Shown: piece after piece, positions 1 to 64,000 of the stretch
How positions within the stretch are numbered: the first letter of the stretch is position 1
Layout of the letters: each line of letters starts with the position of its first letter
Assembly: GCA_944324225.1 (NCBI GenBank)
Contig: CALUVL010000004.1
Span: 1-64,000, forward strand
Length of the DNA stretch: 64,000 bases
Origin: Candidatus Gastranaerophilales bacterium
GTDB taxonomy: Bacteria > Cyanobacteriota > Vampirovibrionia > Gastranaerophilales > Gastranaerophilaceae
Direction of reading: 5' to 3'
Notes under the pieces: generated by a model
Databases searched by the model: none
Seen by the model: the letters and a program-made list of their open reading frames with translations, nothing else
Told to the model about the DNA's origin: nothing
Position numbers and translations under genes: made by a program

Positions 1-2036
1 GATTCAATGCTAGACAAAATGTTGCCAGCATTTTGCTCGGAAATAGTAGTGAATCTTTCTCCGAGATTATCCATTTGCATTTTAGTATCGTCTTTAATAG
101 ACTGTACAGTCTGCTGAATTCCGTCTAATTTTCCGTCAACAGCAGAGTTAATATTATTGTTTAGTTCGTCAACTTTGGCAGAAGCTGATTCAATGCTAGA
201 CAAAATATTGCCAGCATTCTGTTCGGATAAACTCATAAAATGACGGTTTAAATCTTCAATAAGCTGGTTGTTTTCTGCTATAGCCGAAGTTAAAGCACCT
301 TGCATATTGTTAAGATTGTATGTAAAGGTTTCATTAATTCCGTTATAAAAATTGTCAAGTTTTCCTTCAGATGACGTTATGGCTGACAAAATATTTTCTA
401 CATTTTTTGCCGAAATTTCTGTAAAAGTATTTTTTATGTCAATAAGGTTACCAGTTATTGAACCAATTCTGTCAGAAAGTTCCTGAATAGAATCAGCAGT
501 AGCATTGTTGCCGGTTATACTGTTAATCAAATTTTTTATATCAACCGAAGTCTGTTCTAAAATTTCTGAAAATACAGAACGGTTTTCAAGGTTCGAATGT
601 TCAATATCAAGTTTTAATTTTGCGAAATGTTCTTCAAAAATATTGATATTTGTCTGAAATTCAGGGAGTATTTCTCCTAATTTTCCATCTATATGTGCAC
701 TAAACAAGTCTTGATTAGTGCTTAGTACATTAATACTTTCAAGAACAGTTGAAATTTCAGTTTTGATATCTGTAATATCAGAAATTGTATTTCCTAATTT
801 AATATTACTTTCTTCCGCAAAAGATTCAATCGTTTTAATGCTACTGTCAATTTTATCTTGCAGGTTTAAAAATCTGTTTTCCAAAACTTCCGGAAAATGT
901 TTAACAATATCGGAAAGTTCTTGAATTTTTATGTTGAAAGAATCACTTGTTTTTATGTTTTCATCTGAAATTTCCGATTTAAAAGCTTCAAGAGTATTGC
1001 CAAGTTCACTAATTTTTGCATTGATAAAAGTTAAATAATTTTCACTTTGAGCAGAAACAGTTGTATCAATTTTTTTGATGTCATCAGAAAGTTTTTCAAG
1101 GTTTTCAAGTTTTTGCAGAGGGATGTATAAGCCGTCTTCTGATGTTTGAGTCTGAGCAGATTTAATTTCCTCTATGCAATTGCTTAAAACATCTCTTACT
1201 GAATTTAAATAGTCAGAGAGCCCTTTTGAAATGTTATCGTTAAAAGACAAAAGCTCATTTCGGTTTCTTTCAATTTCAGAAAGAATTCTTTCACTTTTGT
1301 CCAGAGTATCAACTTTTTCTGATACAAGAGCAAAAGAATTGTCAATTTTGCCTGCAAGGCTTACTAAATCCTCTTTTGATATTTGATTTTTTGCGATGTC
1401 GTCATTTTTCTGGTCAAGAATTTCAAGCGAAGAGAGAATTGCGTTTGTGGCAAGATAGATATTCTCAAGTTCTCTTTTTATGATGTCATTCTGATCCGTA
1501 ACATCCATTGTCATAAGGGTTTTGGTTATTCCCCTAAGTGTGGAGTTTACGTCCATAATAGACGCTTCAAGACCTCTTGTTATAGCGTCAACACCTTCTT
1601 TTACAACAGAAACATTCGAAATGATTTCGTCTTTTTTTGAGTTGTCATTTCTAAAGTCATCAAGTTTTGTTTCAAGATCTTGAATAAAGTTTTTTTGCTG
1701 GTTTATTTCTTGTGCAAAATTGTCTATATGTTCGTTAAGGATATTAAACATAATTTTAAAATCAGCATTTTTAGTAAAAAGTTCCTGATTGTTATTAAGG
1801 TTTTCACAAGCTTCCCTGAGTTCGGAAAATTTTTCGGCAATAAAACGATGACGGCTTTCAAGTGATATTTCCAGCTCTTTTAAGTTGCCGTTGATCAGGT
1901 CTGTTGTAATTCCGTCGTTTGCAATGTCGTCAAGTTTTGTGTTAATTTCAGCCAGAGCATTATTGTACATTTCACTGTTCATTGCATTTTCGGACTTTAT
2001 TGTATTTAAAATTTCATCAATCTCAGTTTGTGTCAT
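1..2036 (-). CDS. Large coiled-coil protein with 62-residue repeats (5' part, runs off left edge)
   Basis: An uninterrupted minus-strand frame of at least 678 codons starts at the ATG at 2036-2034, with an AAGGA-type ribosome site about 10 nt upstream, and has no stop before the left edge. The product is hydrophilic and rich in N, S, E, I, L and K. It is almost entirely heptad-like helix, with no signal peptide or membrane segment in the visible part. Toward the edge it becomes tandemly repetitive. Units of 62 residues begin F-x-x-(I/L)-S-(E/A)-(Q/K)-N and contain AGNILSSIES, and at DNA level the block at 187 recurs at 1 (186-bp period). The first roughly 500 residues are degenerate coiled coil. 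Function is not recognised; a scaffold, filament or very long structural protein is possible. It is divergent from the korDABC operon. Confidence 0.85.
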   Translation of the reverse strand, partial: MTQTEIDEILNTIKSENAMNSEMYNNALAEINTKLDDIANDGITTDLINGNLKELEISLESRHRFIAEKFSELREACENLNNNQELFTKNADFKIMFNILNEHIDNFAQEINQQKNFIQDLETKLDDFRNDNSKKDEIISNVSVVKEGVDAITRGLEASIMDVNSTLRGITKTLMTMDVTDQNDIIKRELENIYLATNAILSSLEILDQKNDDIAKNQISKEDLVSLAGKIDNSFALVSEKVDTLDKSERILSEIERNRNELLSFNDNISKGLSDYLNSVRDVLSNCIEEIKSAQTQTSEDGLYIPLQKLENLEKLSDDIKKIDTTVSAQSENYLTFINAKISELGNTLEAFKSEISDENIKTSDSFNIKIQELSDIVKHFPEVLENRFLNLQDKIDSSIKTIESFAEESNIKLGNTISDITDIKTEISTVLESINVLSTNQDLFSAHIDGKLGEILPEFQTNINIFEEHFAKLKLDIEHSNLENRSVFSEILEQTSVDIKNLINSITGNNATADSIQELSDRIGSITGNLIDIKNTFTEISAKNVENILSAITSSEGKLDNFYNGINETFTYNLNNMQGALTSAIAENNQLIEDLNRHFMSLSEQNAGNILSSIESASAKVDELNNNINSAVDGKLDGIQQTVQSIKDDTKMQMDNLGERFTTISEQNAGNILSSIE

Positions 2037-2161
2037 GTATGATTTTCCTTAATTTTACATATCCCTACCGTAACATTTTAGCAGAATAATATATACAAGA
2101 GCAAAAATATTAACGTTTATTATTACAATTGTAAAGATAGAATACGTGTTTTGTTTTTCGG

Positions 2162-2170
2162 TGGTATAAT
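2162..2170 (+). promoter_or_regulatory. Extended -10 promoter of the kor operon
   Basis: The sequence TGGTATAAT is a full extended -10 element (TGn plus TATAAT) 32 nt upstream of the ferredoxin ATG. No good -35 box is seen, which is usual for extended -10 promoters. Confidence 0.6.
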
Positions 2171-2202
2171 AAAAAGCAGACATGTTTTTAAAAGAGGTAG
2201 CA

Positions 2203-2415
2203 ATGAGCCGTATAGTAATTGATAGTGAGAAGTGCAAAGCATGCTATTTATGCATAAATGAATGCCCGAAAAAGTTAATAAAAATAGGTAATACTACAAA
2301 CAGCCTCGGAAACAGGGTTGTTGAATTTGATGATCCTAATCATGAATGTCTTGGATGTGCTATGTGTGCCACCAGATGTCCGGATCTTGCTATTACCGAG
2401 GTATATAAAGGATAA
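2203..2415 (+). CDS. korD: 2-oxoacid:ferredoxin oxidoreductase, delta subunit (2x[4Fe-4S] ferredoxin)
   Basis: This 70-residue ferredoxin passes electrons from the oxidoreductase core to soluble acceptors. Two complete C-x2-C-x2-C-x3-C-P motifs are visible (Cys 11, 14, 17, 21 and Cys 49, 52, 55, 59), each expected to hold a [4Fe-4S] cluster. An upstream in-frame ATG at 2182 exists. The ATG at 2203 is preferred because AGAGG lies just before it and because the domain starts at once (MSRIVID). The gene is first in an operon with the alpha subunit 3 nt downstream. A delta ferredoxin ahead of alpha-beta-gamma is the standard order of four-subunit 2-oxoglutarate or branched-chain 2-oxoacid enzymes; the substrate cannot be decided from sequence. 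Confidence 0.9.
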   Translation: MSRIVIDSEKCKACYLCINECPKKLIKIGNTTNSLGNRVVEFDDPNHECLGCAMCATRCPDLAITEVYKG

Positions 2416-2418
2416 ATT

Positions 2419-3483
2419 ATGATAACAGAAACTCCGACAAAGAAAGTATTGACAAAGGGGAACTATGCAATTGCTCAGGCAGCAATAAATGCCGGTTGCA
2501 AATGCTATTTTGGATACCCAATTACTCCGCAGAGTGAGATTGGTGAATATATGAGCGGAAAAATGCAGGAATTGAACCGTGCTTACGTTTCTGCGGAAAG
2601 CGAACTTGCCGCAATAAATATGGTTATAGGTGCCTGTTCTACCGGTGTTAAAGCTATGACTTCTTCTTCAAGCTGTGCAGTGTCCCTGATGCAGGAAGCA
2701 CTTACTTATGCAACATCAGATCAGCTTCCGGTTGTTTTGATAAGCGTGATGAGAGGTGGACCTGGATTAGGTAATATTTATCCGTCACAGGGGGACTATT
2801 TTCAGGCGACAAAAGGTGGCGGCAACGGTGATTACAAACTTATAGTCCTTGCGCCATCAACTGTTCAGGAATGTGTGGATTTGACATACAAAGCATTTTA
2901 TCTTGCTCATAAATACAGGAATCCGACCGTGCTTCTTGCTGACGGGCTCCTCGGGCAGATGATGGAACCTGTTGAATTTAAGGACTATCCTTATCCTGAT
3001 GTCGATAATTCATCATGGGCTTTGACAGGTGCGAAAGGTCGTGACGGAAGGGTTATTCGTTCATATGCTCCCCTGGCGGATGATCAGTGTGTGTTCCTTG
3101 AAAAGCTTTTTGAAAAATACAGAACTATTGAGAAAAATGAAACCGAATGGGAAGAAATAGGAACCGAAGACGCTGATGTTATATTAGTAAGTTTTGGCAG
3201 CACTTCAAGAAACGTTAAAACCGCAATGAAATTGTGCAGAGAAAAAGGAATTAAAGCAGGATTTTTCAGACCGATTACGCTTTATCCGTTCCCGTCCGCA
3301 AGGCTTAACGAATTAGCTTCAAAGACTAAGAAAATGATTTCTGTTGAAGTTAATATGGGGCAGATGATTAATGATATCAGGCTTGCGGTAAACGGAAAAG
3401 TTCCAGTAGAACTTATTCATAAACCTGTCGGTGCACCTCCTGTGCCGGAAGAAATTTTATCACAAATTGAGGAGCTTATATAA
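2419..3483 (+). CDS. korA: 2-oxoacid:ferredoxin oxidoreductase, alpha subunit (KorA/VorB type)
   Basis: This 354-residue subunit carries the pyrimidine-binding half of the thiamine-diphosphate site and the transketolase C-terminal domain. It is part of the enzyme that oxidatively decarboxylates a 2-oxoacid to acyl-CoA while reducing ferredoxin. The N-terminal YPITPQSE motif (residues 33-40), the conserved ESE-x-AAINM segment and the later MRGGPGLG and GDYFQATKGGG segments are typical of the family, and the length is normal. It overlaps the beta gene by one base (TAATG), so translation is probably coupled. The same family is annotated as VorB (3-methyl-2-oxobutanoate) or KorA (2-oxoglutarate). 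I use kor for the set but do not claim the substrate. Confidence 0.9.
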   Translation: MITETPTKKVLTKGNYAIAQAAINAGCKCYFGYPITPQSEIGEYMSGKMQELNRAYVSAESELAAINMVIGACSTGVKAMTSSSSCAVSLMQEALTYATSDQLPVVLISVMRGGPGLGNIYPSQGDYFQATKGGGNGDYKLIVLAPSTVQECVDLTYKAFYLAHKYRNPTVLLADGLLGQMMEPVEFKDYPYPDVDNSSWALTGAKGRDGRVIRSYAPLADDQCVFLEKLFEKYRTIEKNETEWEEIGTEDADVILVSFGSTSRNVKTAMKLCREKGIKAGFFRPITLYPFPSARLNELASKTKKMISVEVNMGQMINDIRLAVNGKVPVELIHKPVGAPPVPEEILSQIEELI

Positions 3484-4253
3484 TGGCAACACAAGTTTTT
3501 AAAATACCGGAATCTTTAAGAGAAGATGTAAAATATTCATTTTGTCCCGGGTGTGACCACGGGGTTGCAGTCAGACTTGTTGCGGAAGTCCTTGATGAAC
3601 TGGAGCTTAGAGAAAAATCAGTTCTTGTCGCATCAATCGGTTGTTCCGTAACCTTGTATGATTTTTTGAATGTTGATTCTATTGAAGCTCCACACGGAAG
3701 AGCATTAGCAGAAGCAACAGGTGTTAAAAGAGCTTGTCCTGACAAGTTTGTATTTACATATCAGGGTGACGGCGATTTTGCTTCAATCGGGCTTGCGGAA
3801 AGTCTGCATGCCGCTTTGAGGGGGGAAAACGTCAGTGCAATTTGCATAAACAATACAACTTACGGTATGACAGGCGGACAGTTGGGGCCGACAACCCTTT
3901 TGGGGCAGGTTACGACAACCTCTCCGACGGGACGTAATCTTGAGTATTACGGTTATCCGATTAAAATAGCGGAACACGTTGCTCTTTGTGACGGAACCGC
4001 TTATTCAGCAAGAGTTTCTCTGGACAGCGTGGCTAATATCAGAAAAGCCAAACAGGCTATTAAAAAAGCTTTTGAAGTCCAGCTTCAAGGATTGGGATTC
4101 GGATTTGTAGAAATACTTTCAACCTGTCCGACCAACTGGAAAATGACACCTTCTCAGGCTCATGACAGAGTCAGAGATGAAATGATGAAAATTTTTGTGC
4201 CGGGAGTTTACAAAGATGTAACTACGGACGGAACAACTCATAAAATGCGTTAA
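3483..4253 (+). CDS. korB: 2-oxoacid:ferredoxin oxidoreductase, beta subunit (TPP-binding)
   Basis: This 256-residue beta subunit binds thiamine diphosphate and a cluster. CPGCDHG is at residues 21-27. The TPP/Mg motif starts at GDGD (95-98) and runs to NNTTYGMTGGQ (123-133). The final TGGQ is characteristic of 2-oxoglutarate or branched-chain type enzymes rather than pyruvate enzymes. The start overlaps the alpha stop by one nucleotide. A 115-nt spacer separates it from the gamma gene, longer than the other junctions, so gamma may have extra control. Confidence 0.92.
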   Translation: MATQVFKIPESLREDVKYSFCPGCDHGVAVRLVAEVLDELELREKSVLVASIGCSVTLYDFLNVDSIEAPHGRALAEATGVKRACPDKFVFTYQGDGDFASIGLAESLHAALRGENVSAICINNTTYGMTGGQLGPTTLLGQVTTTSPTGRNLEYYGYPIKIAEHVALCDGTAYSARVSLDSVANIRKAKQAIKKAFEVQLQGLGFGFVEILSTCPTNWKMTPSQAHDRVRDEMMKIFVPGVYKDVTTDGTTHKMR

Positions 4254-4368
4254 TGAATAAAATTGTTTGTAGTTGCAGAGTTATCGAAAAGTTAAAAACG
4301 AGTAATCGTTGATGTATAACGGTTTGGCAGACTGAATAAGTGAATAATTATTGTAAAGAGGTATCAAG

Positions 4369-4914
4369 ATGGAAAAAAATTTTATAATAGCAGGTTTTGG
4401 CGGTCAGGGGGTTCTTCTTGCGGGTGAAGTCCTGGCAACGGCTTTTATGCTTGCAGGTAAAAAGGTTACCTGGTATCCGAGCTACGGCGCAGAGATGAGA
4501 GGCGGAACCGTTAACTGCGAAGTTGTGGCAAGTGACGAGGAAGTCAGTGCCGTAAACAAACTGAATACGGATTTTATTGTAGCTTTAAATCAGGCTTCAT
4601 TTGACAGATTTTTGAAGAAAATTAAAAAAGGCGGGGTTATGATTGCAAATTCTTCGCTTGTGAAGGAATTGAAGAGCCGAACCGATATAAATTATCTGTT
4701 TGCGCCTATAACCAAGCTTGCAGAAGACTTGGGCAACATCAAAATGGCAAATATTCTGGCTCTCGGGATTCTTGCAAAAGCAAGCAAGATGGTTTCTCTT
4801 GAGCATTTGATTGAGGCATTGGACAAAGTTTTGCCTCCGCACAGAAAAAATCTTCTGCCGCTGAATATCAAGGCTTTAAAAATAGGCTATGAGTATGATT
4901 TATTGCCGGTGTAG
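4369..4914 (+). CDS. korC: 2-oxoacid:ferredoxin oxidoreductase, gamma subunit
   Basis: This 181-residue gamma subunit of the same complex has the family signature GFGGQGV at residues 9-15, followed by a YGAEMRGG segment around residue 40. Its start has a clear AAAGAGG ribosome site. The family binds coenzyme A near this region and is always found with alpha and beta subunits, so this completes a four-gene DABC set. No terminator is evident directly after it. The short coiled-coil gene at 4997 may be co-transcribed, with a strong hairpin terminator at 5251. Confidence 0.9.
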   Translation: MEKNFIIAGFGGQGVLLAGEVLATAFMLAGKKVTWYPSYGAEMRGGTVNCEVVASDEEVSAVNKLNTDFIVALNQASFDRFLKKIKKGGVMIANSSLVKELKSRTDINYLFAPITKLAEDLGNIKMANILALGILAKASKMVSLEHLIEALDKVLPPHRKNLLPLNIKALKIGYEYDLLPV

Positions 4915-4996
4915 TCTTAAATCAACTAAAAAGTCGATTTAAAATATCAGGATTGATATTATTCTTATATGGTAAAGTTCAAGAGGTCTTTAAAAA

Positions 4997-5227
4997 GTGA
5001 AGAAAGAACTAATTAAAACCATTAAAGAAAAAGAAGTTCAATTGTCGAAATTAAAAGCGCACATAGATAAAAGTTCAGTATGCTCGGAACTTTACAACAA
5101 AGTCGTTTTAGAGAAAGCAATCCTGAAAAAAGAACTTGAAAAACTGGAACAAAATTCATTTGTAAAAAGGGTTAAGTCCTTAATTCCGCGTAAAAAGACT
5201 TTAATCTGTGACTATTTTAAAAATTAA
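4997..5227 (+). CDS. Small coiled-coil hypothetical protein
   Basis: A 76-residue, Lys/Glu-rich protein with no recognised family. The start is a GTG preceded by AAGAGG about 10 nt upstream; there is no better ATG. Residues 1-52 look like one long amphipathic helix (KELIKTIKEKEVQLSKLKAH and onward) and the last 20 residues are basic (KRVKSLIPRKK). It follows the kor operon at 82 nt and ends just before a strong terminator. Function unknown; the good ribosome site and terminator make it likely real. Confidence 0.55.
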   Translation: MKKELIKTIKEKEVQLSKLKAHIDKSSVCSELYNKVVLEKAILKKELEKLEQNSFVKRVKSLIPRKKTLICDYFKN

Positions 5228-5250
5228 TTGAACTGAATATTTAAAATGAA

Positions 5251-5283
5251 AAAAATGCAGGATTTTTAATCCTGCATTTTTAT
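5251..5283. terminator. Bidirectional intrinsic terminator
   Basis: A perfect inverted repeat (AAAAATGCAGGAT / ATCCTGCATTTTT) has a 5-nt loop and T-runs in both orientations. It lies between converging genes and can end both. Confidence 0.85.
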
Positions 5284-5301
5284 AAAAATAAAATTGAAAA
5301 T

Positions 5302-5682
5302 TTATTCTTCGGTTTCTGCTTGGTCATCTTCATTGGTTTTAATCTTATCCACAACCATTTTTGCCATTTCTTTTGCAATCAGATGCTGGGTTGCAGGCGG
5401 ACAGTTTTGAAGCATGTTCATAGCTGTTCTGAGGGTTGAATCAATATCATACCAGCGGCCTTTTCTGTTGTCATCAAGGCCTGAGCCGACGGCATTAATA
5501 ATATCTTCAACCGCTTCAAATTTTTCATCTTCAATGTTGTGTTCTATGATAATTTTAATCAAATTCAAAGCTATTTTGATTTGTGTTTCGTCATCGCTTT
5601 GTTCAAGTGTTTCTACAGCTTGAGAAAGTACAGGGTCTTTGTCATACCATCTGCGGTGTTGGTTGCTGTATTCTTCTTTCAT
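5302..5682 (-). CDS. Acidic hypothetical protein with an internal duplication
   Basis: A 126-residue soluble protein starting at an ATG with a GGAG ribosome site. It contains two related halves. RRWYDKDPVLSQAVETLEQ (residues 10-28) resembles GRWYDIDSTLRTAMNMLQN (residues 76-94), and each is followed by a predicted helix ending (I/M)(V/I)-x-K-(I/M). It ends in an acidic tail. No family is recognised. It lies 49 nt downstream of fixX on the same strand, so it may share that transcript, and ends at the bidirectional terminator. Confidence 0.65.
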   Translation of the reverse strand: MKEEYSNQHRRWYDKDPVLSQAVETLEQSDDETQIKIALNLIKIIIEHNIEDEKFEAVEDIINAVGSGLDDNRKGRWYDIDSTLRTAMNMLQNCPPATQHLIAKEMAKMVVDKIKTNEDDQAETEE

Positions 5683-5731
5683 AATCCATGTCTCCTTTTT
5701 ATGTAAAGTCTTACTATATATTTACTTTTAA

Positions 5732-6007
5732 TTAGCCGTTCTTAAACGTTACGCCCTTGTTGCCTTTTGGATATTCCCATTCTATGCATTTTAATTCGCA
5801 GGCAATCCGACATGCTCCACATTCAAGGCAATTTTCAAAATTCACCGTAAGGTTGTTCTCACAGTCATTCCACTCATAAACCTTAGCCGGACAAATTGTT
5901 GTACAGATTTTTGAAGAACACATTTTGCATTTTTCCAAATCCGGTTTTAAATGCGATTCTTCATCAGGTTTGTATTTAACTGTAAATAATTTGTCATCCA
6001 ATGTCAT
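5732..6007 (-). CDS. fixX: FixX-like ferredoxin
   Basis: A 91-residue ferredoxin of the FixX family, the electron-transfer partner of FixC. The C-terminal half has a full C-x2-C-x2-C-x3-C set (Cys 60, 63, 66, 70). An N-terminal set with unusual spacing (Cys 27, 30, 35, 39 then Pro) suggests a second or degenerate cluster. Its ATG overlaps the fixC stop by 4 nt (ATGA), so the two are translationally coupled. No fixA or fixB (electron-transfer flavoprotein) is present in the window. Confidence 0.85.
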   Translation of the reverse strand: MTLDDKLFTVKYKPDEESHLKPDLEKCKMCSSKICTTICPAKVYEWNDCENNLTVNFENCLECGACRIACELKCIEWEYPKGNKGVTFKNG

Positions 6008-7314
6008 TTTATCAAAATACTCCAGAAAAGTTTGAAAGCGCTGATTGCGTCTTTGAATAATTCTATTATATTTCTTTTTTTGACAAAGTCAAAAATAAAC
6101 TTGCGGAATTTCGTGCGCTTCGGGATACTGTCAACGGTTGTAAACATATTAAAAAATCCGTTGACCTGCTCAAGATAATATCCCATAAATGAGTCGCTTC
6201 TGTTGTGTGCTTCGTCCATAAGATTTCGATAAGCTTTCAAATCTTTCATGATGAAGGATTTTTCAAGCTCCTGCTGATATTTAGAGAGCATTTTTTCGCT
6301 GAAATCCCCTTTTGCAAGAGCTGTGAGGGCAGTTTCGCCGGCGATTTTTCCGCTAATCATTGCAAGGTTTGTTCCTTCCCAGTGAAGATTATTTACAAGC
6401 ATTGCAGCATCACCAACAATCATAACTCCGGCTCCTGAAAGTGTCGGAATTTTTTTGTAGCCGCCTTCCGGAATAAGGTGTGCGGAATATTCAAGCAGTT
6501 CACCGTCCTTTATTAACGGCGCAATTGAGGGGTGCTGTTTTAAACGGTCTAAAAGCTCATATGGTTTCAAATTATTTTCACATAAAGCATCAAGCCCGAC
6601 CCCAAGCCCGATACTGATTGAATTTTCATTTGTGTAAATAAATCCAAGCCCCAGCATGCCTTTCATAGGTCCGCCGAAAAGCTCATATATACAGCCCTCA
6701 TCATCATTAAGGTTAAATCTTTCGTTAATTTTTTCTCTGTCAAGTTTGATTACTTCTTTAACGCTCAGGGCAACGTCTTTGGGTTCAATTGTTTCACGGA
6801 AGCCGATTTGTTTTGCAAGCAGAGAATTTACCCCGTCCGCAAGCACAACAATGTCCGCATAATATTCTTCAAGTTCGGTTTTCACCCCGACAACTTTTTC
6901 ATTTTCAATAATAAGCTCTCTGACAACGGTTTCTTCTACAATGATAACTCCTTCTTTTTTTGCTTCTTCCGCCATCCATCTGTCAAATTTGCCTCTAATC
7001 ACAGAGTAGCTCGGGTTTTGCAAATCTTTGTGCCTGTAAGAAATTACGGTAGAATCATCTTCGCCGAGAATTGCGAATTTATGTTCAATGTTCAATCTTT
7101 CAATCGGAGCTTCTTTTTCAAAGTTCGGGAAAATTTTGCGTGTAGGCTGTGCGTAAATCGCACCTCCGAAGACATTTTTGCTTCCGGCAAAGCTTCCTCT
7201 TTCTATCAAAACAACTTCATGTCCTGCACGGGCAATTGTTATTGCGCACGAAATCCCTGCCGGTCCTCCTCCGACGACTATAACTTCTGTTTTGTTATTA
7301 AAATTTTCGTTCAT
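6004..7314 (-). CDS. fixC: FixC-type FAD-dependent oxidoreductase (ETF-quinone oxidoreductase family)
   Basis: A 436-residue flavoprotein with a dinucleotide-binding GGGPAG motif at residues 15-20, an ERG acidic end of the Rossmann fold about 20 residues later, and a second FAD motif, GVMIVGDAA, in the middle. FixC proteins accept electrons from electron-transfer flavoprotein and pass them, with FixX, to quinone or in bifurcating complexes to ferredoxin. A TTG lies 3 nt upstream, but the ATG at 7314 has the better distance from the AAGGGAG ribosome site. It is co-transcribed and overlapping with fixX. The missing fixAB means the electron donor must be encoded elsewhere or differ. Confidence 0.88.
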   Translation of the reverse strand: MNENFNNKTEVIVVGGGPAGISCAITIARAGHEVVLIERGSFAGSKNVFGGAIYAQPTRKIFPNFEKEAPIERLNIEHKFAILGEDDSTVISYRHKDLQNPSYSVIRGKFDRWMAEEAKKEGVIIVEETVVRELIIENEKVVGVKTELEEYYADIVVLADGVNSLLAKQIGFRETIEPKDVALSVKEVIKLDREKINERFNLNDDEGCIYELFGGPMKGMLGLGFIYTNENSISIGLGVGLDALCENNLKPYELLDRLKQHPSIAPLIKDGELLEYSAHLIPEGGYKKIPTLSGAGVMIVGDAAMLVNNLHWEGTNLAMISGKIAGETALTALAKGDFSEKMLSKYQQELEKSFIMKDLKAYRNLMDEAHNRSDSFMGYYLEQVNGFFNMFTTVDSIPKRTKFRKFIFDFVKKRNIIELFKDAISAFKLFWSILIK

Positions 7315-7418
7315 CAAGCTCCCTTTTGCCGGTTTTGTAAATAGGATGCGATAAACAAGCTTCCTGCTTTCCGGCAGTCTTTGTTCAAGCCTTATTATAC
7401 ACCAAAGTTTGTTCGTTG

Positions 7419-7424
7419 TAAAAT
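7419..7424 (+). promoter_or_regulatory. -10 box of rsmD (leaderless type)
   Basis: TAAAAT, preceded by TG, ends 6 nt before the rsmD ATG. There is no ribosome site between, so transcription probably starts at the ATG itself. Confidence 0.5.
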
Positions 7425-7430
7425 ACCCGT

Positions 7431-7961
7431 ATGAATATAACGGCAGGAATTTTTAAAGGTCAAAAAATAGCGGCTCCGGATGAAAAAATTACCCGTCCGA
7501 CACTTTCTAAGGTGCGGATGGCTGTGTTTAACACTTTGCAATCCTTGACGGATTTCAACGGCAAATCTTTTCTTGATATGTTCTCGGGATCCGGAATTAT
7601 GGCACTGGAGGCTCTTTCAAGAGGATTTGAAACAGCTGTCGCTATAGAAAAACATCCGAAAGTAATCAGTGTGATAAAAAACAATTATAAAAAATTCAAT
7701 CCTTCTCCTGAACTTATGCAGGGAGATTCTTTAAATATTGTACAAAAGTTGGATAAAAAATTTGATGTAATTTACATTGACCCGCCGTATTATTCGGGGA
7801 TTTATGAGCAAAGTCTTGACGCTGTTAAAAATATCGCGCACAATATTATTATATTAGAGCACGTAACGGAAGTTGATTTCGGGGATTTAGAAATTTTGAA
7901 GCAAAAAAAATACGGGGACAAATATATTACGTTTTTACTGAATATAAAGTATTGTAAATAA
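7431..7961 (+). CDS. rsmD: 16S rRNA (guanine966-N2)-methyltransferase
   Basis: RsmD methylates G966 of 16S rRNA during 30S assembly. The 176-residue product is the usual size. It shows the early RPT-x4-R-x2-x-FN-x-L segment (residues 22-36), the SAM-binding motif FLDMFSGSG (47-55) and the catalytic DPPY (117-120). There is no Shine-Dalgarno. The -10-like TAAAAT ends 6 nt before the ATG, which suggests a leaderless message. It is followed by ppdK after 63 nt, which has its own ribosome site. Confidence 0.92.
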   Translation: MNITAGIFKGQKIAAPDEKITRPTLSKVRMAVFNTLQSLTDFNGKSFLDMFSGSGIMALEALSRGFETAVAIEKHPKVISVIKNNYKKFNPSPELMQGDSLNIVQKLDKKFDVIYIDPPYYSGIYEQSLDAVKNIAHNIIILEHVTEVDFGDLEILKQKKYGDKYITFLLNIKYCK

Positions 7962-8024
7962 TTTTTTCGTGATATCATAAGAAAAAGTGTTTGGTACAGT
8001 TTATTTAATTTAAGGAGAAAAACT

Positions 8025-10697
8025 ATGAGCGAAAAACGCGTATGGCTTTTCAGAGAGGGCAACGCTAATATGCGCAACCTTTTAGGCGGAAAAGGCGCAA
8101 ACCTTGCTGAAATGACCAATTTGGGGTTACCTGTTCCTCCTGGATTGACAATCACTACAGAAACCTGTATGGATTATATCAATCACGGAAACAAAATGCC
8201 TGCAGGCTTGATGGATGAGGTTAAGGCTGCACTCAAGGATGTTGAAGAACAAACCGGAAAAAAATTCGGTGACACAACAAATCCGTTGTTGGTATCAGTT
8301 CGTTCCGGCGCAAGACTTTCAATGCCCGGCATGATGGAAACTATTCTTAACCTCGGTATGAATGATGATACTGTTGAAGCAATGATCAGATTAACTAACA
8401 ATCCGAGATTCTGCTATGACAGTTACCGCCGTTTCTTAACAATGTTCGGCTCTGTTGCATGGGACATGGACAGACAAAAATACTTCGAATCTGAAGTTGA
8501 AAAAGTTAAAGAAAGAGAAGGCGTAAAAGAAGATACACAAGTTTCTGCTGACGGATGGAAATCTTTGATTCCTATTTACAAAAATGTTATTAAAGAAGTG
8601 ACAGGCAAAGAATTTCCGCAGGATCCTTATGTTCAGCTTGAAGAAGCAATTGAAGCGGTATTCAGATCATGGAATATTCCAAGAGCCGTTGCTTACAGAA
8701 ACATGAACAAAATTGACCACAATTACGGAACAGCCGTAAACGTTCAGACAATGGTATTCGGAAACATGGGTGACGATTGTGCTACAGGTGTTTCATTCAC
8801 CCGTAACCCCGCAACCGGCGAAAACAAATTCTACGGCGAATATCTTACAAACGCTCAGGGCGAAGACGTTGTTGCAGGTATCAGAACTCCGAAAGAAATT
8901 TCAGAACTTGCAAATGAAATGCCTGACTTGTACAAACAGTATGTTGACATCGCTAAAAAACTTGAAAACGGTTACAAAGATGTTCAGGATATGGAATTCA
9001 CAATTGAAAAAGGCAAACTCTGGATTCTTCAAACCCGTAACGGCAAAAGAACAGCCGCAGCAGCTGTCAGAATTGCCGTTGAAATGGAAGAAGAAGGAAT
9101 TATTACAAAAGAAAGAGCAATTCAGCTTGTTGATCCTTATACAGTTAATCAAATTCTTCTTCCTTGTTTTGACGAAGCAGCAGTTAAAGAATCCCATAAG
9201 ATTGCACACGGTGTAAACGCATCTCCGGGTGCAGCTGTCGGTAAAATCGTATTTGATACGGAAGAAGCCGCCCAAAGAGGTTCAGCAGGTGAAAAAGTTA
9301 TTCTTGTACGTGTTGAAACATGTCCGGATGATATTCACGGAATGGCTGTTGCTCAAGGTGTTCTGACACTCAGAGGCGGTGCAACTTCTCACGCAGCAGT
9401 TGTTGCAAAAGGTATGGGCAAACCCTGCGTTTCAGGATGCGAAGATTTGAAAATCGACCTTGCAAATGAAACATTGACTGGCAGCGACGGAACTGTTTAC
9501 CATAAAAATGACATTATCTCTCTTGACGGCGGTAAAGGTATTGTTATGGCAGGTGCAGTTAAACTCGTAGAAGCAAAAATTGATGACAACTGGAATAAAT
9601 TCTTCTCATGGGTTAACGAAATCAAGCAGATGAAAGTTGAAGCCAATGCCGATACTCCAAAAGATATTGAAAACGCATTGAAATTCGGTGCTGAAGGTGT
9701 CGGACTTTGCAGAACAGAACACATGTTTATGGATCCTGAAAGACTTCCATGGGTTCAGAAAATGATTATTGCAGGAACTCCCGAAGCAAGAAAAGAAGCT
9801 TTGGACAAACTTCTTCCTATGCAATATTCTGATTTCCATGCAATGTTCAAGGCTCTCGGGCCAAAACCGATGACAATCAGATTGTTAGACCCGCCGCTTC
9901 ATGAATTCCTCCCGAACAAGGAAGATTTAATTGAAGAAGTTGCAACTTTAAAAGCTCAGGGTAAAGATTACAAAGAAAAAGAAAATCTTCTCCATATAGT
10001 AGAAGGTTTGTCAGAATCTAACCCGATGATGGGCTTGAGAGGATGCCGTTTGGGACTTACTTATCCTGAAATTAACGAAATGCAGGTAAGAGCAATATTT
10101 GAAGCTGCATGTGATGTTAAAAAAGAAGGAATTGATGTTAAACCATGGATTATGGTTCCGCTTATCGGTCATGTCAATGAACTTAAAGTTGCAAGAGATA
10201 TCCTTATCAGAGTCGCAAAAGATGTAATGGAAGAAAAAGGCATCAAGGTTGACTACAAATTCGGAACAATGATTGAAATTCCTCGTGCAGCTTTGACCGC
10301 TGACGAAATTGCAGAATACGCAGAATTCTTCTCGTTCGGTACAAACGACCTGACACAGATGACATTCGGATTTTCTCGAGATGACGCTGAAGGAAAATTC
10401 CTCAAACGCTATGTTGAACAGAAAATTCTTCCGGCAAACCCGTTTGAAACTCTCGATACAAAAGGTGTGGGTCAGCTTATCGAAATGTCTATGGCTAAAG
10501 GCAAACCGGTTAATCCGAAACTTGTCGGCGGTGTTTGCGGTGAACACGGCGGGGATCCTGATTCAGTCAAGTTCTCTCATCAAATCGGACTTGATTATGT
10601 ATCATGCTCGCCGTTCAGAATTCCGCAGGCAAGACTTGCAGCGGCTCAGGCAGTTGTGGAAGCTAAAGAAAAAGCAAAACAGCTTGCTGCCGTGTAG
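8025..10697 (+). CDS. ppdK: Pyruvate, phosphate dikinase
   Basis: PPDK interconverts pyruvate, ATP and phosphate with phosphoenolpyruvate, AMP and pyrophosphate. It is a common glycolytic/gluconeogenic link in fermenters. At 890 residues it is full length. The N-terminal nucleotide-grasp domain (GGKGANLAEM near residue 25), the swivelling phospho-histidine domain with His456 in TSHAAVV, and the C-terminal PEP/pyruvate barrel with catalytic Cys838 in VCGEHGG are all visible. The start has an AAGGAG site. A strong terminator follows 25 nt after the stop, so it is probably a single-gene transcript or the last gene after rsmD. Codon choice is cleaner than in neighbours, as expected for high expression. 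Confidence 0.96.
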   Translation: MSEKRVWLFREGNANMRNLLGGKGANLAEMTNLGLPVPPGLTITTETCMDYINHGNKMPAGLMDEVKAALKDVEEQTGKKFGDTTNPLLVSVRSGARLSMPGMMETILNLGMNDDTVEAMIRLTNNPRFCYDSYRRFLTMFGSVAWDMDRQKYFESEVEKVKEREGVKEDTQVSADGWKSLIPIYKNVIKEVTGKEFPQDPYVQLEEAIEAVFRSWNIPRAVAYRNMNKIDHNYGTAVNVQTMVFGNMGDDCATGVSFTRNPATGENKFYGEYLTNAQGEDVVAGIRTPKEISELANEMPDLYKQYVDIAKKLENGYKDVQDMEFTIEKGKLWILQTRNGKRTAAAAVRIAVEMEEEGIITKERAIQLVDPYTVNQILLPCFDEAAVKESHKIAHGVNASPGAAVGKIVFDTEEAAQRGSAGEKVILVRVETCPDDIHGMAVAQGVLTLRGGATSHAAVVAKGMGKPCVSGCEDLKIDLANETLTGSDGTVYHKNDIISLDGGKGIVMAGAVKLVEAKIDDNWNKFFSWVNEIKQMKVEANADTPKDIENALKFGAEGVGLCRTEHMFMDPERLPWVQKMIIAGTPEARKEALDKLLPMQYSDFHAMFKALGPKPMTIRLLDPPLHEFLPNKEDLIEEVATLKAQGKDYKEKENLLHIVEGLSESNPMMGLRGCRLGLTYPEINEMQVRAIFEAACDVKKEGIDVKPWIMVPLIGHVNELKVARDILIRVAKDVMEEKGIKVDYKFGTMIEIPRAALTADEIAEYAEFFSFGTNDLTQMTFGFSRDDAEGKFLKRYVEQKILPANPFETLDTKGVGQLIEMSMAKGKPVNPKLVGGVCGEHGGDPDSVKFSHQIGLDYVSCSPFRIPQARLAAAQAVVEAKEKAKQLAAV

Positions 10698-10722
10698 CAC
10701 CAAGAGATTAAAACTAAACGAA

Positions 10723-10754
10723 AAGGCGGTCGGATATTCCGGCCGTCTTTTTTA
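10723..10754 (+). terminator. Intrinsic terminator of ppdK
   Basis: A 12-bp stem (AAGGCGGTCGGA / TCCGGCCGTCTT, two G-T wobbles) with a 3-nt loop is followed by a T-run. Confidence 0.85.
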
Positions 10755-10762
10755 GGGACTTA

Positions 10763-10895
10763 TATAGCAAAATCTACAATATTTTTCAAAACAACGTCAT
10801 ACTGAGCGTTAGCGAAGTATCTAAATATAAAAAGATTCTTCGGGCAAAGCCCTCAGAATGACGGACTTTTAAAAGTATCTGTGGAATTTGCTATA
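10763..10895. repeat. MITE-like nested palindromic element
   Basis: About 133 bp with imperfect terminal inverted repeats (TATAGCAAAATCTACA at 10763-10778; TGTGGAATTTGCTATA at 10880-10895; 14 of 16 match). A second inner inverted pair is GTCATACTGAG..CGAAGTATCT against AGATTCTTCG..CTCAGAATGAC. No coding potential. The inner core CTTCGGGCAAAGCCCTCAG recurs, with one change, in the element at 56813-56955. Confidence 0.7.
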
Positions 10896-10930
10896 AGTTT
10901 TCTTTTTTAATACTTTACCAAATCTTGTAT

Positions 10931-10936
10931 TATAAT
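10931..10936 (+). promoter_or_regulatory. -10 box (TATAAT) of the zincin gene, leaderless type
   Basis: A perfect TATAAT ends 6 nt before the ATG at 10943. No ribosome site is present. No convincing -35 box. Confidence 0.5.
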
Positions 10937-10942
10937 AATGTT

Positions 10943-11737
10943 ATGGATAAGAAGACCTTTGTAAAGTATTTAAGAACACTCGGGATTGAGGTTCATACAA
11001 CAACAAAAGCCCGCGGGCATCACGGTTTTTTCCTTAAAAACCGAATTGATATTTCTAAAGACACCCCCGAGTGTAAAGTTATTCCGACAATGATGCATGA
11101 GTTTGCGCATTACATTCACTATCAGCTTGAACCTGATATGCACAAAAACGGCGGAAGTTTTCAGGTTCTTTTTAAATCAGACAGCCCCCTGATAGAGGCG
11201 GAACTTTTTAAAGTTACTAATTTTGTTGATGAAAATTCACTCTGCGTAAAACTTTACGAACACAAAGACAGAATGCGCCAAAAAATCAGCGAATATGACA
11301 AAATTATTAAAAAATCTTATCCGAAATTTCAGCGCTCCAAGAAGTTTAAGGAATTTGACAAATACATCAAGCGTTCTGATGCAAGGTATCTGTTGAAGTA
11401 TGACAGGGTAAAAGTTATGGGCGGTTTTTTGGGATTAGTGCCGAAACTTTATACCATAAACACGATTGAAGAATGCTTCCCTGATATGCCGGAAGCGTTT
11501 GCCGCATACATAAGGCTCAAATCCTGTACAAAAAAACAGTCGAGAATTTCCGCAAGAATAAACAGAATGAACAAATACTACAAACGTCCGACCGAACTTT
11601 TTGCAAGGTTTGTGGAAGGGCTTTATCTTGATAGAGACTGGGTGGAGGCACTTGCTCCTTATACTTCCGAAAGGTTCTTTGACTTGCTGGAAAGCGGATA
11701 TTATGGTAATCTAAAAGATGTAATTCCAAAATATTGA
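10943..11737 (+). CDS. Putative zinc metalloprotease with HExxH motif
   Basis: A 264-residue soluble protein with a zincin motif HEFAH at residues 52-56, preceded by IPTMM, as in ImmA/IrrE-like and related minimal metalloproteases (two His bind zinc, Glu is catalytic). A third ligand is not obvious. The remainder is basic and helical, with a conserved-looking RPTELFARFVEGL segment near residue 220 of the kind seen in large putative metallopeptidase domains. A TTG 18 nt upstream is in frame; I prefer the ATG, which is 6 nt after a perfect TATAAT. It is followed 7 nt later by a DUF3137-like membrane protein gene, so the two are probably an operon. Substrate unknown. Confidence 0.7.
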   Translation: MDKKTFVKYLRTLGIEVHTTTKARGHHGFFLKNRIDISKDTPECKVIPTMMHEFAHYIHYQLEPDMHKNGGSFQVLFKSDSPLIEAELFKVTNFVDENSLCVKLYEHKDRMRQKISEYDKIIKKSYPKFQRSKKFKEFDKYIKRSDARYLLKYDRVKVMGGFLGLVPKLYTINTIEECFPDMPEAFAAYIRLKSCTKKQSRISARINRMNKYYKRPTELFARFVEGLYLDRDWVEALAPYTSERFFDLLESGYYGNLKDVIPKY

Positions 11738-11744
11738 GGTTGGT

Positions 11745-12908
11745 ATGGAAGAAAAAACTGTTGCACAAATGCGGGCAGAATTGAAAGATTTTTATTTTAA
11801 GAAAGTTAAGCCAAATATTGGCTGGATGAATAAACAACGGGGGCGGAAGCGAATTGGAACAATAGCTGCAATGTTTATGGTTTCAGGTGTTGCCTGTTTC
11901 TCATTTGGTAATCTTAATGTAGATGGTGTTTATGTCGGTGTGGTTGCAGCTTTCAGTCTTATTGCAATCGGATTTGTAATCTCGTTGTTCACCTATCGTA
12001 AGAATGCAAGCGGCAACGAAGTTTTTGATATAAACGGGGAAGATGATTTTAAAGATAAGTTTATGCAGGAATTTGCAGGCATATTCGGAGATTTAAAATG
12101 GCAGGACAGTGCTCGTACGAACAGATATGAAGATTTGAATAAATACCGTGAACAGCATATTATGAATCCGTTTTTTATTGCTGCTTACGGGGATAAGTTT
12201 ACAGGTTCATACAGAGGAGTTAAGTTTCTTATTCAGGAAGTTGATACCAGCAAAAATTCTTTGCAATGTATTTTTAAGACTCTGTTAATGGCACCGGTTG
12301 CAATCGGATGCGGGTGTGCCGTTTTTCTGATAATAGTATGGCCGGTTATTGGAATTGCTTTATTACTCGAAAAGTTTTGGCACCACAATGAAGCTGTTAC
12401 GGCAATTATTGTGATGGCTTTTGTTTTGATATATCCATTGTTTGGTTTGTTTAAGTATTTTTCGCAGCCGGGATTTAGAGGGGTATTTATTGAGTTTGAT
12501 ATGAACAAAAATTTCGAAGGTCATACATTTATTCTTGAAAGAGCCAAAACAAGCAATTGTATAAAGTTTGATCATTCAAAATTTGAAGAGGTAAAGCTGG
12601 AAGATCCTGAATTTATGGAAAAATACAAAATTTACTCAACTAATCAAATAGAAGCAAGATATGTTTTGACTACCGCCTTTATAGAAAGATTTAAGAACAT
12701 GAAAGTTGCATTCAGGGCAAAATACATAAGGGCAGCCTTTAAGGATGGAAAAATAACAATTGCAATAGACGCCGGCCGTGATTTGTTCCAGATGGCTAAT
12801 TTATATAAAGAAACGGATAGCAATACCTTTACTGAGTTGTTCAATGAAATTTTATCAGTTTTAGAACTAATAAATGTATTGAAGCTGAATGAAAAAATCG
12901 GGCTTTAA
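11745..12908 (+). CDS. DUF3137-like membrane protein
   Basis: A 387-residue protein with an N-terminal basic helix, then two hydrophobic segments (about residues 38-58 and 62-83), a soluble stretch with an SYRGVKF-type beta hairpin, and a second hydrophobic pair (about 180-215 and 220-240). The C-terminal part has FRGVFIEFDMNKNFEGHTFIL, like the G-x-F-x(5)-K-x-F-x-G-x-T pattern of DUF3137 proteins. That family has no known biochemical role. The start ATG has a GAGG ribosome site and follows the zincin gene by 7 nt. The next gene, the G-tract prepilin, has its own promoter. Confidence 0.65.
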   Translation: MEEKTVAQMRAELKDFYFKKVKPNIGWMNKQRGRKRIGTIAAMFMVSGVACFSFGNLNVDGVYVGVVAAFSLIAIGFVISLFTYRKNASGNEVFDINGEDDFKDKFMQEFAGIFGDLKWQDSARTNRYEDLNKYREQHIMNPFFIAAYGDKFTGSYRGVKFLIQEVDTSKNSLQCIFKTLLMAPVAIGCGCAVFLIIVWPVIGIALLLEKFWHHNEAVTAIIVMAFVLIYPLFGLFKYFSQPGFRGVFIEFDMNKNFEGHTFILERAKTSNCIKFDHSKFEEVKLEDPEFMEKYKIYSTNQIEARYVLTTAFIERFKNMKVAFRAKYIRAAFKDGKITIAIDAGRDLFQMANLYKETDSNTFTELFNEILSVLELINVLKLNEKIGL

Positions 12909-12941
12909 TGCTTTTGTTTCGAAAGGTAATAAAAATAAATC

Positions 12942-12970
12942 TTGCAAAAATTCAATATGAATGATATTAT
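12942..12970 (+). promoter_or_regulatory. Promoter of the G-tract prepilin
   Basis: TTGCAA (12942-12947) and TATTAT (12965-12970) are separated by exactly 17 nt. A ribosome site (AAGGAG) and ATG follow at normal distances. Confidence 0.6.
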
Positions 12971-13000
12971 GAAATCATAAAGGATAAGGAGCTTGAAATA

Positions 13001-13754
13001 ATGACAGGACAAGGATTTAAGGGGGGGGGGGGCACCCGCAAATAACGCTCCTCAATGGTTTTTAAAAGGATTTACCCTTGCAGAGGTGTTGATTACACTT
13101 GGTATAATCGGTGTGGTTGCGGCAATGACGTTTCCGATACTTCTCGGCAAGTACAAAAAAGTTGTTGCTACAACCCAGTTGAAAAAAATATATGCAATTC
13201 TTATGAATGCATACTATATGTCTGAAGAAGAAAATGGTGAGTCAGAATACTGGGTTTATCCTATGGCGCATGAGGGTGAGCACAATAATACAAATCAGGA
13301 TCGTATTATGAAATTTTATAATACGTATTATTCTCCATATTTGAATTTTGATATTACAATATCTATTAGAGATGATAGAACCTATGAGTTTTATAATTTC
13401 AACCATGTTCCAACAACATTTAAGTCGGACGCAAAAGTACAAGTTAAAAGTCCTGATGGAATGTGTATATACTTATGGGCAAACAACCAGTTTTTTGTAT
13501 TTACTGCGGATTTGAACTGTGAAGGCGGGCCAAATGTTGTAGGAACTGACATATTTGATATTGCTGAACTCTACTGGAGGGGAAATAAAACTCTAGTTGT
13601 GCCGGAGTTGTCAGAGATTACTGATTCAGTTAAACGGCAACAATATATTGATGAATGTAAAAATTTTACATATCAATCAGGAACTCCAAATCCATGTTTT
13701 GCAATATTTGTTTATGATGGCTGGCAGTTTAAAAAAGATTATCCCTGGCGGTAG
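13001..13754 (+). CDS. Prepilin-type N-methylation protein, frame interrupted by a 12-G tract (putative phase-variable)
   Basis: A type IV pilin/pseudopilin-like protein. The mature part begins at the classic cleavage site G/FTLAEVLITLG, followed by a hydrophobic helix and then a globular domain of about 190 residues containing the pattern PDGMCIYLW. A proper promoter, AAGGAG site and ATG (13001) stand upstream, but 12 consecutive G residues at 13021-13032 shift the frame, so this copy reads 14 codons to a TAA at 13043. With 11 (or 14) G the ATG would read M-T-G-Q-G-F-K, a Gly run, then APANNAPQWFLKG and straight into the prepilin site. As it stands, only an internal GTG at 13086 opens the remaining 222 codons and would lack the leader. 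It converges on manC with a 6-nt gap. A homopolymer length error in assembly is the alternative. Confidence 0.8.
13021..13032 (+). repeat. Homopolymer G12 tract in coding sequence
   Basis: Twelve consecutive G, strikingly unlike the AT-rich surroundings, sit 20 nt after the ATG of a prepilin gene. Such tracts change length by slipped-strand mispairing. Confidence 0.9.
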
Positions 13755-13760
13755 GTTTAA

Positions 13761-15149
13761 TTAAGCTCTTCCGTAAATATCTTCGTATCTGATGATATCT
13801 TCTTCCACGAGCGGGTTGCCTTTTTGAACTTCTATAACTTCTACCGCTTCATCATAAGGGTTTTGAAGTGAATGAATTGCTTTGACAGGGATGTCGATGC
13901 TGTGTCCGGAATTTAAAATAAGTTCTTTTGAATCTAATACAACTATCGCTGTTCCGTTTAATACTACCCAGTGCTCGCTTCTGTGGTTGTGTGATTGAAG
14001 AGAAAGTCTTTGTTTGGGATTTACATGGATAATTTTTGTCAAAAATCCTTCTCCCTGTGCAATAACAGTGTAAAATCCCCACGGCCGATAAACTGTTTTA
14101 TGAACAAGATGTGTGTTGTCGTTTTGCTGCTTCAGGGTTTCATAAATATGTTTTACATCCTGGGTTTTGTCTTTGCTGCATGCTAAGATTGCATCTTCCG
14201 TTTCGACAAGAACAACATCCTCAAGCCCTATTGTCGCAACAAGTTTTGAAGATGAATACACAAGAGAATTTTTTGAGTCTTCATCCAAAACATGCCCTAC
14301 AAAAACATTTCCGTCTTTATCCTTCCGGCTGATGTCATAAATAGCATCCCAGCTTCCGACATCCTTCCAGTCGCTTTCAAGTTTTATCATCACAAGATTG
14401 TCCGACTTTTCCATCAGGGCGTAATCAAGTGAAATATTCGGCATTTTGTCAAACTCAACAAAAGGGATTTCTTCTGAATTTTTAAAATCAATTTTTTCAA
14501 TAATTTCAAAGATTTCAGGAGCATGCTCTTTTAACTCATTAAAAAATACAGAAGGTTTGAACATAAAAATTCCGCTGTTCCAGAACATTGTTTTATCCTG
14601 AAGATACTTTTGCGCAGTTGCAGAATCAGGTTTCTCTACAAATTTTTCGACTTTAAATCCATCGTCAATTTTTTCCGATGTTTTTATATACCCGAATCCT
14701 GTTTCACAATAGGATGGTTCAACCCCGAAAGTTACGACAAATCCTTGTTCTGCAAGTTGTTTCCCTTTTTCTATTGCCTCGGTGAACTTCTGTATATCAT
14801 GGATTAAATGGTCAGAAGGTACAACAAGAATAATATCATTTGAATTTTTGTTTTCACAAATATATTTGACAGAAACAGCAGCTGCAGGTGCTGTATTTTT
14901 TGATACAGGTTCCGACAAAATAAGAGGAGCAGCATAATAATCTTTTAATTGCATTCTTACATTTGCAAGATGTTTGGTGTTTGTAATATTTAAAATATTT
15001 TCATCAGGCATCAGATGCTGAAGTCTTTCAAAAGTAGCCTGAAGAAGGCTTTTTTCTCCTGTAATATTCAAAAGCTGTTTCGGACAAAGTTCTCTGGATA
15101 AAGGCCAAAGCCTGCTTCCTGATCCTCCTGCCAATATAATTCCGTACAT
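13761..15149 (-). CDS. manC: Mannose-1-phosphate guanylyltransferase / mannose-6-phosphate isomerase
   Basis: A bifunctional 462-residue enzyme making GDP-mannose for surface polysaccharides. The N-terminal nucleotidyltransferase shows GGSGSRLWPLSRE (residues 8-20), the conserved PSDHLI segment and FVEKPD. The C-terminal cupin (from about residue 345: YRPWGFY, then QSHNHRSEHW) is the type II phosphomannose isomerase part. Two adjacent ATGs exist. The second (15149) is chosen because it sits 5 nt after GGAG while the first is only 2 nt away. No sugar-pathway neighbours are adjacent. It may supply the same surface glycans as the broken GT8 gene at 51.5 kb. Confidence 0.93.
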   Translation of the reverse strand: MYGIILAGGSGSRLWPLSRELCPKQLLNITGEKSLLQATFERLQHLMPDENILNITNTKHLANVRMQLKDYYAAPLILSEPVSKNTAPAAAVSVKYICENKNSNDIILVVPSDHLIHDIQKFTEAIEKGKQLAEQGFVVTFGVEPSYCETGFGYIKTSEKIDDGFKVEKFVEKPDSATAQKYLQDKTMFWNSGIFMFKPSVFFNELKEHAPEIFEIIEKIDFKNSEEIPFVEFDKMPNISLDYALMEKSDNLVMIKLESDWKDVGSWDAIYDISRKDKDGNVFVGHVLDEDSKNSLVYSSSKLVATIGLEDVVLVETEDAILACSKDKTQDVKHIYETLKQQNDNTHLVHKTVYRPWGFYTVIAQGEGFLTKIIHVNPKQRLSLQSHNHRSEHWVVLNGTAIVVLDSKELILNSGHSIDIPVKAIHSLQNPYDEAVEVIEVQKGNPLVEEDIIRYEDIYGRA

Positions 15150-15284
15150 CATTACTCCTCTTGTTTACTTAAGACAGTTTCGGGTTTCTTTTTTTATTAT
15201 ATTATAAAATATTTTATTATGTTAAATGTAACTTTTTTTGAAAAATTTTTAGTTTAAACAAAAATCTGATAACATATATATTAT

Positions 15285-17276
15285 ATGATTAATTTAAAGA
15301 TGAAAGAAAAAGTAATTGCAGGTATTTCGCTTGTTATTATTTGTTTTGCAGGTGGAATGTTATTCAGCAAGCTTTATCAAACACCCCACAAGACAATGTT
15401 AATATACAAGGATGCTCTTGCTGATTATAACAAGGAAGATTATTCAAATGCTTATTATTTATTTTCAAGAATATCAGCAATGTCAGAGTTAAAACCGGCC
15501 GCATTATATCATCAGGCCGAATGCGCTGCTGCTGTTGATGATAAAGAATCAGCATTAAGGAAATATAAAGCATTATATTCACATTATGCAAAGAATCCGC
15601 TCAGTCCTCGTGCTAAGTATTTAGCAGCGCAAATATTTTTAGAAAATAATGATTTAAAGCATGCTTCAAAATGTTTTAAACAATTGATGAATGATGCACC
15701 GGGGTCAGATTATGCAATAGCTTCGGAATATTATCTGGGGCTTATTTTGATGAAAGAATACACACAAGGAGAAAATGCTATTTTCCCGCTTTCTGCCAAG
15801 CAGGATGTTGAAAATTATTTTAGGCACTATCTTGAAAACGCTCCTAAAGGCAGACTTGCACCGAATGTTATTGATAACTGGCTTGCAATAGATAAAACAA
15901 TTTCATCTGATGATTATCTGTTGATGGCAGAATCTCTTTATGAACTGGGTGAATATCCCAGAGTAAAGGATATGCTGCAAAATACTAATGATTACGAAGC
16001 ATGGGTCTTGAAAGCTAAAGTTCTTAATGTAACAGGGCATAAAGATGAAGCCTTAAGCATGCTTCAAAAAGGATTTGAGCAATATCAATCATATGTTTCT
16101 AAGGACAAATTAATTGATGCAATGAATTTGTATTTGAGCCTGAGCAGCAGCCCCAAATTGGATATAGCAAACTATTTTGTTGCACATGTTTCAGGTAAAG
16201 TTGACGATTATGCAAATATTTTAAAATGTGATTATTTGAGCGGATATGATAAGACAAAATGTTTTAAAAATTTTTATGTGGAATATCCTGACAGCAAATA
16301 TGCCGAGAAAGCTTTGTCAGAGATATTTATGGGTACATATGAGCAAAAAGATTTTGAAGGGGCAAAAAAGATAGGGCTTGATTATCTTGAAAAATACAGA
16401 GATGATGAAGCTGCACCCATGATCATGTTCTGGATGGGCAAAATTTTTGAAAGAACTAGAGATTACAGTGCATATATGGGCATGTATAAAAGTGTCATAA
16501 CAAGTTTCCCTGACACATATTATGCATATCGGGCTTATTTAAGGCTTAACCATCAGCAGCATGCCATTATAACAAATAAAATAAAACCTCTTCCGGTTGA
16601 ATACCCTTATGAATTAAAAAATCCAGTAATTAAAAAGTTGGTTGAACTGGAAGATTATGAAATAATTGATGAAATTGCAGGAAGCGACAACTTTGTAAAG
16701 AGCTGGATTTTATTTAAGCAAGGTGATTATCCTCATTCAATGCTTGTAGCTCGCAATGCTATGGATAAACTTGAAAAGAAGCCTGATAAGTATGATTTAA
16801 GGTGGCGTCTGGTTTATCCTCTCCACTATTATGAAACAATAGAAGATTACGCAGATATTACAGGAAACAATCCCCCGCTAATGCTTTCAATCGCAAGAGA
16901 GGAAAGTTATTTTAATCCGGAAGCCGCAAGCTTTGCAGGAGCAAAGGGGCTGATGCAGCTCATGCCTTCAACTGCAGAAGAAATCGCCAGAATAAAACAT
17001 CTCGGCAGTTATGATCTTTTTAACGCAGAATCCAACATAAAACTCGGCAATTATTATTATGCATATATAAAAGGCATGCTTTCAGGTCATGATATCTCGG
17101 CTGTTGCATCCTATAACGGCGGAATAGGTTCTGTCACAAGGTGGAAACAGTCGCTTATGTATGATGATACAGACAGCTTTGTGGAACAAATCCCCTATGA
17201 AGAAACCAAAACTTACGTCAAAAAAGTTTTCAGATCCTACTGGAACTATATAAGAATATATAACGTGAATAACTAA
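15285..17276 (+). CDS. Soluble-lytic-transglycosylase-like murein hydrolase with TPR region
   Basis: A 663-residue periplasmic or membrane-anchored enzyme that cleaves the MurNAc-GlcNAc bond of peptidoglycan. Residues 8-27 form an N-terminal hydrophobic anchor. Residues about 40-500 are TPR-like helical repeats (ALYHQAECAAA, AKYLAAQIFLENND). The C-terminal SLT domain has the catalytic Glu540 in REESYFNPEA, then GAKGLMQLMPSTAEE and the SYNGG motif. This is the layout of Slt70. A second ATG at 15300 is possible; neither has a good ribosome site. Long non-coding repeats follow. Confidence 0.9.
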   Translation: MINLKMKEKVIAGISLVIICFAGGMLFSKLYQTPHKTMLIYKDALADYNKEDYSNAYYLFSRISAMSELKPAALYHQAECAAAVDDKESALRKYKALYSHYAKNPLSPRAKYLAAQIFLENNDLKHASKCFKQLMNDAPGSDYAIASEYYLGLILMKEYTQGENAIFPLSAKQDVENYFRHYLENAPKGRLAPNVIDNWLAIDKTISSDDYLLMAESLYELGEYPRVKDMLQNTNDYEAWVLKAKVLNVTGHKDEALSMLQKGFEQYQSYVSKDKLIDAMNLYLSLSSSPKLDIANYFVAHVSGKVDDYANILKCDYLSGYDKTKCFKNFYVEYPDSKYAEKALSEIFMGTYEQKDFEGAKKIGLDYLEKYRDDEAAPMIMFWMGKIFERTRDYSAYMGMYKSVITSFPDTYYAYRAYLRLNHQQHAIITNKIKPLPVEYPYELKNPVIKKLVELEDYEIIDEIAGSDNFVKSWILFKQGDYPHSMLVARNAMDKLEKKPDKYDLRWRLVYPLHYYETIEDYADITGNNPPLMLSIAREESYFNPEAASFAGAKGLMQLMPSTAEEIARIKHLGSYDLFNAESNIKLGNYYYAYIKGMLSGHDISAVASYNGGIGSVTRWKQSLMYDDTDSFVEQIPYEETKTYVKKVFRSYWNYIRIYNVNN

Positions 17277-17898
17277 AGACGAAAAAGTGAAGCGTGAAGG
17301 GTGAGTATGGTTGTTGAAAAGTTGAAGGGGTGAATGGTTGAAAGGATTTCTTGTCATCCTGAGCCGGAGGCGAAGGATGACATTAAAAAGCAAGGAGATT
17401 CTTCATCCTCTTACAAAACGATACTTAATCGTTTTGTTCGACAGAGTGCTAAGAATGACATGAATAATAAAAAACAAAATGCCGCGATAGCGGAGCGAAC
17501 AATAATTGCAGACAAGGCAAACCTCAAAGGCGGGTATTGTCCGAGCGCAGCGAGTTTACCCGCCCAAATGCCGAGTCTTGCAAATTATTAGCGAACGCAG
17601 CGTGCGGCTGGTTTCCGTCGTTTTGCCATCAAAGCGATCGCCGTCCGCGCAGGACGAAACAAAAATCTCATGGAGATTCTTCGGTCACTGCGCTTCTTTA
17701 GAATGACAGATGGACAAAAAGGATAATGTGCAAATGTAACAAAATGTAAAGATGAATTTAAAAACGCCCGAAACCCTTATATAATCTACGATATGATATG
17801 ATGCGATGCGGTCGTGTCAATATTTTCCGGCTTTATTTTTTTATAAAAGAGTAAGTCTGCAGGTTTCAGTAGTAAAAAATAAAGAAAGGAAGCTAATT
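17277..17898. repeat. Repeat- and hairpin-rich intergenic region
   Basis: About 620 bp with no convincing gene and base composition richer in G+C than its surroundings. Visible hairpins are GTCATCCT..AGGATGAC (17353-17381), CAAAACGAT/ATCGTTTTG (17414-17436) and GGCGGGTA..TACCCGCC (17529-17564). Fragments GAGATTCTTC..AGAATGACA at 17395-17461 and 17669-17708 match the core of the MITE-like elements at 10.8 and 56.8 kb. Short frames here are low-complexity and overlap the hairpins. Reads as accumulated palindromic repeats. Confidence 0.6.
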
Positions 17899-18156
17899 AT
17901 GCCAACAATTGGAGTACGCGCAGCAAAGGAATTGGGAATTCCTTTGAAACAACTTGTTAATACATTAAATACCAGAACAAATTTTGGAAAAACAATGTTA
18001 ATGAATAAAAATGGTTCTTTGACCCAGCTTGGAAAAGATGTGTATGAGGCTGAAAAGGCTTCAACAGGAACAAAATCCCTTCATCTATATATAGATGCAT
18101 TGAGGGCAAAAGCGGACATGCTTATTGAACCGTTTAAAACTCTTCTCAAAAAATAA
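17899..18156 (+). CDS. Small hypothetical protein
   Basis: An 85-residue basic, soluble protein beginning MPTIGVRAAKELG, with a GAAAGGAAG ribosome site ahead of the ATG; upstream in-frame codons lack one. The N terminus (AAKELGIPLKQLVNTLN) looks like a helix-turn-helix-type or IF2-N-like small helical fold, but this is not certain. It ends just before a perfect bidirectional terminator, so it is a self-contained unit. Function unknown. Confidence 0.65.
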   Translation: MPTIGVRAAKELGIPLKQLVNTLNTRTNFGKTMLMNKNGSLTQLGKDVYEAEKASTGTKSLHLYIDALRAKADMLIEPFKTLLKK

Positions 18157-18161
18157 ATACA

Positions 18162-18191
18162 AAAAGGACTTGTCCATGACAAGTCCTTTTA
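18162..18191. terminator. Bidirectional intrinsic terminator
   Basis: A perfect 13-bp stem AAAAGGACTTGTC / GACAAGTCCTTTT with a CAT loop, between converging genes. Confidence 0.9.
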
Positions 18192-18210
18192 ATTAATAAA
18201 GCATGCTTTT

Positions 18211-18639
18211 TTAAATCATGTTTTTTCTGATTTTTTCTTTTGCTTTTTCAATCTGTTTAATTCTTTTTTCAGTTGCTTTCAGCTGTTTGTTAACAGCTTT
18301 TCTTTCATTTTTAATTGTTTTATATTGTGCATCAATATCAGCATATTTTGCTTTTATATTTAGCAGATCATTTCTAACATCAACCTGCGCATTATCAAGT
18401 TTTAAAATTGCATCCTGCATGTCGGAGCTTCCGGTAACTTCTTGCGTAACAGCATTGCCTGTAAGTGTTGGTGATGAAGAAGAAGTTGTTGATGTTGCAC
18501 TTGTTCTGACAGAAGGGTCATTGTAGCTTGCATTGTCAAAATTCAGCGGAGTGAATGCATTGCCGTCCGCAAGAGCCACTGTTGAGCATGCTAAAGTCAA
18601 AAAGAGTGAAAATGCAAGAATTTTAAATGTTTTAATCAT
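18211..18639 (-). CDS. Secreted coiled-coil protein
   Basis: A 142-residue protein with a typical signal peptide (MIKTFKILAFSLFLTLACST then ALA before Asp25). A Ser/Thr-rich linker follows (about 46-62), then a C-terminal coiled coil rich in Lys and Glu (YADIDAQYKTIKNERKAVNK and onward). The AGGAG ribosome site confirms the start. Function unknown; the layout resembles small periplasmic chaperone or wall-spacer proteins. It sits between the terminator at 18162 and the rRNA operon leader. Confidence 0.75.
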   Translation of the reverse strand: MIKTFKILAFSLFLTLACSTVALADGNAFTPLNFDNASYNDPSVRTSATSTTSSSSPTLTGNAVTQEVTGSSDMQDAILKLDNAQVDVRNDLLNIKAKYADIDAQYKTIKNERKAVNKQLKATEKRIKQIEKAKEKIRKNMI

Positions 18640-18998
18640 GATTTTATCTCCTATCTCTGTTTAAAATACAGTTTCCTGATAGTAGTATATTATATTTTTT
18701 TTGTTTTAACGTCATACGTTCTTATGAAAAAATAAAAAAAGTTGGAACTTTATTAAAGAAAATGCATCTGTATACTTAAGTAAAAGTGTATAGAAACAAA
18801 AATGTTAACAAATGTAAACTCTGAAAATTCAATCTATATCAGCATTTTGGCGAAAAATAGAAAACTTTATGAAAAAAACAAAGAAAAAGATATTGATTTT
18901 TAATTTTCTTTTGTCTACAATCAAAGACGTGCTCAGTGCACAGCGAACCTTAAAACTTAAAGAAAAAAATAAATTCTTAACAAACTTTAAAAAAGTAG
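18640..18998. other. Intergenic region upstream of the rRNA operon
   Basis: About 360 bp of very AT-rich sequence. A short Lys-rich frame starts at 18869, but the rRNA promoter lies inside it, so I do not annotate it. No RNA gene is recognised. Confidence 0.5.
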
Positions 18999-19026
18999 TT
19001 GACAAGAAAAATTTAAGTAGTAAGAT
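18999..19026 (+). promoter_or_regulatory. Likely rRNA operon promoter
   Basis: TTGACA (18999-19004) and TAAGAT (19021-19026) with a 16-nt spacer, about 230 nt upstream of the 16S gene. Confidence 0.55.
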
Positions 19027-19253
19027 AAAAATTGCGGTCGGAAATGAGATCGCTAAACTAGCCAAAACCCCAAAGAAAGATTTTGTGAATAGCAAAATTA
19101 AAATAAAGGTGAGGCTCAGCACATTGAAAACAGAATAGCTGAAGACGAATAACTTTGTTAATTCAAAGAAAATGATAAGGACAGCGCAAACGAAAGTTTG
19201 CAAACGAAATGAGTCAAACGTCATAGCGATATGACGATCGAATAAACTTTCTG
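19027..19253 (+). other. rRNA leader with processing hairpins
   Basis: The 5' external leader contains two hairpins with GNRA loops: GCAAAC-GAAA-GTTTGC (19186-19201) and CGTCATA-GCGA-TATGACG (19219-19236). The string CACATTGAAAA recurs before 23S (near 20940), as expected for shared leader/spacer antitermination or processing signals. Confidence 0.5.
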
Positions 19254-20774
<1,521 letters not shown>

Positions 20775-21067
20775 CTAGGGAGATTGAGGTAATGCTTTAG
20801 CATTTTAAAATATGCCTCCATCCCAAGGTCGAAGCTGTTGAAGTTATCTCCTTTTATGCAAATCATTTTAGAGATAATGGAGGCTGAATTAATAAAGTTG
20901 TTTTCAGACTATTTTGTTTTGAGTGTGTGAACACTCATTGCACATTGAAAATTGCATAAGATTATAAGCGTATAAACATTAAATAACAACTGTTATCAAA
21001 TGTAAAAAATACGTAATCATCAATGATTCCAAATACTGCAATCACAGAAATGTGATAGCAAGTACTA
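20775..21067 (+). other. 16S-23S internal transcribed spacer without tRNA
   Basis: A 293-nt spacer. I looked for tRNA-Ile and tRNA-Ala (T-arm GGTTCGA-type and CCA ends) and see none. It holds complementary arms TTATCTCC and GGAG near 20840-20882 and a GAGTGTGTGAACACTC hairpin at about 20920-20935. Confidence 0.7.
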
Positions 21068-24072
<3,005 letters not shown>

Positions 24073-24169
24073 AATAGTTAATCATATAAGATTGGCTAAG
24101 GATATGATGATTGCGATTGCTTATAATCATTATGCAACTTTCAGCGTGCAAGCCACGCATGTCACAAGT

Positions 24170-24288
24170 TTCTTGGTGACAAAGAGTGAGGAAACCACCC
24201 GTTCCCATCCCGAACACGGTCGTAAAGACTCACATCGGCGAAAATACTTGGCGGGCCACCGCCTGGGAAGATAGCTCGTTGCCAAGTC
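24170..24288 (+). rRNA. rrf: 5S ribosomal RNA
   Basis: About 119 nt with complementary ends CTTGGTGAC / GTTGCCAAG, the internal CCCATCCCGAACACGG segment and GGCGGGCCACCGCCTGGGAAGA. It lies about 100 nt after 23S and is followed by a terminator. Confidence 0.92.
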
Positions 24289-24295
24289 CTATTTT

Positions 24296-24340
24296 AAAAA
24301 AAGGAAATTTAAACAGTTTAAGTTTAGATTTCCTTTTTTG
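24296..24340 (+). terminator. rRNA operon terminator
   Basis: An 18-bp stem (AAAAAAGGAAATTTAAAC against GTTTAGATTTCCTTTTTT, one mismatch) followed by T residues, just after 5S. Confidence 0.85.
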
Positions 24341-24469
24341 TTTCTTATTTAAAGATAATTTGTAAATTTATGTTGCTCAAAGTTTTATATCAAAAATTGA
24401 GCTTATACATTTATTATTTGTCATAATATTTTATGATAATTTACGAAGTTATATTTTATTATGTGCTTT

Positions 24470-25132
24470 TTATTTTTTTGTAAGCTCAAATAGATTTATT
24501 TCTTTGAACTCCTGAGTGTTTATTGTTTTAAGTTTTATAAGTTTGTTGAGATTGTCAACACTTTTTAGTACATCTTCTCTAAGAATACGCATAGCAATAA
24601 TACCGTTTTCGCCGCCTGTTTGTTTAAAGCCAAGTTGTGAATACTTTGCTGCTGGGGAAAATGGGCTATAAGATACAGCATCAAGTTCGATTTTTTTTGA
24701 ATTACTTTTTAGAAATTCATTAAAGAGCACAGAGAATAATGATTTGCCAGCAAGAGGAACTTTTTTATTAGGTTCAATCGGCCAGGTGCAAATCGTATCG
24801 AGACTGTAACCATTTAGTTTTTCAGAAAATGCCATAAGTCCGCAGGGCATTTGATTTATAGTTTCAAGAATACCTGTTTTTCTTGATTCTGTTACTTGGT
24901 TTGCAGCAATATCGAATATAGTTTTCCAAATATCAATGTCATTTTTGTTCATTTTGGGCATTAACGCTTCAAAATTTACGGACATTTTAAGTTTTTTTAT
25001 GAAAGGTAGATCATTTTTGCTTAATTCATAGAATTCAAAGGTTGTTTTCTTGTTATTTATTGTATTTGTTGCATTCGCTATGTGGACGGCGCCAAATGGT
25101 GTTTGTGGATAAGTAATATTATGTATTCTCAT
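24470..25132 (-). CDS. GNAT-like protein with N-terminal tag
   Basis: A 220-residue protein. Residues about 100-190 resemble a GNAT acetyltransferase fold: strand GLMAFSEKLNGYSLDTICTW, the acetyl-CoA loop and helix GKSLFSVLFNEFLKS, strand KKIELDAV, and the PAAKYSQLGFKQTG end. Classic catalytic residues are not obvious, so enzyme activity is unproven. The N terminus MRIHNITYPQTPFGAV matches the short tag seen on four other proteins in this window. There is no ribosome site before the ATG. It is divergent from the zinc-ribbon gene at 25204. Confidence 0.7.
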   Translation of the reverse strand: MRIHNITYPQTPFGAVHIANATNTINNKKTTFEFYELSKNDLPFIKKLKMSVNFEALMPKMNKNDIDIWKTIFDIAANQVTESRKTGILETINQMPCGLMAFSEKLNGYSLDTICTWPIEPNKKVPLAGKSLFSVLFNEFLKSNSKKIELDAVSYSPFSPAAKYSQLGFKQTGGENGIIAMRILREDVLKSVDNLNKLIKLKTINTQEFKEINLFELTKK

Positions 25133-25169
25133 ATTTTAATTAAAACTTATAAAAATTTTTTTTGTTATC

Positions 25170-25197
25170 TTGACAAATAAAAGATAATAATTAAATA
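25170..25197 (+). promoter_or_regulatory. Promoter of the zinc-ribbon gene, leaderless type
   Basis: TTGACA (25170-25175), a 16-nt spacer and TAAATA (25192-25197). The ATG follows 6 nt after the -10 box with no ribosome site. Confidence 0.55.
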
Positions 25198-25203
25198 CAA
25201 AAT

Positions 25204-25581
25204 ATGATTATACTGGAGTTATTTAAAAAGAATAGAATTTGTACTCATGACAGGGTAAAGCCAGATTGTGAATTTTCATATTGTCCAGATTGTGGAGAAT
25301 TGGTAGAAAACAAATGGTTTATCACCAGATGTGCATGCTGTGGTGTGAAGTTGAAAGCTACTATAAGGAATGGTGAGGTTATTCCCGAGAATCATTATTG
25401 TAAAAATTGTGGCGGGGATGAGTTTGTTGTGGAGCGGATACCAAAAATTAATTTTATAGATATTGATTATGCAGTACTGGTAAAGGAAGTCGTGAAGCCG
25501 TCAGCATTTTCCAAAATCCAGACCTGGGTAGATCTTAAAACAGCCAATTACACACAAGAATTGCTGATGCAATACCTATAA
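25204..25581 (+). CDS. Small zinc-ribbon-like protein
   Basis: A 125-residue protein with three C-x2-C knuckles (CPDC, CACC, CKNC) in the first 65 residues plus flanking Cys and His, which should bind one or two zinc ions; the C-terminal half is ordinary alpha/beta. No named family. Transcription seems to start at the ATG itself. Its 3' end overlaps the 3' end of the convergent spmB gene by 47 nt, an unusually long antisense overlap with no terminator between. Confidence 0.65.
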   Translation: MIILELFKKNRICTHDRVKPDCEFSYCPDCGELVENKWFITRCACCGVKLKATIRNGEVIPENHYCKNCGGDEFVVERIPKINFIDIDYAVLVKEVVKPSAFSKIQTWVDLKTANYTQELLMQYL

Positions 25582-26068
25582 TGTCTGCAAGAATTCCAAC
25601 AAGAAGTGCATATCTTAATTTTGAAATTCCGACAGAACCAAAGTAGACAGCAAGGACATAGAAAGTTGTTTCGCTTGAGCCGACCATAATAGCAGCAAGT
25701 TTTGTAGTGAAAGACTCAGGACCTGCGGTGTGAGCTATATCAGAAAAAATTCCAAGAGCTGCGGAGCCTGACAGAGGGCGTACAATCATTAACGGGATAA
25801 TGTCTGCAGATACATTGAAGTGCGACAAAACCGGTGAAAGAATATGTCCGATATATTCAATGATACCAGAGGCTCTGAACATTGAAATGCCAACCATTAT
25901 GGCAACGAGATACGGGATTATGCTGATAGAAACCTTGAATCCTTCTTTTGCGCCAGTTGTGAAGACTTCGTAAAGCGGAATTTTTCTTACAAGACCGAAT
26001 GTTAATATAAGAATTATTATAGCAGGTAGCGCCCAGAGGGAAATTATGTTCATAAATGACTCGAACAT
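25535..26068 (-). CDS. spmB: Spore maturation protein B-like membrane protein
   Basis: A 177-residue polytopic membrane protein of the SpmB/nucleoside-recognition (gate domain) family. Hydrophobic helices with PLYEVFTTGAKEGFK, the VRPLSGSAALG motif and GSSETTFYVLAVYFGSV are all family features. In Bacillus, SpmA and SpmB are needed for spore core dehydration, but pairs are widespread in non-sporulating bacteria and may act in transport. The start ATG overlaps the spmA stop by 1 nt (TGATG). Confidence 0.88.
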   Translation of the reverse strand: MFESFMNIISLWALPAIIILILTFGLVRKIPLYEVFTTGAKEGFKVSISIIPYLVAIMVGISMFRASGIIEYIGHILSPVLSHFNVSADIIPLMIVRPLSGSAALGIFSDIAHTAGPESFTTKLAAIMVGSSETTFYVLAVYFGSVGISKLRYALLVGILADIIGIASAILVCNWLF

Positions 26069-26670
26069 CAGATATCACCTCCTGTTTTCTTTTGAGGGAT
26101 CCAGAATTTTTCAAACAGTTTAGCAATAGAAATTGCACTTATAAAAGCTATTGATGTAACCAGAAGCGTTGGAGCAATTATTTCAGTCGGGTTTTTGTAA
26201 CCAATTCCGATTAAGACCGCAATAACCGTAGCTGGGATTAGCTGAAATCCTGCTGTGTTCATTGCCAAAAACATACACATAGCGTTTGAGGCTGATTTTT
26301 TATCAATATTTTGTTTTTGCAATTCTTCCATTGCCTTTATCCCAATCGGGGTTGCGGCATTTGTAAGCCCGAAAGCGTTTGCCGTAAAGCTCATTGCAAT
26401 ATCGCCCACAGCCGGTGAATCTTCCGGTATTTCATTAAATAGACGTTTCGTTACGGGTTTTATGATTTTAGAGATAATTTCAACAAGACCTGATTTTTTT
26501 GCAATTTCCATCATTCCGAGCCAGAACGCCATAATTCCGATGAGCGAAAAAGCAACTTTAACACTCAACTCTGCCCCTGTCAGAATTGAATTTACAACAT
26601 CTTCCAGTCTGCCGTTTATTGCCCCTGCTATTATTGAAACTACAATAAGAAAGTAGAATATGTAATTCAT
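26068..26670 (-). CDS. spmA: Spore maturation protein A-like membrane protein
   Basis: A 200-residue polytopic membrane protein, partner of SpmB. The family pattern GMMEIAKKSGLVE, the conserved NAFGLTNAATPIGIKAMEEL and the AMNTAGFQLIP segment are visible. It is fused translationally to spmB by a 1-nt overlap, forming a two-gene operon. No other sporulation gene is seen, so a general membrane function is more likely than sporulation. Confidence 0.88.
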   Translation of the reverse strand: MNYIFYFLIVVSIIAGAINGRLEDVVNSILTGAELSVKVAFSLIGIMAFWLGMMEIAKKSGLVEIISKIIKPVTKRLFNEIPEDSPAVGDIAMSFTANAFGLTNAATPIGIKAMEELQKQNIDKKSASNAMCMFLAMNTAGFQLIPATVIAVLIGIGYKNPTEIIAPTLLVTSIAFISAISIAKLFEKFWIPQKKTGGDI

Positions 26671-26707
26671 AAAAGTATTAAAGCATTAATATAGATTAAG
26701 GTCAATT

Positions 26708-27412
26708 TTAGAATTTTTTAGTGAAGTAATTTTTAGGAATTGTCCAGTTGTTATGTTGTATTACCGCGGCGCAATACATTCTGTTTGCTGTTGAATTGCA
26801 CCCGTATTTGCTACTATTGTAAAGAGATTTTTCTTTTCCGTCCCACCATGCAAGATATGGTTCTACCCCTTTATTTTTATGGTATTTAAAATAGGTGTTA
26901 GACTCATTAGGCCAGAAACCAAATGTAAAATTTCTTTTGCCCCTGTCAGTTAGGTAATTTTCAGAGTAATACGGTTCTTGACAATATTTTGCCTCAGGAC
27001 AGAAGAGAAAATGTCCGCCGGTTGTGCTCAGGATTATGTCGCCATCAGTATTTTCTCCAAAATAAATGTCCAAACGAACAGCACTGCCATCTGTAAATCT
27101 TACTATTTTCATTTTTCTTGAAGAACCTGATACTAGATAGTCTTCTGCATCAACATAATTCAAATGTTTGGAAAGATAATTTTCCCAGAAATCGTCCGTA
27201 TCTTTTGGAGTCCAGTAGATTTTGTTACCATGCTCTGCTTCAGAAAGCTGAATAGCTTGATTTATCGAGGTATAGAATTTTTTTAATCTTGTTTCAATAA
27301 CTATTTTTTTGTGTTTTTGTATAAGAGCCGGTAGTGTCATTGCGATTACAACTCCTAAAACGCCAAGCGTTATCAAAACTTCTGCCAGTGTAAATGCTTT
27401 AATTTTATTCAT
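26708..27412 (-). CDS. Prepilin-type N-methylation protein
   Basis: A 234-residue type IV pilin or pseudopilin-like protein. It has a short basic leader MNKIKA, cleavage before FTLAEVLITLG, a hydrophobic helix to about residue 28, then KHKK and a globular domain with aromatic-rich beta segments (several Cys, possible disulfides; the pattern SAVRLDIYFGEN is typical). The GGAGG ribosome site is 6 nt from the ATG. It is transcribed divergently from an XRE regulator at 27541 with an inverted repeat between them, the same arrangement as at 54.3-55.5 kb. Confidence 0.88.
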   Translation of the reverse strand: MNKIKAFTLAEVLITLGVLGVVIAMTLPALIQKHKKIVIETRLKKFYTSINQAIQLSEAEHGNKIYWTPKDTDDFWENYLSKHLNYVDAEDYLVSGSSRKMKIVRFTDGSAVRLDIYFGENTDGDIILSTTGGHFLFCPEAKYCQEPYYSENYLTDRGKRNFTFGFWPNESNTYFKYHKNKGVEPYLAWWDGKEKSLYNSSKYGCNSTANRMYCAAVIQHNNWTIPKNYFTKKF

Positions 27413-27462
27413 TTATGACCTCCATAGCATAATTTGTTTATATTATATGCAATATATAGCAT

Positions 27463-27502
27463 AAAATCAACGCTAAAATGATGACATTTGCATGTTGATT
27501 TT
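27463..27502. promoter_or_regulatory. Inverted repeat between prepilin and XRE gene (putative operator)
   Basis: AAAATCAAC (27463-27471) and GTTGATTTT (27494-27502) form 9-bp perfect arms around 22 nt, in the short divergent promoter region. A TATGC..GCATA pair lies beside it. Confidence 0.5.
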
Positions 27503-27540
27503 TTCCAAATCTTAGTATGCTTTTTATATAAAGGGTCTTT

Positions 27541-27858
27541 ATGAATCGCAAAATATTTGGACAAAAAATAAAAAATTTACGAAAATTGCATAAGTTAACT
27601 CAGGAAAAATTAGCCGAATTGGTAGATATCGACGTGCGCCAAATCGCAAGAATTGAAGCAGGCGAAAGCCTGCCTTCCGTTGAAACTCTTATAAAAATAT
27701 CAAAAGAATTAAAAGTTACACCAAACGAATTATTAGAATATTCTGCGGAAGAGTCTGATGTTAAAATCTCTTTAAAATCTGACATAAATGACATTTTATC
27801 TCTGGCAAAAGAAGACCAGCTTGTTTTAATTAAAAAACTGATACTTGCTATTTTATAA
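27541..27858 (+). CDS. XRE-family transcriptional regulator
   Basis: A 105-residue protein with an N-terminal Cro/CI-type helix-turn-helix (residues about 8-62; LTQEKLAELVDIDVRQIARIEAG). A 40-residue helical tail probably serves dimerisation. It is a paralogue of the regulator at 55158: same length, same QEKLAELV-x-VDV core and same position divergent from a prepilin gene. The likely role is control of the neighbouring prepilin and of itself. Ribosome site AAAGGG. Confidence 0.85.
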   Translation: MNRKIFGQKIKNLRKLHKLTQEKLAELVDIDVRQIARIEAGESLPSVETLIKISKELKVTPNELLEYSAEESDVKISLKSDINDILSLAKEDQLVLIKKLILAIL

Positions 27859-27918
27859 AATTAAATAGCAGCACTTGCCCGGAATTGTTTTTTGAATGCT
27901 CTACAAAAATTGTAAAAT

Positions 27919-28608
27919 TTACCAGTGTCTGTGATAGCCATCATGTCTATGATGCGGGGGTGGAGTGTGTCTGTGATGCGGCGGTGGCGGGCCGTACGGT
28001 CTGTGGTAGTGCGGAACCGGATAATAATAATATGGCGGTGTATATAAGTATGGAATTGTCAGGATTTGCATAAGATCAATAAATGTATCAACATTTTTGT
28101 TTTCCATATAATCGTTCATTGCAGATTTGTATTCTCTGTAATTCATTGTTGCAGGATCTGAACCATTTTCATTGTACATTTTTGAGATTGTGTTAAATTG
28201 AATTGCGTCATCCGCCATTTGTTCATCAGTATAGGGATACAAATTTGTTTCATTCCAGTTTTTCTGTTCAGTAAGCATTACTTCTTTAGCAGATATTACA
28301 CCATTAGAGTTGCCGTTTCGATCTATTTCATTAAAAACCTGGCTCATTGATTTGTCATCTGAGTCAGAATTCGTAATATCACCAATAATAAAACAGTTCG
28401 GAATTTTTGTTACAGTAGGTTTCTGTACATAGTTGTAATAATATGGAGTATATGGTACAAAATATTGCGCTTCTGCCTCGGCCATTGGGGCAGATGCTGC
28501 AATGGCAATCGCTGCTGCTCCGGCTGCATTTTTCAGTTTGTTTTTTGTCTTTTCCCCATTGAAATTTTGTTGCGGATATGTTTGATAGTTTATAGCTGAA
28601 ATTTTCAT
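27919..28608 (-). CDS. Tag-bearing protein with EF-hand-like loop and His/Pro-rich tail
   Basis: A 229-residue protein. The N terminus MKISAINYQTYPQQNFNG matches the tag described in the findings. An Ala-rich hydrophobic stretch follows (residues about 29-46), a possible internal signal or anchor. Next come FNEIDRNGNSNGVISAKEV, an EF-hand-like calcium loop with an insertion, a helical part, and a C-terminal tail of Tyr, Pro and His that could bind metals. An upstream ATG at 28623 adds five residues; I choose 28608 because the tag then begins at Met1 as in the other members. Function unknown. Confidence 0.7.
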   Translation of the reverse strand: MKISAINYQTYPQQNFNGEKTKNKLKNAAGAAAIAIAASAPMAEAEAQYFVPYTPYYYNYVQKPTVTKIPNCFIIGDITNSDSDDKSMSQVFNEIDRNGNSNGVISAKEVMLTEQKNWNETNLYPYTDEQMADDAIQFNTISKMYNENGSDPATMNYREYKSAMNDYMENKNVDTFIDLMQILTIPYLYTPPYYYYPVPHYHRPYGPPPPHHRHTPPPHHRHDGYHRHW

Positions 28609-28798
28609 ACACGAAACCCCCATAAATTTTAGACCACTTATTTATATTAAAGTGCTGAAAGCTAATTTTGCTGCTTTATTAAAATATTGTTACAAAAATA
28701 CAGCTATTGTAAAATTTTATTAAGAAAATAAAAAACAATGAATTTGATTGTGGAATATATACTTTATATATATAAAGAAGTAGAATTAAGGAGCTTTA

Positions 28799-30709
28799 AT
28801 GGGCGGACCTTTCGGCATATCAGGATTTGATAAAGGTGACAAGAAAATTGGCACGACAACACTTCGCGATCTTCAAATAATGAAGCAATATGCGAATGAA
28901 AAGTTGTCTGCTGAAATGTCCATGCAAAATTCAATAATGATGGCAAGATTAGCACAAATTAGAGCGATGCAGCAAAGCGGACAAAAAGGCGGGAGCGGCC
29001 TGGATGGACTTAACAAAAATTTGGCAAGTCTGGCCAAAACCGGTGTTGATTTGTATAAGAATATATCTTCCTCAAAAAATGCAAACGCTCCACAAACTAC
29101 TAGTCCCACAACAAACGCATCAAAAACTCAGTCGCCGGCTTCTACATCAAGAACACAAGCGCCTAAAGCCACTGATAATAATACTTATACAGGACTTGCA
29201 AAAGGTATTGATACATCTTCTAATGGTACGTTTGATATGAACAGCCTGAATAATATTGAACAGTCGCTTAATGGTAATCAAAATCTTTCATTGCAGGATT
29301 TGAATTCAATGCAGACTCAAATTTCAACATCTAAAGCTGATGTTTCGCAACAACTGACTGATGCTCAGACTAATTTAAGCAATCTTGAAAACCAAAAAGA
29401 AACGGCAACAAAACAGGTTCAAGAACTTCAAGGCTCGATAGGCGAGGCGGAAACTGCGAAAACTGATGCGAAACAAAATCTTGATACAAGCAAAAGCAAA
29501 CTTAATCAATCCGTAAAAGCCCGTGATCAGCTTGATGATCAATTGGCTTCTGTGAATGAGGATTATAAACAAAAATGTAATACTGTAAAACAGGAAGAAC
29601 AGGCCAAAAGCAGTGCTCAGCAGGAAGTTTCAACAGCAAAGGGCGAAGTTGCGCAGGCACAATCCGGGTTGACAATGGCCACACAACAGTTAGCTTCAGC
29701 TCAGGCTACACTTCAAAGCACTCCACAGACAATAAACGGATACCCAAATCCTGCTTATGCCTCGGCTCAAGCCGCAGTTAAAGCTGCAGAGCAGCAAAAA
29801 CAACAAGCTGAACAAGCACTACAAACTGCTGAGCAAAAATTGGATGGAGCAGAACAAAATCTACAAGCTGCTGAGGAGCGTTTAAGTCAGGCGCAAGAAG
29901 CAAAATCTCAGACATTACAAACATTCCAGGAAACAGATTCAAAATACAAAGATATGGCTAAACGCTGCGAACAAATGCAAAAAGGTGTAGAAAACAGTCA
30001 GAAATCTTATGATACAGCAATAGATACATTTAATGAAACAAGTGCAAATTACGAAAAAATGAACACTGAACTTCAGTCACAACAAGGTATTTTGAACCAG
30101 CTTGAAGTCGCTCAATCAAAGATTAACAATTTGCAGCAGGCTTCATCAAAAGTTGGAGAGCTTGAAAACACAGTAAATCAAAAAATACAGACTGCAAATT
30201 CTTCCGGAGAATCTAATTTTGAAAGCGTAAAGAATGATATGATTGCAAACGCAAATAAATCGCAAGGTTGTGGCGCAAATAAAACGATTATGGAGAATTT
30301 GCTATCAGCAAAAGATTATGATTTAGGCAAGTGTACAGGTGAACTTTGGGGTGCACATTTAAATTCGACTTACGGTTCATCAGCCGAATTTGAAGCTCAA
30401 GGGTATATAAAGAATGCTGACGGTTCGTTTACAGATCCGAGAACAGGTGTCACAATGATTAATGTCCTTGGTGATGATAAAACATGGGTTTCACAAGCAG
30501 GATTGTCTGGAGATGGTGAAACCGAAATCTACGGTTCAAAAGCAACAGCAGGGCGTGATTATCCCGGATTGTTTGATGCAATAGAACGTAACCAGCAGCA
30601 AATGGAGGCTCAGATTAGTTTTGACGGATTTGATGAATCCGGCAGTCCTATAATAAAAAGATCAAAAACAAGATTGGATTTAGGTAATAGAAATGTTTCT
30701 TATTTATAA
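28799..30709 (+). CDS. Coiled-coil protein, tandem paralogue 1
   Basis: A 636-residue hydrophilic protein with no signal peptide. Residues 1-57 (MGGPFGISGFDKGDKKIG and onward to RAMQQ) are almost identical to the next gene. A variable Pro/Thr/Ser-rich linker follows to about residue 130. A long Gln/Ala/Lys-rich coiled coil runs from about 160 to 465 and includes a block ARDQLDDQLASVNEDYK shared with the paralogue. A globular C-terminal part follows with GYIKNADGSFTDPRTGVT. Ribosome site AAGGAG. Conserved head, variable linker and tail suggest that the N terminus is a common targeting or assembly signal. No family recognised. Confidence 0.8.
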   Translation: MGGPFGISGFDKGDKKIGTTTLRDLQIMKQYANEKLSAEMSMQNSIMMARLAQIRAMQQSGQKGGSGLDGLNKNLASLAKTGVDLYKNISSSKNANAPQTTSPTTNASKTQSPASTSRTQAPKATDNNTYTGLAKGIDTSSNGTFDMNSLNNIEQSLNGNQNLSLQDLNSMQTQISTSKADVSQQLTDAQTNLSNLENQKETATKQVQELQGSIGEAETAKTDAKQNLDTSKSKLNQSVKARDQLDDQLASVNEDYKQKCNTVKQEEQAKSSAQQEVSTAKGEVAQAQSGLTMATQQLASAQATLQSTPQTINGYPNPAYASAQAAVKAAEQQKQQAEQALQTAEQKLDGAEQNLQAAEERLSQAQEAKSQTLQTFQETDSKYKDMAKRCEQMQKGVENSQKSYDTAIDTFNETSANYEKMNTELQSQQGILNQLEVAQSKINNLQQASSKVGELENTVNQKIQTANSSGESNFESVKNDMIANANKSQGCGANKTIMENLLSAKDYDLGKCTGELWGAHLNSTYGSSAEFEAQGYIKNADGSFTDPRTGVTMINVLGDDKTWVSQAGLSGDGETEIYGSKATAGRDYPGLFDAIERNQQQMEAQISFDGFDESGSPIIKRSKTRLDLGNRNVSYL

Positions 30710-30832
30710 TGTGAAAATACGTTATTAAAATGCTGTTCAAATATTGTAAATTTTTGTTAAGAAGTAAACGGATAGTGAATCTGGGTGTGGAATATATACT
30801 TTATATATAAAGAAGAAGCATAAGGAGCTTTA

Positions 30833-32752
30833 ATGGGCGGACCTTTTGGCATATCAGGATTTGATAAAGGTGACAAGAAAATTGGCACGACAACACTTCG
30901 CGATCTTCAAATAATGAAGCAATATGCGAATGAAAAGTTGTCTGCTGAAATGTCCATGCAAAATTCAATAATGATGGCAAGGTTAGCACAGATTAGAGCG
31001 ATGCAGCAGCAAGGTTCCTCAGGCAACGGAAGTTCTATTGAGGGGGTTACTAAAAATTTAGAAAGTCTGGCCACAACCGGTCTTAATTTGTTTAAAAATA
31101 TCAAAGCTTCTAAGGCTAATAATCCTGCTCAAACAAATAATGCAGGACAAACGAATAATTCCCCAGCTGCACCTGCACAAAATTCACCTGCAGTCAGAAC
31201 TCCGGCTGTGCCGTCTTCATCATCGGCTCCGAGCGGGTTGGCTCAAGGGGTTGATACAAGTGATTCATCTGCAACAGTTGACACCTCTGTGCTGGATAAT
31301 ATTTCAGGAAAACTCGACTATGCACATCTTTCAACGGACGATTTAACTTCATTACAGTCGGAACTCGGTACCAAAAAAGTTGAAGTTGCTGAAAAACTTT
31401 CAGCGGCACAGGCCGATTATAGTAATATTCAGGGACAGCACGAGACGGCAGAAGCAAATGTTACCCGGTTAGAAGGTGAAATCGGCACAGCAGAAACTAC
31501 AAAAAAAGATGCACAAAAAACTTTAACAAATAGTAAAAGTCAACTTAATCAATCTACCAAAGCGCGTGATCAGCTTGATGATCAATTGGCTTCTGTGAAT
31601 GAGGATTATAAAGAAAAATGTACAGCAGTGAAAAATTGTGAAAGCGAAAAAACGTCAGCACAAACCGAGGTTTCCAGAGCGAAAACTTCTGTTGCTCAAG
31701 CTGAATCAGGGGTATCAATGGCTACACAGCAGCTAAGTTCGGCTCAGTCAACACTTGCAAGTACACCACAGACGATTAACGGACAGCCTAACCCGCAGTA
31801 TCAGGTTGCTCAGGCTGCTGTGAAGGCGGCAGAACAGCAAAAGACACAGGCCGAAGCAGCTCTTGAAAAAGCTAATAAATCTCTTGAAGAGGCAAATAGC
31901 CGACTTAATACGGCGGAAGAAAATTTGAAAACTGCTCAGGATGCTAAAAATGAAACTTTACAAACTTTGCAGGAAACAGATTCAAAATACAAAGATATGG
32001 CTAAACGATGCGAACAAATGCAAAAGAGTGTCGAAACCAGCCAGGAAAATTATGACACATCACTGGAAACATTAGATACAGCAAATACGAATTATGAAAA
32101 ATTAAATACGGAACTTGAATCCCAGCAGGGAATTTTGAACCAGCTTGAAGTTTATAATGCAAAGCTTGAAAATTTACAACAGGTATCTTCAAGAGTAGAT
32201 GAAATTGAATCCACAATAAATCAACAGCTTCAGGCAAGAGAACAAACGACAGAAACAATGCTTGAACACGCTAACGCTACCGAAGGCTGTTCAGCTACCA
32301 AAACACCGGCTGAAAACTTAATATCAATGAAAGACGGTCAGCAAAAATTGGATCGTTTTGCTTATACAGCATCTAAAATTGAGACAAATGCGGCTGGATT
32401 GTTGTTAGTTGATGAGCACCAGATGAAAGTAAAAAATGCTGATCAGGTAATAAATGAAGATGCATCATTCTTTGAAAAATCAGGATGTATTGCCAACTCT
32501 GACGGTTCATATACAAACCCTGAAAATGGGCTTACTTGGATTGATGTCGGAGGCGGCACCTGGCTTCGTACAGATACTTTGCATAGGCATCAGGAGTATA
32601 TGAATATTGTAAATGAAAAATATCCAGGTGTTGTAGATGCTTTTCACAGGGCACAGGATCAGCTGCCAGATTACGGTGTTGTCGGCTTGACGGCAAATTC
32701 AAATTTAAGAAAATATATGCAGAACTGGAATAACCTGAATTTTATAAACTAA
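30833..32752 (+). CDS. Coiled-coil protein, tandem paralogue 2
   Basis: A 639-residue paralogue of the preceding gene with the same plan: a nearly identical first 57 residues, a Pro/Ala/Asn-rich variable linker, a coiled coil (about 165-470) with the same ARDQLDDQLASVNEDYK block, and a C-terminal domain with GCIANSDGSYTNPENGLTW. The promoter-proximal 55 nt (TGTGGAATATATACTTTATA to AAGGAGCTTTAATG) is also duplicated, so each copy carries its own start signals. Only 123 nt separate the two. A strong terminator begins in its stop codon. Function unknown. Confidence 0.8.
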   Translation: MGGPFGISGFDKGDKKIGTTTLRDLQIMKQYANEKLSAEMSMQNSIMMARLAQIRAMQQQGSSGNGSSIEGVTKNLESLATTGLNLFKNIKASKANNPAQTNNAGQTNNSPAAPAQNSPAVRTPAVPSSSSAPSGLAQGVDTSDSSATVDTSVLDNISGKLDYAHLSTDDLTSLQSELGTKKVEVAEKLSAAQADYSNIQGQHETAEANVTRLEGEIGTAETTKKDAQKTLTNSKSQLNQSTKARDQLDDQLASVNEDYKEKCTAVKNCESEKTSAQTEVSRAKTSVAQAESGVSMATQQLSSAQSTLASTPQTINGQPNPQYQVAQAAVKAAEQQKTQAEAALEKANKSLEEANSRLNTAEENLKTAQDAKNETLQTLQETDSKYKDMAKRCEQMQKSVETSQENYDTSLETLDTANTNYEKLNTELESQQGILNQLEVYNAKLENLQQVSSRVDEIESTINQQLQAREQTTETMLEHANATEGCSATKTPAENLISMKDGQQKLDRFAYTASKIETNAAGLLLVDEHQMKVKNADQVINEDASFFEKSGCIANSDGSYTNPENGLTWIDVGGGTWLRTDTLHRHQEYMNIVNEKYPGVVDAFHRAQDQLPDYGVVGLTANSNLRKYMQNWNNLNFIN

Positions 32753-32789
32753 AACAGACTCTTTTCAATTTAAAAAGAGTCTGTTTTTG
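32751..32789. terminator. Bidirectional intrinsic terminator
   Basis: Long stem AAAACAGACTCTTTT / AAAAAGAGTCTGTTTT with T-runs on both strands, between the second coiled-coil gene and the convergent acyl-CoA ligase. Confidence 0.88.
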
Positions 32790-32818
32790 TATTTGTTGAA
32801 TAATTGAACTTTATTCAA

Positions 32819-34990
32819 TTACTTGCCGCATGAGCAGGTAACTGAGCCGCAGCCGCATTTGCAGCCGAGTGCTTCTTTTGCTTCTTCCATTCTGACTTTG
32901 ATACGTCCGTCAACTGCAATGCCTTCGCCGGTTGTTTCTGATATCAGAAGTGGATTGATGTCGAGTTCGTCAATGAATTTGAAGTCATTAACAAGCTGTG
33001 ACAATCTCAGCAAAGTTTCCTGAATTTGATCAATTTGAGCAGGTTTTGTGCCTCTTGCGCCTTCAAGAAGTTTGTATGCTTTGACTGACTTAATCATTTC
33101 TTCTGCATCAACATCTGTCAAAGGTGCAATTCTGAATGTTACGTCTTTCATAACTTCAACGAATACACCGCCAAGGCCGAACATCATCATCGGGCCGTAC
33201 TGAGGATCTGTTGCAATACCGCAAACCATTTCACGGTTGCCTTTAACCATTTCCTGAATAATTACGCCTTCTAATCCTTCAAGCAAGCCTTTTGCTTCCA
33301 ATCTTTCAAGAAGTCCTTTGTATTCTTTTCTCAACTGTTCTTCAGACTTGATGTTTACAACAACACCGCCTACGTCTGTTTTGTGTGAAGTTGTTTTTGA
33401 AGTCATTTTCATTACAACAGGATATCCGATTGAATTTCCGAGTTCTACAACTTCGTCTTCGTTTGTTGCAAGACCGTATTTGCAAGCACGGATTCCGTAA
33501 GCCTGAAGTACGTCGATAGATTCTAACGTTGTCAATTGTGCACGGTCTTCAGCGAGTGCGTTTTTGATAATTTTTTCAACTTTAGCTCTGTCAACGTCAT
33601 AGCATGGAATTTTGCCTTCCGGTCTTTCCATCCAGAGTCTTTGCTGGTTCAATCTGTTCAAACCGTCTGCTGCCTGTTCAGCGTACATGAAGAACGGCAT
33701 ATTTACATTCATATCAGAAAGTTTTGAGAAAAACTCGTTCTTTGTCATGAATACGCCGATAATCGGTTTTTGTGGATTTTTAGCCTTAATTTCCATCAAT
33801 GCTTCTGCAACATCAATATCTTTCAATCCGAGGAACGGAAGATAAATTGTAATAATCATATCTACATTTTCATCTGCTATAACAGTTTCAAGAGTTTGTT
33901 TGTAGTGTTCGATAGGAGCAGAAGCAATCATATCGATAGGGTTTTTAACGGATGCTGCTGCAGGAAGGAAGCTTCTCAACTTTTCTTTAGTTTCTTCAGA
34001 AATTTTAGCCATCTGCATACCGTATTCACAAACAGCATCTGTTGCCATAATTCCAGGGCCGCCTGAGTTTGTGATAATAGCTACTCTGTCACCTTTCGGA
34101 ATCGGGCAGTTAGCAAAAACTTTTGCTGTTTCAAAAAGGTTTTGAAGAGAAAATTCTCTGATAACACCTGACTGTTGCAACAATGCTGCTGCTGCTTTAT
34201 CTGCACCTGCAAGAGATCCGGTGTGAGATGATGCTGCTGAAGCTCCTGCTGCAGATCTTCCTGATTTCAGTGCCAAAATAGGTTTCTTTTTAGAAACTCT
34301 GGAAGCTAATTTTCTGAAGTTAGAAGGATTTTGGATAGATTCCATGTAAAGAAGAATCTGTTGAACATCGTCATCATTTTCCCAGTATTCAATTGCTGTT
34401 TCAGCATTAACATCAGCCTGGTTTCCGATTGAAATGAATTGTGCGAACCCTAGGTTGAGGTCTTTCAAGATATTCAAAATACCGCCGCCTAATGCTCCGG
34501 ATTGAGAAACAAATCCGATGTTTCCTCTCTCTGGAAGGCTTTCAGCAAAGCATCCGTCCATTCTGATTTCAGGATTTGTGTTTACAACTCCCAGACAGTT
34601 TGGACCAACGCATCTCATGCCGTATTCTTTAATTTTTTCAACTAATTGTTTTTCAAGTTCTGCGCCTTCTTTGCCGGTTTCTTTAAAGCCTGCTGTAATT
34701 ATACACAAACCTTTGATGCCTTTTTCGTGGCACTGGTCAATTGTTGAAAGTACAAATTTTGCATTTACAACAATAAGCGCAAGGTCAACTTCACCCGGAA
34801 CTTCCAGAATTGATGTATAAGCAGGAAGTCCTTCGATAATTCCGCCTTTGGGGTTTACAGGATATATCTTTCCGGTGAATTTGTATTCCTGTAATCTTTT
34901 CATAATATCAGAACCGATTGTGTGTTCTTTTGTTGACGCACCGATAACCGCTATTGATTTCGGTTTCATGATTTTGTCTAAAATGTTCAT
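32819..34990 (-). CDS. Acetate-CoA ligase (ADP-forming), fused alpha and beta domains
   Basis: A 723-residue enzyme that makes ATP from acyl-CoA, ADP and phosphate, a typical last step of fermentation. The N-terminal CoA-binding domain (SIAVIGAST, residues 12-20) is followed by the ligase domains with the phospho-His256 in SSHTGSLAG. The C-terminal half is an ATP-grasp domain (GYPVVMKMTSKTTSHKTDVGGV). The start has AAGGAAAGG. Fused alpha-beta chains of about 700 residues are normal. The odd part is the last 16 residues, LGCKCGCGSVTCSCGK, with five Cys, a tail not needed by the family. It is downstream of the tag protein and radical SAM gene in one probable operon. Confidence 0.92.
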   Translation of the reverse strand: MNILDKIMKPKSIAVIGASTKEHTIGSDIMKRLQEYKFTGKIYPVNPKGGIIEGLPAYTSILEVPGEVDLALIVVNAKFVLSTIDQCHEKGIKGLCIITAGFKETGKEGAELEKQLVEKIKEYGMRCVGPNCLGVVNTNPEIRMDGCFAESLPERGNIGFVSQSGALGGGILNILKDLNLGFAQFISIGNQADVNAETAIEYWENDDDVQQILLYMESIQNPSNFRKLASRVSKKKPILALKSGRSAAGASAASSHTGSLAGADKAAAALLQQSGVIREFSLQNLFETAKVFANCPIPKGDRVAIITNSGGPGIMATDAVCEYGMQMAKISEETKEKLRSFLPAAASVKNPIDMIASAPIEHYKQTLETVIADENVDMIITIYLPFLGLKDIDVAEALMEIKAKNPQKPIIGVFMTKNEFFSKLSDMNVNMPFFMYAEQAADGLNRLNQQRLWMERPEGKIPCYDVDRAKVEKIIKNALAEDRAQLTTLESIDVLQAYGIRACKYGLATNEDEVVELGNSIGYPVVMKMTSKTTSHKTDVGGVVVNIKSEEQLRKEYKGLLERLEAKGLLEGLEGVIIQEMVKGNREMVCGIATDPQYGPMMMFGLGGVFVEVMKDVTFRIAPLTDVDAEEMIKSVKAYKLLEGARGTKPAQIDQIQETLLRLSQLVNDFKFIDELDINPLLISETTGEGIAVDGRIKVRMEEAKEALGCKCGCGSVTCSCGK

Positions 34991-35020
34991 GTTTTGTCCT
35001 TTCCTTTTAATTCACATGAT

Positions 35021-35461
35021 TTATATTTCATCTTTATCTTGGAATGTGCTTACAAATTTATTACAAAGTTTATTTAAAAAATTTTTTATTTTTTTGCAGG
35101 TTGAAATTTTAGGAAATGCTTTGTCATAAGTTTTGATTGTTTCTCTGGCTACTGAAGTATATAAATCAACAGTCTCATTCCCTTCATCCATGGTTGAAGC
35201 ATTGGTTATTATGCTTTCTGTAAATGGTTTGTTTATTTTACCTAAGTGTCCCGGTTTTTTAGCTATAATGCTAATTGATTTGTTCTGGTGGTTTTGTCTT
35301 ATAAATAAATCAAACGGTTTGTCCTTAATCATTTCTTCCATTGAACTATAAGCTTTTCTTACATATTTACAGGGAAGATAACTTAAATCATTAACAATAT
35401 TAATTTTCCCTTGAAAGTTTTGCTGATTTGATTGTGAATTTGATATGGCTGTAACCTGCAT
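35021..35461 (-). CDS. Tag-bearing hypothetical protein
   Basis: A 146-residue protein beginning MQVTAISNSQSNQQNFQG, one of five proteins here with this kind of N terminus. The rest is mixed alpha/beta with a basic, Cys-containing C-terminal helix (ISTCKKIKNFLNKLCNKF). No membrane segment or signal peptide. AAGGAG ribosome site. It is 19 nt downstream of the radical SAM gene and 30 nt upstream of the acyl-CoA ligase, so the three probably share an mRNA. Function unknown. Confidence 0.7.
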   Translation of the reverse strand: MQVTAISNSQSNQQNFQGKINIVNDLSYLPCKYVRKAYSSMEEMIKDKPFDLFIRQNHQNKSISIIAKKPGHLGKINKPFTESIITNASTMDEGNETVDLYTSVARETIKTYDKAFPKISTCKKIKNFLNKLCNKFVSTFQDKDEI

Positions 35462-35480
35462 AATATACTCCTTATTCTAA

Positions 35481-36104
35481 TTAGTAACCGTTAACAATCC
35501 ACTCTCTCACTCTAAATTTTGCACCGAGAGAATTTGCGATTTGTCCGCATTTCTCAAGGTCAAGATGGCGGCTTTTGTAGCCTTCCACAACGCTTGCAAC
35601 AACAGAAATTTCTGCATCAGCACATGCTTTTATGAATTTCTTAACTTCATCATATGCTTCGTCAAATTTCGGCTGCGAAAGCTCGTTATATTCTTCTTTT
35701 GTTGCACCGTTAAGGCTTACGGAAAACTCATCAACGAGTCCTTTCAGTTCCGGAACAACATTTCTTTTGTAAACAAAATTGGCATGACCGTTTGTGTTAA
35801 CCCGAATTTTTGAAGATTGCAGTTTTTGCTTTATATATTTTGCAACTTCCTTTAATTCTTCAAGCTTCAGCATTGGCTCGCCGTAACCGCAGAATATAAT
35901 TTCTTTTGACGGAGTTTCGGGGTAGATTTTTTCAAATTGTTCTATGACATCTTTTGCTGTAGAATTTTCATCATCAAGCCAGAGTTCCTGTCCTTTTACA
36001 TCGGATTTGTCATTTCTCAGGCAGAATATACAATCATTCGTACAGCGGTTTGTTAAATTAATATAAATTTTCCCGTCTAATGTATATACTAAAACGTTTG
36101 ACAT
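35481..36104 (-). CDS. Radical SAM protein, TatD-associated type
   Basis: A 207-residue short radical SAM enzyme. The [4Fe-4S] cluster motif C-x3-C-x2-C is at Cys 21, 25 and 28 (NLTNRCTNDCIFC). The SAM-binding GYGEPML follows around residue 68, then VNTNG. The length and the TNRC-x-NDC-x-FC-x-R form match the small radical SAM proteins usually encoded beside TatD nucleases, although no tatD gene is in this window. The ATG at 36104 is chosen over an upstream TTG because GGAGG-like sequence precedes it. Substrate unknown. Confidence 0.82.
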   Translation of the reverse strand: MSNVLVYTLDGKIYINLTNRCTNDCIFCLRNDKSDVKGQELWLDDENSTAKDVIEQFEKIYPETPSKEIIFCGYGEPMLKLEELKEVAKYIKQKLQSSKIRVNTNGHANFVYKRNVVPELKGLVDEFSVSLNGATKEEYNELSQPKFDEAYDEVKKFIKACADAEISVVASVVEGYKSRHLDLEKCGQIANSLGAKFRVREWIVNGY

Positions 36105-36195
36105 TTCTTGCCTTTCCTCCAAAATTATCGCATGCTCAAACTTTATTTACAAGTGCAAAAAATGAAAAAACAATTTAATTAATATACAGATTAAT

Positions 36196-37761
36196 TTAAG
36201 CTTTCTTTTTGTTATTTGAGTAATCTGTAGTGCCAGGGAATGAGTTTTGACCTGTAACTTTTTGGGTCACCCAGTATTGGATTTTGGGGATGAATGTGGA
36301 CAGAAATGCTGCGGATATCACAAAACCACTGCCCCAATTGATGGCGTTTTTGATGAAGTTTGCACGGCTTGCTTTTTTGAGTACTTCCTCTGTAATGTTA
36401 CCGTCTTTTGCACGTTTAATGATATCGTTTATGAATGCCGCTGCATCATCTTTTATACCGTCAAGTTCAGCCTGTGCTATAAATTTAAGCGGATTTTTTC
36501 TGTTTGACGGTTTTGTTTTTACAAACGGAATATCTTCTCTTGTCGCAATTTCTAAGATGTTGTCGAGGAATTCAGGAGAGTTGAATTTACCGCCTTTAAG
36601 AATACTTTCTACCTGACTTTTTGAAAGGTATTTTACACCTTCAATTGAGGGCTGAAGGTCAGACATTTCTTCTGCGAGTTTTGAAAGTTCGGTGTAATCT
36701 GAATCTGGAACTTGACCTTTCAATGCTCTGCGGAAATCATCGAGTTTGATGGCATCATTGTCTTTTCCTGTGAATTTATCTTTTAATGCTGTGTTCATCA
36801 AATTTATATGAGTATCATTGCCGAATACTTCTTTTTTGAAATCTTCAACGCTCATTTTTCCATTATGAGATTTAATTAGTTTTGAAAGTTCTTCTGTTGC
36901 ATATTTTGCCGAAACAGGGTCTAATCTTGTTTTTCTGCCGTCTTCAAGCTGGTTCAGCCATTTATTCATATTTGGCATGTTGAACATGTAAAAATAAATT
37001 GATGTCAAATCTCTGATTAGAATTTCACGTCTTTCGTTATTGTTTCTTGCCATTATTGTACGTCCGCCTGCTATACCGACATCTGTTGACAGAAGCTGGT
37101 ATTTTGCATCATTTTCAAAATGGTTGGCAAGCGTCAGAAGTGTTTGGGTTCCGTTCAAACCTTCAAAGGATGTGTTTTTTGTTTCTTTGTTTTGAGATGA
37201 TTTATTTAAAAATTCATCCATTGAAACTTTATTAAATGGTTGTGGAATTGCGGGTTGTAATGTTTGTGCCGGCTGTTCCGGATTTTTTCTGTGTCTTCTT
37301 AAATAACTTGTTATTGACTGGTTAAGTCTTGGCACCAGAAAGCCGACAAGACAGTTTGCTAAAATTATGCTGCTTGCAACTTTTGCAAATTTGAAGTTTG
37401 CAATTTTCTTTTCTGAAATATTGTATCTTTTGATGTAGTTTTTAAGAGGATTGTGAAGTGAATCTTTACCTACATCAAAGTTTGTGTCAGGAAGTTTGAG
37501 AATTTTATTCCCTACAAAATGGTCAATAAGTTTGTTAAACCCTTTAACTCCGCTGAACCAGAACAGAGCGCCTATCATTTCTTCTGTGATACGTTCTCTG
37601 CCTTCATCAAACCCGCCTCTCTGGTATGCTTGATAAGTTCTGCCTGCTTCGACGCATGCTTCAAGTAAAATTAGAGGAGCAAGGCCTCTGCTTGCCATAC
37701 TTTTTACAAAATGTCTGGTTGTGTATGGAGTTTTGGTTGGTGTTCGGGTAACTGTAACCAT
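36196..37761 (-). CDS. Large hypothetical membrane-associated protein
   Basis: A 521-residue protein without a recognised family. It has a basic N terminus, a helical domain with IGALFWFSGVKGFNKLIDHFVG, and two hydrophobic segments (about residues 126-145, SSIILANCLVGFLVP, and 480-500, NWGSGFVISAAFLSTFIP). Between them is a long soluble region with leucine-rich helices. A Pro/Gln-rich linker is near residue 160. The start at 37761 is an ATG; a TTG 9 nt upstream is less likely. The neighbouring divergent gene at 37938 also has short hydrophobic pairs and the tag. Possibly a lineage-specific envelope protein. Confidence 0.65.
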   Translation of the reverse strand: MVTVTRTPTKTPYTTRHFVKSMASRGLAPLILLEACVEAGRTYQAYQRGGFDEGRERITEEMIGALFWFSGVKGFNKLIDHFVGNKILKLPDTNFDVGKDSLHNPLKNYIKRYNISEKKIANFKFAKVASSIILANCLVGFLVPRLNQSITSYLRRHRKNPEQPAQTLQPAIPQPFNKVSMDEFLNKSSQNKETKNTSFEGLNGTQTLLTLANHFENDAKYQLLSTDVGIAGGRTIMARNNNERREILIRDLTSIYFYMFNMPNMNKWLNQLEDGRKTRLDPVSAKYATEELSKLIKSHNGKMSVEDFKKEVFGNDTHINLMNTALKDKFTGKDNDAIKLDDFRRALKGQVPDSDYTELSKLAEEMSDLQPSIEGVKYLSKSQVESILKGGKFNSPEFLDNILEIATREDIPFVKTKPSNRKNPLKFIAQAELDGIKDDAAAFINDIIKRAKDGNITEEVLKKASRANFIKNAINWGSGFVISAAFLSTFIPKIQYWVTQKVTGQNSFPGTTDYSNNKKKA

Positions 37762-37937
37762 ATTTGTCAATTCCTGTCAAATGTTATAATATTCCTGAAA
37801 TTTTTTTTTTGCTATATTGATTATCTAATTTAATACTTTGTTACACTATTGATTTAAAGTTTTGTTAAGTTTTAAAATATAGATGGCAAGAAAATTCCTT
37901 TACGGGTTTTTCAAAAAGTGTAAGAAGGTGGTTAAAA

Positions 37938-38744
37938 ATGCCAATAAGTCAAGTAAATTCAAACGTCCAACCAAATTATTATTCACCAGTATTTACCTCA
38001 AAAAAAGACAGGCATGATAAAGATAAACCTCTTAATAAAACCGGTGTTCTGTTGTCTTCTTTGGCTGGTGTTGGTGTTGCTTCTGCATTAATTGCAAAAA
38101 AACAGGGCTTTTCATTAAATCCGAAAGTTATATTTTCACAAAACCCTAAAAATTGGGCAATGTTGAAAATATTTAACAAAAATAAACCTGATGCAAAATT
38201 AATGGAAATAGAAGAACCTCAAATTCTTGCTCTTGCTGCTGGTTCTGCGGTTGGCGGGCTTGCAGGCGGTGCTGTTTTTGATGATAAAAAATATTTTAAG
38301 GGAAAGCTCAGAGAAACAGTAAATCAGCTTCTGGGCAATGTCCTTGTACCCGTAATTTGTGTCGGCGGAGTTTCAAGACTTTATGACAAATACAAACGTC
38401 AGATTTTAAGCAATGTTCCGCAAGCTTCCGGAGAAGTTTTCAGCAAACCTGTTAAAATGTTTAATAAATTTCTTAAAGTAATTCCTTCAGCAGGTATGAC
38501 ATTGGCAGCTCTCGGGGTTGGCATTGTTTGCGGAAATAAGCTTTCTAATTTTATTAACGAAAAAATTTATCATAAACATGTTGACAGACAAATTAAAACA
38601 ACTGATTTTGCACCTCATGTTGATGATTTAAGTATTGCAGTTACTCTGATGGCGGATAAATCTCCCCTTTCTACGGCTATTACAAGAACCGTGCCGGGAT
38701 TTTTATGCGTGCCGGGGTATCAAATCGGTATTCACAGAGATTAA
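37938..38744 (+). CDS. Tag-bearing membrane-associated hypothetical protein
   Basis: A 268-residue protein. The N terminus MPISQVNSNVQPNYYSPVFT matches the tag pattern. Hydrophobic glycine-rich segments follow (GVLLSSLAGVGVASALIA at about 36-53; ILALAAGSAVGGLAGGAVF at about 95-113; and MTLAALGVGIVCGNKL at about 195). The remainder is basic. AAGGTGG ribosome site. No family is recognised. It may work with the divergent neighbour at 36196, which shares the pattern of isolated hydrophobic hairpins. Confidence 0.68.
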   Translation: MPISQVNSNVQPNYYSPVFTSKKDRHDKDKPLNKTGVLLSSLAGVGVASALIAKKQGFSLNPKVIFSQNPKNWAMLKIFNKNKPDAKLMEIEEPQILALAAGSAVGGLAGGAVFDDKKYFKGKLRETVNQLLGNVLVPVICVGGVSRLYDKYKRQILSNVPQASGEVFSKPVKMFNKFLKVIPSAGMTLAALGVGIVCGNKLSNFINEKIYHKHVDRQIKTTDFAPHVDDLSIAVTLMADKSPLSTAITRTVPGFLCVPGYQIGIHRD

Positions 38745-38766
38745 GTATTGATTTTTAATTCAAAAA

Positions 38767-38800
38767 AGGGCGGATGATTAAAAAAGCATCCGCCCTCGTG
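38767..38800. terminator. Intrinsic terminator between convergent genes
   Basis: 10-bp GC-rich stem AGGGCGGATG / CATCCGCCCT; T-rich on the plus side and A-rich (T on minus) upstream. Confidence 0.8.
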
Positions 38801-38811
38801 CTTTATATTTT

Positions 38812-40869
38812 TTATTCTTTTTCTTTTAAAACATCTGCATAATGCTGGAGTTTATCAAGAAGTTGACCGTATTGGGCATAAAGGTCTTCTCTTTTTTGAA
38901 TTATTTTTTCGTCTTTTTGCGGGTCATTTTCCAGCTGGTTCATATAATCTACAAGCTGGCGGTCGATTGAGGCTTGAAGCGCCATTTTTACAACTTCCGG
39001 CATGTTAAGTGCTGTTGGTGTTTCGCTTGAAAGATTTTCATAATATTTGTCCTCAAAATCCGGTGCAAGTCGTTCTCGCCAGAATACGGGATTTTTCTCT
39101 CCGCCAATGTTGTAGACAATGCCGTTGTCTGTTATACCAAGAAGGTCAGCAAAAGATATTTGAATCTTTTTCTTTAAGAGAAGTTCTGCAAATTTTGCCT
39201 GAACTATTGCCATATCTGCTTTTGCAAGATCAGCACCTGTTTTTGGGGTTCCGTCCGGAAGTGTATTTGAAATCAATTCACAAAATTTAATGTTTTCTTT
39301 TACTCTTTTGGGATCCTGATTAAGGTATCCTGCAAGATATAGCGGATCCCAGGTTTCTTCATTTCTTATAGCACCGCCGTTTCTTTTAAGCATGTTTAAT
39401 ACAGGTATCGAATCGTGAGAACCCAGCAGATACCAATCATTCGGGTTATTTTCATCTTTACCCCTTTTGTAATCAAGCATAATCATGCGTGGAAGATTAT
39501 TTTGTTCATAATAAACTTTTTTAAATAACGTTGGTTCACTGCATAAATTTTCCCATACAGGGGCATTTTTATCGGTTATGTTTTTTTCTTGTAATGTCGG
39601 GAATACAATTTTGGTTAAAATCTTTTGGTAATCTGAATATTTATCTATTGGGGTGCCAGCTTCAAACAGCTGTGAAAGATAACGGCCATATAGAGCATCT
39701 TTGATTTGTTTTCCATTTTCATCATATTTTATAGAGTCCTCACGGTAGACAAAAGGTTCTATCAATCCCATTGCATGGTCAATTCTGAGATTTTCACAGT
39801 ATTCAAGCGCATGTCTTATTTTTTCTTTTAAAAATTCTCCGCCGATATTTAATTTGTCATCTGCTGTAAAGAGTTTTTGAGGATTAAGTACATATACCCC
39901 CCAGGTCTGGTGGGGCTTATTCGGATCCCATTCCGGAGCACCCATATAATATCCCTTCAAAAAAGCTTCTTTATACCGCCAGTAGTCCATCTTGGAACAG
40001 CCGACAAGAAGATCAGAAAAATATTTGAAACCGATACTGTCACGGTATGCTTTGTTTTCTTTTATTTGTTTTGTTACGATAAATTGCTCAAACTGATATT
40101 CTTCAATTGATTTGTGAAATCTTTTTTTGAGAGAATCATAGTGTTTTTTTGCATTGCTGTTATCTTGCCTTGTTAGAACCATTAAATCAGAATCATATTC
40201 CGGCCAATTGTCACAATCTTCGTCTCCGTATAAGGTTGTTAAAACCCTATACATTCCTTCTTCTTCGGTCTGTTTGCCCTTTTGTTTTTTAAATTCTTCA
40301 AATTCTTTGTTTAGCTGAATTGCTTCAGGCTGTCCTTTGGCAAGATTTGCTTTAAAGTTTTTGTAACTTTCATTCAATGCATGAAAATAAACATACTTCG
40401 CTTCTGAAAAGTTCGAAAGTCTGAAATCTTTATCATCTGCTTCTGCAGGAATTGTCAATTTTTCATAGCTTTCTTTTGATAAAATTTTTCCGTATTTTTC
40501 TGTTGTGAGTGGCTTAAGGTCGATGAAAAGGAAATTTTCGTTGAGGGCTGATGAGTTGTATGGAGAATAATTTTTGTCATCATACAAAATCATGCCATTC
40601 GGACCAAGCTGGTTTCCGTTAAACCCGTATAATTTTAAAAAATTAATCCATCTAGTTGCACCTTCACCATAGGGTGAACCTACAAATGAATCACGACCGA
40701 CTGCCGGAAAGACAGAACCATGTGTTATTGCAATCCGTTGGTCTGTGCCAATGGCTTTGAACCCGTCATCCATGGCTTTTTGAAGGTCTTGTTCTTCTTC
40801 TTTTGTCGGACGTCTGCCAAATGTAGTATGATTGTGTTGTATTCCGTTATTTATTCCTGTGATGCGCAT
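38812..40869 (-). CDS. malQ: 4-alpha-glucanotransferase (GH77), divergent and tag-bearing
   Basis: A 685-residue amylomaltase-like enzyme that moves alpha-1,4-glucan segments in glycogen or maltodextrin metabolism. Family features are the early SPYGEGATRWINFLKLYGFN block, the nucleophile Asp364 in LRIDHAMGL, a Glu in a CSEPTLFKKV segment where the acid/base EDLG loop is expected, and GSHDS for the third carboxylate. It is about 150-180 residues longer than bacterial MalQ, with insertions around residues 150-260. The N terminus MRITGINNGIQHNHTTFG is an added tag before the catalytic fold. It is last in a likely run bamA-ompH-udp-flhA-like-malQ. Confidence 0.8.
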   Translation of the reverse strand: MRITGINNGIQHNHTTFGRRPTKEEEQDLQKAMDDGFKAIGTDQRIAITHGSVFPAVGRDSFVGSPYGEGATRWINFLKLYGFNGNQLGPNGMILYDDKNYSPYNSSALNENFLFIDLKPLTTEKYGKILSKESYEKLTIPAEADDKDFRLSNFSEAKYVYFHALNESYKNFKANLAKGQPEAIQLNKEFEEFKKQKGKQTEEEGMYRVLTTLYGDEDCDNWPEYDSDLMVLTRQDNSNAKKHYDSLKKRFHKSIEEYQFEQFIVTKQIKENKAYRDSIGFKYFSDLLVGCSKMDYWRYKEAFLKGYYMGAPEWDPNKPHQTWGVYVLNPQKLFTADDKLNIGGEFLKEKIRHALEYCENLRIDHAMGLIEPFVYREDSIKYDENGKQIKDALYGRYLSQLFEAGTPIDKYSDYQKILTKIVFPTLQEKNITDKNAPVWENLCSEPTLFKKVYYEQNNLPRMIMLDYKRGKDENNPNDWYLLGSHDSIPVLNMLKRNGGAIRNEETWDPLYLAGYLNQDPKRVKENIKFCELISNTLPDGTPKTGADLAKADMAIVQAKFAELLLKKKIQISFADLLGITDNGIVYNIGGEKNPVFWRERLAPDFEDKYYENLSSETPTALNMPEVVKMALQASIDRQLVDYMNQLENDPQKDEKIIQKREDLYAQYGQLLDKLQHYADVLKEKE

Positions 40870-40919
40870 ACTCTTCTAAAAACCGTGAATATTTTTTTTT
40901 GCCAGATGATAGAAAAATT

Positions 40920-42395
40920 TTAAACATTTGCAACAATTTCTATTCCGAAATTGCATCCGATTTCTTCTCTTGCGAGAACCACAACGTTATTCAGGTAGTT
41001 TGAAAGAAGTGTGAAAAACAAATGTCTTAATTCCAGAGGTACAAGAATTTTTGGTTCTTCTATTTCCAGTTGTTTTGCTTTTTTGGCTATTTTTTGTGCT
41101 AATTTTTCTGCAAAATCGCCGTCTATTTTTATTATGAAATCATCGTCTTCTTCAAAACTCGGCATAAATGCGTCTAATGTTTTTTCTGAGACTTCTATAA
41201 GACTTATGACTCCGTTTTCGTTTGCGTAGTTTGAGCAGATCCTTCTTGAAAGTGCTAAGCGAACTTTTTTCAGAAGATCTGATTTTGCGCCTTCTTCTGC
41301 AAAATCATTCATTTTTTCAAAAAGATAAGAGATATCTTTTATTGAAACTCTTTCTTTTATAAGGCTCGTCAAGACAAATTTGAGGTCTGAAAGTGTCATA
41401 AAATCAGGAATTAAATTCGCAACAAGAAATTCATTTTTTTTACTTACGACATCTATATATTTTTCTATGTCGCTGTAGTCCATTAATTCGTCTATATATT
41501 TTATTGCTGAATATTCTAAAGCTCTTGCAATATATTCGGCCCCGTTAATTCCTTTTTCCCAGAAATCTTTTGTTTTGCTTTTTTCTATCCAGACAATTTT
41601 TTTGCCTGTTATAAAGTCTGTATCGTAGATAGAATTTTTGATTTTTGTTTCAAGGTGAAGGTCGTCTGCAAAATACATTGTGTAATTCGGATAAACACAT
41701 GCTCTGTAGACATCAAGGCCTCGAATTTTTATTGAAAATTCATAAGGGTTCAGATTGTCGTCATCCTGAAAAATAATTTTAGGAATAATATATCCAAGCT
41801 CCTCAGTTAATTTCAATCTTGTTTTTACTGTTTCAGCAAGAAGTGTTTCCTGTGCATATTCGGATTCGTTTTCTACATATTCAATAAGTTCTTCACTCAA
41901 ATGAATTGCAAGTTTTTCTTCTGTTAATTTTTCAAACATTACATCAGGCGATGTTGTTTTGGCTAATGTCAATTTTAAATCATCAAGTTCTTTCAGGTTC
42001 GCAGAAATTTTGTCATTAAGTTTTTTCCTGTTAACTGAAGCGGGGGCTTCTTTCTCAAGTTCTTTTTTTATTTTTGTAATTTTATTCTGTTGATTTTTTA
42101 TTTTTGCTTGAATATCAAGGCATGCTTCATAAGGTGAAAGTTTAGGGGAGAGCATTTTTTCCATCTGGCTTTTGAATGTGGAAATGTTTATAACATCAGA
42201 GGTTGAAAATTCTTCTTCCTGTTGAGTTTCGCTCATAAAAATGCAGTTGAATTTTATCCCGTCATCTGTTTCGATTTCGTTCATGCTGTATAATTCCCAG
42301 CCGTTCATTGACATTTCGTTCAGAAGGTTTTGAAGTTCCTGCATGTTTTCTCCCGAACAGGTTTTTATAATATACTGCATTTTTTTGTTAAACAT
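40920..42395 (-). CDS. Soluble FlhA/SctV C-terminal-domain homologue with DUF4177-like N terminus
   Basis: A 491-residue protein. Residues about 6-55 (MQYIIKTCSGENMQELQNLL and NGWELYSMN) resemble DUF4177. A Lys/Glu coiled coil covers about 90-150. From about residue 200 to the end the sequence follows the cytosolic domain of FlhA/SctV export gates: LGYIIPKI, then the LNPYEFSIKIRGL strand, GAEYIARALEYSAIKY, SDLKFVLTSLIKERVSIKDI, then RLALSRRICSNYA and LRHLFFTLLSNYLNNVVVLAREEI. The eight membrane helices of true FlhA are absent. It lies 4 nt from udp. Homology is by pattern recognition only. The combination is unusual and its function unknown. Confidence 0.7.
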   Translation of the reverse strand: MFNKKMQYIIKTCSGENMQELQNLLNEMSMNGWELYSMNEIETDDGIKFNCIFMSETQQEEEFSTSDVINISTFKSQMEKMLSPKLSPYEACLDIQAKIKNQQNKITKIKKELEKEAPASVNRKKLNDKISANLKELDDLKLTLAKTTSPDVMFEKLTEEKLAIHLSEELIEYVENESEYAQETLLAETVKTRLKLTEELGYIIPKIIFQDDDNLNPYEFSIKIRGLDVYRACVYPNYTMYFADDLHLETKIKNSIYDTDFITGKKIVWIEKSKTKDFWEKGINGAEYIARALEYSAIKYIDELMDYSDIEKYIDVVSKKNEFLVANLIPDFMTLSDLKFVLTSLIKERVSIKDISYLFEKMNDFAEEGAKSDLLKKVRLALSRRICSNYANENGVISLIEVSEKTLDAFMPSFEEDDDFIIKIDGDFAEKLAQKIAKKAKQLEIEEPKILVPLELRHLFFTLLSNYLNNVVVLAREEIGCNFGIEIVANV

Positions 42396-42398
42396 TTC

Positions 42399-43175
42399 TT
42401 ACTCCTGATTTCTATCTTTTTCGATTAGAATTTTTAATGCTTCAATGGCGGTTTTGATTGCTCTGTCAGTGTCGTGGATTACCGGATTGTCGAGATTTAA
42501 TTTTTCTCTTTCCTGATTTGCCACTGTCAAAAATACCGACCCTACCTTCACATTCAGTGCGCTCCCTACAACAAACAGGGCTGCTGATTCCATTTCTGAA
42601 GCTTTGCATCCCAATCTTTTCCAAGCTTCCCATTTGTTAATTAATTCATAACTTACGGGAGATTTTTCAGGGCTGTGCTGTCCGTAAAAAGAATCTTTGC
42701 ATTGAACTATGCCTGTATGGAACGGGTTATTTAATTTTTTGCAGGCTTCGACGAGCGCATTTGTGATATCCAAATCTGCAACGGCAGGGAATTCTATAGG
42801 AGCGTATTCCCTTGAAGTCCCTTCCATTCTGACAGCTCCGGTTGCGACAACGATATCTCCGCCTTTAACATCAATATCAATGCCTCCGCAGGTGCCGACA
42901 CGTATGAATTTTTTTGCGCCGATTTTGACAAGTTCTTCTAACGCAATTGAGGCTGATGGCCCGCCGATGCCTGTTGATGTAACTGTTACTTTTACTCCGT
43001 TCAGGAAACCGGTATATGTTGTATATTCACGCCTGTCCGCAACAAGTTCCGCATTATCAAAATACTCTGCAATTTTTTTGCACCGTTTCGGGTCTCCGGG
43101 CAAAATTACATATTGCCCGACGTCACCATCTTTCAACCCTATATGGTATTGTTCACCGTTTTGTGAATATTTCAT
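42399..43175 (-). CDS. udp: Uridine phosphorylase
   Basis: A 258-residue nucleoside phosphorylase of the NP-I family that splits uridine with phosphate into uracil and ribose 1-phosphate. The phosphate-binding GDPKR (residues 27-31), the FIRVGTCGG segment near 90 and the nucleoside-site [11 protein letters not shown] near 190 are diagnostic. Full length, with an AAGGAT ribosome site. It sits between ompH (26 nt upstream) and the FlhA-like gene (4 nt downstream). Closely related purine phosphorylases share the fold; the SEMESAALF form favours uridine. Confidence 0.9.
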
Positions 43176-43200
43176 TTCAAAATCCTTTCAGACTGTGTGC

Positions 43201-43650
43201 TTAAGGCATAGTTTTAAGTTTTTGGATTACAAGATCAGTAATGTCTACACCGCCGATGAATACTGCGTTGGTGTCGAGAATTGCGTCAAGTTTTTGTTCT
43301 ACAAGAACCTGTTTTGCTGCGGCCTGTATTTTATTGTAAACTTGTTCGCCTTTTTGAGCCTGAAGTTTCATCAAAGCTTCCTGTTTTGCGTTGAATTCTC
43401 TTGCTGTTGCATCTTCAAAGTTTTGCTTTTTCAAAGGTGTATCTAAAGCTTTGTATTGTTTTTCTTTATCTACCATATACTGTTGAAGTTCAAGTCTTTT
43501 TGCATCAAGTTCCTTAACGGCAGATTGGGCATAAGAATAATTAGCCTGAACTTTTTGATAATCAATATAACCTACTCCGCCAGCGATTGCTTTGCTGCAA
43601 AATCCGCACATTGCTAATGCTAATGCTGCTATTGCCAGATTTTTCTTCAT
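43201..43650 (-). CDS. OmpH/Skp periplasmic chaperone
   Basis: A 149-residue periplasmic chaperone for outer-membrane proteins. Signal peptide MKKNLAIAALALAMCGFCSK with cleavage after AIA. The mature part begins GGVGYIDYQKVQANY (the family VG-x-D-x-Q-x-V pattern) and continues as the long coiled-coil hairpin of Skp. Strong AAGGAGG ribosome site. Directly downstream of bamA (20 nt), the usual partnership. Confidence 0.9.
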   Translation of the reverse strand: MKKNLAIAALALAMCGFCSKAIAGGVGYIDYQKVQANYSYAQSAVKELDAKRLELQQYMVDKEKQYKALDTPLKKQNFEDATAREFNAKQEALMKLQAQKGEQVYNKIQAAAKQVLVEQKLDAILDTNAVFIGGVDITDLVIQKLKTMP

Positions 43651-43670
43651 ATTACCTCCTTATGTCTTTT

Positions 43671-45995
43671 CTAATATATTAAATCACCTACACCAAAAGT
43701 AAAGTATCCGCTCGGATTTCCGTTTTCGCCGGGATTGGTGAACGGAATACCGTAATCAATTGATAACGGACCCATTCCCGGAATATAAAGTTTCAAACCG
43801 ACACCTGCCGAGATTGCTTCAAGCGGTCTGTCGTACAAAGTATTTGTAACTGTCGGGTTGAATACTTTACCGGCATCAGCCCAAACGGTGAATCGAATGT
43901 TGTTTAAGAAATTAATTTTTCTTGCAAGCCGTGTTCTATCCAAAAACGGTATGGGGGTTGCAAATTCTGCCGATCCCATAATGAATGCATCGCCTGTTCC
44001 GACACCGCTCATCTTGAAACCTCTGATTGTGTAAGGGCCGCCTAATCTGTACATCATAACTTCAGGCATATCATCTCCGTGGATTTTGCCGCCGCCTTTA
44101 ACTGTGAATGACAATGATGATTTTTTGCCGACCGGTATGTAGTGTTTGAATGACCCTGTTAATTTACCGTGGGTTTTGCCAAAATCAAGCAGACCGATTT
44201 CTTCGTCAAACCTTAAGCTTGCAATTGTTCCTTTTCTTGTGACGGTTCCGCCTTCTCTTGTGTCAAAGATTAAGGCCGGACTCAATGACATAAACAATCC
44301 GCCGTCAAGCTGCTTTGCACGTTCTTCAATCGGAATGTTATATCTCTGGTAAAGACTTGCAATTTTGTTGAAGTCGCCTTCTTTTACATTAATATTTTCA
44401 ACTCCGAGAGAAAAAGTTGAGGTTAAGTGTTTGTTGCGTTTCATTCTGTGAGCAACTGTTATTTCACCGCCGAATCTTTGTTCTATTGCCAGCGGAACCT
44501 GATAGCTTCCGAAGTCGCGGAAGAATAATTTGCTCATCAATGATGTGTCTGCATTGAAGAAATAAGGCTCAAAGAAACTCAATTCAACTTGCAGGTTCAT
44601 TCTCCTCATAATTGATGCGTCGTTAAGAATTACACCTGAACCGACAAGACCGTTTAATGAAACTCTCTGGTTTCTGCCACGGAAGTTGTTGTCTGCAATA
44701 CCTAGTGACCCGAATACACCGGTTACAGTATCAAGACCTCCGCCGACTGAAATACTTGCGGTTCTTTGTTCCTGAACATTTATTGTAATGTCGTAAGTGT
44801 CAGGCATGTCTGGACAGGGGGTAATTTCACGTGTTACATCTTTGAATGCCTGAGATGCATAAAGTCTTACAATATCTTCTTTAAGAAGATTTTCATTATA
44901 GACCATTCCAGGTTCTGATAAAACGTTTCTTTCGATTACGAAATCTTTTGTTTTTTCATTCCCGGCTATCAAAATACGATTTATTGTACCTTCTTTTATG
45001 CTAATGTTGATTGTTCCGTCTGGATCATCTGTTACAGAATCTATTCTTGCTAAGATATAACCTTTTGAAGCATAACACATTTGAATTTTTTCTATTGCTT
45101 CGTTTAATTTGGCTATGTTTTGGGGTTTTCCTTTCATGTCAATCAGGTATGAAAGGATTTCTTCATTGGAAACTACAGTGTTTCCTTCAATTGTGAAGTC
45201 TGTTACGGGGGCATTTTCTTCTAAGATGATTTTAAGTGTAATTGTGCCATCCGGATTGTTTACTGGAATTGCACGCATTTTTTCGCTGAAATATCCCATT
45301 TGATAAATATTTCTTAAGTCTTCCTGAACAAGATCACGGCTATATATTTCACCTTTTTTTTGTTTTAAACTGCTTAAAATTACATCAGGTGAAATTACGT
45401 TTGTTCCATGAATTTCTATGTCTTTGATGTATTTTTCACTTCTTGAAGATGCACGTGAAACTGCAGGCGTTTCATTTTCTTCAAACTGACTGTAGCCGTA
45501 GTTCAGATTTGGTGAATCCGGTGAAGATTGTTGGTCGGTAGCCTGATTAGGAAGGGAAATCGGTTGTTCCGTATCTTCAACAGGAGCTGATTGATATGAA
45601 TTTGAAGGAATCTTTTCTTTGTCTTTTTTATGTTTGAAAATTCCCCAGAATCCTTTTTTTCCTGTATCCTGCACTGCTGAATTTTCCTGTTTTTCTTTTT
45701 TTATCTTTTGTTTCTTTTCTTTTTTAATTTCCGGTTCCTGAGTTGGCTCATCTGATTTTTTGTCTTTTTTAAAGTTAAATTTTATCTTTTTCTGTTTCTG
45801 GGGTTTTGTTGAGTCTTCAGACGGAATATCCTGAGCGGCAGGCTGGTCGTATACAAAATTTTCAGCCATGTCACTTCCTGTTGTATCCATCGTGTTATAA
45901 TCCCATAAACTGTCTGCTCCCAAGCTTGATAACGGATACAATGTCATTAATGATAATGATATGATTAATGTATATATAATATTTTTTGATTTCAA
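43671..45995 (-). CDS. bamA: BamA/Omp85 outer-membrane assembly protein
   Basis: A 774-residue beta-barrel assembly protein. The start is a TTG, required to include the signal peptide KSKNIIYTLIISLSLMTLYP ending in LGA. A Lys-rich low-complexity stretch follows (about residues 65-125; KKIKFNFKKDKK, KKGFWGIFKHKKDK), then three POTRA domains (about 185-430; IEIHGTNVIS, FTIEGNTVVS, ILIAGNEKTK). The C-terminal 16-strand barrel with GLGVADN-like GSLGIADNNFRGRN and the closing FGVGDLIY comes last. Three POTRAs fit the cyanobacterial type rather than the five of proteobacteria. It heads a run with ompH and probably udp. Confidence 0.93.
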   Translation of the reverse strand: MKSKNIIYTLIISLSLMTLYPLSSLGADSLWDYNTMDTTGSDMAENFVYDQPAAQDIPSEDSTKPQKQKKIKFNFKKDKKSDEPTQEPEIKKEKKQKIKKEKQENSAVQDTGKKGFWGIFKHKKDKEKIPSNSYQSAPVEDTEQPISLPNQATDQQSSPDSPNLNYGYSQFEENETPAVSRASSRSEKYIKDIEIHGTNVISPDVILSSLKQKKGEIYSRDLVQEDLRNIYQMGYFSEKMRAIPVNNPDGTITLKIILEENAPVTDFTIEGNTVVSNEEILSYLIDMKGKPQNIAKLNEAIEKIQMCYASKGYILARIDSVTDDPDGTINISIKEGTINRILIAGNEKTKDFVIERNVLSEPGMVYNENLLKEDIVRLYASQAFKDVTREITPCPDMPDTYDITINVQEQRTASISVGGGLDTVTGVFGSLGIADNNFRGRNQRVSLNGLVGSGVILNDASIMRRMNLQVELSFFEPYFFNADTSLMSKLFFRDFGSYQVPLAIEQRFGGEITVAHRMKRNKHLTSTFSLGVENINVKEGDFNKIASLYQRYNIPIEERAKQLDGGLFMSLSPALIFDTREGGTVTRKGTIASLRFDEEIGLLDFGKTHGKLTGSFKHYIPVGKKSSLSFTVKGGGKIHGDDMPEVMMYRLGGPYTIRGFKMSGVGTGDAFIMGSAEFATPIPFLDRTRLARKINFLNNIRFTVWADAGKVFNPTVTNTLYDRPLEAISAGVGLKLYIPGMGPLSIDYGIPFTNPGENGNPSGYFTFGVGDLIY

Positions 45996-46089
45996 AAAAT
46001 CAGGATCCTCAAATCTTCTCTAATATAAAAATATTATATCATAAACTTATAAAAGTGAAAAATTTAATGTTAAGTTCCGAAACATTTGT

Positions 46090-46902
46090 TTATATGTCCA
46101 GAACCCGCTTGTAGACTTCGTTTTTGCTTATGTCGTAAAGCTCCGATAAGATTATTGAAATCTCTTTTGCTCCAAATTTTTTCTTTTTTAATTTTTCGAT
46201 TTTTTCATCAAAATCTGAAATGTCATGTTTTGCATTTTGCGCATAAACCATTCCGACAATTTCACCTTTAAGAGGATTTGTTTCAAAGTGTTTTATAATG
46301 TTATCGGCACTGTCTGAAATTACCTCTTCAAATATTTTAGTAAGTTCCCGTCCGATTGAAACTTTTGGGTTACTGCGAACATTTTTGATAATTTCAAGAG
46401 TTTCAATGAGTCTGTTAGGGCTTTCATAGAATATGATATTTGTATCTTTGTATTTTTTTAGAAGCGATTCAATTTTGCTTTGTGATTTCGGGAAAAATCC
46501 GGCAAAATAAAAATCTTCATTTTCTCTTGCATTTTGAGATAAAAAAGTTGCAACAGCATTTGCACCTGCAAGTGCTGTGATTGAAAAATTTTCTTTTCTC
46601 AATTCTTCTACCAGAATGCTTCCCGGGTCGCAGAAAAGAGGGGTGCCTGCATCTGATACAAGTGCGATTTTTTTTCCGGATTTTAAAAGTTCTTTAAATT
46701 TAATAATTCGTTCTTTTTCGTTGAACTTGTGATACGAAATACATTTTGTTTTTATATTGAAATGATTTAGGAGTTTTTGAGTGATGCGCATATCTTCGCA
46801 GGCAATTAAATCAACAGATTTTAGAACTTCAATTGCCCTGAGCGTTATGTCCTCAAGATTTCCTATCGGCGTCGGAACTATATATAAATCATATTCTTTC
46901 AT
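46090..46902 (-). CDS. rsmI: 16S rRNA (cytidine1402-2'-O)-methyltransferase
   Basis: A 270-residue tetrapyrrole-methylase-fold enzyme that 2'-O-methylates C1402 of 16S rRNA. Features are VPTPIGNLEDIT (residues 9-20), ACEDMR near 34, SDAGTPLFCDPG near 83 and YESPNRL near 155. Full length. There is no ribosome site; TGATAAAAT ends 6 nt before the ATG, so the mRNA is probably leaderless. Confidence 0.93.
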   Translation of the reverse strand: MKEYDLYIVPTPIGNLEDITLRAIEVLKSVDLIACEDMRITQKLLNHFNIKTKCISYHKFNEKERIIKFKELLKSGKKIALVSDAGTPLFCDPGSILVEELRKENFSITALAGANAVATFLSQNARENEDFYFAGFFPKSQSKIESLLKKYKDTNIIFYESPNRLIETLEIIKNVRSNPKVSIGRELTKIFEEVISDSADNIIKHFETNPLKGEIVGMVYAQNAKHDISDFDEKIEKLKKKKFGAKEISIILSELYDISKNEVYKRVLDI

Positions 46903-46908
46903 ACATTG

Positions 46909-46917
46909 ATTTTATCA
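46909..46917 (-). promoter_or_regulatory. Extended -10 promoter of rsmI, leaderless type
   Basis: On the minus strand TGATAAAAT (TGn plus TAAAAT) ends 6 nt before the rsmI ATG; no ribosome site intervenes. Confidence 0.6.
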
Positions 46918-46950
46918 TGAAAAATTTCAACTTTTGAAATATAAAAACCA

Positions 46951-48123
46951 TCAAAGACTGCTATTAAATTTTTTCTCAAGCTTTTGTTTTGTTCTATCAA
47001 GAATTTCGTTGTAGTTTACGCATACCGGGGTTGGTTTTGAAGTTTTTGCAGCTTCCAGAAAGATTTGTGCGTTATAAGGGTGTTTTCCGTCTAAGAAGCT
47101 TTTTGATTTTGCAGCATCTTCTCTTGCTGGAACTATCAAACCGCTCAGTGCAAATTTTTCAAGGTTTTCTTTTGAGGAAAGGTATTTGATTAATCTTGCA
47201 GCTTCTTCTTTGTGTTTTGAGGCTTTTGAAATTGCCCAGCCTGAGGCGTCAAGCGGTACAATGCTGCCTTTAGTTCCTTTTGGAAAAGGTGCAACATCCC
47301 AGTCAAAATCAGCACTTTCTCTGTATTTTGGAACAAGCCATCTTCCTGAAAGATGCATTGCAAGCTTGCCCTGCAAAAACATCTGAGCCATTGTTGCGCT
47401 TGCGCTTTCGGATTGTCTTGGGGCTACGTGGTATTTATTTCTTAAATCAGCATAAAAATTCAATCCATTTTGGCTTTCAGTGGTATTCAGAATTTCAGTT
47501 TGACCGTCATTTGATAGCAGACCTCCGCCTTCGCTCATTAAATACGGCAGATAAAAGAGAGGATCTTCTTCAAAACTTATCCCGAAAATCCCTTTTTCGT
47601 GGTCGGTTGTGGCTCTGGCAAGTATCAAAAAATCATTGAAGGTTGTATTTGCATTCGGATAAGGAAGATGGTTTTTATCAAAAATGTCTTTGTTATAAAA
47701 GAGGACAAGATTTGAAATATCTCTTGGTACAGCATAAATTTTCCCATTCCTGCTCATTGCTTCGACTGCTTTCGGGTAAAAGTTTTGGTCAATCAGATTA
47801 TAGTTTGTTAGGTCTTCAAGTTTTCCTGCATTTACATATACAGGGAGATAATGATTATTTAAAAATACAACATCCGGCGAAGTGTTTGAGGCAAAAAGCA
47901 GATGAAGTTTTTGAAAATAGTTTTGAGGGATGTGCATAAAGTCTATTTTTATGTCCGTATTTTCTTTTTCAAACTCCGCAAGCATTGGTTTTAAAATATC
48001 AATTTCAGATTTTGATCCCCAGCTTGAAAATTGAAGATGAACTTTTGAATCTTTACTTGCACATCCGCAGGCAAGCATTGCTAATATTATTGAGGTAAAC
48101 AGTATTTTTACTGTTTTAAACAT
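46951..48123 (-). CDS. Extracellular solute-binding lipoprotein (sugar ABC transporter family 1)
   Basis: A 390-residue substrate-binding protein. The signal peptide ends in a lipobox (AMLACGC; lipidated Cys 19 or 21). The mature part shows the family 1 pattern: LQFSSWGSKSEIDILKPMLA, then DVVFLNNHYLPVYVNAGKLEDL, VPRDISNLVLFYNKDIF and GRWLVPKYRES. It would capture a sugar or oligosaccharide outside the inner membrane. No permease or ATPase gene is adjacent. The second of two ATGs is used because it lies at the better distance from GGGAG. Confidence 0.88.
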   Translation of the reverse strand: MFKTVKILFTSIILAMLACGCASKDSKVHLQFSSWGSKSEIDILKPMLAEFEKENTDIKIDFMHIPQNYFQKLHLLFASNTSPDVVFLNNHYLPVYVNAGKLEDLTNYNLIDQNFYPKAVEAMSRNGKIYAVPRDISNLVLFYNKDIFDKNHLPYPNANTTFNDFLILARATTDHEKGIFGISFEEDPLFYLPYLMSEGGGLLSNDGQTEILNTTESQNGLNFYADLRNKYHVAPRQSESASATMAQMFLQGKLAMHLSGRWLVPKYRESADFDWDVAPFPKGTKGSIVPLDASGWAISKASKHKEEAARLIKYLSSKENLEKFALSGLIVPAREDAAKSKSFLDGKHPYNAQIFLEAAKTSKPTPVCVNYNEILDRTKQKLEKKFNSSL

Positions 48124-48144
48124 CATCTCTCCCTATCTTAATTT

Positions 48145-48179
48145 AAAAAGCGGAGCCTTAAACATAATAGCTCCGCAAA
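48145..48179 (-). terminator. Intrinsic terminator of the AMIN-like gene
   Basis: On the minus strand TTTGCGGAGC / GCTCCGCTTTTT forms an 8-bp GC stem with a T-run right after the upstream gene's stop. Confidence 0.8.
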
Positions 48180-48184
48180 TTTTA

Positions 48185-50440
48185 TTATAATTCAATCAAA
48201 ACACCCATGTTATCTTTTCCGACTTCTACAAGCGATTTAAAGTTATCGGCTTTAACCATATAAACATTTGGGTTGTCCATTCTTACCTGTAATGGCTGGT
48301 TAATATTTCTGTCGAATTTCTTTAGGACAAAAACTTCTTCGCCTATTCTTCCGACTATTGCTGATTTCCCGTCTAACGAAACAAGGTAGAATCCACGGTT
48401 GGCATCAATGTTGAATCCGGATTTTACTATCAATCCGCTTAAATAATCTTTTTGTGTTTCTTTTTTGTTTTTGGTAATCGGATTTGTAGCATTTGAGTTC
48501 GGTTTTGATGCTTGAACTGGGCTTTGTTTCATATTCGCAAGGCTGTTTGCGACTATATCTGATAATGAACTTGTAACTTTTGACTTGTCATTATCAATTA
48601 TGTTGAAATATTCATCGACAGAAATTACCTCATAGTCATTTTTGTCTTCTTTGAATTCAGGTTTAATATTTAAAAGTTTGTTGCTTGTTGCAATTAAATC
48701 AGAAACACTCAGGTTGGCATTTTTTAATAATCTTGGATTTGTATGAAGTTGAGAGTATCCCAGATTTACATGCGGACCTTCTTTAGGAAGTTCAATTTGC
48801 ACTTTGCGGTGTTTAATTTTTTTATTTCTATGAGTTTCCTCAAGTGCAACTTTTTCTTCAAAAGCTTTGAACTTGACGGATTTCATATTTTCGTGGATTG
48901 TTTTATCTTCCGAGACAGCCGCTGTATCTGCTGTCAGTATTTTATCAGTTGACAACTCCGCCGGTAAACGTTTTTCTGTTTCAATAATATCATTTTCAAT
49001 TTGAGTCTTTTCCTTATCGGGAGAAGCATGAAGCATTCTTTCCAAACGTTCAAGCCTGGATTCTTTGACATATTTAGATTCCGCTGCCCTCGGGGCTGAT
49101 TTACGTTGAACTTTGTTTTCTGCGGCTTGTTGTTGTTTTGGAGAGGTTATTTCATGTACAGGCTCTTGTTTTGCCTGACGGAGTTTTGTAATAAAAGTAT
49201 ATTTTTCTTGATTATTTGCCTCTGTTCTTGTTTCAGCTTCTACTTTTTCTCCAGAAATATTCATGTATTGCTGATATTTTTCTTGCCAGCTGAGGTTTTC
49301 ATTATTAATTATATTGTCATAATTTTGAACAGGTTTTTTCCCATTGGCAATGTTTTGCAGGAAAGAAGCCTTCAGTGCTTGAGAGCGCAAAAGGGAATTT
49401 CTTATAAGGTTGAACAAAGCCATCAGGCAAATAAGCGGAACAAAAATCATGGTTAGGGTAACCGGAAGATTTTTGGGTAATTTGTTTGTTATTTTGTGCA
49501 TTAATTCTGATACTGCCAGACTGTCCTGAGTAATTGTGTTTGTTTCGGAATCTGTTGTTTCAGAAGTCATTTGATGTTGAGTTTGCTCTGTCTGCGCTGG
49601 CATTGTAGAAGCAATATTGTTAAGATTATTATTTGAGGGAACTTCTGTTGATGTGGATGGCTGAGCTTGGATAGCCTGTATTGGGGCTGTTTCCGGTTTT
49701 TGTGCGGAAACTGGTTTTATATTTAAATCTTTTGTAGGCTGAGCATTTGTAACCTTTGTTGAAACTTGTTTTTTATCAACTGCTGGTTTTGCTTCAGGCT
49801 TAGAAACTGTCTTTTGGGTGGTTTGCTGTTTTGCCTGTTCTTTAGGCTGAGTTTTTTGTTTCTGGGGAACTGTCGCAACTACTGTTGATACAATGTCGGC
49901 CGCTGTTTTGGTAGGTTGTATTTCAGGAAGTTTAAATCCCGTGGATTGTTTTACCTGAGATGTTGCTGCCGGCTGTGATACAGCATGCTGCGTTACTGCA
50001 GTTCTTTTTTGGGCAATCAAGGCTCTATATTCTCTTTCGCCTTCTGTTACAGGCATACTTTTAGCGGTGTTAGTTTTGATGTCTACAGGACGGTTTGTAA
50101 TAACAGTAACCTTTGTATATCCCCCGGTTCCATCGTTAACTGCGCGGACATCCACATCAGTAACCATATCTTTTACTGATGAAAAATCAGGTTTGCTGCC
50201 TGAAGCACTATTTACGTTCGGCATTAAAATGACATATTTGTTGTCGGATTTTTTCGTAACAACTACGTTATCAGCATAAGGGCTTGATGTGTAAAGAGTG
50301 AATTCAAGTCCGTCTGATGAGTTTCTTCTGATATCTACCTGACTGAGAGTATTGTCTGCGAATGCAGGGCGGCCTGTGAAATTGGTTAAACTTAAACATA
50401 ATAGTAAAATAAGGCCGAATTTTTCGGAGTTTTTAATCAT
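48185..50440 (-). CDS. Secreted AMIN-like protein with membrane segment and low-complexity linkers
   Basis: A 751-residue protein. A signal peptide (to about residue 28, ending AFA) is followed by an AMIN-like beta domain (about 30-130; LSQVDIRRNSSDGLEFTLYT, then YVILMPNVN). A long Gln/Pro/Thr/Lys linker, a single strong membrane helix (about 330-350; LTMIFVPLICLMALFNLI), a charged cytoplasmic or periplasmic stretch and a compact C-terminal beta domain (about 665-751) complete it. AMIN domains bind peptidoglycan or pili in the envelope, so it may link an envelope machine to the wall. No named family. It is divergent from era. Confidence 0.7.
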   Translation of the reverse strand: MIKNSEKFGLILLLCLSLTNFTGRPAFADNTLSQVDIRRNSSDGLEFTLYTSSPYADNVVVTKKSDNKYVILMPNVNSASGSKPDFSSVKDMVTDVDVRAVNDGTGGYTKVTVITNRPVDIKTNTAKSMPVTEGEREYRALIAQKRTAVTQHAVSQPAATSQVKQSTGFKLPEIQPTKTAADIVSTVVATVPQKQKTQPKEQAKQQTTQKTVSKPEAKPAVDKKQVSTKVTNAQPTKDLNIKPVSAQKPETAPIQAIQAQPSTSTEVPSNNNLNNIASTMPAQTEQTQHQMTSETTDSETNTITQDSLAVSELMHKITNKLPKNLPVTLTMIFVPLICLMALFNLIRNSLLRSQALKASFLQNIANGKKPVQNYDNIINNENLSWQEKYQQYMNISGEKVEAETRTEANNQEKYTFITKLRQAKQEPVHEITSPKQQQAAENKVQRKSAPRAAESKYVKESRLERLERMLHASPDKEKTQIENDIIETEKRLPAELSTDKILTADTAAVSEDKTIHENMKSVKFKAFEEKVALEETHRNKKIKHRKVQIELPKEGPHVNLGYSQLHTNPRLLKNANLSVSDLIATSNKLLNIKPEFKEDKNDYEVISVDEYFNIIDNDKSKVTSSLSDIVANSLANMKQSPVQASKPNSNATNPITKNKKETQKDYLSGLIVKSGFNIDANRGFYLVSLDGKSAIVGRIGEEVFVLKKFDRNINQPLQVRMDNPNVYMVKADNFKSLVEVGKDNMGVLIEL

Positions 50441-50531
50441 ATTTTTTCCGTTGCTTTACCTACCACTTATATATTATATAATACATTGAGATAAAAAAAA
50501 TTGCTAGTATTTTAAAAAATTGATACTTTTG

Positions 50532-50540
50532 TGTTAAGAT
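50532..50540 (+). promoter_or_regulatory. Extended -10 promoter of era, leaderless type
   Basis: TGTTAAGAT (TGn plus TAAGAT) ends 7 nt before the era ATG, with no ribosome site. Confidence 0.55.
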
Positions 50541-50547
50541 TGTAAAC

Positions 50548-51435
50548 ATGAAAAGCGGATTTGCAGCAATAATAGGACGCCCTAATGTAGGAAAATCAAC
50601 ACTTTTGAACAAGGTGCTGAAGCAAAAAATTGTAATTGCGACGGACAAGGCGCAGACCACAAGAAAAAGAATTAAGGGGATTTATACAACAGCTGAAGGT
50701 CAGATTGTTTTTATTGACACTCCGGGGGTGCATAAACCTTTAAACAAACTCGGAGAATTTCTGCTTGACGAAGCAAAAGTCGCAGTTCCAGATGCTGATG
50801 TAATTTTGTTTATTGTTGACGGTTCAGAGCCGGCTGGAAAAGGCGACAGATGGATTGCTCAAAATATTCTTGGAACAGAAATTCCGATAATTATCGTTAT
50901 GAACAAAGTCGACAAATTAAAAAAGCCGGAAAAGGTGGAAGAAAATCTGCTTTCTTATAAAACTTTGTTTGATAAAAATCTGCCGGTTTTGAAAATTTCA
51001 GCGAAAACAGGGCGCAATATTGATACTTTGATAAACAATATTTTCAAAAAGCTTCCAGAAGGAGAACTCTTATACCCTGAGGATGTTGTGACGGAAGAAA
51101 CTATGCGCTCTGTAACTGAAGAAATTGTCAGAGAAAAAATTCTTATGAATACTTCTGATGAAATTCCGCATTCTGTGGCCGTAAAAGTTGAACAGTATCA
51201 GGAGGATGAAGAAATCGACCGGATCCGTGCCACAATTTTCTGTGAAACTAAGAGTCAGAAGGGAATTTTAATAGGAAAGAACGGGGCAATGCTTAAAAAA
51301 ATAGGTATGGAAGCCCGTCAGGATTTAGAAAAAATCGTTGAAAAAAAAGTTTTTCTGGGGCTTGAAGTTAAGGTGGAAAAAGACTGGCGCAAAAAAGAAA
51401 GTTCACTCAAAAACTTTGGCTATGAGCAAGATTAA
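50548..51435 (+). CDS. era: GTPase Era
   Basis: A 295-residue GTPase that binds 16S rRNA and helps mature the 30S subunit. The G1 motif GRPNVGKST is at residues 9-17, followed by DTPGVHK, NKVDKL and SAKTGRN. The C-terminal KH domain is visible (IRATIFCETKSQKGILIGKNG). Normal length. Probably leaderless. No terminator is evident before the broken glycosyltransferase gene. Confidence 0.95.
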   Translation: MKSGFAAIIGRPNVGKSTLLNKVLKQKIVIATDKAQTTRKRIKGIYTTAEGQIVFIDTPGVHKPLNKLGEFLLDEAKVAVPDADVILFIVDGSEPAGKGDRWIAQNILGTEIPIIIVMNKVDKLKKPEKVEENLLSYKTLFDKNLPVLKISAKTGRNIDTLINNIFKKLPEGELLYPEDVVTEETMRSVTEEIVREKILMNTSDEIPHSVAVKVEQYQEDEEIDRIRATIFCETKSQKGILIGKNGAMLKKIGMEARQDLEKIVEKKVFLGLEVKVEKDWRKKESSLKNFGYEQD

Positions 51436-51494
51436 CAACAAAAAAATCTCTGTATACTTTAGTTTTTATGCTTAGCTTGTTTTGTTGTAATTGA

Positions 51495-52405
51495 TTAAAT
51501 TTTTGCAAATTTTTTGAAAAAAGCATACCAATATTTGGGATGGACAATACAATAAGCACGTTTTTTCCAGAAATTTTTGCTGGATGCTGTTTTATTTTTT
51601 TTGTACCAGTATTCCTTTTCAGATTCGTTTAAAGCCCAAGGCGTTAGCTGTAAATATTTGAAGTATTTTTCTTTGAAATGCGTGCAAGAGCCAAATATCC
51701 ATGGCTTATCATTGCTGATATAGTGGATTATGTTCGGTTTGTTTGTGAAATTTGATCTGCTTGCAAAACTGCTTACTTGTACATTCCAAAGTCCGTCCAC
51801 TATTTTAATTCTGTCTTTTAATACAAAATTGATTATATCCTGATCTCCTGTTTGGATGGAATGAAGATTGGACTTTGTATATTCTAAAAATTGATCCTCA
51901 ATATTTTCTTTTCTTATTTTATCAAGGTCAAATAATATCATTCCTGCATTTATGTATTTCTTTTTTCACCATTTTCTTTTATGGTGGACTCTTGCATCCA
52001 AAACTCCGGCAATAATGTTATTCTCAAGATTTGTATTAAACAATTCTACCAGTGAATTTTCAACAACAACATCGCAATCCAGATAAATTACTTTGTTAAT
52101 GTCCGGCAATAATTCTGCAATTTTCAGCCTGAAATAAGTGGGAATTGTAATGTAGGTGTGTGTGGTTAATTGTTGGTATATCTCAAATTTAGTTTCATCT
52201 ATTTCTACAAATTTAATATTACAATTATTTGTTTTTTTTTTAATTCCAGAATTTTTTCTTTGTTCTCACTGGAAATTTTTCCATCAAATATATAAAAATT
52301 AATGAAGTCATCATTATTTGCATTCGCTGTTATGGAGGCTATAACTACGCCTGCATATTTACTGTAGTTGTCATCACATGATAAACATACGTTTATATTT
52401 TGCAT
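51495..52405 (-). pseudogene. Glycosyltransferase family 8 gene, broken by frameshift and stop
   Basis: The N-terminal part starts at 52405 (MQNINVCLSCDDNYSKYAGV) and the C-terminal part ends at 51495; together they read as one GT8 (LgtC/RfaJ-like) enzyme of about 300 residues. The reading frame is lost at a run of ten A (minus strand) near 52232-52241. One extra A restores FRLKIAELLPDINKVIYLDC-DVVVE, which contains the D-x-D metal motif. A second lesion, an in-frame TGA, lies near 51965 in KRKW-stop-KKKYINAG. The enzyme would add sugars to lipopolysaccharide or another glycan. Two lesions suggest decay, though the A10 run could also be phase-variable. Confidence 0.75.
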
Positions 52406-52459
52406 GGTCTGCCTCTTGGAAAAATTTAGACGTTTAGAAATATCTAAAAATAATAAATA

Positions 52460-52503
52460 TAATGATATAAATTATATTATTTTAAATATGATTTATATCA
52501 TTA
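52460..52503. promoter_or_regulatory. Inverted repeat in the divergent region
   Basis: TAATGATATAAAT (52460-52472) and ATTTATATCATTA (52491-52503) form perfect 13-bp arms around 18 nt, between the GT8 remnant and the small HTH-like gene. Possible operator. Confidence 0.45.
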
Positions 52504-52525
52504 AAAATACAATTTGTCAAATAAT

Positions 52526-52554
52526 TTGTTTCAAATTTCTGCAAGAGTTATCAT
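52526..52554 (+). promoter_or_regulatory. Promoter of the small HTH-like gene, leaderless type
   Basis: TTGTTT (52526-52531), 17-nt spacer, TATCAT (52549-52554); the ATG follows 7 nt later with no ribosome site. Confidence 0.55.
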
Positions 52555-52561
52555 ATTTTAA

Positions 52562-52798
52562 ATGGATTACAAATTTGAAAATATAACTTTGTTGGATTTT
52601 ATAAAAACCTTGTGCGCTTACAAAGGAATGTCTTTAAGAAAATTGTTGGCACGACTTGATGTTACCCAAAATGGAAAGTCATACTATCCAAGTTTTTATA
52701 ACAAATTAAAAAATAATACGCTTAAATTTAAAGAAATAAATGACATTGCAAATGTTTTGGGGTATGAGATAGTTTTTCGAGAAATTAGAAAAAAATAA
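52562..52798 (+). CDS. Small HTH-like regulator
   Basis: A 78-residue protein with a lambda-repressor-like helical plan: TLCAYKGMSLRKLLARLDVT, then SFYNKLKNNTLKFKEINDIANVLG, in which the second and fourth helices of an XRE-type domain are recognisable. No other domain. Transcript probably leaderless. It converges on the OmpR-type regulator with an 18-nt gap. DNA binding is likely; the target is unknown, perhaps the 13-bp inverted repeat just upstream. Confidence 0.65.
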   Translation: MDYKFENITLLDFIKTLCAYKGMSLRKLLARLDVTQNGKSYYPSFYNKLKNNTLKFKEINDIANVLGYEIVFREIRKK

Positions 52799-52816
52799 AA
52801 AATTAAAATCTTTGTG

Positions 52817-53521
52817 TTAGCTGTTGATGTTCAATTTGTACCCGCCTCCGTAAATGGTTTCGATATACTTTTTGCCATCGGAGATTTTGTCGAGTTTTGT
52901 GCGCAGGTGGCGGATGTGAACTCTTATTGTTTCCACATCATCATCAGGAGCATAGCCCCAGATTTCTTTTAGCAGTTTTTGCGAGGAAACCATGTTTCCA
53001 TGGTTCTGGAAAAGGAGATTAAAAATATCAAATTCAATCGGGGTTAGTTTTGCGATTTTATCGTTAATTTGAACGCTATAATTTTCTGGAAGAAGTGTTA
53101 TTTCGCCAAGTGTCTGCAGCTCTCTTGTGGCGATACTTTCCGGAATCTGATTCGAGCGTTTTAGAAGAGCTCTCACTCTTACCTGAAGTTCTTCCATTTC
53201 AAATGGCTTCACCAGATAATCGTCAACGCCTATATTAAAGCCTTTTACCTTATCATTTACCTGAGAGAGTGCTGTTAGCATTAAAATTGGAGTGTTTTTA
53301 GTTCCTTCGTTTTTGCGAATTCTTTGTGCTACTGTAAATCCGTCAACTTCAGGCATCATAACATCCAGTATGACAAGTGAAGGATTTTCTTGTTTGCACA
53401 GTGCAAAGCCTTTTGTACCGTCAAATGCTTGCACAACCTTATACCCGCAAAGTTCTAGATTGACCTTTATTAACTCATTTATTGCGCTGTCGTCATCAAT
53501 CACGAGAATTTTATTATACAT
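52817..53521 (-). CDS. OmpR-family response regulator
   Basis: A 234-residue two-component regulator. The receiver domain has Asp9-Asp10, phospho-acceptor Asp53 in VILDVMMPEVDG, the conserved Thr in MLTA and Lys in VKPF. A winged-helix DNA-binding domain follows (LTPIEFDIFNLLFQ, then VETIRVHIRHLRTKLD, YGGGYKL). It is of the RpaA/RpaB-like type common in cyanobacteria. No histidine kinase gene is adjacent, so the partner is elsewhere. TAAAAT ends 6 nt before the ATG; probably leaderless. Confidence 0.92.
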   Translation of the reverse strand: MYNKILVIDDDSAINELIKVNLELCGYKVVQAFDGTKGFALCKQENPSLVILDVMMPEVDGFTVAQRIRKNEGTKNTPILMLTALSQVNDKVKGFNIGVDDYLVKPFEMEELQVRVRALLKRSNQIPESIATRELQTLGEITLLPENYSVQINDKIAKLTPIEFDIFNLLFQNHGNMVSSQKLLKEIWGYAPDDDVETIRVHIRHLRTKLDKISDGKKYIETIYGGGYKLNINS

Positions 53522-53527
53522 AGCCTA

Positions 53528-53533
53528 ATTTTA
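53528..53533 (-). promoter_or_regulatory. -10 box of the response regulator, leaderless type
   Basis: On the minus strand TAAAAT is followed by 6 nt and the ATG. No good -35 box. Confidence 0.4.
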
Positions 53534-53769
53534 TAATAAAAAATTCTACATATTATATGGTTAATAAAACTTAATAAATATTACCCGTAAAGATTATCTG
53601 TAACAGTGCATTTCAGGGGATGAATATTTAAAGTTTTGTAAAAAAATAAAATTAAAGTGTAAAAAATACAAATTTTTTATTTTTTGTAGTAATATGTTGA
53701 TTGCAAATTTGCATTGGGCAAATTGCAGTGTGGTAGTAAATATACATTTATACAAAGGAGGCACATGAA

Positions 53770-54225
53770 TTGGCAATAACATCACCATTTACAGCGTTTA
53801 AGGAAAACGGCAAAAAAGAGATCCACTTGGGACAACATGTTTTAGCAGAATTTTTCGAATGTGATCCGAACACATTGAACAGTATTGATAAAGTAGAAAA
53901 GTATATGGTGGATGCCGCCCTTGAATGTGGTGCGACTATTGTCCAAAAATGCTTCCATATGTTTAACCCTTACGGCGTTTCGGGTGTTGTAATTATTTCC
54001 GAAAGCCATCTTGCAATTCACACATGGCCAGAACTCGGATATGCTGCAGTTGACTTGTTTACCTGCGGCGACAAATGCGACCCGAAAGTTTCTTACGAAT
54101 TTTTGAAAGAAAAATTTAATTCTAAAAAAGCAACTTTTACTGAACTAAAACGTGGTATCATTGACGAAGAAACAATGAGAGTTGCCGAAAAACCATTTGA
54201 AATTATGGAACAGCTTGTAAACTAA
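53770..54225 (+). CDS. speD: S-adenosylmethionine decarboxylase proenzyme
   Basis: SpeD supplies decarboxylated AdoMet for spermidine synthesis. The 151-residue chain is the short bacterial class. The self-cleavage site is Glu78-Ser79 in ISESHLAIHTWPE, where Ser79 becomes the pyruvoyl group; His84 and Cys99 (LFTCGD) are the expected processing residues. The start is a TTG 8 nt after AAAGGAGG. An ATG at 53765 in another frame makes a four-codon frame M-N-W-Q-stop overlapping the TTG. No speE is nearby. Confidence 0.93.
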   Translation: MAITSPFTAFKENGKKEIHLGQHVLAEFFECDPNTLNSIDKVEKYMVDAALECGATIVQKCFHMFNPYGVSGVVIISESHLAIHTWPELGYAAVDLFTCGDKCDPKVSYEFLKEKFNSKKATFTELKRGIIDEETMRVAEKPFEIMEQLVN

Positions 54226-54251
54226 TAAAAATTTTTTCAGTGAAAATATAT

Positions 54252-54283
54252 AAAAACAGCAGATTTATGGTCTGCTGTTTTTT
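54252..54283. terminator. Bidirectional intrinsic terminator
   Basis: AAAAACAGCAGA / TCTGCTGTTTTTT, 12-bp stem, between speD and the convergent prepilin gene. Confidence 0.88.
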
Positions 54284-54302
54284 GTATGTAAATTGAATAG
54301 CT

Positions 54303-55022
54303 TTATTTTAGTTTGGAAAAATAGTCTTTTTCGTTGATGGCTTTATAGGTACATCCGGCTCCGTTCATGTTGTTTGTTGATGATGCAGAACAATATTCAT
54401 CTGTTTCGTTGTAGTAATCAGTTCCTTCAAGTCCCATTGGCATAAGTCTGCCTTTTTCATCAATCTGAAACATGAATAAATCCTGTCCGAGTCTGTTAGG
54501 ATTTTTGAGATAACCGTTTACATCTACTGAAATATAAGCCCTTTTCATTGCAGGGCTGTTTTCGAGTAAAATCAGGCTTCCGTCATTGAGCACAAACTGT
54601 CCGTCATCAAAATATGTAAGATTAATATGGGCACGTCCGTTAAACGTTTTGTAATTTGTCGAATTTTTGCTTGTATCACCGTTATTTGCATAATTAGGTA
54701 TGCAAGTTTTTTCAAGAGCTTCAGATGATGCTTCAGAGCCTCTTCCACAGTCGCGGATTACCTGGAAATATGGCATAATTATTGTTTTTAGTCTGTAATC
54801 TAATGTGTCAGAGTTTAGTCTTTCGCCTGTTTGAGCATAATACATGTTCAAAGCCTGCTCTATTACTGAATAATTTTTCTTTAAAGCAGTTTCAAGCGTT
54901 TTGTTTCTGTTGTTGTTGATTAGCGGCGGAAGCGTCATAGCTGCAACAACTCCAATTATTCCAAGTGTTATTAGCACTTCTGTCATTGTAAAAGCTTTTC
55001 TAAGTTTCATTTTGAGTTTCAT
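54303..55022 (-). CDS. Prepilin-type N-methylation protein
   Basis: A 239-residue type IV pilin or pseudopilin-like protein. It has a basic leader MKLKMKLRKA, the cleavage site before FTMTEVLITLG, a hydrophobic helix, PPLINNNRNK, then a globular domain that includes FDDGQFVLNDGSLILLEN (the recurrent aspartate-glycine hairpin of this group) and Cys residues near the C terminus. GGAGG ribosome site 9-10 nt upstream. A 16-bp inverted repeat immediately precedes that site, and a divergent XRE regulator follows. Confidence 0.88.
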   Translation of the reverse strand: MKLKMKLRKAFTMTEVLITLGIIGVVAAMTLPPLINNNRNKTLETALKKNYSVIEQALNMYYAQTGERLNSDTLDYRLKTIIMPYFQVIRDCGRGSEASSEALEKTCIPNYANNGDTSKNSTNYKTFNGRAHINLTYFDDGQFVLNDGSLILLENSPAMKRAYISVDVNGYLKNPNRLGQDLFMFQIDEKGRLMPMGLEGTDYYNETDEYCSASSTNNMNGAGCTYKAINEKDYFSKLK

Positions 55023-55038
55023 TTATAAAAACACCTCC

Positions 55039-55085
55039 AAAAATTGAGTTTTACTTTTATATCATACGTGTAAAACTCAATTTTT
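55039..55085. promoter_or_regulatory. Perfect 16-bp inverted repeat between prepilin and XRE gene
   Basis: AAAAATTGAGTTTTAC (55039-55054) and GTAAAACTCAATTTTT (55070-55085) around 15 nt. One arm touches the prepilin Shine-Dalgarno, so it could act as a DNA operator or as an RNA hairpin in the prepilin leader. Confidence 0.65.
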
Positions 55086-55102
55086 GCAATATGCATTATA
55101 AG

Positions 55103-55131
55103 TTGCACTCAATGTTAAATATCCCGATTAT
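55103..55131 (+). promoter_or_regulatory. Promoter of the XRE gene
   Basis: TTGCAC (55103-55108), 17-nt spacer, GATTAT (55126-55131), 26 nt before the ATG. Confidence 0.45.
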
Positions 55132-55157
55132 TTATAAAATATTAAAAAGAGGTAAAA

Positions 55158-55478
55158 ATGAATTTGAAGAAAAATTTCGGGAAAAATTTACAAAGGTATA
55201 GAAAGTTTAGAGGACTGACACAGGAAAAACTCGCTGAACTTGTCGGTGTGGATGTTACAAGCATAAGTTCAATAGAAACGGGGAAGTATTTCCCTTCCGC
55301 TGATAATTTGACTAAAATTGTTGAAGTTCTTCAAATTCAGTTTAGTGATTTATTTGAATTTGACTCGCTAAATTCCGAAGAGGACCTTTTGGACGAGATT
55401 GTGCAATTAATTTCCTCTTTCAAAAATGACAGAAAGCGCCTCTGTGCGGTTAGAAATTTTGTAAAATCGTTGATTTGA
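55158..55478 (+). CDS. XRE-family transcriptional regulator
   Basis: A 106-residue regulator with a Cro/CI-type helix-turn-helix (about residues 8-63; LTQEKLAELVGVDVTSISSIETG) and a helical tail. It is a paralogue of the regulator at 27541. AGAGG ribosome site. Its position divergent from a prepilin gene, with a strong inverted repeat in between, points to control of that prepilin and of itself. Confidence 0.87.
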   Translation: MNLKKNFGKNLQRYRKFRGLTQEKLAELVGVDVTSISSIETGKYFPSADNLTKIVEVLQIQFSDLFEFDSLNSEEDLLDEIVQLISSFKNDRKRLCAVRNFVKSLI

Positions 55479-55596
55479 TATTTTTAATTTATGTAAAAAA
55501 ATTGACTTTTTTAGTTAAAAAAGAAGTATGTTTATCTTATTATTTTTGCAAGAGGAAATTTAAACGGTGCGGATTTGAGAATAACCGGGGGATTCA

Positions 55597-56079
55597 ATGA
55601 TAGAAGAAATTTTGGATAAAAAATCAAATTTTGACTTAACATCAAAAAGCGCATTTTCAAAAGACGATGATTCTTTTACATCACGTTCTTATGCAGCATT
55701 GCTTGCAAAAAATGCTATACCGTATTCTCACAGAAAAGTGGCGGATAATTATACAATAATCAAGCGTGTGTTTAAGTTTCAGGCTGTTTCAAGCAGGATT
55801 ACAAATACTGAAAAGTCACTTCTTGCAAAATATGATTTTAATATTCTCGAATATACAACCGTAAAACAGATGTATGAAGAACTTGCGCTTCTGCAAAAAT
55901 GGTCGTCATCTCAAGATGTAAAACTTAAACATGATGCCGACGAGATTCTTGAAATCCGAGCAAGAGAATTGAAATATATCGACGCAAACAGATATGCCAA
56001 TATTTCAAACGAAATTTACAAAGGGTATGTGGCACTGGAGCATTACTTTGAGGAAATAAGCAAGTATAAAGAAGGTTAA
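55597..56079 (+). CDS. Hypothetical helical protein
   Basis: A 160-residue acidic-basic mixed helical protein with no recognised family, signal peptide or membrane segment. The start ATG follows a GGGGGA stretch that can serve as the ribosome site. The second half is coiled-coil-like (YEELALLQKWSSSQDVKLKH onward). It stands alone between an XRE gene and rpsP and ends at its own terminator. Confidence 0.6.
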   Translation: MIEEILDKKSNFDLTSKSAFSKDDDSFTSRSYAALLAKNAIPYSHRKVADNYTIIKRVFKFQAVSSRITNTEKSLLAKYDFNILEYTTVKQMYEELALLQKWSSSQDVKLKHDADEILEIRARELKYIDANRYANISNEIYKGYVALEHYFEEISKYKEG

Positions 56080-56097
56080 TTCAAATATTTTTACAAG

Positions 56098-56128
56098 AAC
56101 TGCGGGTTTTAAATAATCCGCAGTTTTT
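56098..56128 (+). terminator. Intrinsic terminator
   Basis: AACTGCGG / CCGCAGTTTTT stem followed by T residues, after the hypothetical gene at 55597. Confidence 0.8.
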
Positions 56129-56179
56129 GGGTGCATTAGGAAGTCCGACAATGTTAGAACACTGCTAAGCATTGGAAGA

Positions 56180-56222
56180 CACAAAAAGAAGATTATTTTA
56201 TTAAAATAATCTTCTTTTTGTG
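56180..56222. terminator. Long palindromic terminator of rpsP
   Basis: Perfect 21-bp arms (CACAAAAAGAAGATTATTTTA and its complement) with almost no loop, 21 nt after the rpsP stop. Confidence 0.8.
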
Positions 56223-56242
56223 TTAAAAATTTATAAAACCGG

Positions 56243-56620
56243 TTAAGCTTCAGCAGGAGCTTCTTCAGCAGCAGCTGCTGCTTTAGCTTCTTCTTCAGCT
56301 TTAGCCTTTGCTTCGGCTTCTGCCTGAGCTTTAGCTTGAGCTTTTTTAGAAAGCTTAACAGTTTCTTTTTTCTGATAGTTCAAAGTACCGTCATCGTTGC
56401 AGTTTTTGATTAAATAAGCAACGGTTTCAGTCGGCTGGGCACCTTTTTTCACCCAATCGAGTGCAGAAGTTTTGTCAAGCTGCATAACTTTAGTTTTAGG
56501 GTTGTAGTAACCGAGTTCCTGAACCGGTCTGCCTTCACGTTTAGTTGTAGAGTTGATAACTATGATTCTGTATGACGGGTTCTTTTTAGCGCCCATTCTT
56601 TTCAATCTGATTTTTAACAT
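56243..56620 (-). CDS. rpsP: 30S ribosomal protein S16 with Ala/Lys/Glu-rich tail
   Basis: S16 core in residues 1-80 (KIRLKRMGAKKNPSYRIIV, then GRPVQELGYYNP, LDWVKKGAQPTETV). The 125-residue length exceeds the usual 80-90 because of a C-terminal tail of about 40 residues made of Lys, Ala, Glu and Gln repeats. It is not in the common ffh-rpsP-rimM-trmD cluster here; it stands alone with its own terminator and a structured leader upstream. Confidence 0.95.
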   Translation of the reverse strand: MLKIRLKRMGAKKNPSYRIIVINSTTKREGRPVQELGYYNPKTKVMQLDKTSALDWVKKGAQPTETVAYLIKNCNDDGTLNYQKKETVKLSKKAQAKAQAEAEAKAKAEEEAKAAAAAEEAPAEA

Positions 56621-56812
56621 TTTAAATTTTCCTTCTTAATTAATAGTGAACATAATTCCGTTGTTGAGGAATTTTATATCCGGACTGTCCAAACACTGCA
56701 GCCGCGCCGTATCTGGCAATCCTTGAACAAGGCTTAAGAGGAGTTGCCCGTTCCGACTTAATTATAATCACAAAAAACTCTGATAATCAAGGCTTTGATT
56801 AAGAAAAATAAA
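56621..56812 (-). other. Structured leader region upstream of rpsP
   Basis: About 190 nt without a gene. On the minus strand it contains AATTCC..GGAATT beside the rpsP ribosome site and a GC-rich block (about 56685-56760) with GGCAA..TTGCC and CCTTGTTCAAGG hairpins, which stands out from the AT-rich surroundings. It might be an autoregulatory S16 leader or a small RNA. I tested it against SRP RNA and tRNA signatures by eye and found neither. Confidence 0.35.
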
Positions 56813-56955
56813 TGCAATTATCCATTGATATACAAAAAACAAAAATAAATTTGTCATTCAAGCCTATTTATGAGAGTCTTCTTCGGGCATAGCCCTCAGA
56901 ATGACAATAAGGCGAAAAATCTAATAGCTGTTATGTATGTCAATGGATAATTGCG
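56813..56955. repeat. MITE-like nested palindromic element
   Basis: About 143 bp with terminal inverted repeats of 22 nt (56813-56834 and 56934-56955, 20 of 22 match) and an inner inverted pair TTGTCATTC (56851-56859) / GAATGACAA (56900-56908). The inner core CTTCGGGCATAGCCCTCAG is shared with 10763-10895, but the outer repeats differ. No coding potential. Confidence 0.7.
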
Positions 56956-56967
56956 AAAATAAATACT

Positions 56968-57171
56968 TTAATCCGGAACTTCTTCCAAAATATCTTTGAC
57001 GTTGCAATTCAGGAATTTTGCAATTTTTTCAAGTGTGCTTAGTTTTAAGTCAACGTGCTCACCTTTCATTAATTTAGTGATTGTGGTAGTGCTCAACCCA
57101 GAAGCTTGTGCAATTTCTTTACCTGTATATCTTTTGTTCCATTTAACTTTAAACAAATTAACAATGACCAT
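56968..57171 (-). CDS. Small XRE-family regulator
   Basis: A 67-residue single-domain helix-turn-helix protein (YTGKEIAQASGLSTTTITKL, then STLEKIAKFLNCNVKDILEE). TACAAT ends 6 nt before the ATG and no ribosome site is seen, so it is probably leaderless. It is divergent from the gene at 57283, whose promoter contains overlapping palindromes of AATTTGAT that are the obvious target. Confidence 0.85.
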   Translation of the reverse strand: MVIVNLFKVKWNKRYTGKEIAQASGLSTTTITKLMKGEHVDLKLSTLEKIAKFLNCNVKDILEEVPD

Positions 57172-57177
57172 ATTTAC

Positions 57178-57183
57178 ATTGTA
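57178..57183 (-). promoter_or_regulatory. -10 box of the small XRE gene, leaderless type
   Basis: On the minus strand TACAAT is followed by 6 nt and the ATG. Confidence 0.45.
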
Positions 57184-57214
57184 TTTTCCTATTGCTGCAA
57201 AGAGTATTTATCTA

Positions 57215-57248
57215 TTGACAATTTGATAAAATCAAATTATAATTTGAT
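57215..57248 (+). promoter_or_regulatory. Consensus sigma-70 promoter with palindromic operator
   Basis: TTGACA (57215-57220), exactly 17 nt, TATAAT (57238-57243). The spacer holds AATTTGAT-AAA-ATCAAATT, and 57231-57248 is the perfect palindrome ATCAAATTATAATTTGAT over the -10 box. A repressor bound here would block RNA polymerase. Confidence 0.75.
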
Positions 57249-57282
57249 TATTGAAACATTACTTAATACTTAAAGGCACTTT

Positions 57283-57525
57283 ATGGAACAAAACAAAATG
57301 CCGTTCGGGCATTATGAGGATTTAATTTCCGAACTTGAATATAAGCTTGAAGATTTGGTATCTCATATTAAATTTATGTCGAATGCAACTTCCGGATGGG
57401 GAAATGATTTTGATTTTTCTTCAAAAGATATCAATGCACTGAGCCAAACGCTTTATGACAAGGCCGGTGCGGCTCTTTTTGTGACTGCCAAACTTAAAAC
57501 AGCTTTAAATCATCTGAATGTTTAA
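57283..57525 (+). CDS. Small hypothetical protein under the palindromic promoter
   Basis: An 80-residue acidic helical protein (DLISELEYKLEDLVSHIKFM; later ALSQTLYDKAGAALFVTAKL). No family recognised. AAAGG ribosome site. It is the gene driven by the consensus promoter at 57215 and so the likely target of the small XRE regulator. Its stop overlaps the convergent stop of the FliI-like gene by 3 nt. Confidence 0.7.
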   Translation: MEQNKMPFGHYEDLISELEYKLEDLVSHIKFMSNATSGWGNDFDFSSKDINALSQTLYDKAGAALFVTAKLKTALNHLNV

Positions 57526-58868
57526 ATATCCACATCCTTCATCATATCAATAAGCGTGCTTACGGTTGTGTCCATGCTTACAATATCCGAGGTTCTCTGC
57601 TGTAAGAATGCGTTAATTTTCGGCATCATTTCAATTGCAACATCCAGTTTTGGGTTTGTGCCCGGCTGGTACATACCAACATCAATCAAGTCTTTGTTTT
57701 CTCTGTACAAAGCCATGATTGCACGCATTTTTCCGGCAGCGGCCTTGTGTTCAGGCGTTGCTATTGCGGACATAAGCCTTGAGATACTTCCAAGAACGTC
57801 AATTGCCGGATAATGGTTCATCTCTGCAACTTTACGTGACAAAAAGATGTGCCCGTCAACAATACCTCGAACAATGTCGACTATCGGGTCTGAGATATCA
57901 TCCCCTTCCATCAATACAGTATAGAGTGCTGTAATAGAACCTTTAGGACTGTTTCCGGCTCTTTCAAGAACTTTTTGAAGCCATGAAAAAATTGACGGCG
58001 GATAGCCTTTCATCGTCGGAGGTTCGCCGATTGAAAGACCAACTTCGCGGCCTGCCATTGCACATCGGGTTACAGTGTCTGTCATAAGGAAAACTTTTTT
58101 GCCTTGATCTCTGAAGTATTCGCAAACGGCAGTGGCCGTAAGTAAAGCTTTTTGTCTTATCAAAGGTGGCTGGTCGCCTGTAGAGCAAACAAGAACCGAT
58201 TTTTTCATACCTTCTTCACCCAGAGAATCCTCTACGAACTCTTTAACTTCCCTGCCGCGTTCGCCGATTAGTGCAACAACATTGACGTCTGCGTCTGAGT
58301 TTCTCGCAATCATACCAAGAAGTGTACTTTTTCCGACTCCTGAGCCTGCAAACAACCCCAAACGCTGTCCGCAACCCATTGTCATACAGCTGTCTATGGC
58401 GCGAACTCCTGTTGAAAATATTTCAGTAATAATCGGTCTTTCAAATGGCCCCGGTGGTGGTCCTTCAATCGGTTTCCAGAGAGCTCCTGTTGTATCAAGC
58501 GGTTTGCCGTCAATCGGCTCGCCCATCGGATTTATGAGTCTTCCAAGAAGAAAATCGCCAACCGGTATAATAATAGGTTTGCCCATTGAAGTTACCAAGC
58601 TTCCCTGACCTATGCCGTTTCCGTCAAGAAGCAAAAGCAACTGTGCTGCTTCACCTTTAAAAGCAACAACTTCTGCCGGCTTTTTTTCACCTGTTTCTGT
58701 TTCAATATAACATAAATCCCCGATTTTAAGCCCCGGAAGTTTAACTTCTACAGTTAAACCCAGAAGTTTTGACACGGTTCCTTTAAACTTGAAAAGAGTA
58801 GTTTCGTTGAGCTTTGCTTTGACCCGCTGTTTCAGGTCGATTAGTCTGCTGTCATCAATGTTTTGCAT
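57522..58868 (-). CDS. FliI/SctN-type export ATPase (orphan)
   Basis: A 448-residue AAA-type ATPase of the flagellar/type III secretion family, related to F1 ATPase beta. Walker A GSGVGKST is at residues 175-182. Downstream are GERGREVKEF, DTVTRCAMAGREVGLSIGEP with the conserved arginines, then GYPPSIFSWLQKVLERAG and a C-terminal helical domain. The secretion-type TRCAMAGREVGL pattern separates it from rho and from true ATP synthase. No fliH, fliJ, fliF or other flagellar gene is in the window. TTGTTT-17-TATAAT ends 6 nt before the ATG, so the transcript is probably leaderless. Confidence 0.9.
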   Translation of the reverse strand: MQNIDDSRLIDLKQRVKAKLNETTLFKFKGTVSKLLGLTVEVKLPGLKIGDLCYIETETGEKKPAEVVAFKGEAAQLLLLLDGNGIGQGSLVTSMGKPIIIPVGDFLLGRLINPMGEPIDGKPLDTTGALWKPIEGPPPGPFERPIITEIFSTGVRAIDSCMTMGCGQRLGLFAGSGVGKSTLLGMIARNSDADVNVVALIGERGREVKEFVEDSLGEEGMKKSVLVCSTGDQPPLIRQKALLTATAVCEYFRDQGKKVFLMTDTVTRCAMAGREVGLSIGEPPTMKGYPPSIFSWLQKVLERAGNSPKGSITALYTVLMEGDDISDPIVDIVRGIVDGHIFLSRKVAEMNHYPAIDVLGSISRLMSAIATPEHKAAAGKMRAIMALYRENKDLIDVGMYQPGTNPKLDVAIEMMPKINAFLQQRTSDIVSMDTTVSTLIDMMKDVDI

Positions 58869-58874
58869 AATATG

Positions 58875-58903
58875 ATTATAATTAGAAATTAATTAAAAAA
58901 CAA
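58875..58903 (-). promoter_or_regulatory. Promoter of the FliI-type ATPase gene, leaderless type
   Basis: On the minus strand TTGTTT (58903-58898), 17-nt spacer, TATAAT (58880-58875), then 6 nt and the ATG. No ribosome site. Confidence 0.65.
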
Positions 58904-58950
58904 TTTGTTTACATTTTCCTTTGTGGTAAAATAATTCAGGAGTAAGAATT

Positions 58951-59754
58951 ATGACATTACCGCAAAATTTTGGAATAGCAATGTTGATGACGCTTATTGC
59001 AGGTTTGACAACTGCGGTTGGCGGAGCGATAGCTTTCATGGTGAAAAAAGACAATCTGAAAGCTTTGTCTATTGGGTTAGGATTTTCAGCCGGGGTTATG
59101 ATTTTTCTTTCATTTACGGATATTATTCCTGAAGCCGGAGAAATGCTTTCCGTAAATTATCCAAATCATTTTGAATGGCTTGTTCTTATTGGATTTATTG
59201 CAGGAATTATTGTTGCAATATTGATTGATTATTTTCTGCCGGATCATGTTGATCCTGATGAACTTGCAGATCCAGAGGCACCCTGTGCTCACAGGCATAA
59301 AATTAAAAGAGCGGGGCTTTTGACTGCTGTTGCAATATGTGTTCACAATTTTCCTGAAGGGATGGCTACATTTTTAACTACAACACAGAACTTAACGCTT
59401 GGAATTTCAGTCGGGCTTGCAATAGCGATTCATAATATTCCTGAAGGTATAGCGGTTGCGCTTCCTATTTATCATGTAACCGGCAAAAAACGTTATGCGA
59501 TGCTTTATGCTGCTTTATCCGGTATTACTGAACCTATCGGGGCTGTTATCGGAATGTTTTTATTTAGTCTTTTCCTTCCGCAGGTTCTGGTCGGAATTCT
59601 GCTTGCTGCAGTGGCCGGTATTATGATTTATCTTTCTTTTGATACTTTGCTTCCACTATCCCGTGAGTATGGCAACTGGCATCTTTCCATGATCGGAATC
59701 GTTACGGGAATTTTATTTATTTGGACAGGATTGATACTTTTGGGCCATGTTTAG
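58951..59754 (+). CDS. ZIP-family metal transporter
   Basis: A 267-residue inner-membrane importer of zinc or related divalent metals (ZupT type). Eight hydrophobic helices are visible. The metal site is formed by VHNFPEGMA (about residues 130-138) and IHNIPEGIA (about 163-171). A His-containing loop CAHRHK sits between helices III and IV. Extended -10 TGGTAAAAT is at 58924-58932 and AGGAG precedes the ATG. A palindromic terminator follows. Confidence 0.92.
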   Translation: MTLPQNFGIAMLMTLIAGLTTAVGGAIAFMVKKDNLKALSIGLGFSAGVMIFLSFTDIIPEAGEMLSVNYPNHFEWLVLIGFIAGIIVAILIDYFLPDHVDPDELADPEAPCAHRHKIKRAGLLTAVAICVHNFPEGMATFLTTTQNLTLGISVGLAIAIHNIPEGIAVALPIYHVTGKKRYAMLYAALSGITEPIGAVIGMFLFSLFLPQVLVGILLAAVAGIMIYLSFDTLLPLSREYGNWHLSMIGIVTGILFIWTGLILLGHV

Positions 59755-59815
59755 TGGTGTCTGAAAGTTAGATGCCGTAAGCTTTTTGGCGATTGCTTGT
59801 CCGTAAAAATACGTA

Positions 59816-59852
59816 CGTAATTTTACTTAAGTAAAATTACGGACTTTTTTTA
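59816..59852 (+). terminator. Intrinsic terminator of the ZIP gene
   Basis: The 26-nt palindrome at 59816-59841 (arms CGTAATTTTACTT and its complement) is followed by GAC and a T-run. Confidence 0.8.
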
Positions 59853-59856
59853 TTTT

Positions 59857-60205
59857 AAAAATCGGTTATACTCAGAATATAGAAGATACAACCGGGATAA
59901 AAATCAGAAGGGAAGAAGCTTTTAGACCGGTAAGGGAGAACAACGGGATATTTTCTTACGTTAAAACCTTAAAAGTGTATTTAAATCAAAACAATCGAAA
60001 TATTTAGCAGCTAACATAGTATTTCGATTAACACAAGGCAAATTGCCGTGAAAAAGATTTGTACATTGAAAATCCTTTGCTAGGCAAAGGAGCTGTTTAA
60101 GATGTTTTATTATTTAAAACTCCAACTCTTAACACCCTAATCCGTTTAATACGGAACTATTTTTAAATTATCTTACTCTAACGGGAGGATTTTTCCTCCC
60201 TTTTT
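59857..60205 (+). other. Hairpin-rich non-coding region upstream of the phage-like genes (possible ncRNA)
   Basis: About 350 nt with no open frame of note. Stems seen: ACCGG/CCGGT (59891-59931), AATCGAAATA/TATTTCGATT (59992-60030), CCTTTGC/GCAAAGG (60074-60090), TCCGT/ACGGA (60141-60155), ending in a strong terminator GGGAGGA/TCCTCCC plus T5 (60183-60205). A TTATACT -10-like box lies at 59867-59873. It also carries GTACATTGAAAA, as in the rRNA leader. May be a small RNA or a phage regulatory leader. Confidence 0.4.
60183..60205 (+). terminator. Intrinsic terminator
   Basis: GGGAGGA / TCCTCCC with T5 after it; no gene lies directly upstream, so it should end a non-coding transcript or long leader. 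Confidence 0.75.
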
Positions 60206-60287
60206 ATTGAAAAGAAATATTATTAATAAAAAGAAATCTGGATAAGGTAAGATGGAAAGATAGCTTAAAAAGTTAAGGAATTAAGTA

Positions 60288-60494
60288 ATGAATATATCGC
60301 CAAAGGAACTTAATGTTTTGACTTTGGTTGCTCAGGGCTATTCCGATAAAGAAATCGGTGTTAAATTGAGAATTTCAGAACGCACTGTTCAGACTCATAT
60401 AACAAGGATAATCATGAAATTGAAAGCAAAAAACCGAGTCAATGCTGCAGTTTTATTTTTTGTAAACAATTCAAAACTGTTTAAAACACACTAA
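60288..60494 (+). CDS. Small LuxR-type HTH protein
   Basis: A 68-residue protein consisting only of a LuxR/FixJ-type helix-turn-helix (LTLVAQGYSDKEIGVKLRIS, then TVQTHITRIIMKLKAKNR). No sensor domain. It is the first gene of the phage-like cluster, 18 nt before the amidase, so it may control that cluster. AAGGA ribosome site. Confidence 0.8.
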   Translation: MNISPKELNVLTLVAQGYSDKEIGVKLRISERTVQTHITRIIMKLKAKNRVNAAVLFFVNNSKLFKTH

Positions 60495-60511
60495 CAACTT
60501 CAGGACAAGCT

Positions 60512-61009
60512 ATGAAAAGAATTATATTACACTGGACGGCCGGCGAGTATTATCCGACGGCGGCCGAGAGAGAATATTACCATTTTTTGGTAGGCGGGGA
60601 CGGAAAAATTTATAAAGGAAAATTCAGACCAGAGGATAATTTGGTATGTGTAAAGGGCTGTTATGCCGCACACACGGGAGGCGGAAATACAGGTTCAATC
60701 GGTATTTCATTATGTGCAATGGAAGGCTTTCGTGACAAAGAACATTTCGGAAAATATCCAATAACACCTGTTCAGTTTGAAGCAGCAATGCAATTGTCCG
60801 CTAAACTTGTACTCAAATACGGAATTAAGACTGATAAATCCGGAGTTATGACACATTACGAATTCGGCCTCAGACATCCTGACACAACCAGTTACGGCAA
60901 GCCGGACATTACTTTTATTCCGCCGTATCCATGGGTTGGCAAAAATGAAGCGGGAGATTTTATTCGTTCAAAAATCAGATGGTACAAAGCAAAAATGAAA
61001 GAGGTTTAG
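60512..61009 (+). CDS. N-acetylmuramoyl-L-alanine amidase (phage endolysin type)
   Basis: A 165-residue amidase_2-like enzyme that would cut the amide bond between MurNAc and the peptide. The zinc-site His7 in ILHWTAG, AAHTGGGN (around residue 53), MTHYEFG and the GKPD near residue 131 fit the family. No signal peptide, as expected for a phage lysin that depends on a holin; none is seen. It is followed 2 nt later by a virion-protein gene. Confidence 0.85.
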   Translation: MKRIILHWTAGEYYPTAAEREYYHFLVGGDGKIYKGKFRPEDNLVCVKGCYAAHTGGGNTGSIGISLCAMEGFRDKEHFGKYPITPVQFEAAMQLSAKLVLKYGIKTDKSGVMTHYEFGLRHPDTTSYGKPDITFIPPYPWVGKNEAGDFIRSKIRWYKAKMKEV

Positions 61010-61011
61010 TT

Positions 61012-62532
61012 ATGGAAACAGATTTTTACAATTTATCCGGCGGTATCAACCTTGCACTTACAAAGACAGAACTTGGTATTGATACAAAAAAGATGTACTG
61101 GTCGGACAGCAAAAATGTTGAAATATACAAAAACAGAGGCATTGCAAAACAGGCAGGCAATAGCTTGCTCTGCACTGTTCCTGATAATGAGGAAATAACA
61201 GGGCTTCATGAAATGTTTTACAGAGATGATTCAAAACTTGTCATAACAACAGTTTCAGGTAAAGTCTATGTTTATAATCCTGCCAACGGCTCAATGACAA
61301 AGCTTAATAAAACATTGAAGGGAAAAAAGCCAAGATTTGCCTCATTTTTAAACGGAGTGCTTTGTATTACGGAAAGCGACGGATTGTTTTATATAAAAAA
61401 TGATTCTTCGTTTAGTGTTGTGGAATGTAATCTTAAAAATTCTTCAGGCTTAACGGTAACTGGGGATGTTTTGACAGTTTACAAAAGCCGTGTATGGGTT
61501 GCAAGCCAGTCCACGATTTATTATTCTGCGCTCGGGTCTTACACGGATTTTACCACCCAGAATGACGCCGGATATATAAGCGATTTTCATACTGACACAG
61601 CAGAAATAACTGCATTGAAATCATACAAGGATTATCTGGCTATTTACAAAAAGAATATGGTTTATCTTTTGACAGGAACAAGCCCTGACGATTTTGCAAT
61701 TGTGCCATTTGCTGATAGAGGAACTATTGCCCCGAGATGTGTTGTGAATGTAGATAACAAACAGTATTTTTTATCTTCCGGTATATATGCGCTTGAGCAA
61801 GTAGGAGAACTAAATCAAATCCAGCTGGGGTCTGAAATATCACTTAAAATAAAACCGGAGTTTGACAATCTTGACACAAACAAACTCTCCGAGGCTATCT
61901 GTGTACATTATGAAAATAAAAATCAGATGTGGTTTTTCCTGCCATATGTGGCTGAAGGTTATTACAAAACTATCTGGATAAATGATTATGTCAACAAAGC
62001 CTGGTACAAGAGAGTTGTGCCTCAAAATATTACTACAGCAGCTTTGTTTGACAATTATGTGGTGAGTGCCGATAATGCAGGAAAAGTTTACAGAGAGGCT
62101 TACGGTTCAACTTTTAACGGGGATCCGATAGATTTCATGTGGAAATCCCCCTTCCTTTCAATCGGATCTCCTCATCATAGAAAAGTTATTGATGAGTTTT
62201 ACTTTATTCTTGATGACGCATATGATAACAACTTTAATTTTTCTGTTTACAAAGACTATGACAGTCAATTAGGCGATGATCCGGAAAAGATTTATTCTGT
62301 GCATTATGACCAGTTAATCTGGGCAGATGACGAAACTTCCGACAATCTTCCCTGCCACTGGGCGGAAGATGATGCTGATATTCCTGTTTGGCCGGCTAAT
62401 AAAGATGTGCTTGAAAAGGCTGAAATATCAGAGGCTAATTATGCCGTACAATTGTGCGTTGAAGGCACAGAACAGACAGAAGATGTCGCAATTATCGGGC
62501 TTCAATTCCGTGAAATATATAACGATGACTAG
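61012..62532 (+). CDS. Phage virion-associated protein (repeat-beta type)
   Basis: A 506-residue protein starting at the ATG with GAGG upstream; an earlier in-frame ATG inside the amidase gene is unlikely. Rich in beta-hairpin repeats with GKVYVYNP, DGLFYIKN, SRVWVASQSTIYYS and KNMVYLLTG, a propeller-like pattern seen in phage structural proteins that sit near the capsid gene. The C-terminal part has acidic clusters. No exact family is named. Its place directly before the capsid gene supports a head-tail or tail role. Confidence 0.7.
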   Translation: METDFYNLSGGINLALTKTELGIDTKKMYWSDSKNVEIYKNRGIAKQAGNSLLCTVPDNEEITGLHEMFYRDDSKLVITTVSGKVYVYNPANGSMTKLNKTLKGKKPRFASFLNGVLCITESDGLFYIKNDSSFSVVECNLKNSSGLTVTGDVLTVYKSRVWVASQSTIYYSALGSYTDFTTQNDAGYISDFHTDTAEITALKSYKDYLAIYKKNMVYLLTGTSPDDFAIVPFADRGTIAPRCVVNVDNKQYFLSSGIYALEQVGELNQIQLGSEISLKIKPEFDNLDTNKLSEAICVHYENKNQMWFFLPYVAEGYYKTIWINDYVNKAWYKRVVPQNITTAALFDNYVVSADNAGKVYREAYGSTFNGDPIDFMWKSPFLSIGSPHHRKVIDEFYFILDDAYDNNFNFSVYKDYDSQLGDDPEKIYSVHYDQLIWADDETSDNLPCHWAEDDADIPVWPANKDVLEKAEISEANYAVQLCVEGTEQTEDVAIIGLQFREIYNDD

Positions 62533-62592
62533 CACTGCTCATTTATATAATTAGTACTTACACTTTAAAACCAAGAAAGGGAAAAGAAAATT

Positions 62593-63477
62593 ATGGCAGA
62601 CACAAATTATTACTCAGCTTTTATTCCAGAAATATGGAGTGCAAAACTTAACACTATGCTTGAAAAAGAGTGTGTAATGCTCCAATGTGTCAACAGAAAC
62701 TATGAAGGTGAAATTAAAAATCAGGGTGACAAAGTAAAGATTATTACACCTGCTCCTGTAACAATTTCAACACTTACAACAGGTTCAATTTCTTATAGCG
62801 AATTAGAACCTACATCAACAGATCTTGTAATTGATCAGAAAAAATTCTTCGCATTTAAGATTAATGATGTCGCTCAGGTTCAGGCGAATACAGATATTAT
62901 GGAAGCACATCTTCAAAATGCTAAAAATGCTATTGAAGAAGTGCAGGATGCCTATCTTCTTTCAATGCATGCAAATGTAGATGAAGCCAATATTGTCGGC
63001 TCTGATTCTGCTCCTGTAACCCTGGATAAAACAACAATATACCAGCAGTTCGTAAATCTTGCAATGAAACTTAAGGACTCTAATGCCGTTAAAGCCGGCA
63101 AACGTCCGTGGGTGGTTATTAACCCTCTTGTTGAATCTTATCTTCTTCAAAGTACAGAATTTATTGGAGCAAATAATGTTGCGGATGAAACCCTTAGAGA
63201 AGGAGCAATCGGCAGAATTGCCGGCATGGATGTTTTAGTCAGCACAAATTTAACTCCGGTTTCAAACAATTATTACATTCTTGCTGGTACAAATGATGCA
63301 ATCACATTTGCTTCACAGCTGGCAAAAATCGAAAGCTTGCGAGACAAAGACAGTTTTTCAGATTTGGTTAGAGGGCTTTACCTCTATGGTGCAAAAACTG
63401 TTCAGCCTAAAGCACTGGCTAAAATGATAGTAAAAGATCCGACCTCTGTATCAGAAACAGATTCTGAGGGGGTATAG
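62593..63477 (+). CDS. Phage major capsid protein (P22 coat/HK97-fold type)
   Basis: A 294-residue coat protein. Features of P22-like coat proteins are the N-terminal FIPEIWSAKLNTMLEKECV, the GDKVKIITPAP strand, the SYSELEPTSTDLVIDQKKFFAFKIND segment and the ADETLREGAIGRIAGMDVLVSTNL segment. It would build the procapsid shell. A terminator sits 28 nt after the stop, typical for a highly expressed coat gene. No scaffolding protease is visible. Confidence 0.85.
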   Translation: MADTNYYSAFIPEIWSAKLNTMLEKECVMLQCVNRNYEGEIKNQGDKVKIITPAPVTISTLTTGSISYSELEPTSTDLVIDQKKFFAFKINDVAQVQANTDIMEAHLQNAKNAIEEVQDAYLLSMHANVDEANIVGSDSAPVTLDKTTIYQQFVNLAMKLKDSNAVKAGKRPWVVINPLVESYLLQSTEFIGANNVADETLREGAIGRIAGMDVLVSTNLTPVSNNYYILAGTNDAITFASQLAKIESLRDKDSFSDLVRGLYLYGAKTVQPKALAKMIVKDPTSVSETDSEGV

Positions 63478-63504
63478 GAGGGTTATAGCAAGTTTTCATC
63501 TATA

Positions 63505-63545
63505 AAAGCACCCGCTGGCGGGTTTTGGCAACGGGTGCTTTTTAA
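63505..63545 (+). terminator. Intrinsic terminator after the capsid gene
   Basis: AAAGCACCCG / CGGGTGCTTTT stem with a T-run, between the capsid gene and the next gene. Confidence 0.8.
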
Positions 63546-63567
63546 AAAAAAATAAGGAGAGAATTCA

Positions 63568-64000
63568 ATGATGAATACAAATACAACAAATCAAATTTCA
63601 TCTGCTGCCGTGCCTCAGCAAACGGCTTTGATGAATAATCCGGCAGCCGGTTTTATGCCGGTGGCAGGGGCTGTTATGTCAAATACCGGAATTGGCGGTT
63701 CTGATTTGATAAGACAAACTGCAATGAGAGATATGAATATAATAGGCAGTCTTATGCAATCAGGCATTATCAATCCGGTGCAAGGACAGCATTTGATGAA
63801 CTATATACTGAATAAGGCGCAACAAGTGATAGGCCGACAAATGCAGACCACGCCTCAAACAGTTCCGACAGGCGGAATAATTCCTGGGATTGAAGCTTTC
63901 TTGAGAGAAAATCCTGACTTTTTCAGCCAAAACGGACGAAAACAGGTGCTGGAGTATTTAAAAAGATCAAATACCATAGCTGACAAAGATGAAATTATGC
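63568..64000 (+). CDS. Phage structural-type protein, partial (runs off right edge)
   Basis: An open frame of 144 codons starting at ATG (AAGGAG ribosome site) with no stop before the right edge. The product starts MMNTNTTNQISSAAVPQQTA and is rich in Gln, Asn, Met and Gly with no membrane segment. Helical segments DLIRQTAMRDMNIIGSLMQS and FLRENPDFFSQNGRKQVLEY follow. Position after the coat gene suggests an internal virion, scaffold or tail-adaptor protein. Family not recognised. Confidence 0.75.
   Translation, partial: MMNTNTTNQISSAAVPQQTALMNNPAAGFMPVAGAVMSNTGIGGSDLIRQTAMRDMNIIGSLMQSGIINPVQGQHLMNYILNKAQQVIGRQMQTTPQTVPTGGIIPGIEAFLRENPDFFSQNGRKQVLEYLKRSNTIADKDEIM

What the first reader, a model, noticed from the sequence alone, without database searches (positions are those of the whole stretch)
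40920..42395. FlhA-C export-gate domain detached from its membrane part
The C-terminal about 290 residues follow the FlhA/SctV cytosolic domain, but the eight membrane helices are replaced by a DUF4177-like domain and a coiled coil, making a soluble protein. It sits in a row with bamA, ompH and udp, not with flagellar genes. FlhA-C normally binds chaperone-cargo complexes at a type III gate; a free form suggests a repurposed cargo receptor or regulator.
Basis: partly seen in the sequence, partly recalled or inferred. Interest (0 to 1): 0.78.

Follow-up and report, generated by a model that had tools for sequence, protein, structure and literature searches.

The report
Soluble FlhA-C in filament-less export machine
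A gut bacterium related to cyanobacteria carries a free-floating copy of the docking domain of the flagellar protein-export gate; nearly every genome of its order keeps it under strong selection, even those that have lost flagella but still hold a complete second export machine, so it is probably an extra part of a secretion machine that has not been described.

Summary
Window 40920-42395 (-) encodes a 491-aa protein without membrane helices whose residues ~128-490 are a complete FlhA-C domain (Pfam FHIPEP 1.4e-48; AlphaFold model matches FlhA-C 6ch2, E 5e-22). In front lie a DUF4177-like domain and a helical hairpin.

The genome (order Gastranaerophilales, judged from named relatives) has a full-length FlhA and a complete gate (FliF, FliH, FliI, FliJ-like, FliO, FliP, FliQ, FliR, FlhB, FliE), but no flagellin. 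Flagellated relatives carry this set plus a second, flagellar set. The soluble protein is an old paralogue found in 55 of 58 order genomes, 27 of them without flagellin. It is under strong purifying selection (dN/dS 0.04-0.08) and was not found in other orders of the class.

It is unlikely to be a classical chaperone-cargo receptor. Two pocket residues are lost (F459 to T/S/N/L; T490 replaced) and the GYXLI-motif glycine is S or T in all 42 orthologues, while D1 and D3, the ring-contact domains, are best kept. A second FlhA-C derivative in the genus deletes D2, one side of the pocket. Best reading: a cytosolic adaptor or regulator of a non-flagellar, flagellar-type export machine. The role itself is inferred.

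The parts
40920..42395 (-). gene of the soluble FlhA-C paralogue, 491 aa
42222..42395 (-). residues 1-58, beta-alpha-beta-beta domain resembling DUF4177; L25 N26 M28 W33 E40 I52 F53 invariant in 42 orthologues
41955..42134 (-). residues 88-147, predicted two-helix hairpin in place of the membrane domain and linker
41688..41915 (-). FlhA-C domain D1, first part (residues 161-236); GYXLI-motif glycine replaced by S167
41544..41687 (-). FlhA-C domain D2 (residues 237-284); F459 position is T263, D456 position is D260
41484..41543 (-). FlhA-C domain D1, second part (residues 285-304); T490 position is R291
41247..41483 (-). FlhA-C domain D3 (residues 305-383), best conserved domain
40926..41246 (-). 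FlhA-C domain D4 (residues 384-490), diverged
57522..58868 (-). FliI-type ATPase (T3SS_ATPase_C), the only one found in the genome; part of the export machine the soluble protein is proposed to serve
42399..43175 (-). phosphorylase-family gene (udp), 3 bp upstream; neighbour shared only with close relatives

Best explanation
The gene encodes an ancient, order-specific paralogue of FlhA that lacks the membrane channel and keeps the cytosolic ring-forming domain behind a new N-terminus (a small beta-alpha-beta-beta domain and a helical hairpin). It most likely works in the cytosol as an accessory adaptor or regulator of a flagellar-type but filament-less export machine ('system I': FliE, FliF, FliG-like, FliH, FliI, FliJ-like, FlhA-I, FlhB, FliO, FliP, FliQ, FliR, a FliM/N-like protein, rod/hook-like proteins). 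Inferred mechanism: through the conserved D1 and D3 faces it associates with the FlhA-I ring, or forms a ring of its own, and presents its N-terminal domain and hairpin to partners or modulates gate activity. It does not dock chaperone-substrate complexes in the classical pocket. Shown here: fold, absence of a membrane domain, paralogy, distribution, strong selection, presence of system I without flagellin, loss of pocket residues. Inferred: binding to FlhA-I, oligomeric state, and function in system I.
For: Fold. System I in this genome: FlhA; FliE, FliF, FliH; FliM/N-like, FliO, FliQ, FliR, FliP; FlhB, FliJ-like, FliK-like and hook-like; FliI inside the window. No flagellin here or in 28 other order genomes. 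Flagellated relatives have two FlhA, two FlhB, two FliF and two FliI in nearly all genomes examined; those without flagellin mostly one, so system I is separate from the flagellum. The soluble gene is in 55 of 58 order genomes, 27 of them without flagellin, and in 192 of 193 order genomes with any match in a second draw. dN/dS 0.04-0.08, like FlhA-I. Closer to FlhA-I (34/36% in D1/D3) than to the flagellar FlhA-II (24/29%). F459 position T28 S8 N4 L2, T490 position mostly R/S/K/E, G368 position S41 T1, while FlhA-II keeps F and T and FlhA-I keeps Y and T/A. In one genus (G041, G046) it lies directly upstream of fliJ; in G041 this is seen to be fliJ-fliK-flgD-flgE.
Against: All order genomes examined have system I, so co-occurrence cannot discriminate; G015 and G016 keep system I without the soluble gene, so it is not essential to it. 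The gene is not encoded with system I genes, and its one type III neighbourhood is a flagellar (system II) operon in one genus. No direct evidence of binding, oligomerisation or secretion. That system I secretes anything is itself inferred. In this genome the closest neighbours (udp, malQ) suggest no function.
Confidence: 0.5

Rival explanations
1. It is a free cytosolic cargo or chaperone receptor that collects substrates for the system I gate, possibly with a changed pocket.
For: FlhA-C is the chaperone docking platform of known gates (PMC5932034, PMC8166844); the fold is retained; D456 is kept as D in 40 of 42.
Against: F459 and T490 are not kept and the GYXLI glycine is lost in all 42 orthologues; D2, which forms one side of the pocket, is 16% identical to FlhA-I, although FlhA-I and FlhA-II are themselves only 17% identical there.
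Confidence: 0.2
2. It is a decoy or dominant inhibitor: it enters the FlhA-I ring through D1/D3 and, lacking the channel and the GYXLI hinge, holds the gate closed until released.
For: Ring-contact domains best kept; loss of G368, whose mutation to C favours the closed, inactive form in Salmonella (PMC9431611); a second FlhA-C derivative in the genus lacks D2 altogether.
Against: Mixed rings not shown; the N-terminal domain is more constrained than a plain decoy would need.
Confidence: 0.15
3. The FlhA-C fold has been taken for a task unrelated to type III export, with the DUF4177-like domain giving the new specificity.
For: No linkage to export genes in most genomes; own conserved motif around W279/G282 (DFWEKG) that FlhA-I lacks; retained in genomes without flagellin.
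Against: Not found in class members that lack FlhA; fliJ linkage in one genus.
Confidence: 0.13
4. It is a remnant of a lost flagellar FlhA.
For: Half of FlhA is missing and the genome has no flagellin.
Against: Order-wide full-length ORFs, dN/dS 0.04-0.08, its own fully supported clade separate from FlhA-I and FlhA-II, and coexistence with flagellin in 28 genomes.
Confidence: 0.02

Closest known systems
FlhA cytoplasmic domain (FHIPEP, PF00771), e.g. Salmonella 3a5i/6ch2 and B. subtilis 3mix
   Same: Four-domain FlhA-C fold; R193, G201, W269, E360, R379, R457, E478 shared with FlhA-I and FlhA-II
   Different: No membrane domain; new N-terminus; GYXLI glycine and two of three chaperone-pocket residues lost
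SctV/InvA/CdsV cytoplasmic domain of injectisomes
   Same: Same fold (Foldseek E about 1e-16 to 1e-19)
   Different: Weaker sequence match (1.3e-24 against 5.2e-44 for FlhA); injectisome-specific genes were not looked for
FlhX, the soluble paralogue of the FlhB C-terminal domain in Campylobacterota (from memory)
   Same: Works-like analogy: a gate protein's cytosolic domain encoded as a separate soluble protein
   Different: Different gate protein; FlhX relates to FlhB self-cleavage, which has no counterpart here
Partial flagellar gene sets of Gastranaerophilales (Di Rienzi 2013, PMC3787301; Soo 2014, PMC4040986)
   Same: Names on the shared gene list of Di Rienzi (flgG, flgC, fliF, fliH, flhA, fliI, flgE, fliP, fliQ, fliR, flhB) correspond to system I genes
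   Different: Both papers read them as flagella, complete or incomplete, not as a separate second machine; the soluble FlhA-C is not mentioned in the passages read

Membership tests
FlhA export-gate protein (full-length, TIGR01398) | N-terminal membrane domain with about eight helices | tested here: not met
   No hydropathy window over 1.6 in the window protein; profile match begins at position 321
FlhA export-gate protein (full-length, TIGR01398) | Equivalog cut-off 772 bits | tested here: not met
   150.6 bits
FlhA-C cytosolic domain (FHIPEP C-terminal half) | Sequence homology over D1-D4 | tested here: met
   1.4e-48 over residues 128-480
FlhA-C cytosolic domain (FHIPEP C-terminal half) | FlhA-C fold | tested here: met
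   Foldseek 6ch2_C E 5.4e-22, TM 0.83 over target
FlhA-C cytosolic domain (FHIPEP C-terminal half) | GYXLI motif glycine (Salmonella G368) | tested here: not met
   S in 41 and T in 1 of 42 orthologues
FlhA-C cytosolic domain (FHIPEP C-terminal half) | Chaperone-binding dimple D456/F459/T490 | tested here: not met
   D456 kept in 40 of 42, F459 and T490 not (site defined in PMC8166844)
FlhA-C cytosolic domain (FHIPEP C-terminal half) | Nonameric ring | not testable with these tools
   Only monomer prediction available; D1 and D3 relatively conserved
DUF4177 (PF13783) | Gathering score 25 bits | tested here: inconclusive
   15.4 bits in the window protein; best E 5e-4 among the 5 of 42 orthologues that match; predicted beta-alpha-beta-beta
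Bacterial flagellum (for the machine in this genome) | Flagellin filament | tested here: not met
   No PF00669 match in G000; found in 29 of 59 genomes searched
Flagellar-type type III export apparatus (for the machine in this genome) | FlhA, FlhB, FliP, FliQ, FliR, FliF and FliI | tested here: met

The most novel reading that the evidence does not exclude
Gastranaerophilales, and probably much of the class Vampirovibrionia, carry a dedicated non-flagellar export machine built from flagellar basal-body parts, retained when flagella are lost, and in Gastranaerophilales it has gained a soluble FlhA-C subunit that does not read chaperones in the classical pocket. Membrane-detached or pocket-less FlhA-C proteins have arisen more than once in this class.
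Probability: 0.5. Interest if true: 0.82.

Novelty: new variant of a known kind. Interest (0 to 1): 0.64.

Why it matters
FlhA-C is the sorting hub of flagella and injectisomes. A naturally detached, order-wide version under strong selection lets one ask which FlhA-C functions are separable from the channel, and it points to a filament-less flagellar-type machine in common gut bacteria whose genes were counted before as whole or broken flagella. If that machine secretes, these bacteria have an export route not yet described.

Tried and rejected
Degenerate remnant: rejected by dN/dS, distribution and full ORFs. Genome without a gate: rejected. Simple paralogue beside a normal flagellum: rejected, no flagellin. 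Operon logic with udp/bamA: the udp-sol-malQ order is seen in close relatives only and is gone in distant ones. Origin by tree: the soluble clade is 100/100 but joins at the fork between FlhA-I and the rest, so its parent copy is unresolved. The N-terminal fold search gave only weak hits, best KCTD5 E 0.02. Literature searches for a soluble FlhA-C paralogue or a type III system in this order found none in the held library.

Full report
What is there. The ORF at 40920-42395 (-) encodes 491 residues. Residues 128-480 match the second half of the FHIPEP/FlhA profile (1.4e-48, positions 321-653 of 657), and solved FlhA-C structures are found by sequence (3mix, 9.5e-24). A model built on 42 orthologues has mean pLDDT 83 and matches FlhA-C and SctV-C in the PDB (best 6ch2_C, E 5.4e-22, TM 0.83 of the target). 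There is no hydrophobic segment in the window protein. Residues 1-58 form a beta-alpha-beta-beta domain (pLDDT 90 when folded alone) with sub-threshold similarity to DUF4177. Residues 88-147 form a helical hairpin.

The genome context. The window is contig C4:1-64000 of a 1.93-Mb, 99%-complete assembly. Close relatives are named Candidatus Gastranaerophilales MAGs in the species-level collection (the record of the window's own genome may be left out there, and a few records carry other names). The genome has a full-length FlhA (C4:128073-130061) in the order fliE-fliF-fliG-like-fliH-flhA, fliM/N-like-fliO-fliP-fliQ-fliR on C1, flhB and a fliJ-like, a weak fliK-like and a hook/rod-like gene on C2, and fliI inside the window at 57522-58868. 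It has no flagellin. I call this set system I.

System I is not a flagellum remnant. In relatives with flagellin there are two FlhA, two FlhB, two FliF (one canonical, E about 1e-50 to 1e-57, and one divergent that lies beside FlhA-I, about 1e-30 to 1e-36) and two T3SS-type ATPases in nearly all genomes examined. Relatives without flagellin keep the divergent FliF and, with few exceptions, single copies. In G041 the system I locus reads two FlgE/F/G-D1 rod-like proteins, flgB-like, flgC-like, a lytic transglycosylase, fliE, fliF, two fliG-like, fliH, flhA, fliI (the flgB, flgC, fliE, fliH and transglycosylase names there rest on sequence reading, helped by the family searches). FlhA-I is 59-66% identical in three further families of the class and 44-48% in others, and absent from two. 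Di Rienzi et al. (PMC3787301) and Soo et al. (PMC4040986) counted such genes as complete or incomplete flagella. That system I is a separate secretion-type machine is my inference from these counts.

Distribution and selection of the soluble protein. It is present in 55 of 58 order genomes, 27 of the 29 without flagellin and 28 of the 29 with it; G015, G016 and the incomplete G055 lack it. In a second draw from the class 192 of 193 order genomes with a match have it, while 42 genomes of other families show only FlhA-strength matches (34 genomes without any match were not listed, so their kinship is unknown). dN/dS against congeners is 0.04-0.08, equal to FlhA-I. The N-terminal domain is as constant as the rest, with L25, N26, M28, W33, E40, I52 and F53 invariant.

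What it can and cannot do. Salmonella FlhA binds chaperone-cargo through a dimple of D456, F459 and T490, and needs G368 of the GYXLI motif for its open-close motion (PMC8166844, PMC9431611). In 42 soluble orthologues D456 is kept (40), F459 is T, S, N or L, T490 is mostly R, S, K or E, and G368 is S or T; FlhA-II keeps F and T, FlhA-I keeps Y and T or A (the Salmonella row was copied from the alignment). By domain, identity to FlhA-I is 34% in D1 (first part) and 36% in D3 but 16% in D2 and 19% in D4; FlhA-I against FlhA-II gives 33, 35, 17 and 31%, so the extra loss is in D4 and in the pocket residues rather than in D2 overall (domain borders in Salmonella numbering are from memory and approximate). 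The protein therefore keeps what rings are built from and has lost the pocket. This disfavours a plain cargo receptor and favours an adaptor or regulator. The N-terminal domain has weak structural similarity to KCTD5, NikR and dodecin domains, small domains known to oligomerise, which is only a hint.

Related cases. In the same genus a 591-aa protein (C6:11373-13148) joins the N-terminal ~170 residues of the fliG-like protein (25-27% identity, E 3e-9 to 9e-18) to two membrane helices and an FlhA-C from which D2 is deleted; it is a clade inside the order's FlhA-I (96/86 for the enclosing group) and evolves faster (dN/dS 0.2). In G086, another family, a 289-aa FHIPEP fragment protein lies immediately downstream of FlhA-I. 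In the genus of G041 and G046 the soluble gene stands directly upstream of a flagellar fliJ, in G041 followed by fliK, flgD and flgE; G049 of the same family lacks this.

Evolution. In the tree the soluble clade is 100/100, FlhA-II is 100/100, and the soluble branch joins between FlhA-I and the rest. By identity it is nearest FlhA-I. A long branch makes the exact parent unsure.

Limits. Nothing here shows binding, ring formation or secretion. Since all order genomes examined have system I, co-occurrence cannot prove the link. System I components were found by profile searches in draft genomes. Only one held paper library was searched, without subscription journals.

Noticed in passing
G000 C4:123991-130094, C1:127135-130862, C2:148735-156977, window 57522-58868: Complete flagellar-type export and basal-body set without flagellin; flagellated relatives carry it in addition to a second, canonical set, and its FlhA is found across much of the class.
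   Followed up: partly
L007:11373-13148 (G000 C6): 591-aa protein: fliG-like N-domain, two membrane helices, FlhA-C with D2 deleted; full-length in several congeners, nested within FlhA-I.
   Followed up: partly
L109:469-1338 (G086): 289-aa FHIPEP fragment protein directly downstream of full-length FlhA-I in another family of the class.
   Followed up: no
L060:3989-9454 (G041), also G046: Soluble FlhA-C gene directly upstream of flagellar fliJ (in G041 fliJ-fliK-flgD-flgE).
   Followed up: yes
L005:16097-17155: 352-aa protein at the fliG position, without any convincing Pfam match, between fliF and fliH; extra copies of its N-domain occur (L074:11843-12406, L076:1621-2604).
   Followed up: no
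window 28799-30706 and 30833-32749 (+): Two tandem proteins of 636 and 639 aa with near-identical N-termini (MGGPFGISGFDKGDKKIGTTTLRDLQ...), function unknown.
   Followed up: no
window 60512-63474 (+): Phage-like genes at the window end: amidase, 517-aa protein without match, capsid-like protein; perhaps a prophage edge.
   Followed up: no
window 19254-24287 (+): Complete rRNA operon, 16S, 23S and 5S.
   Followed up: yes
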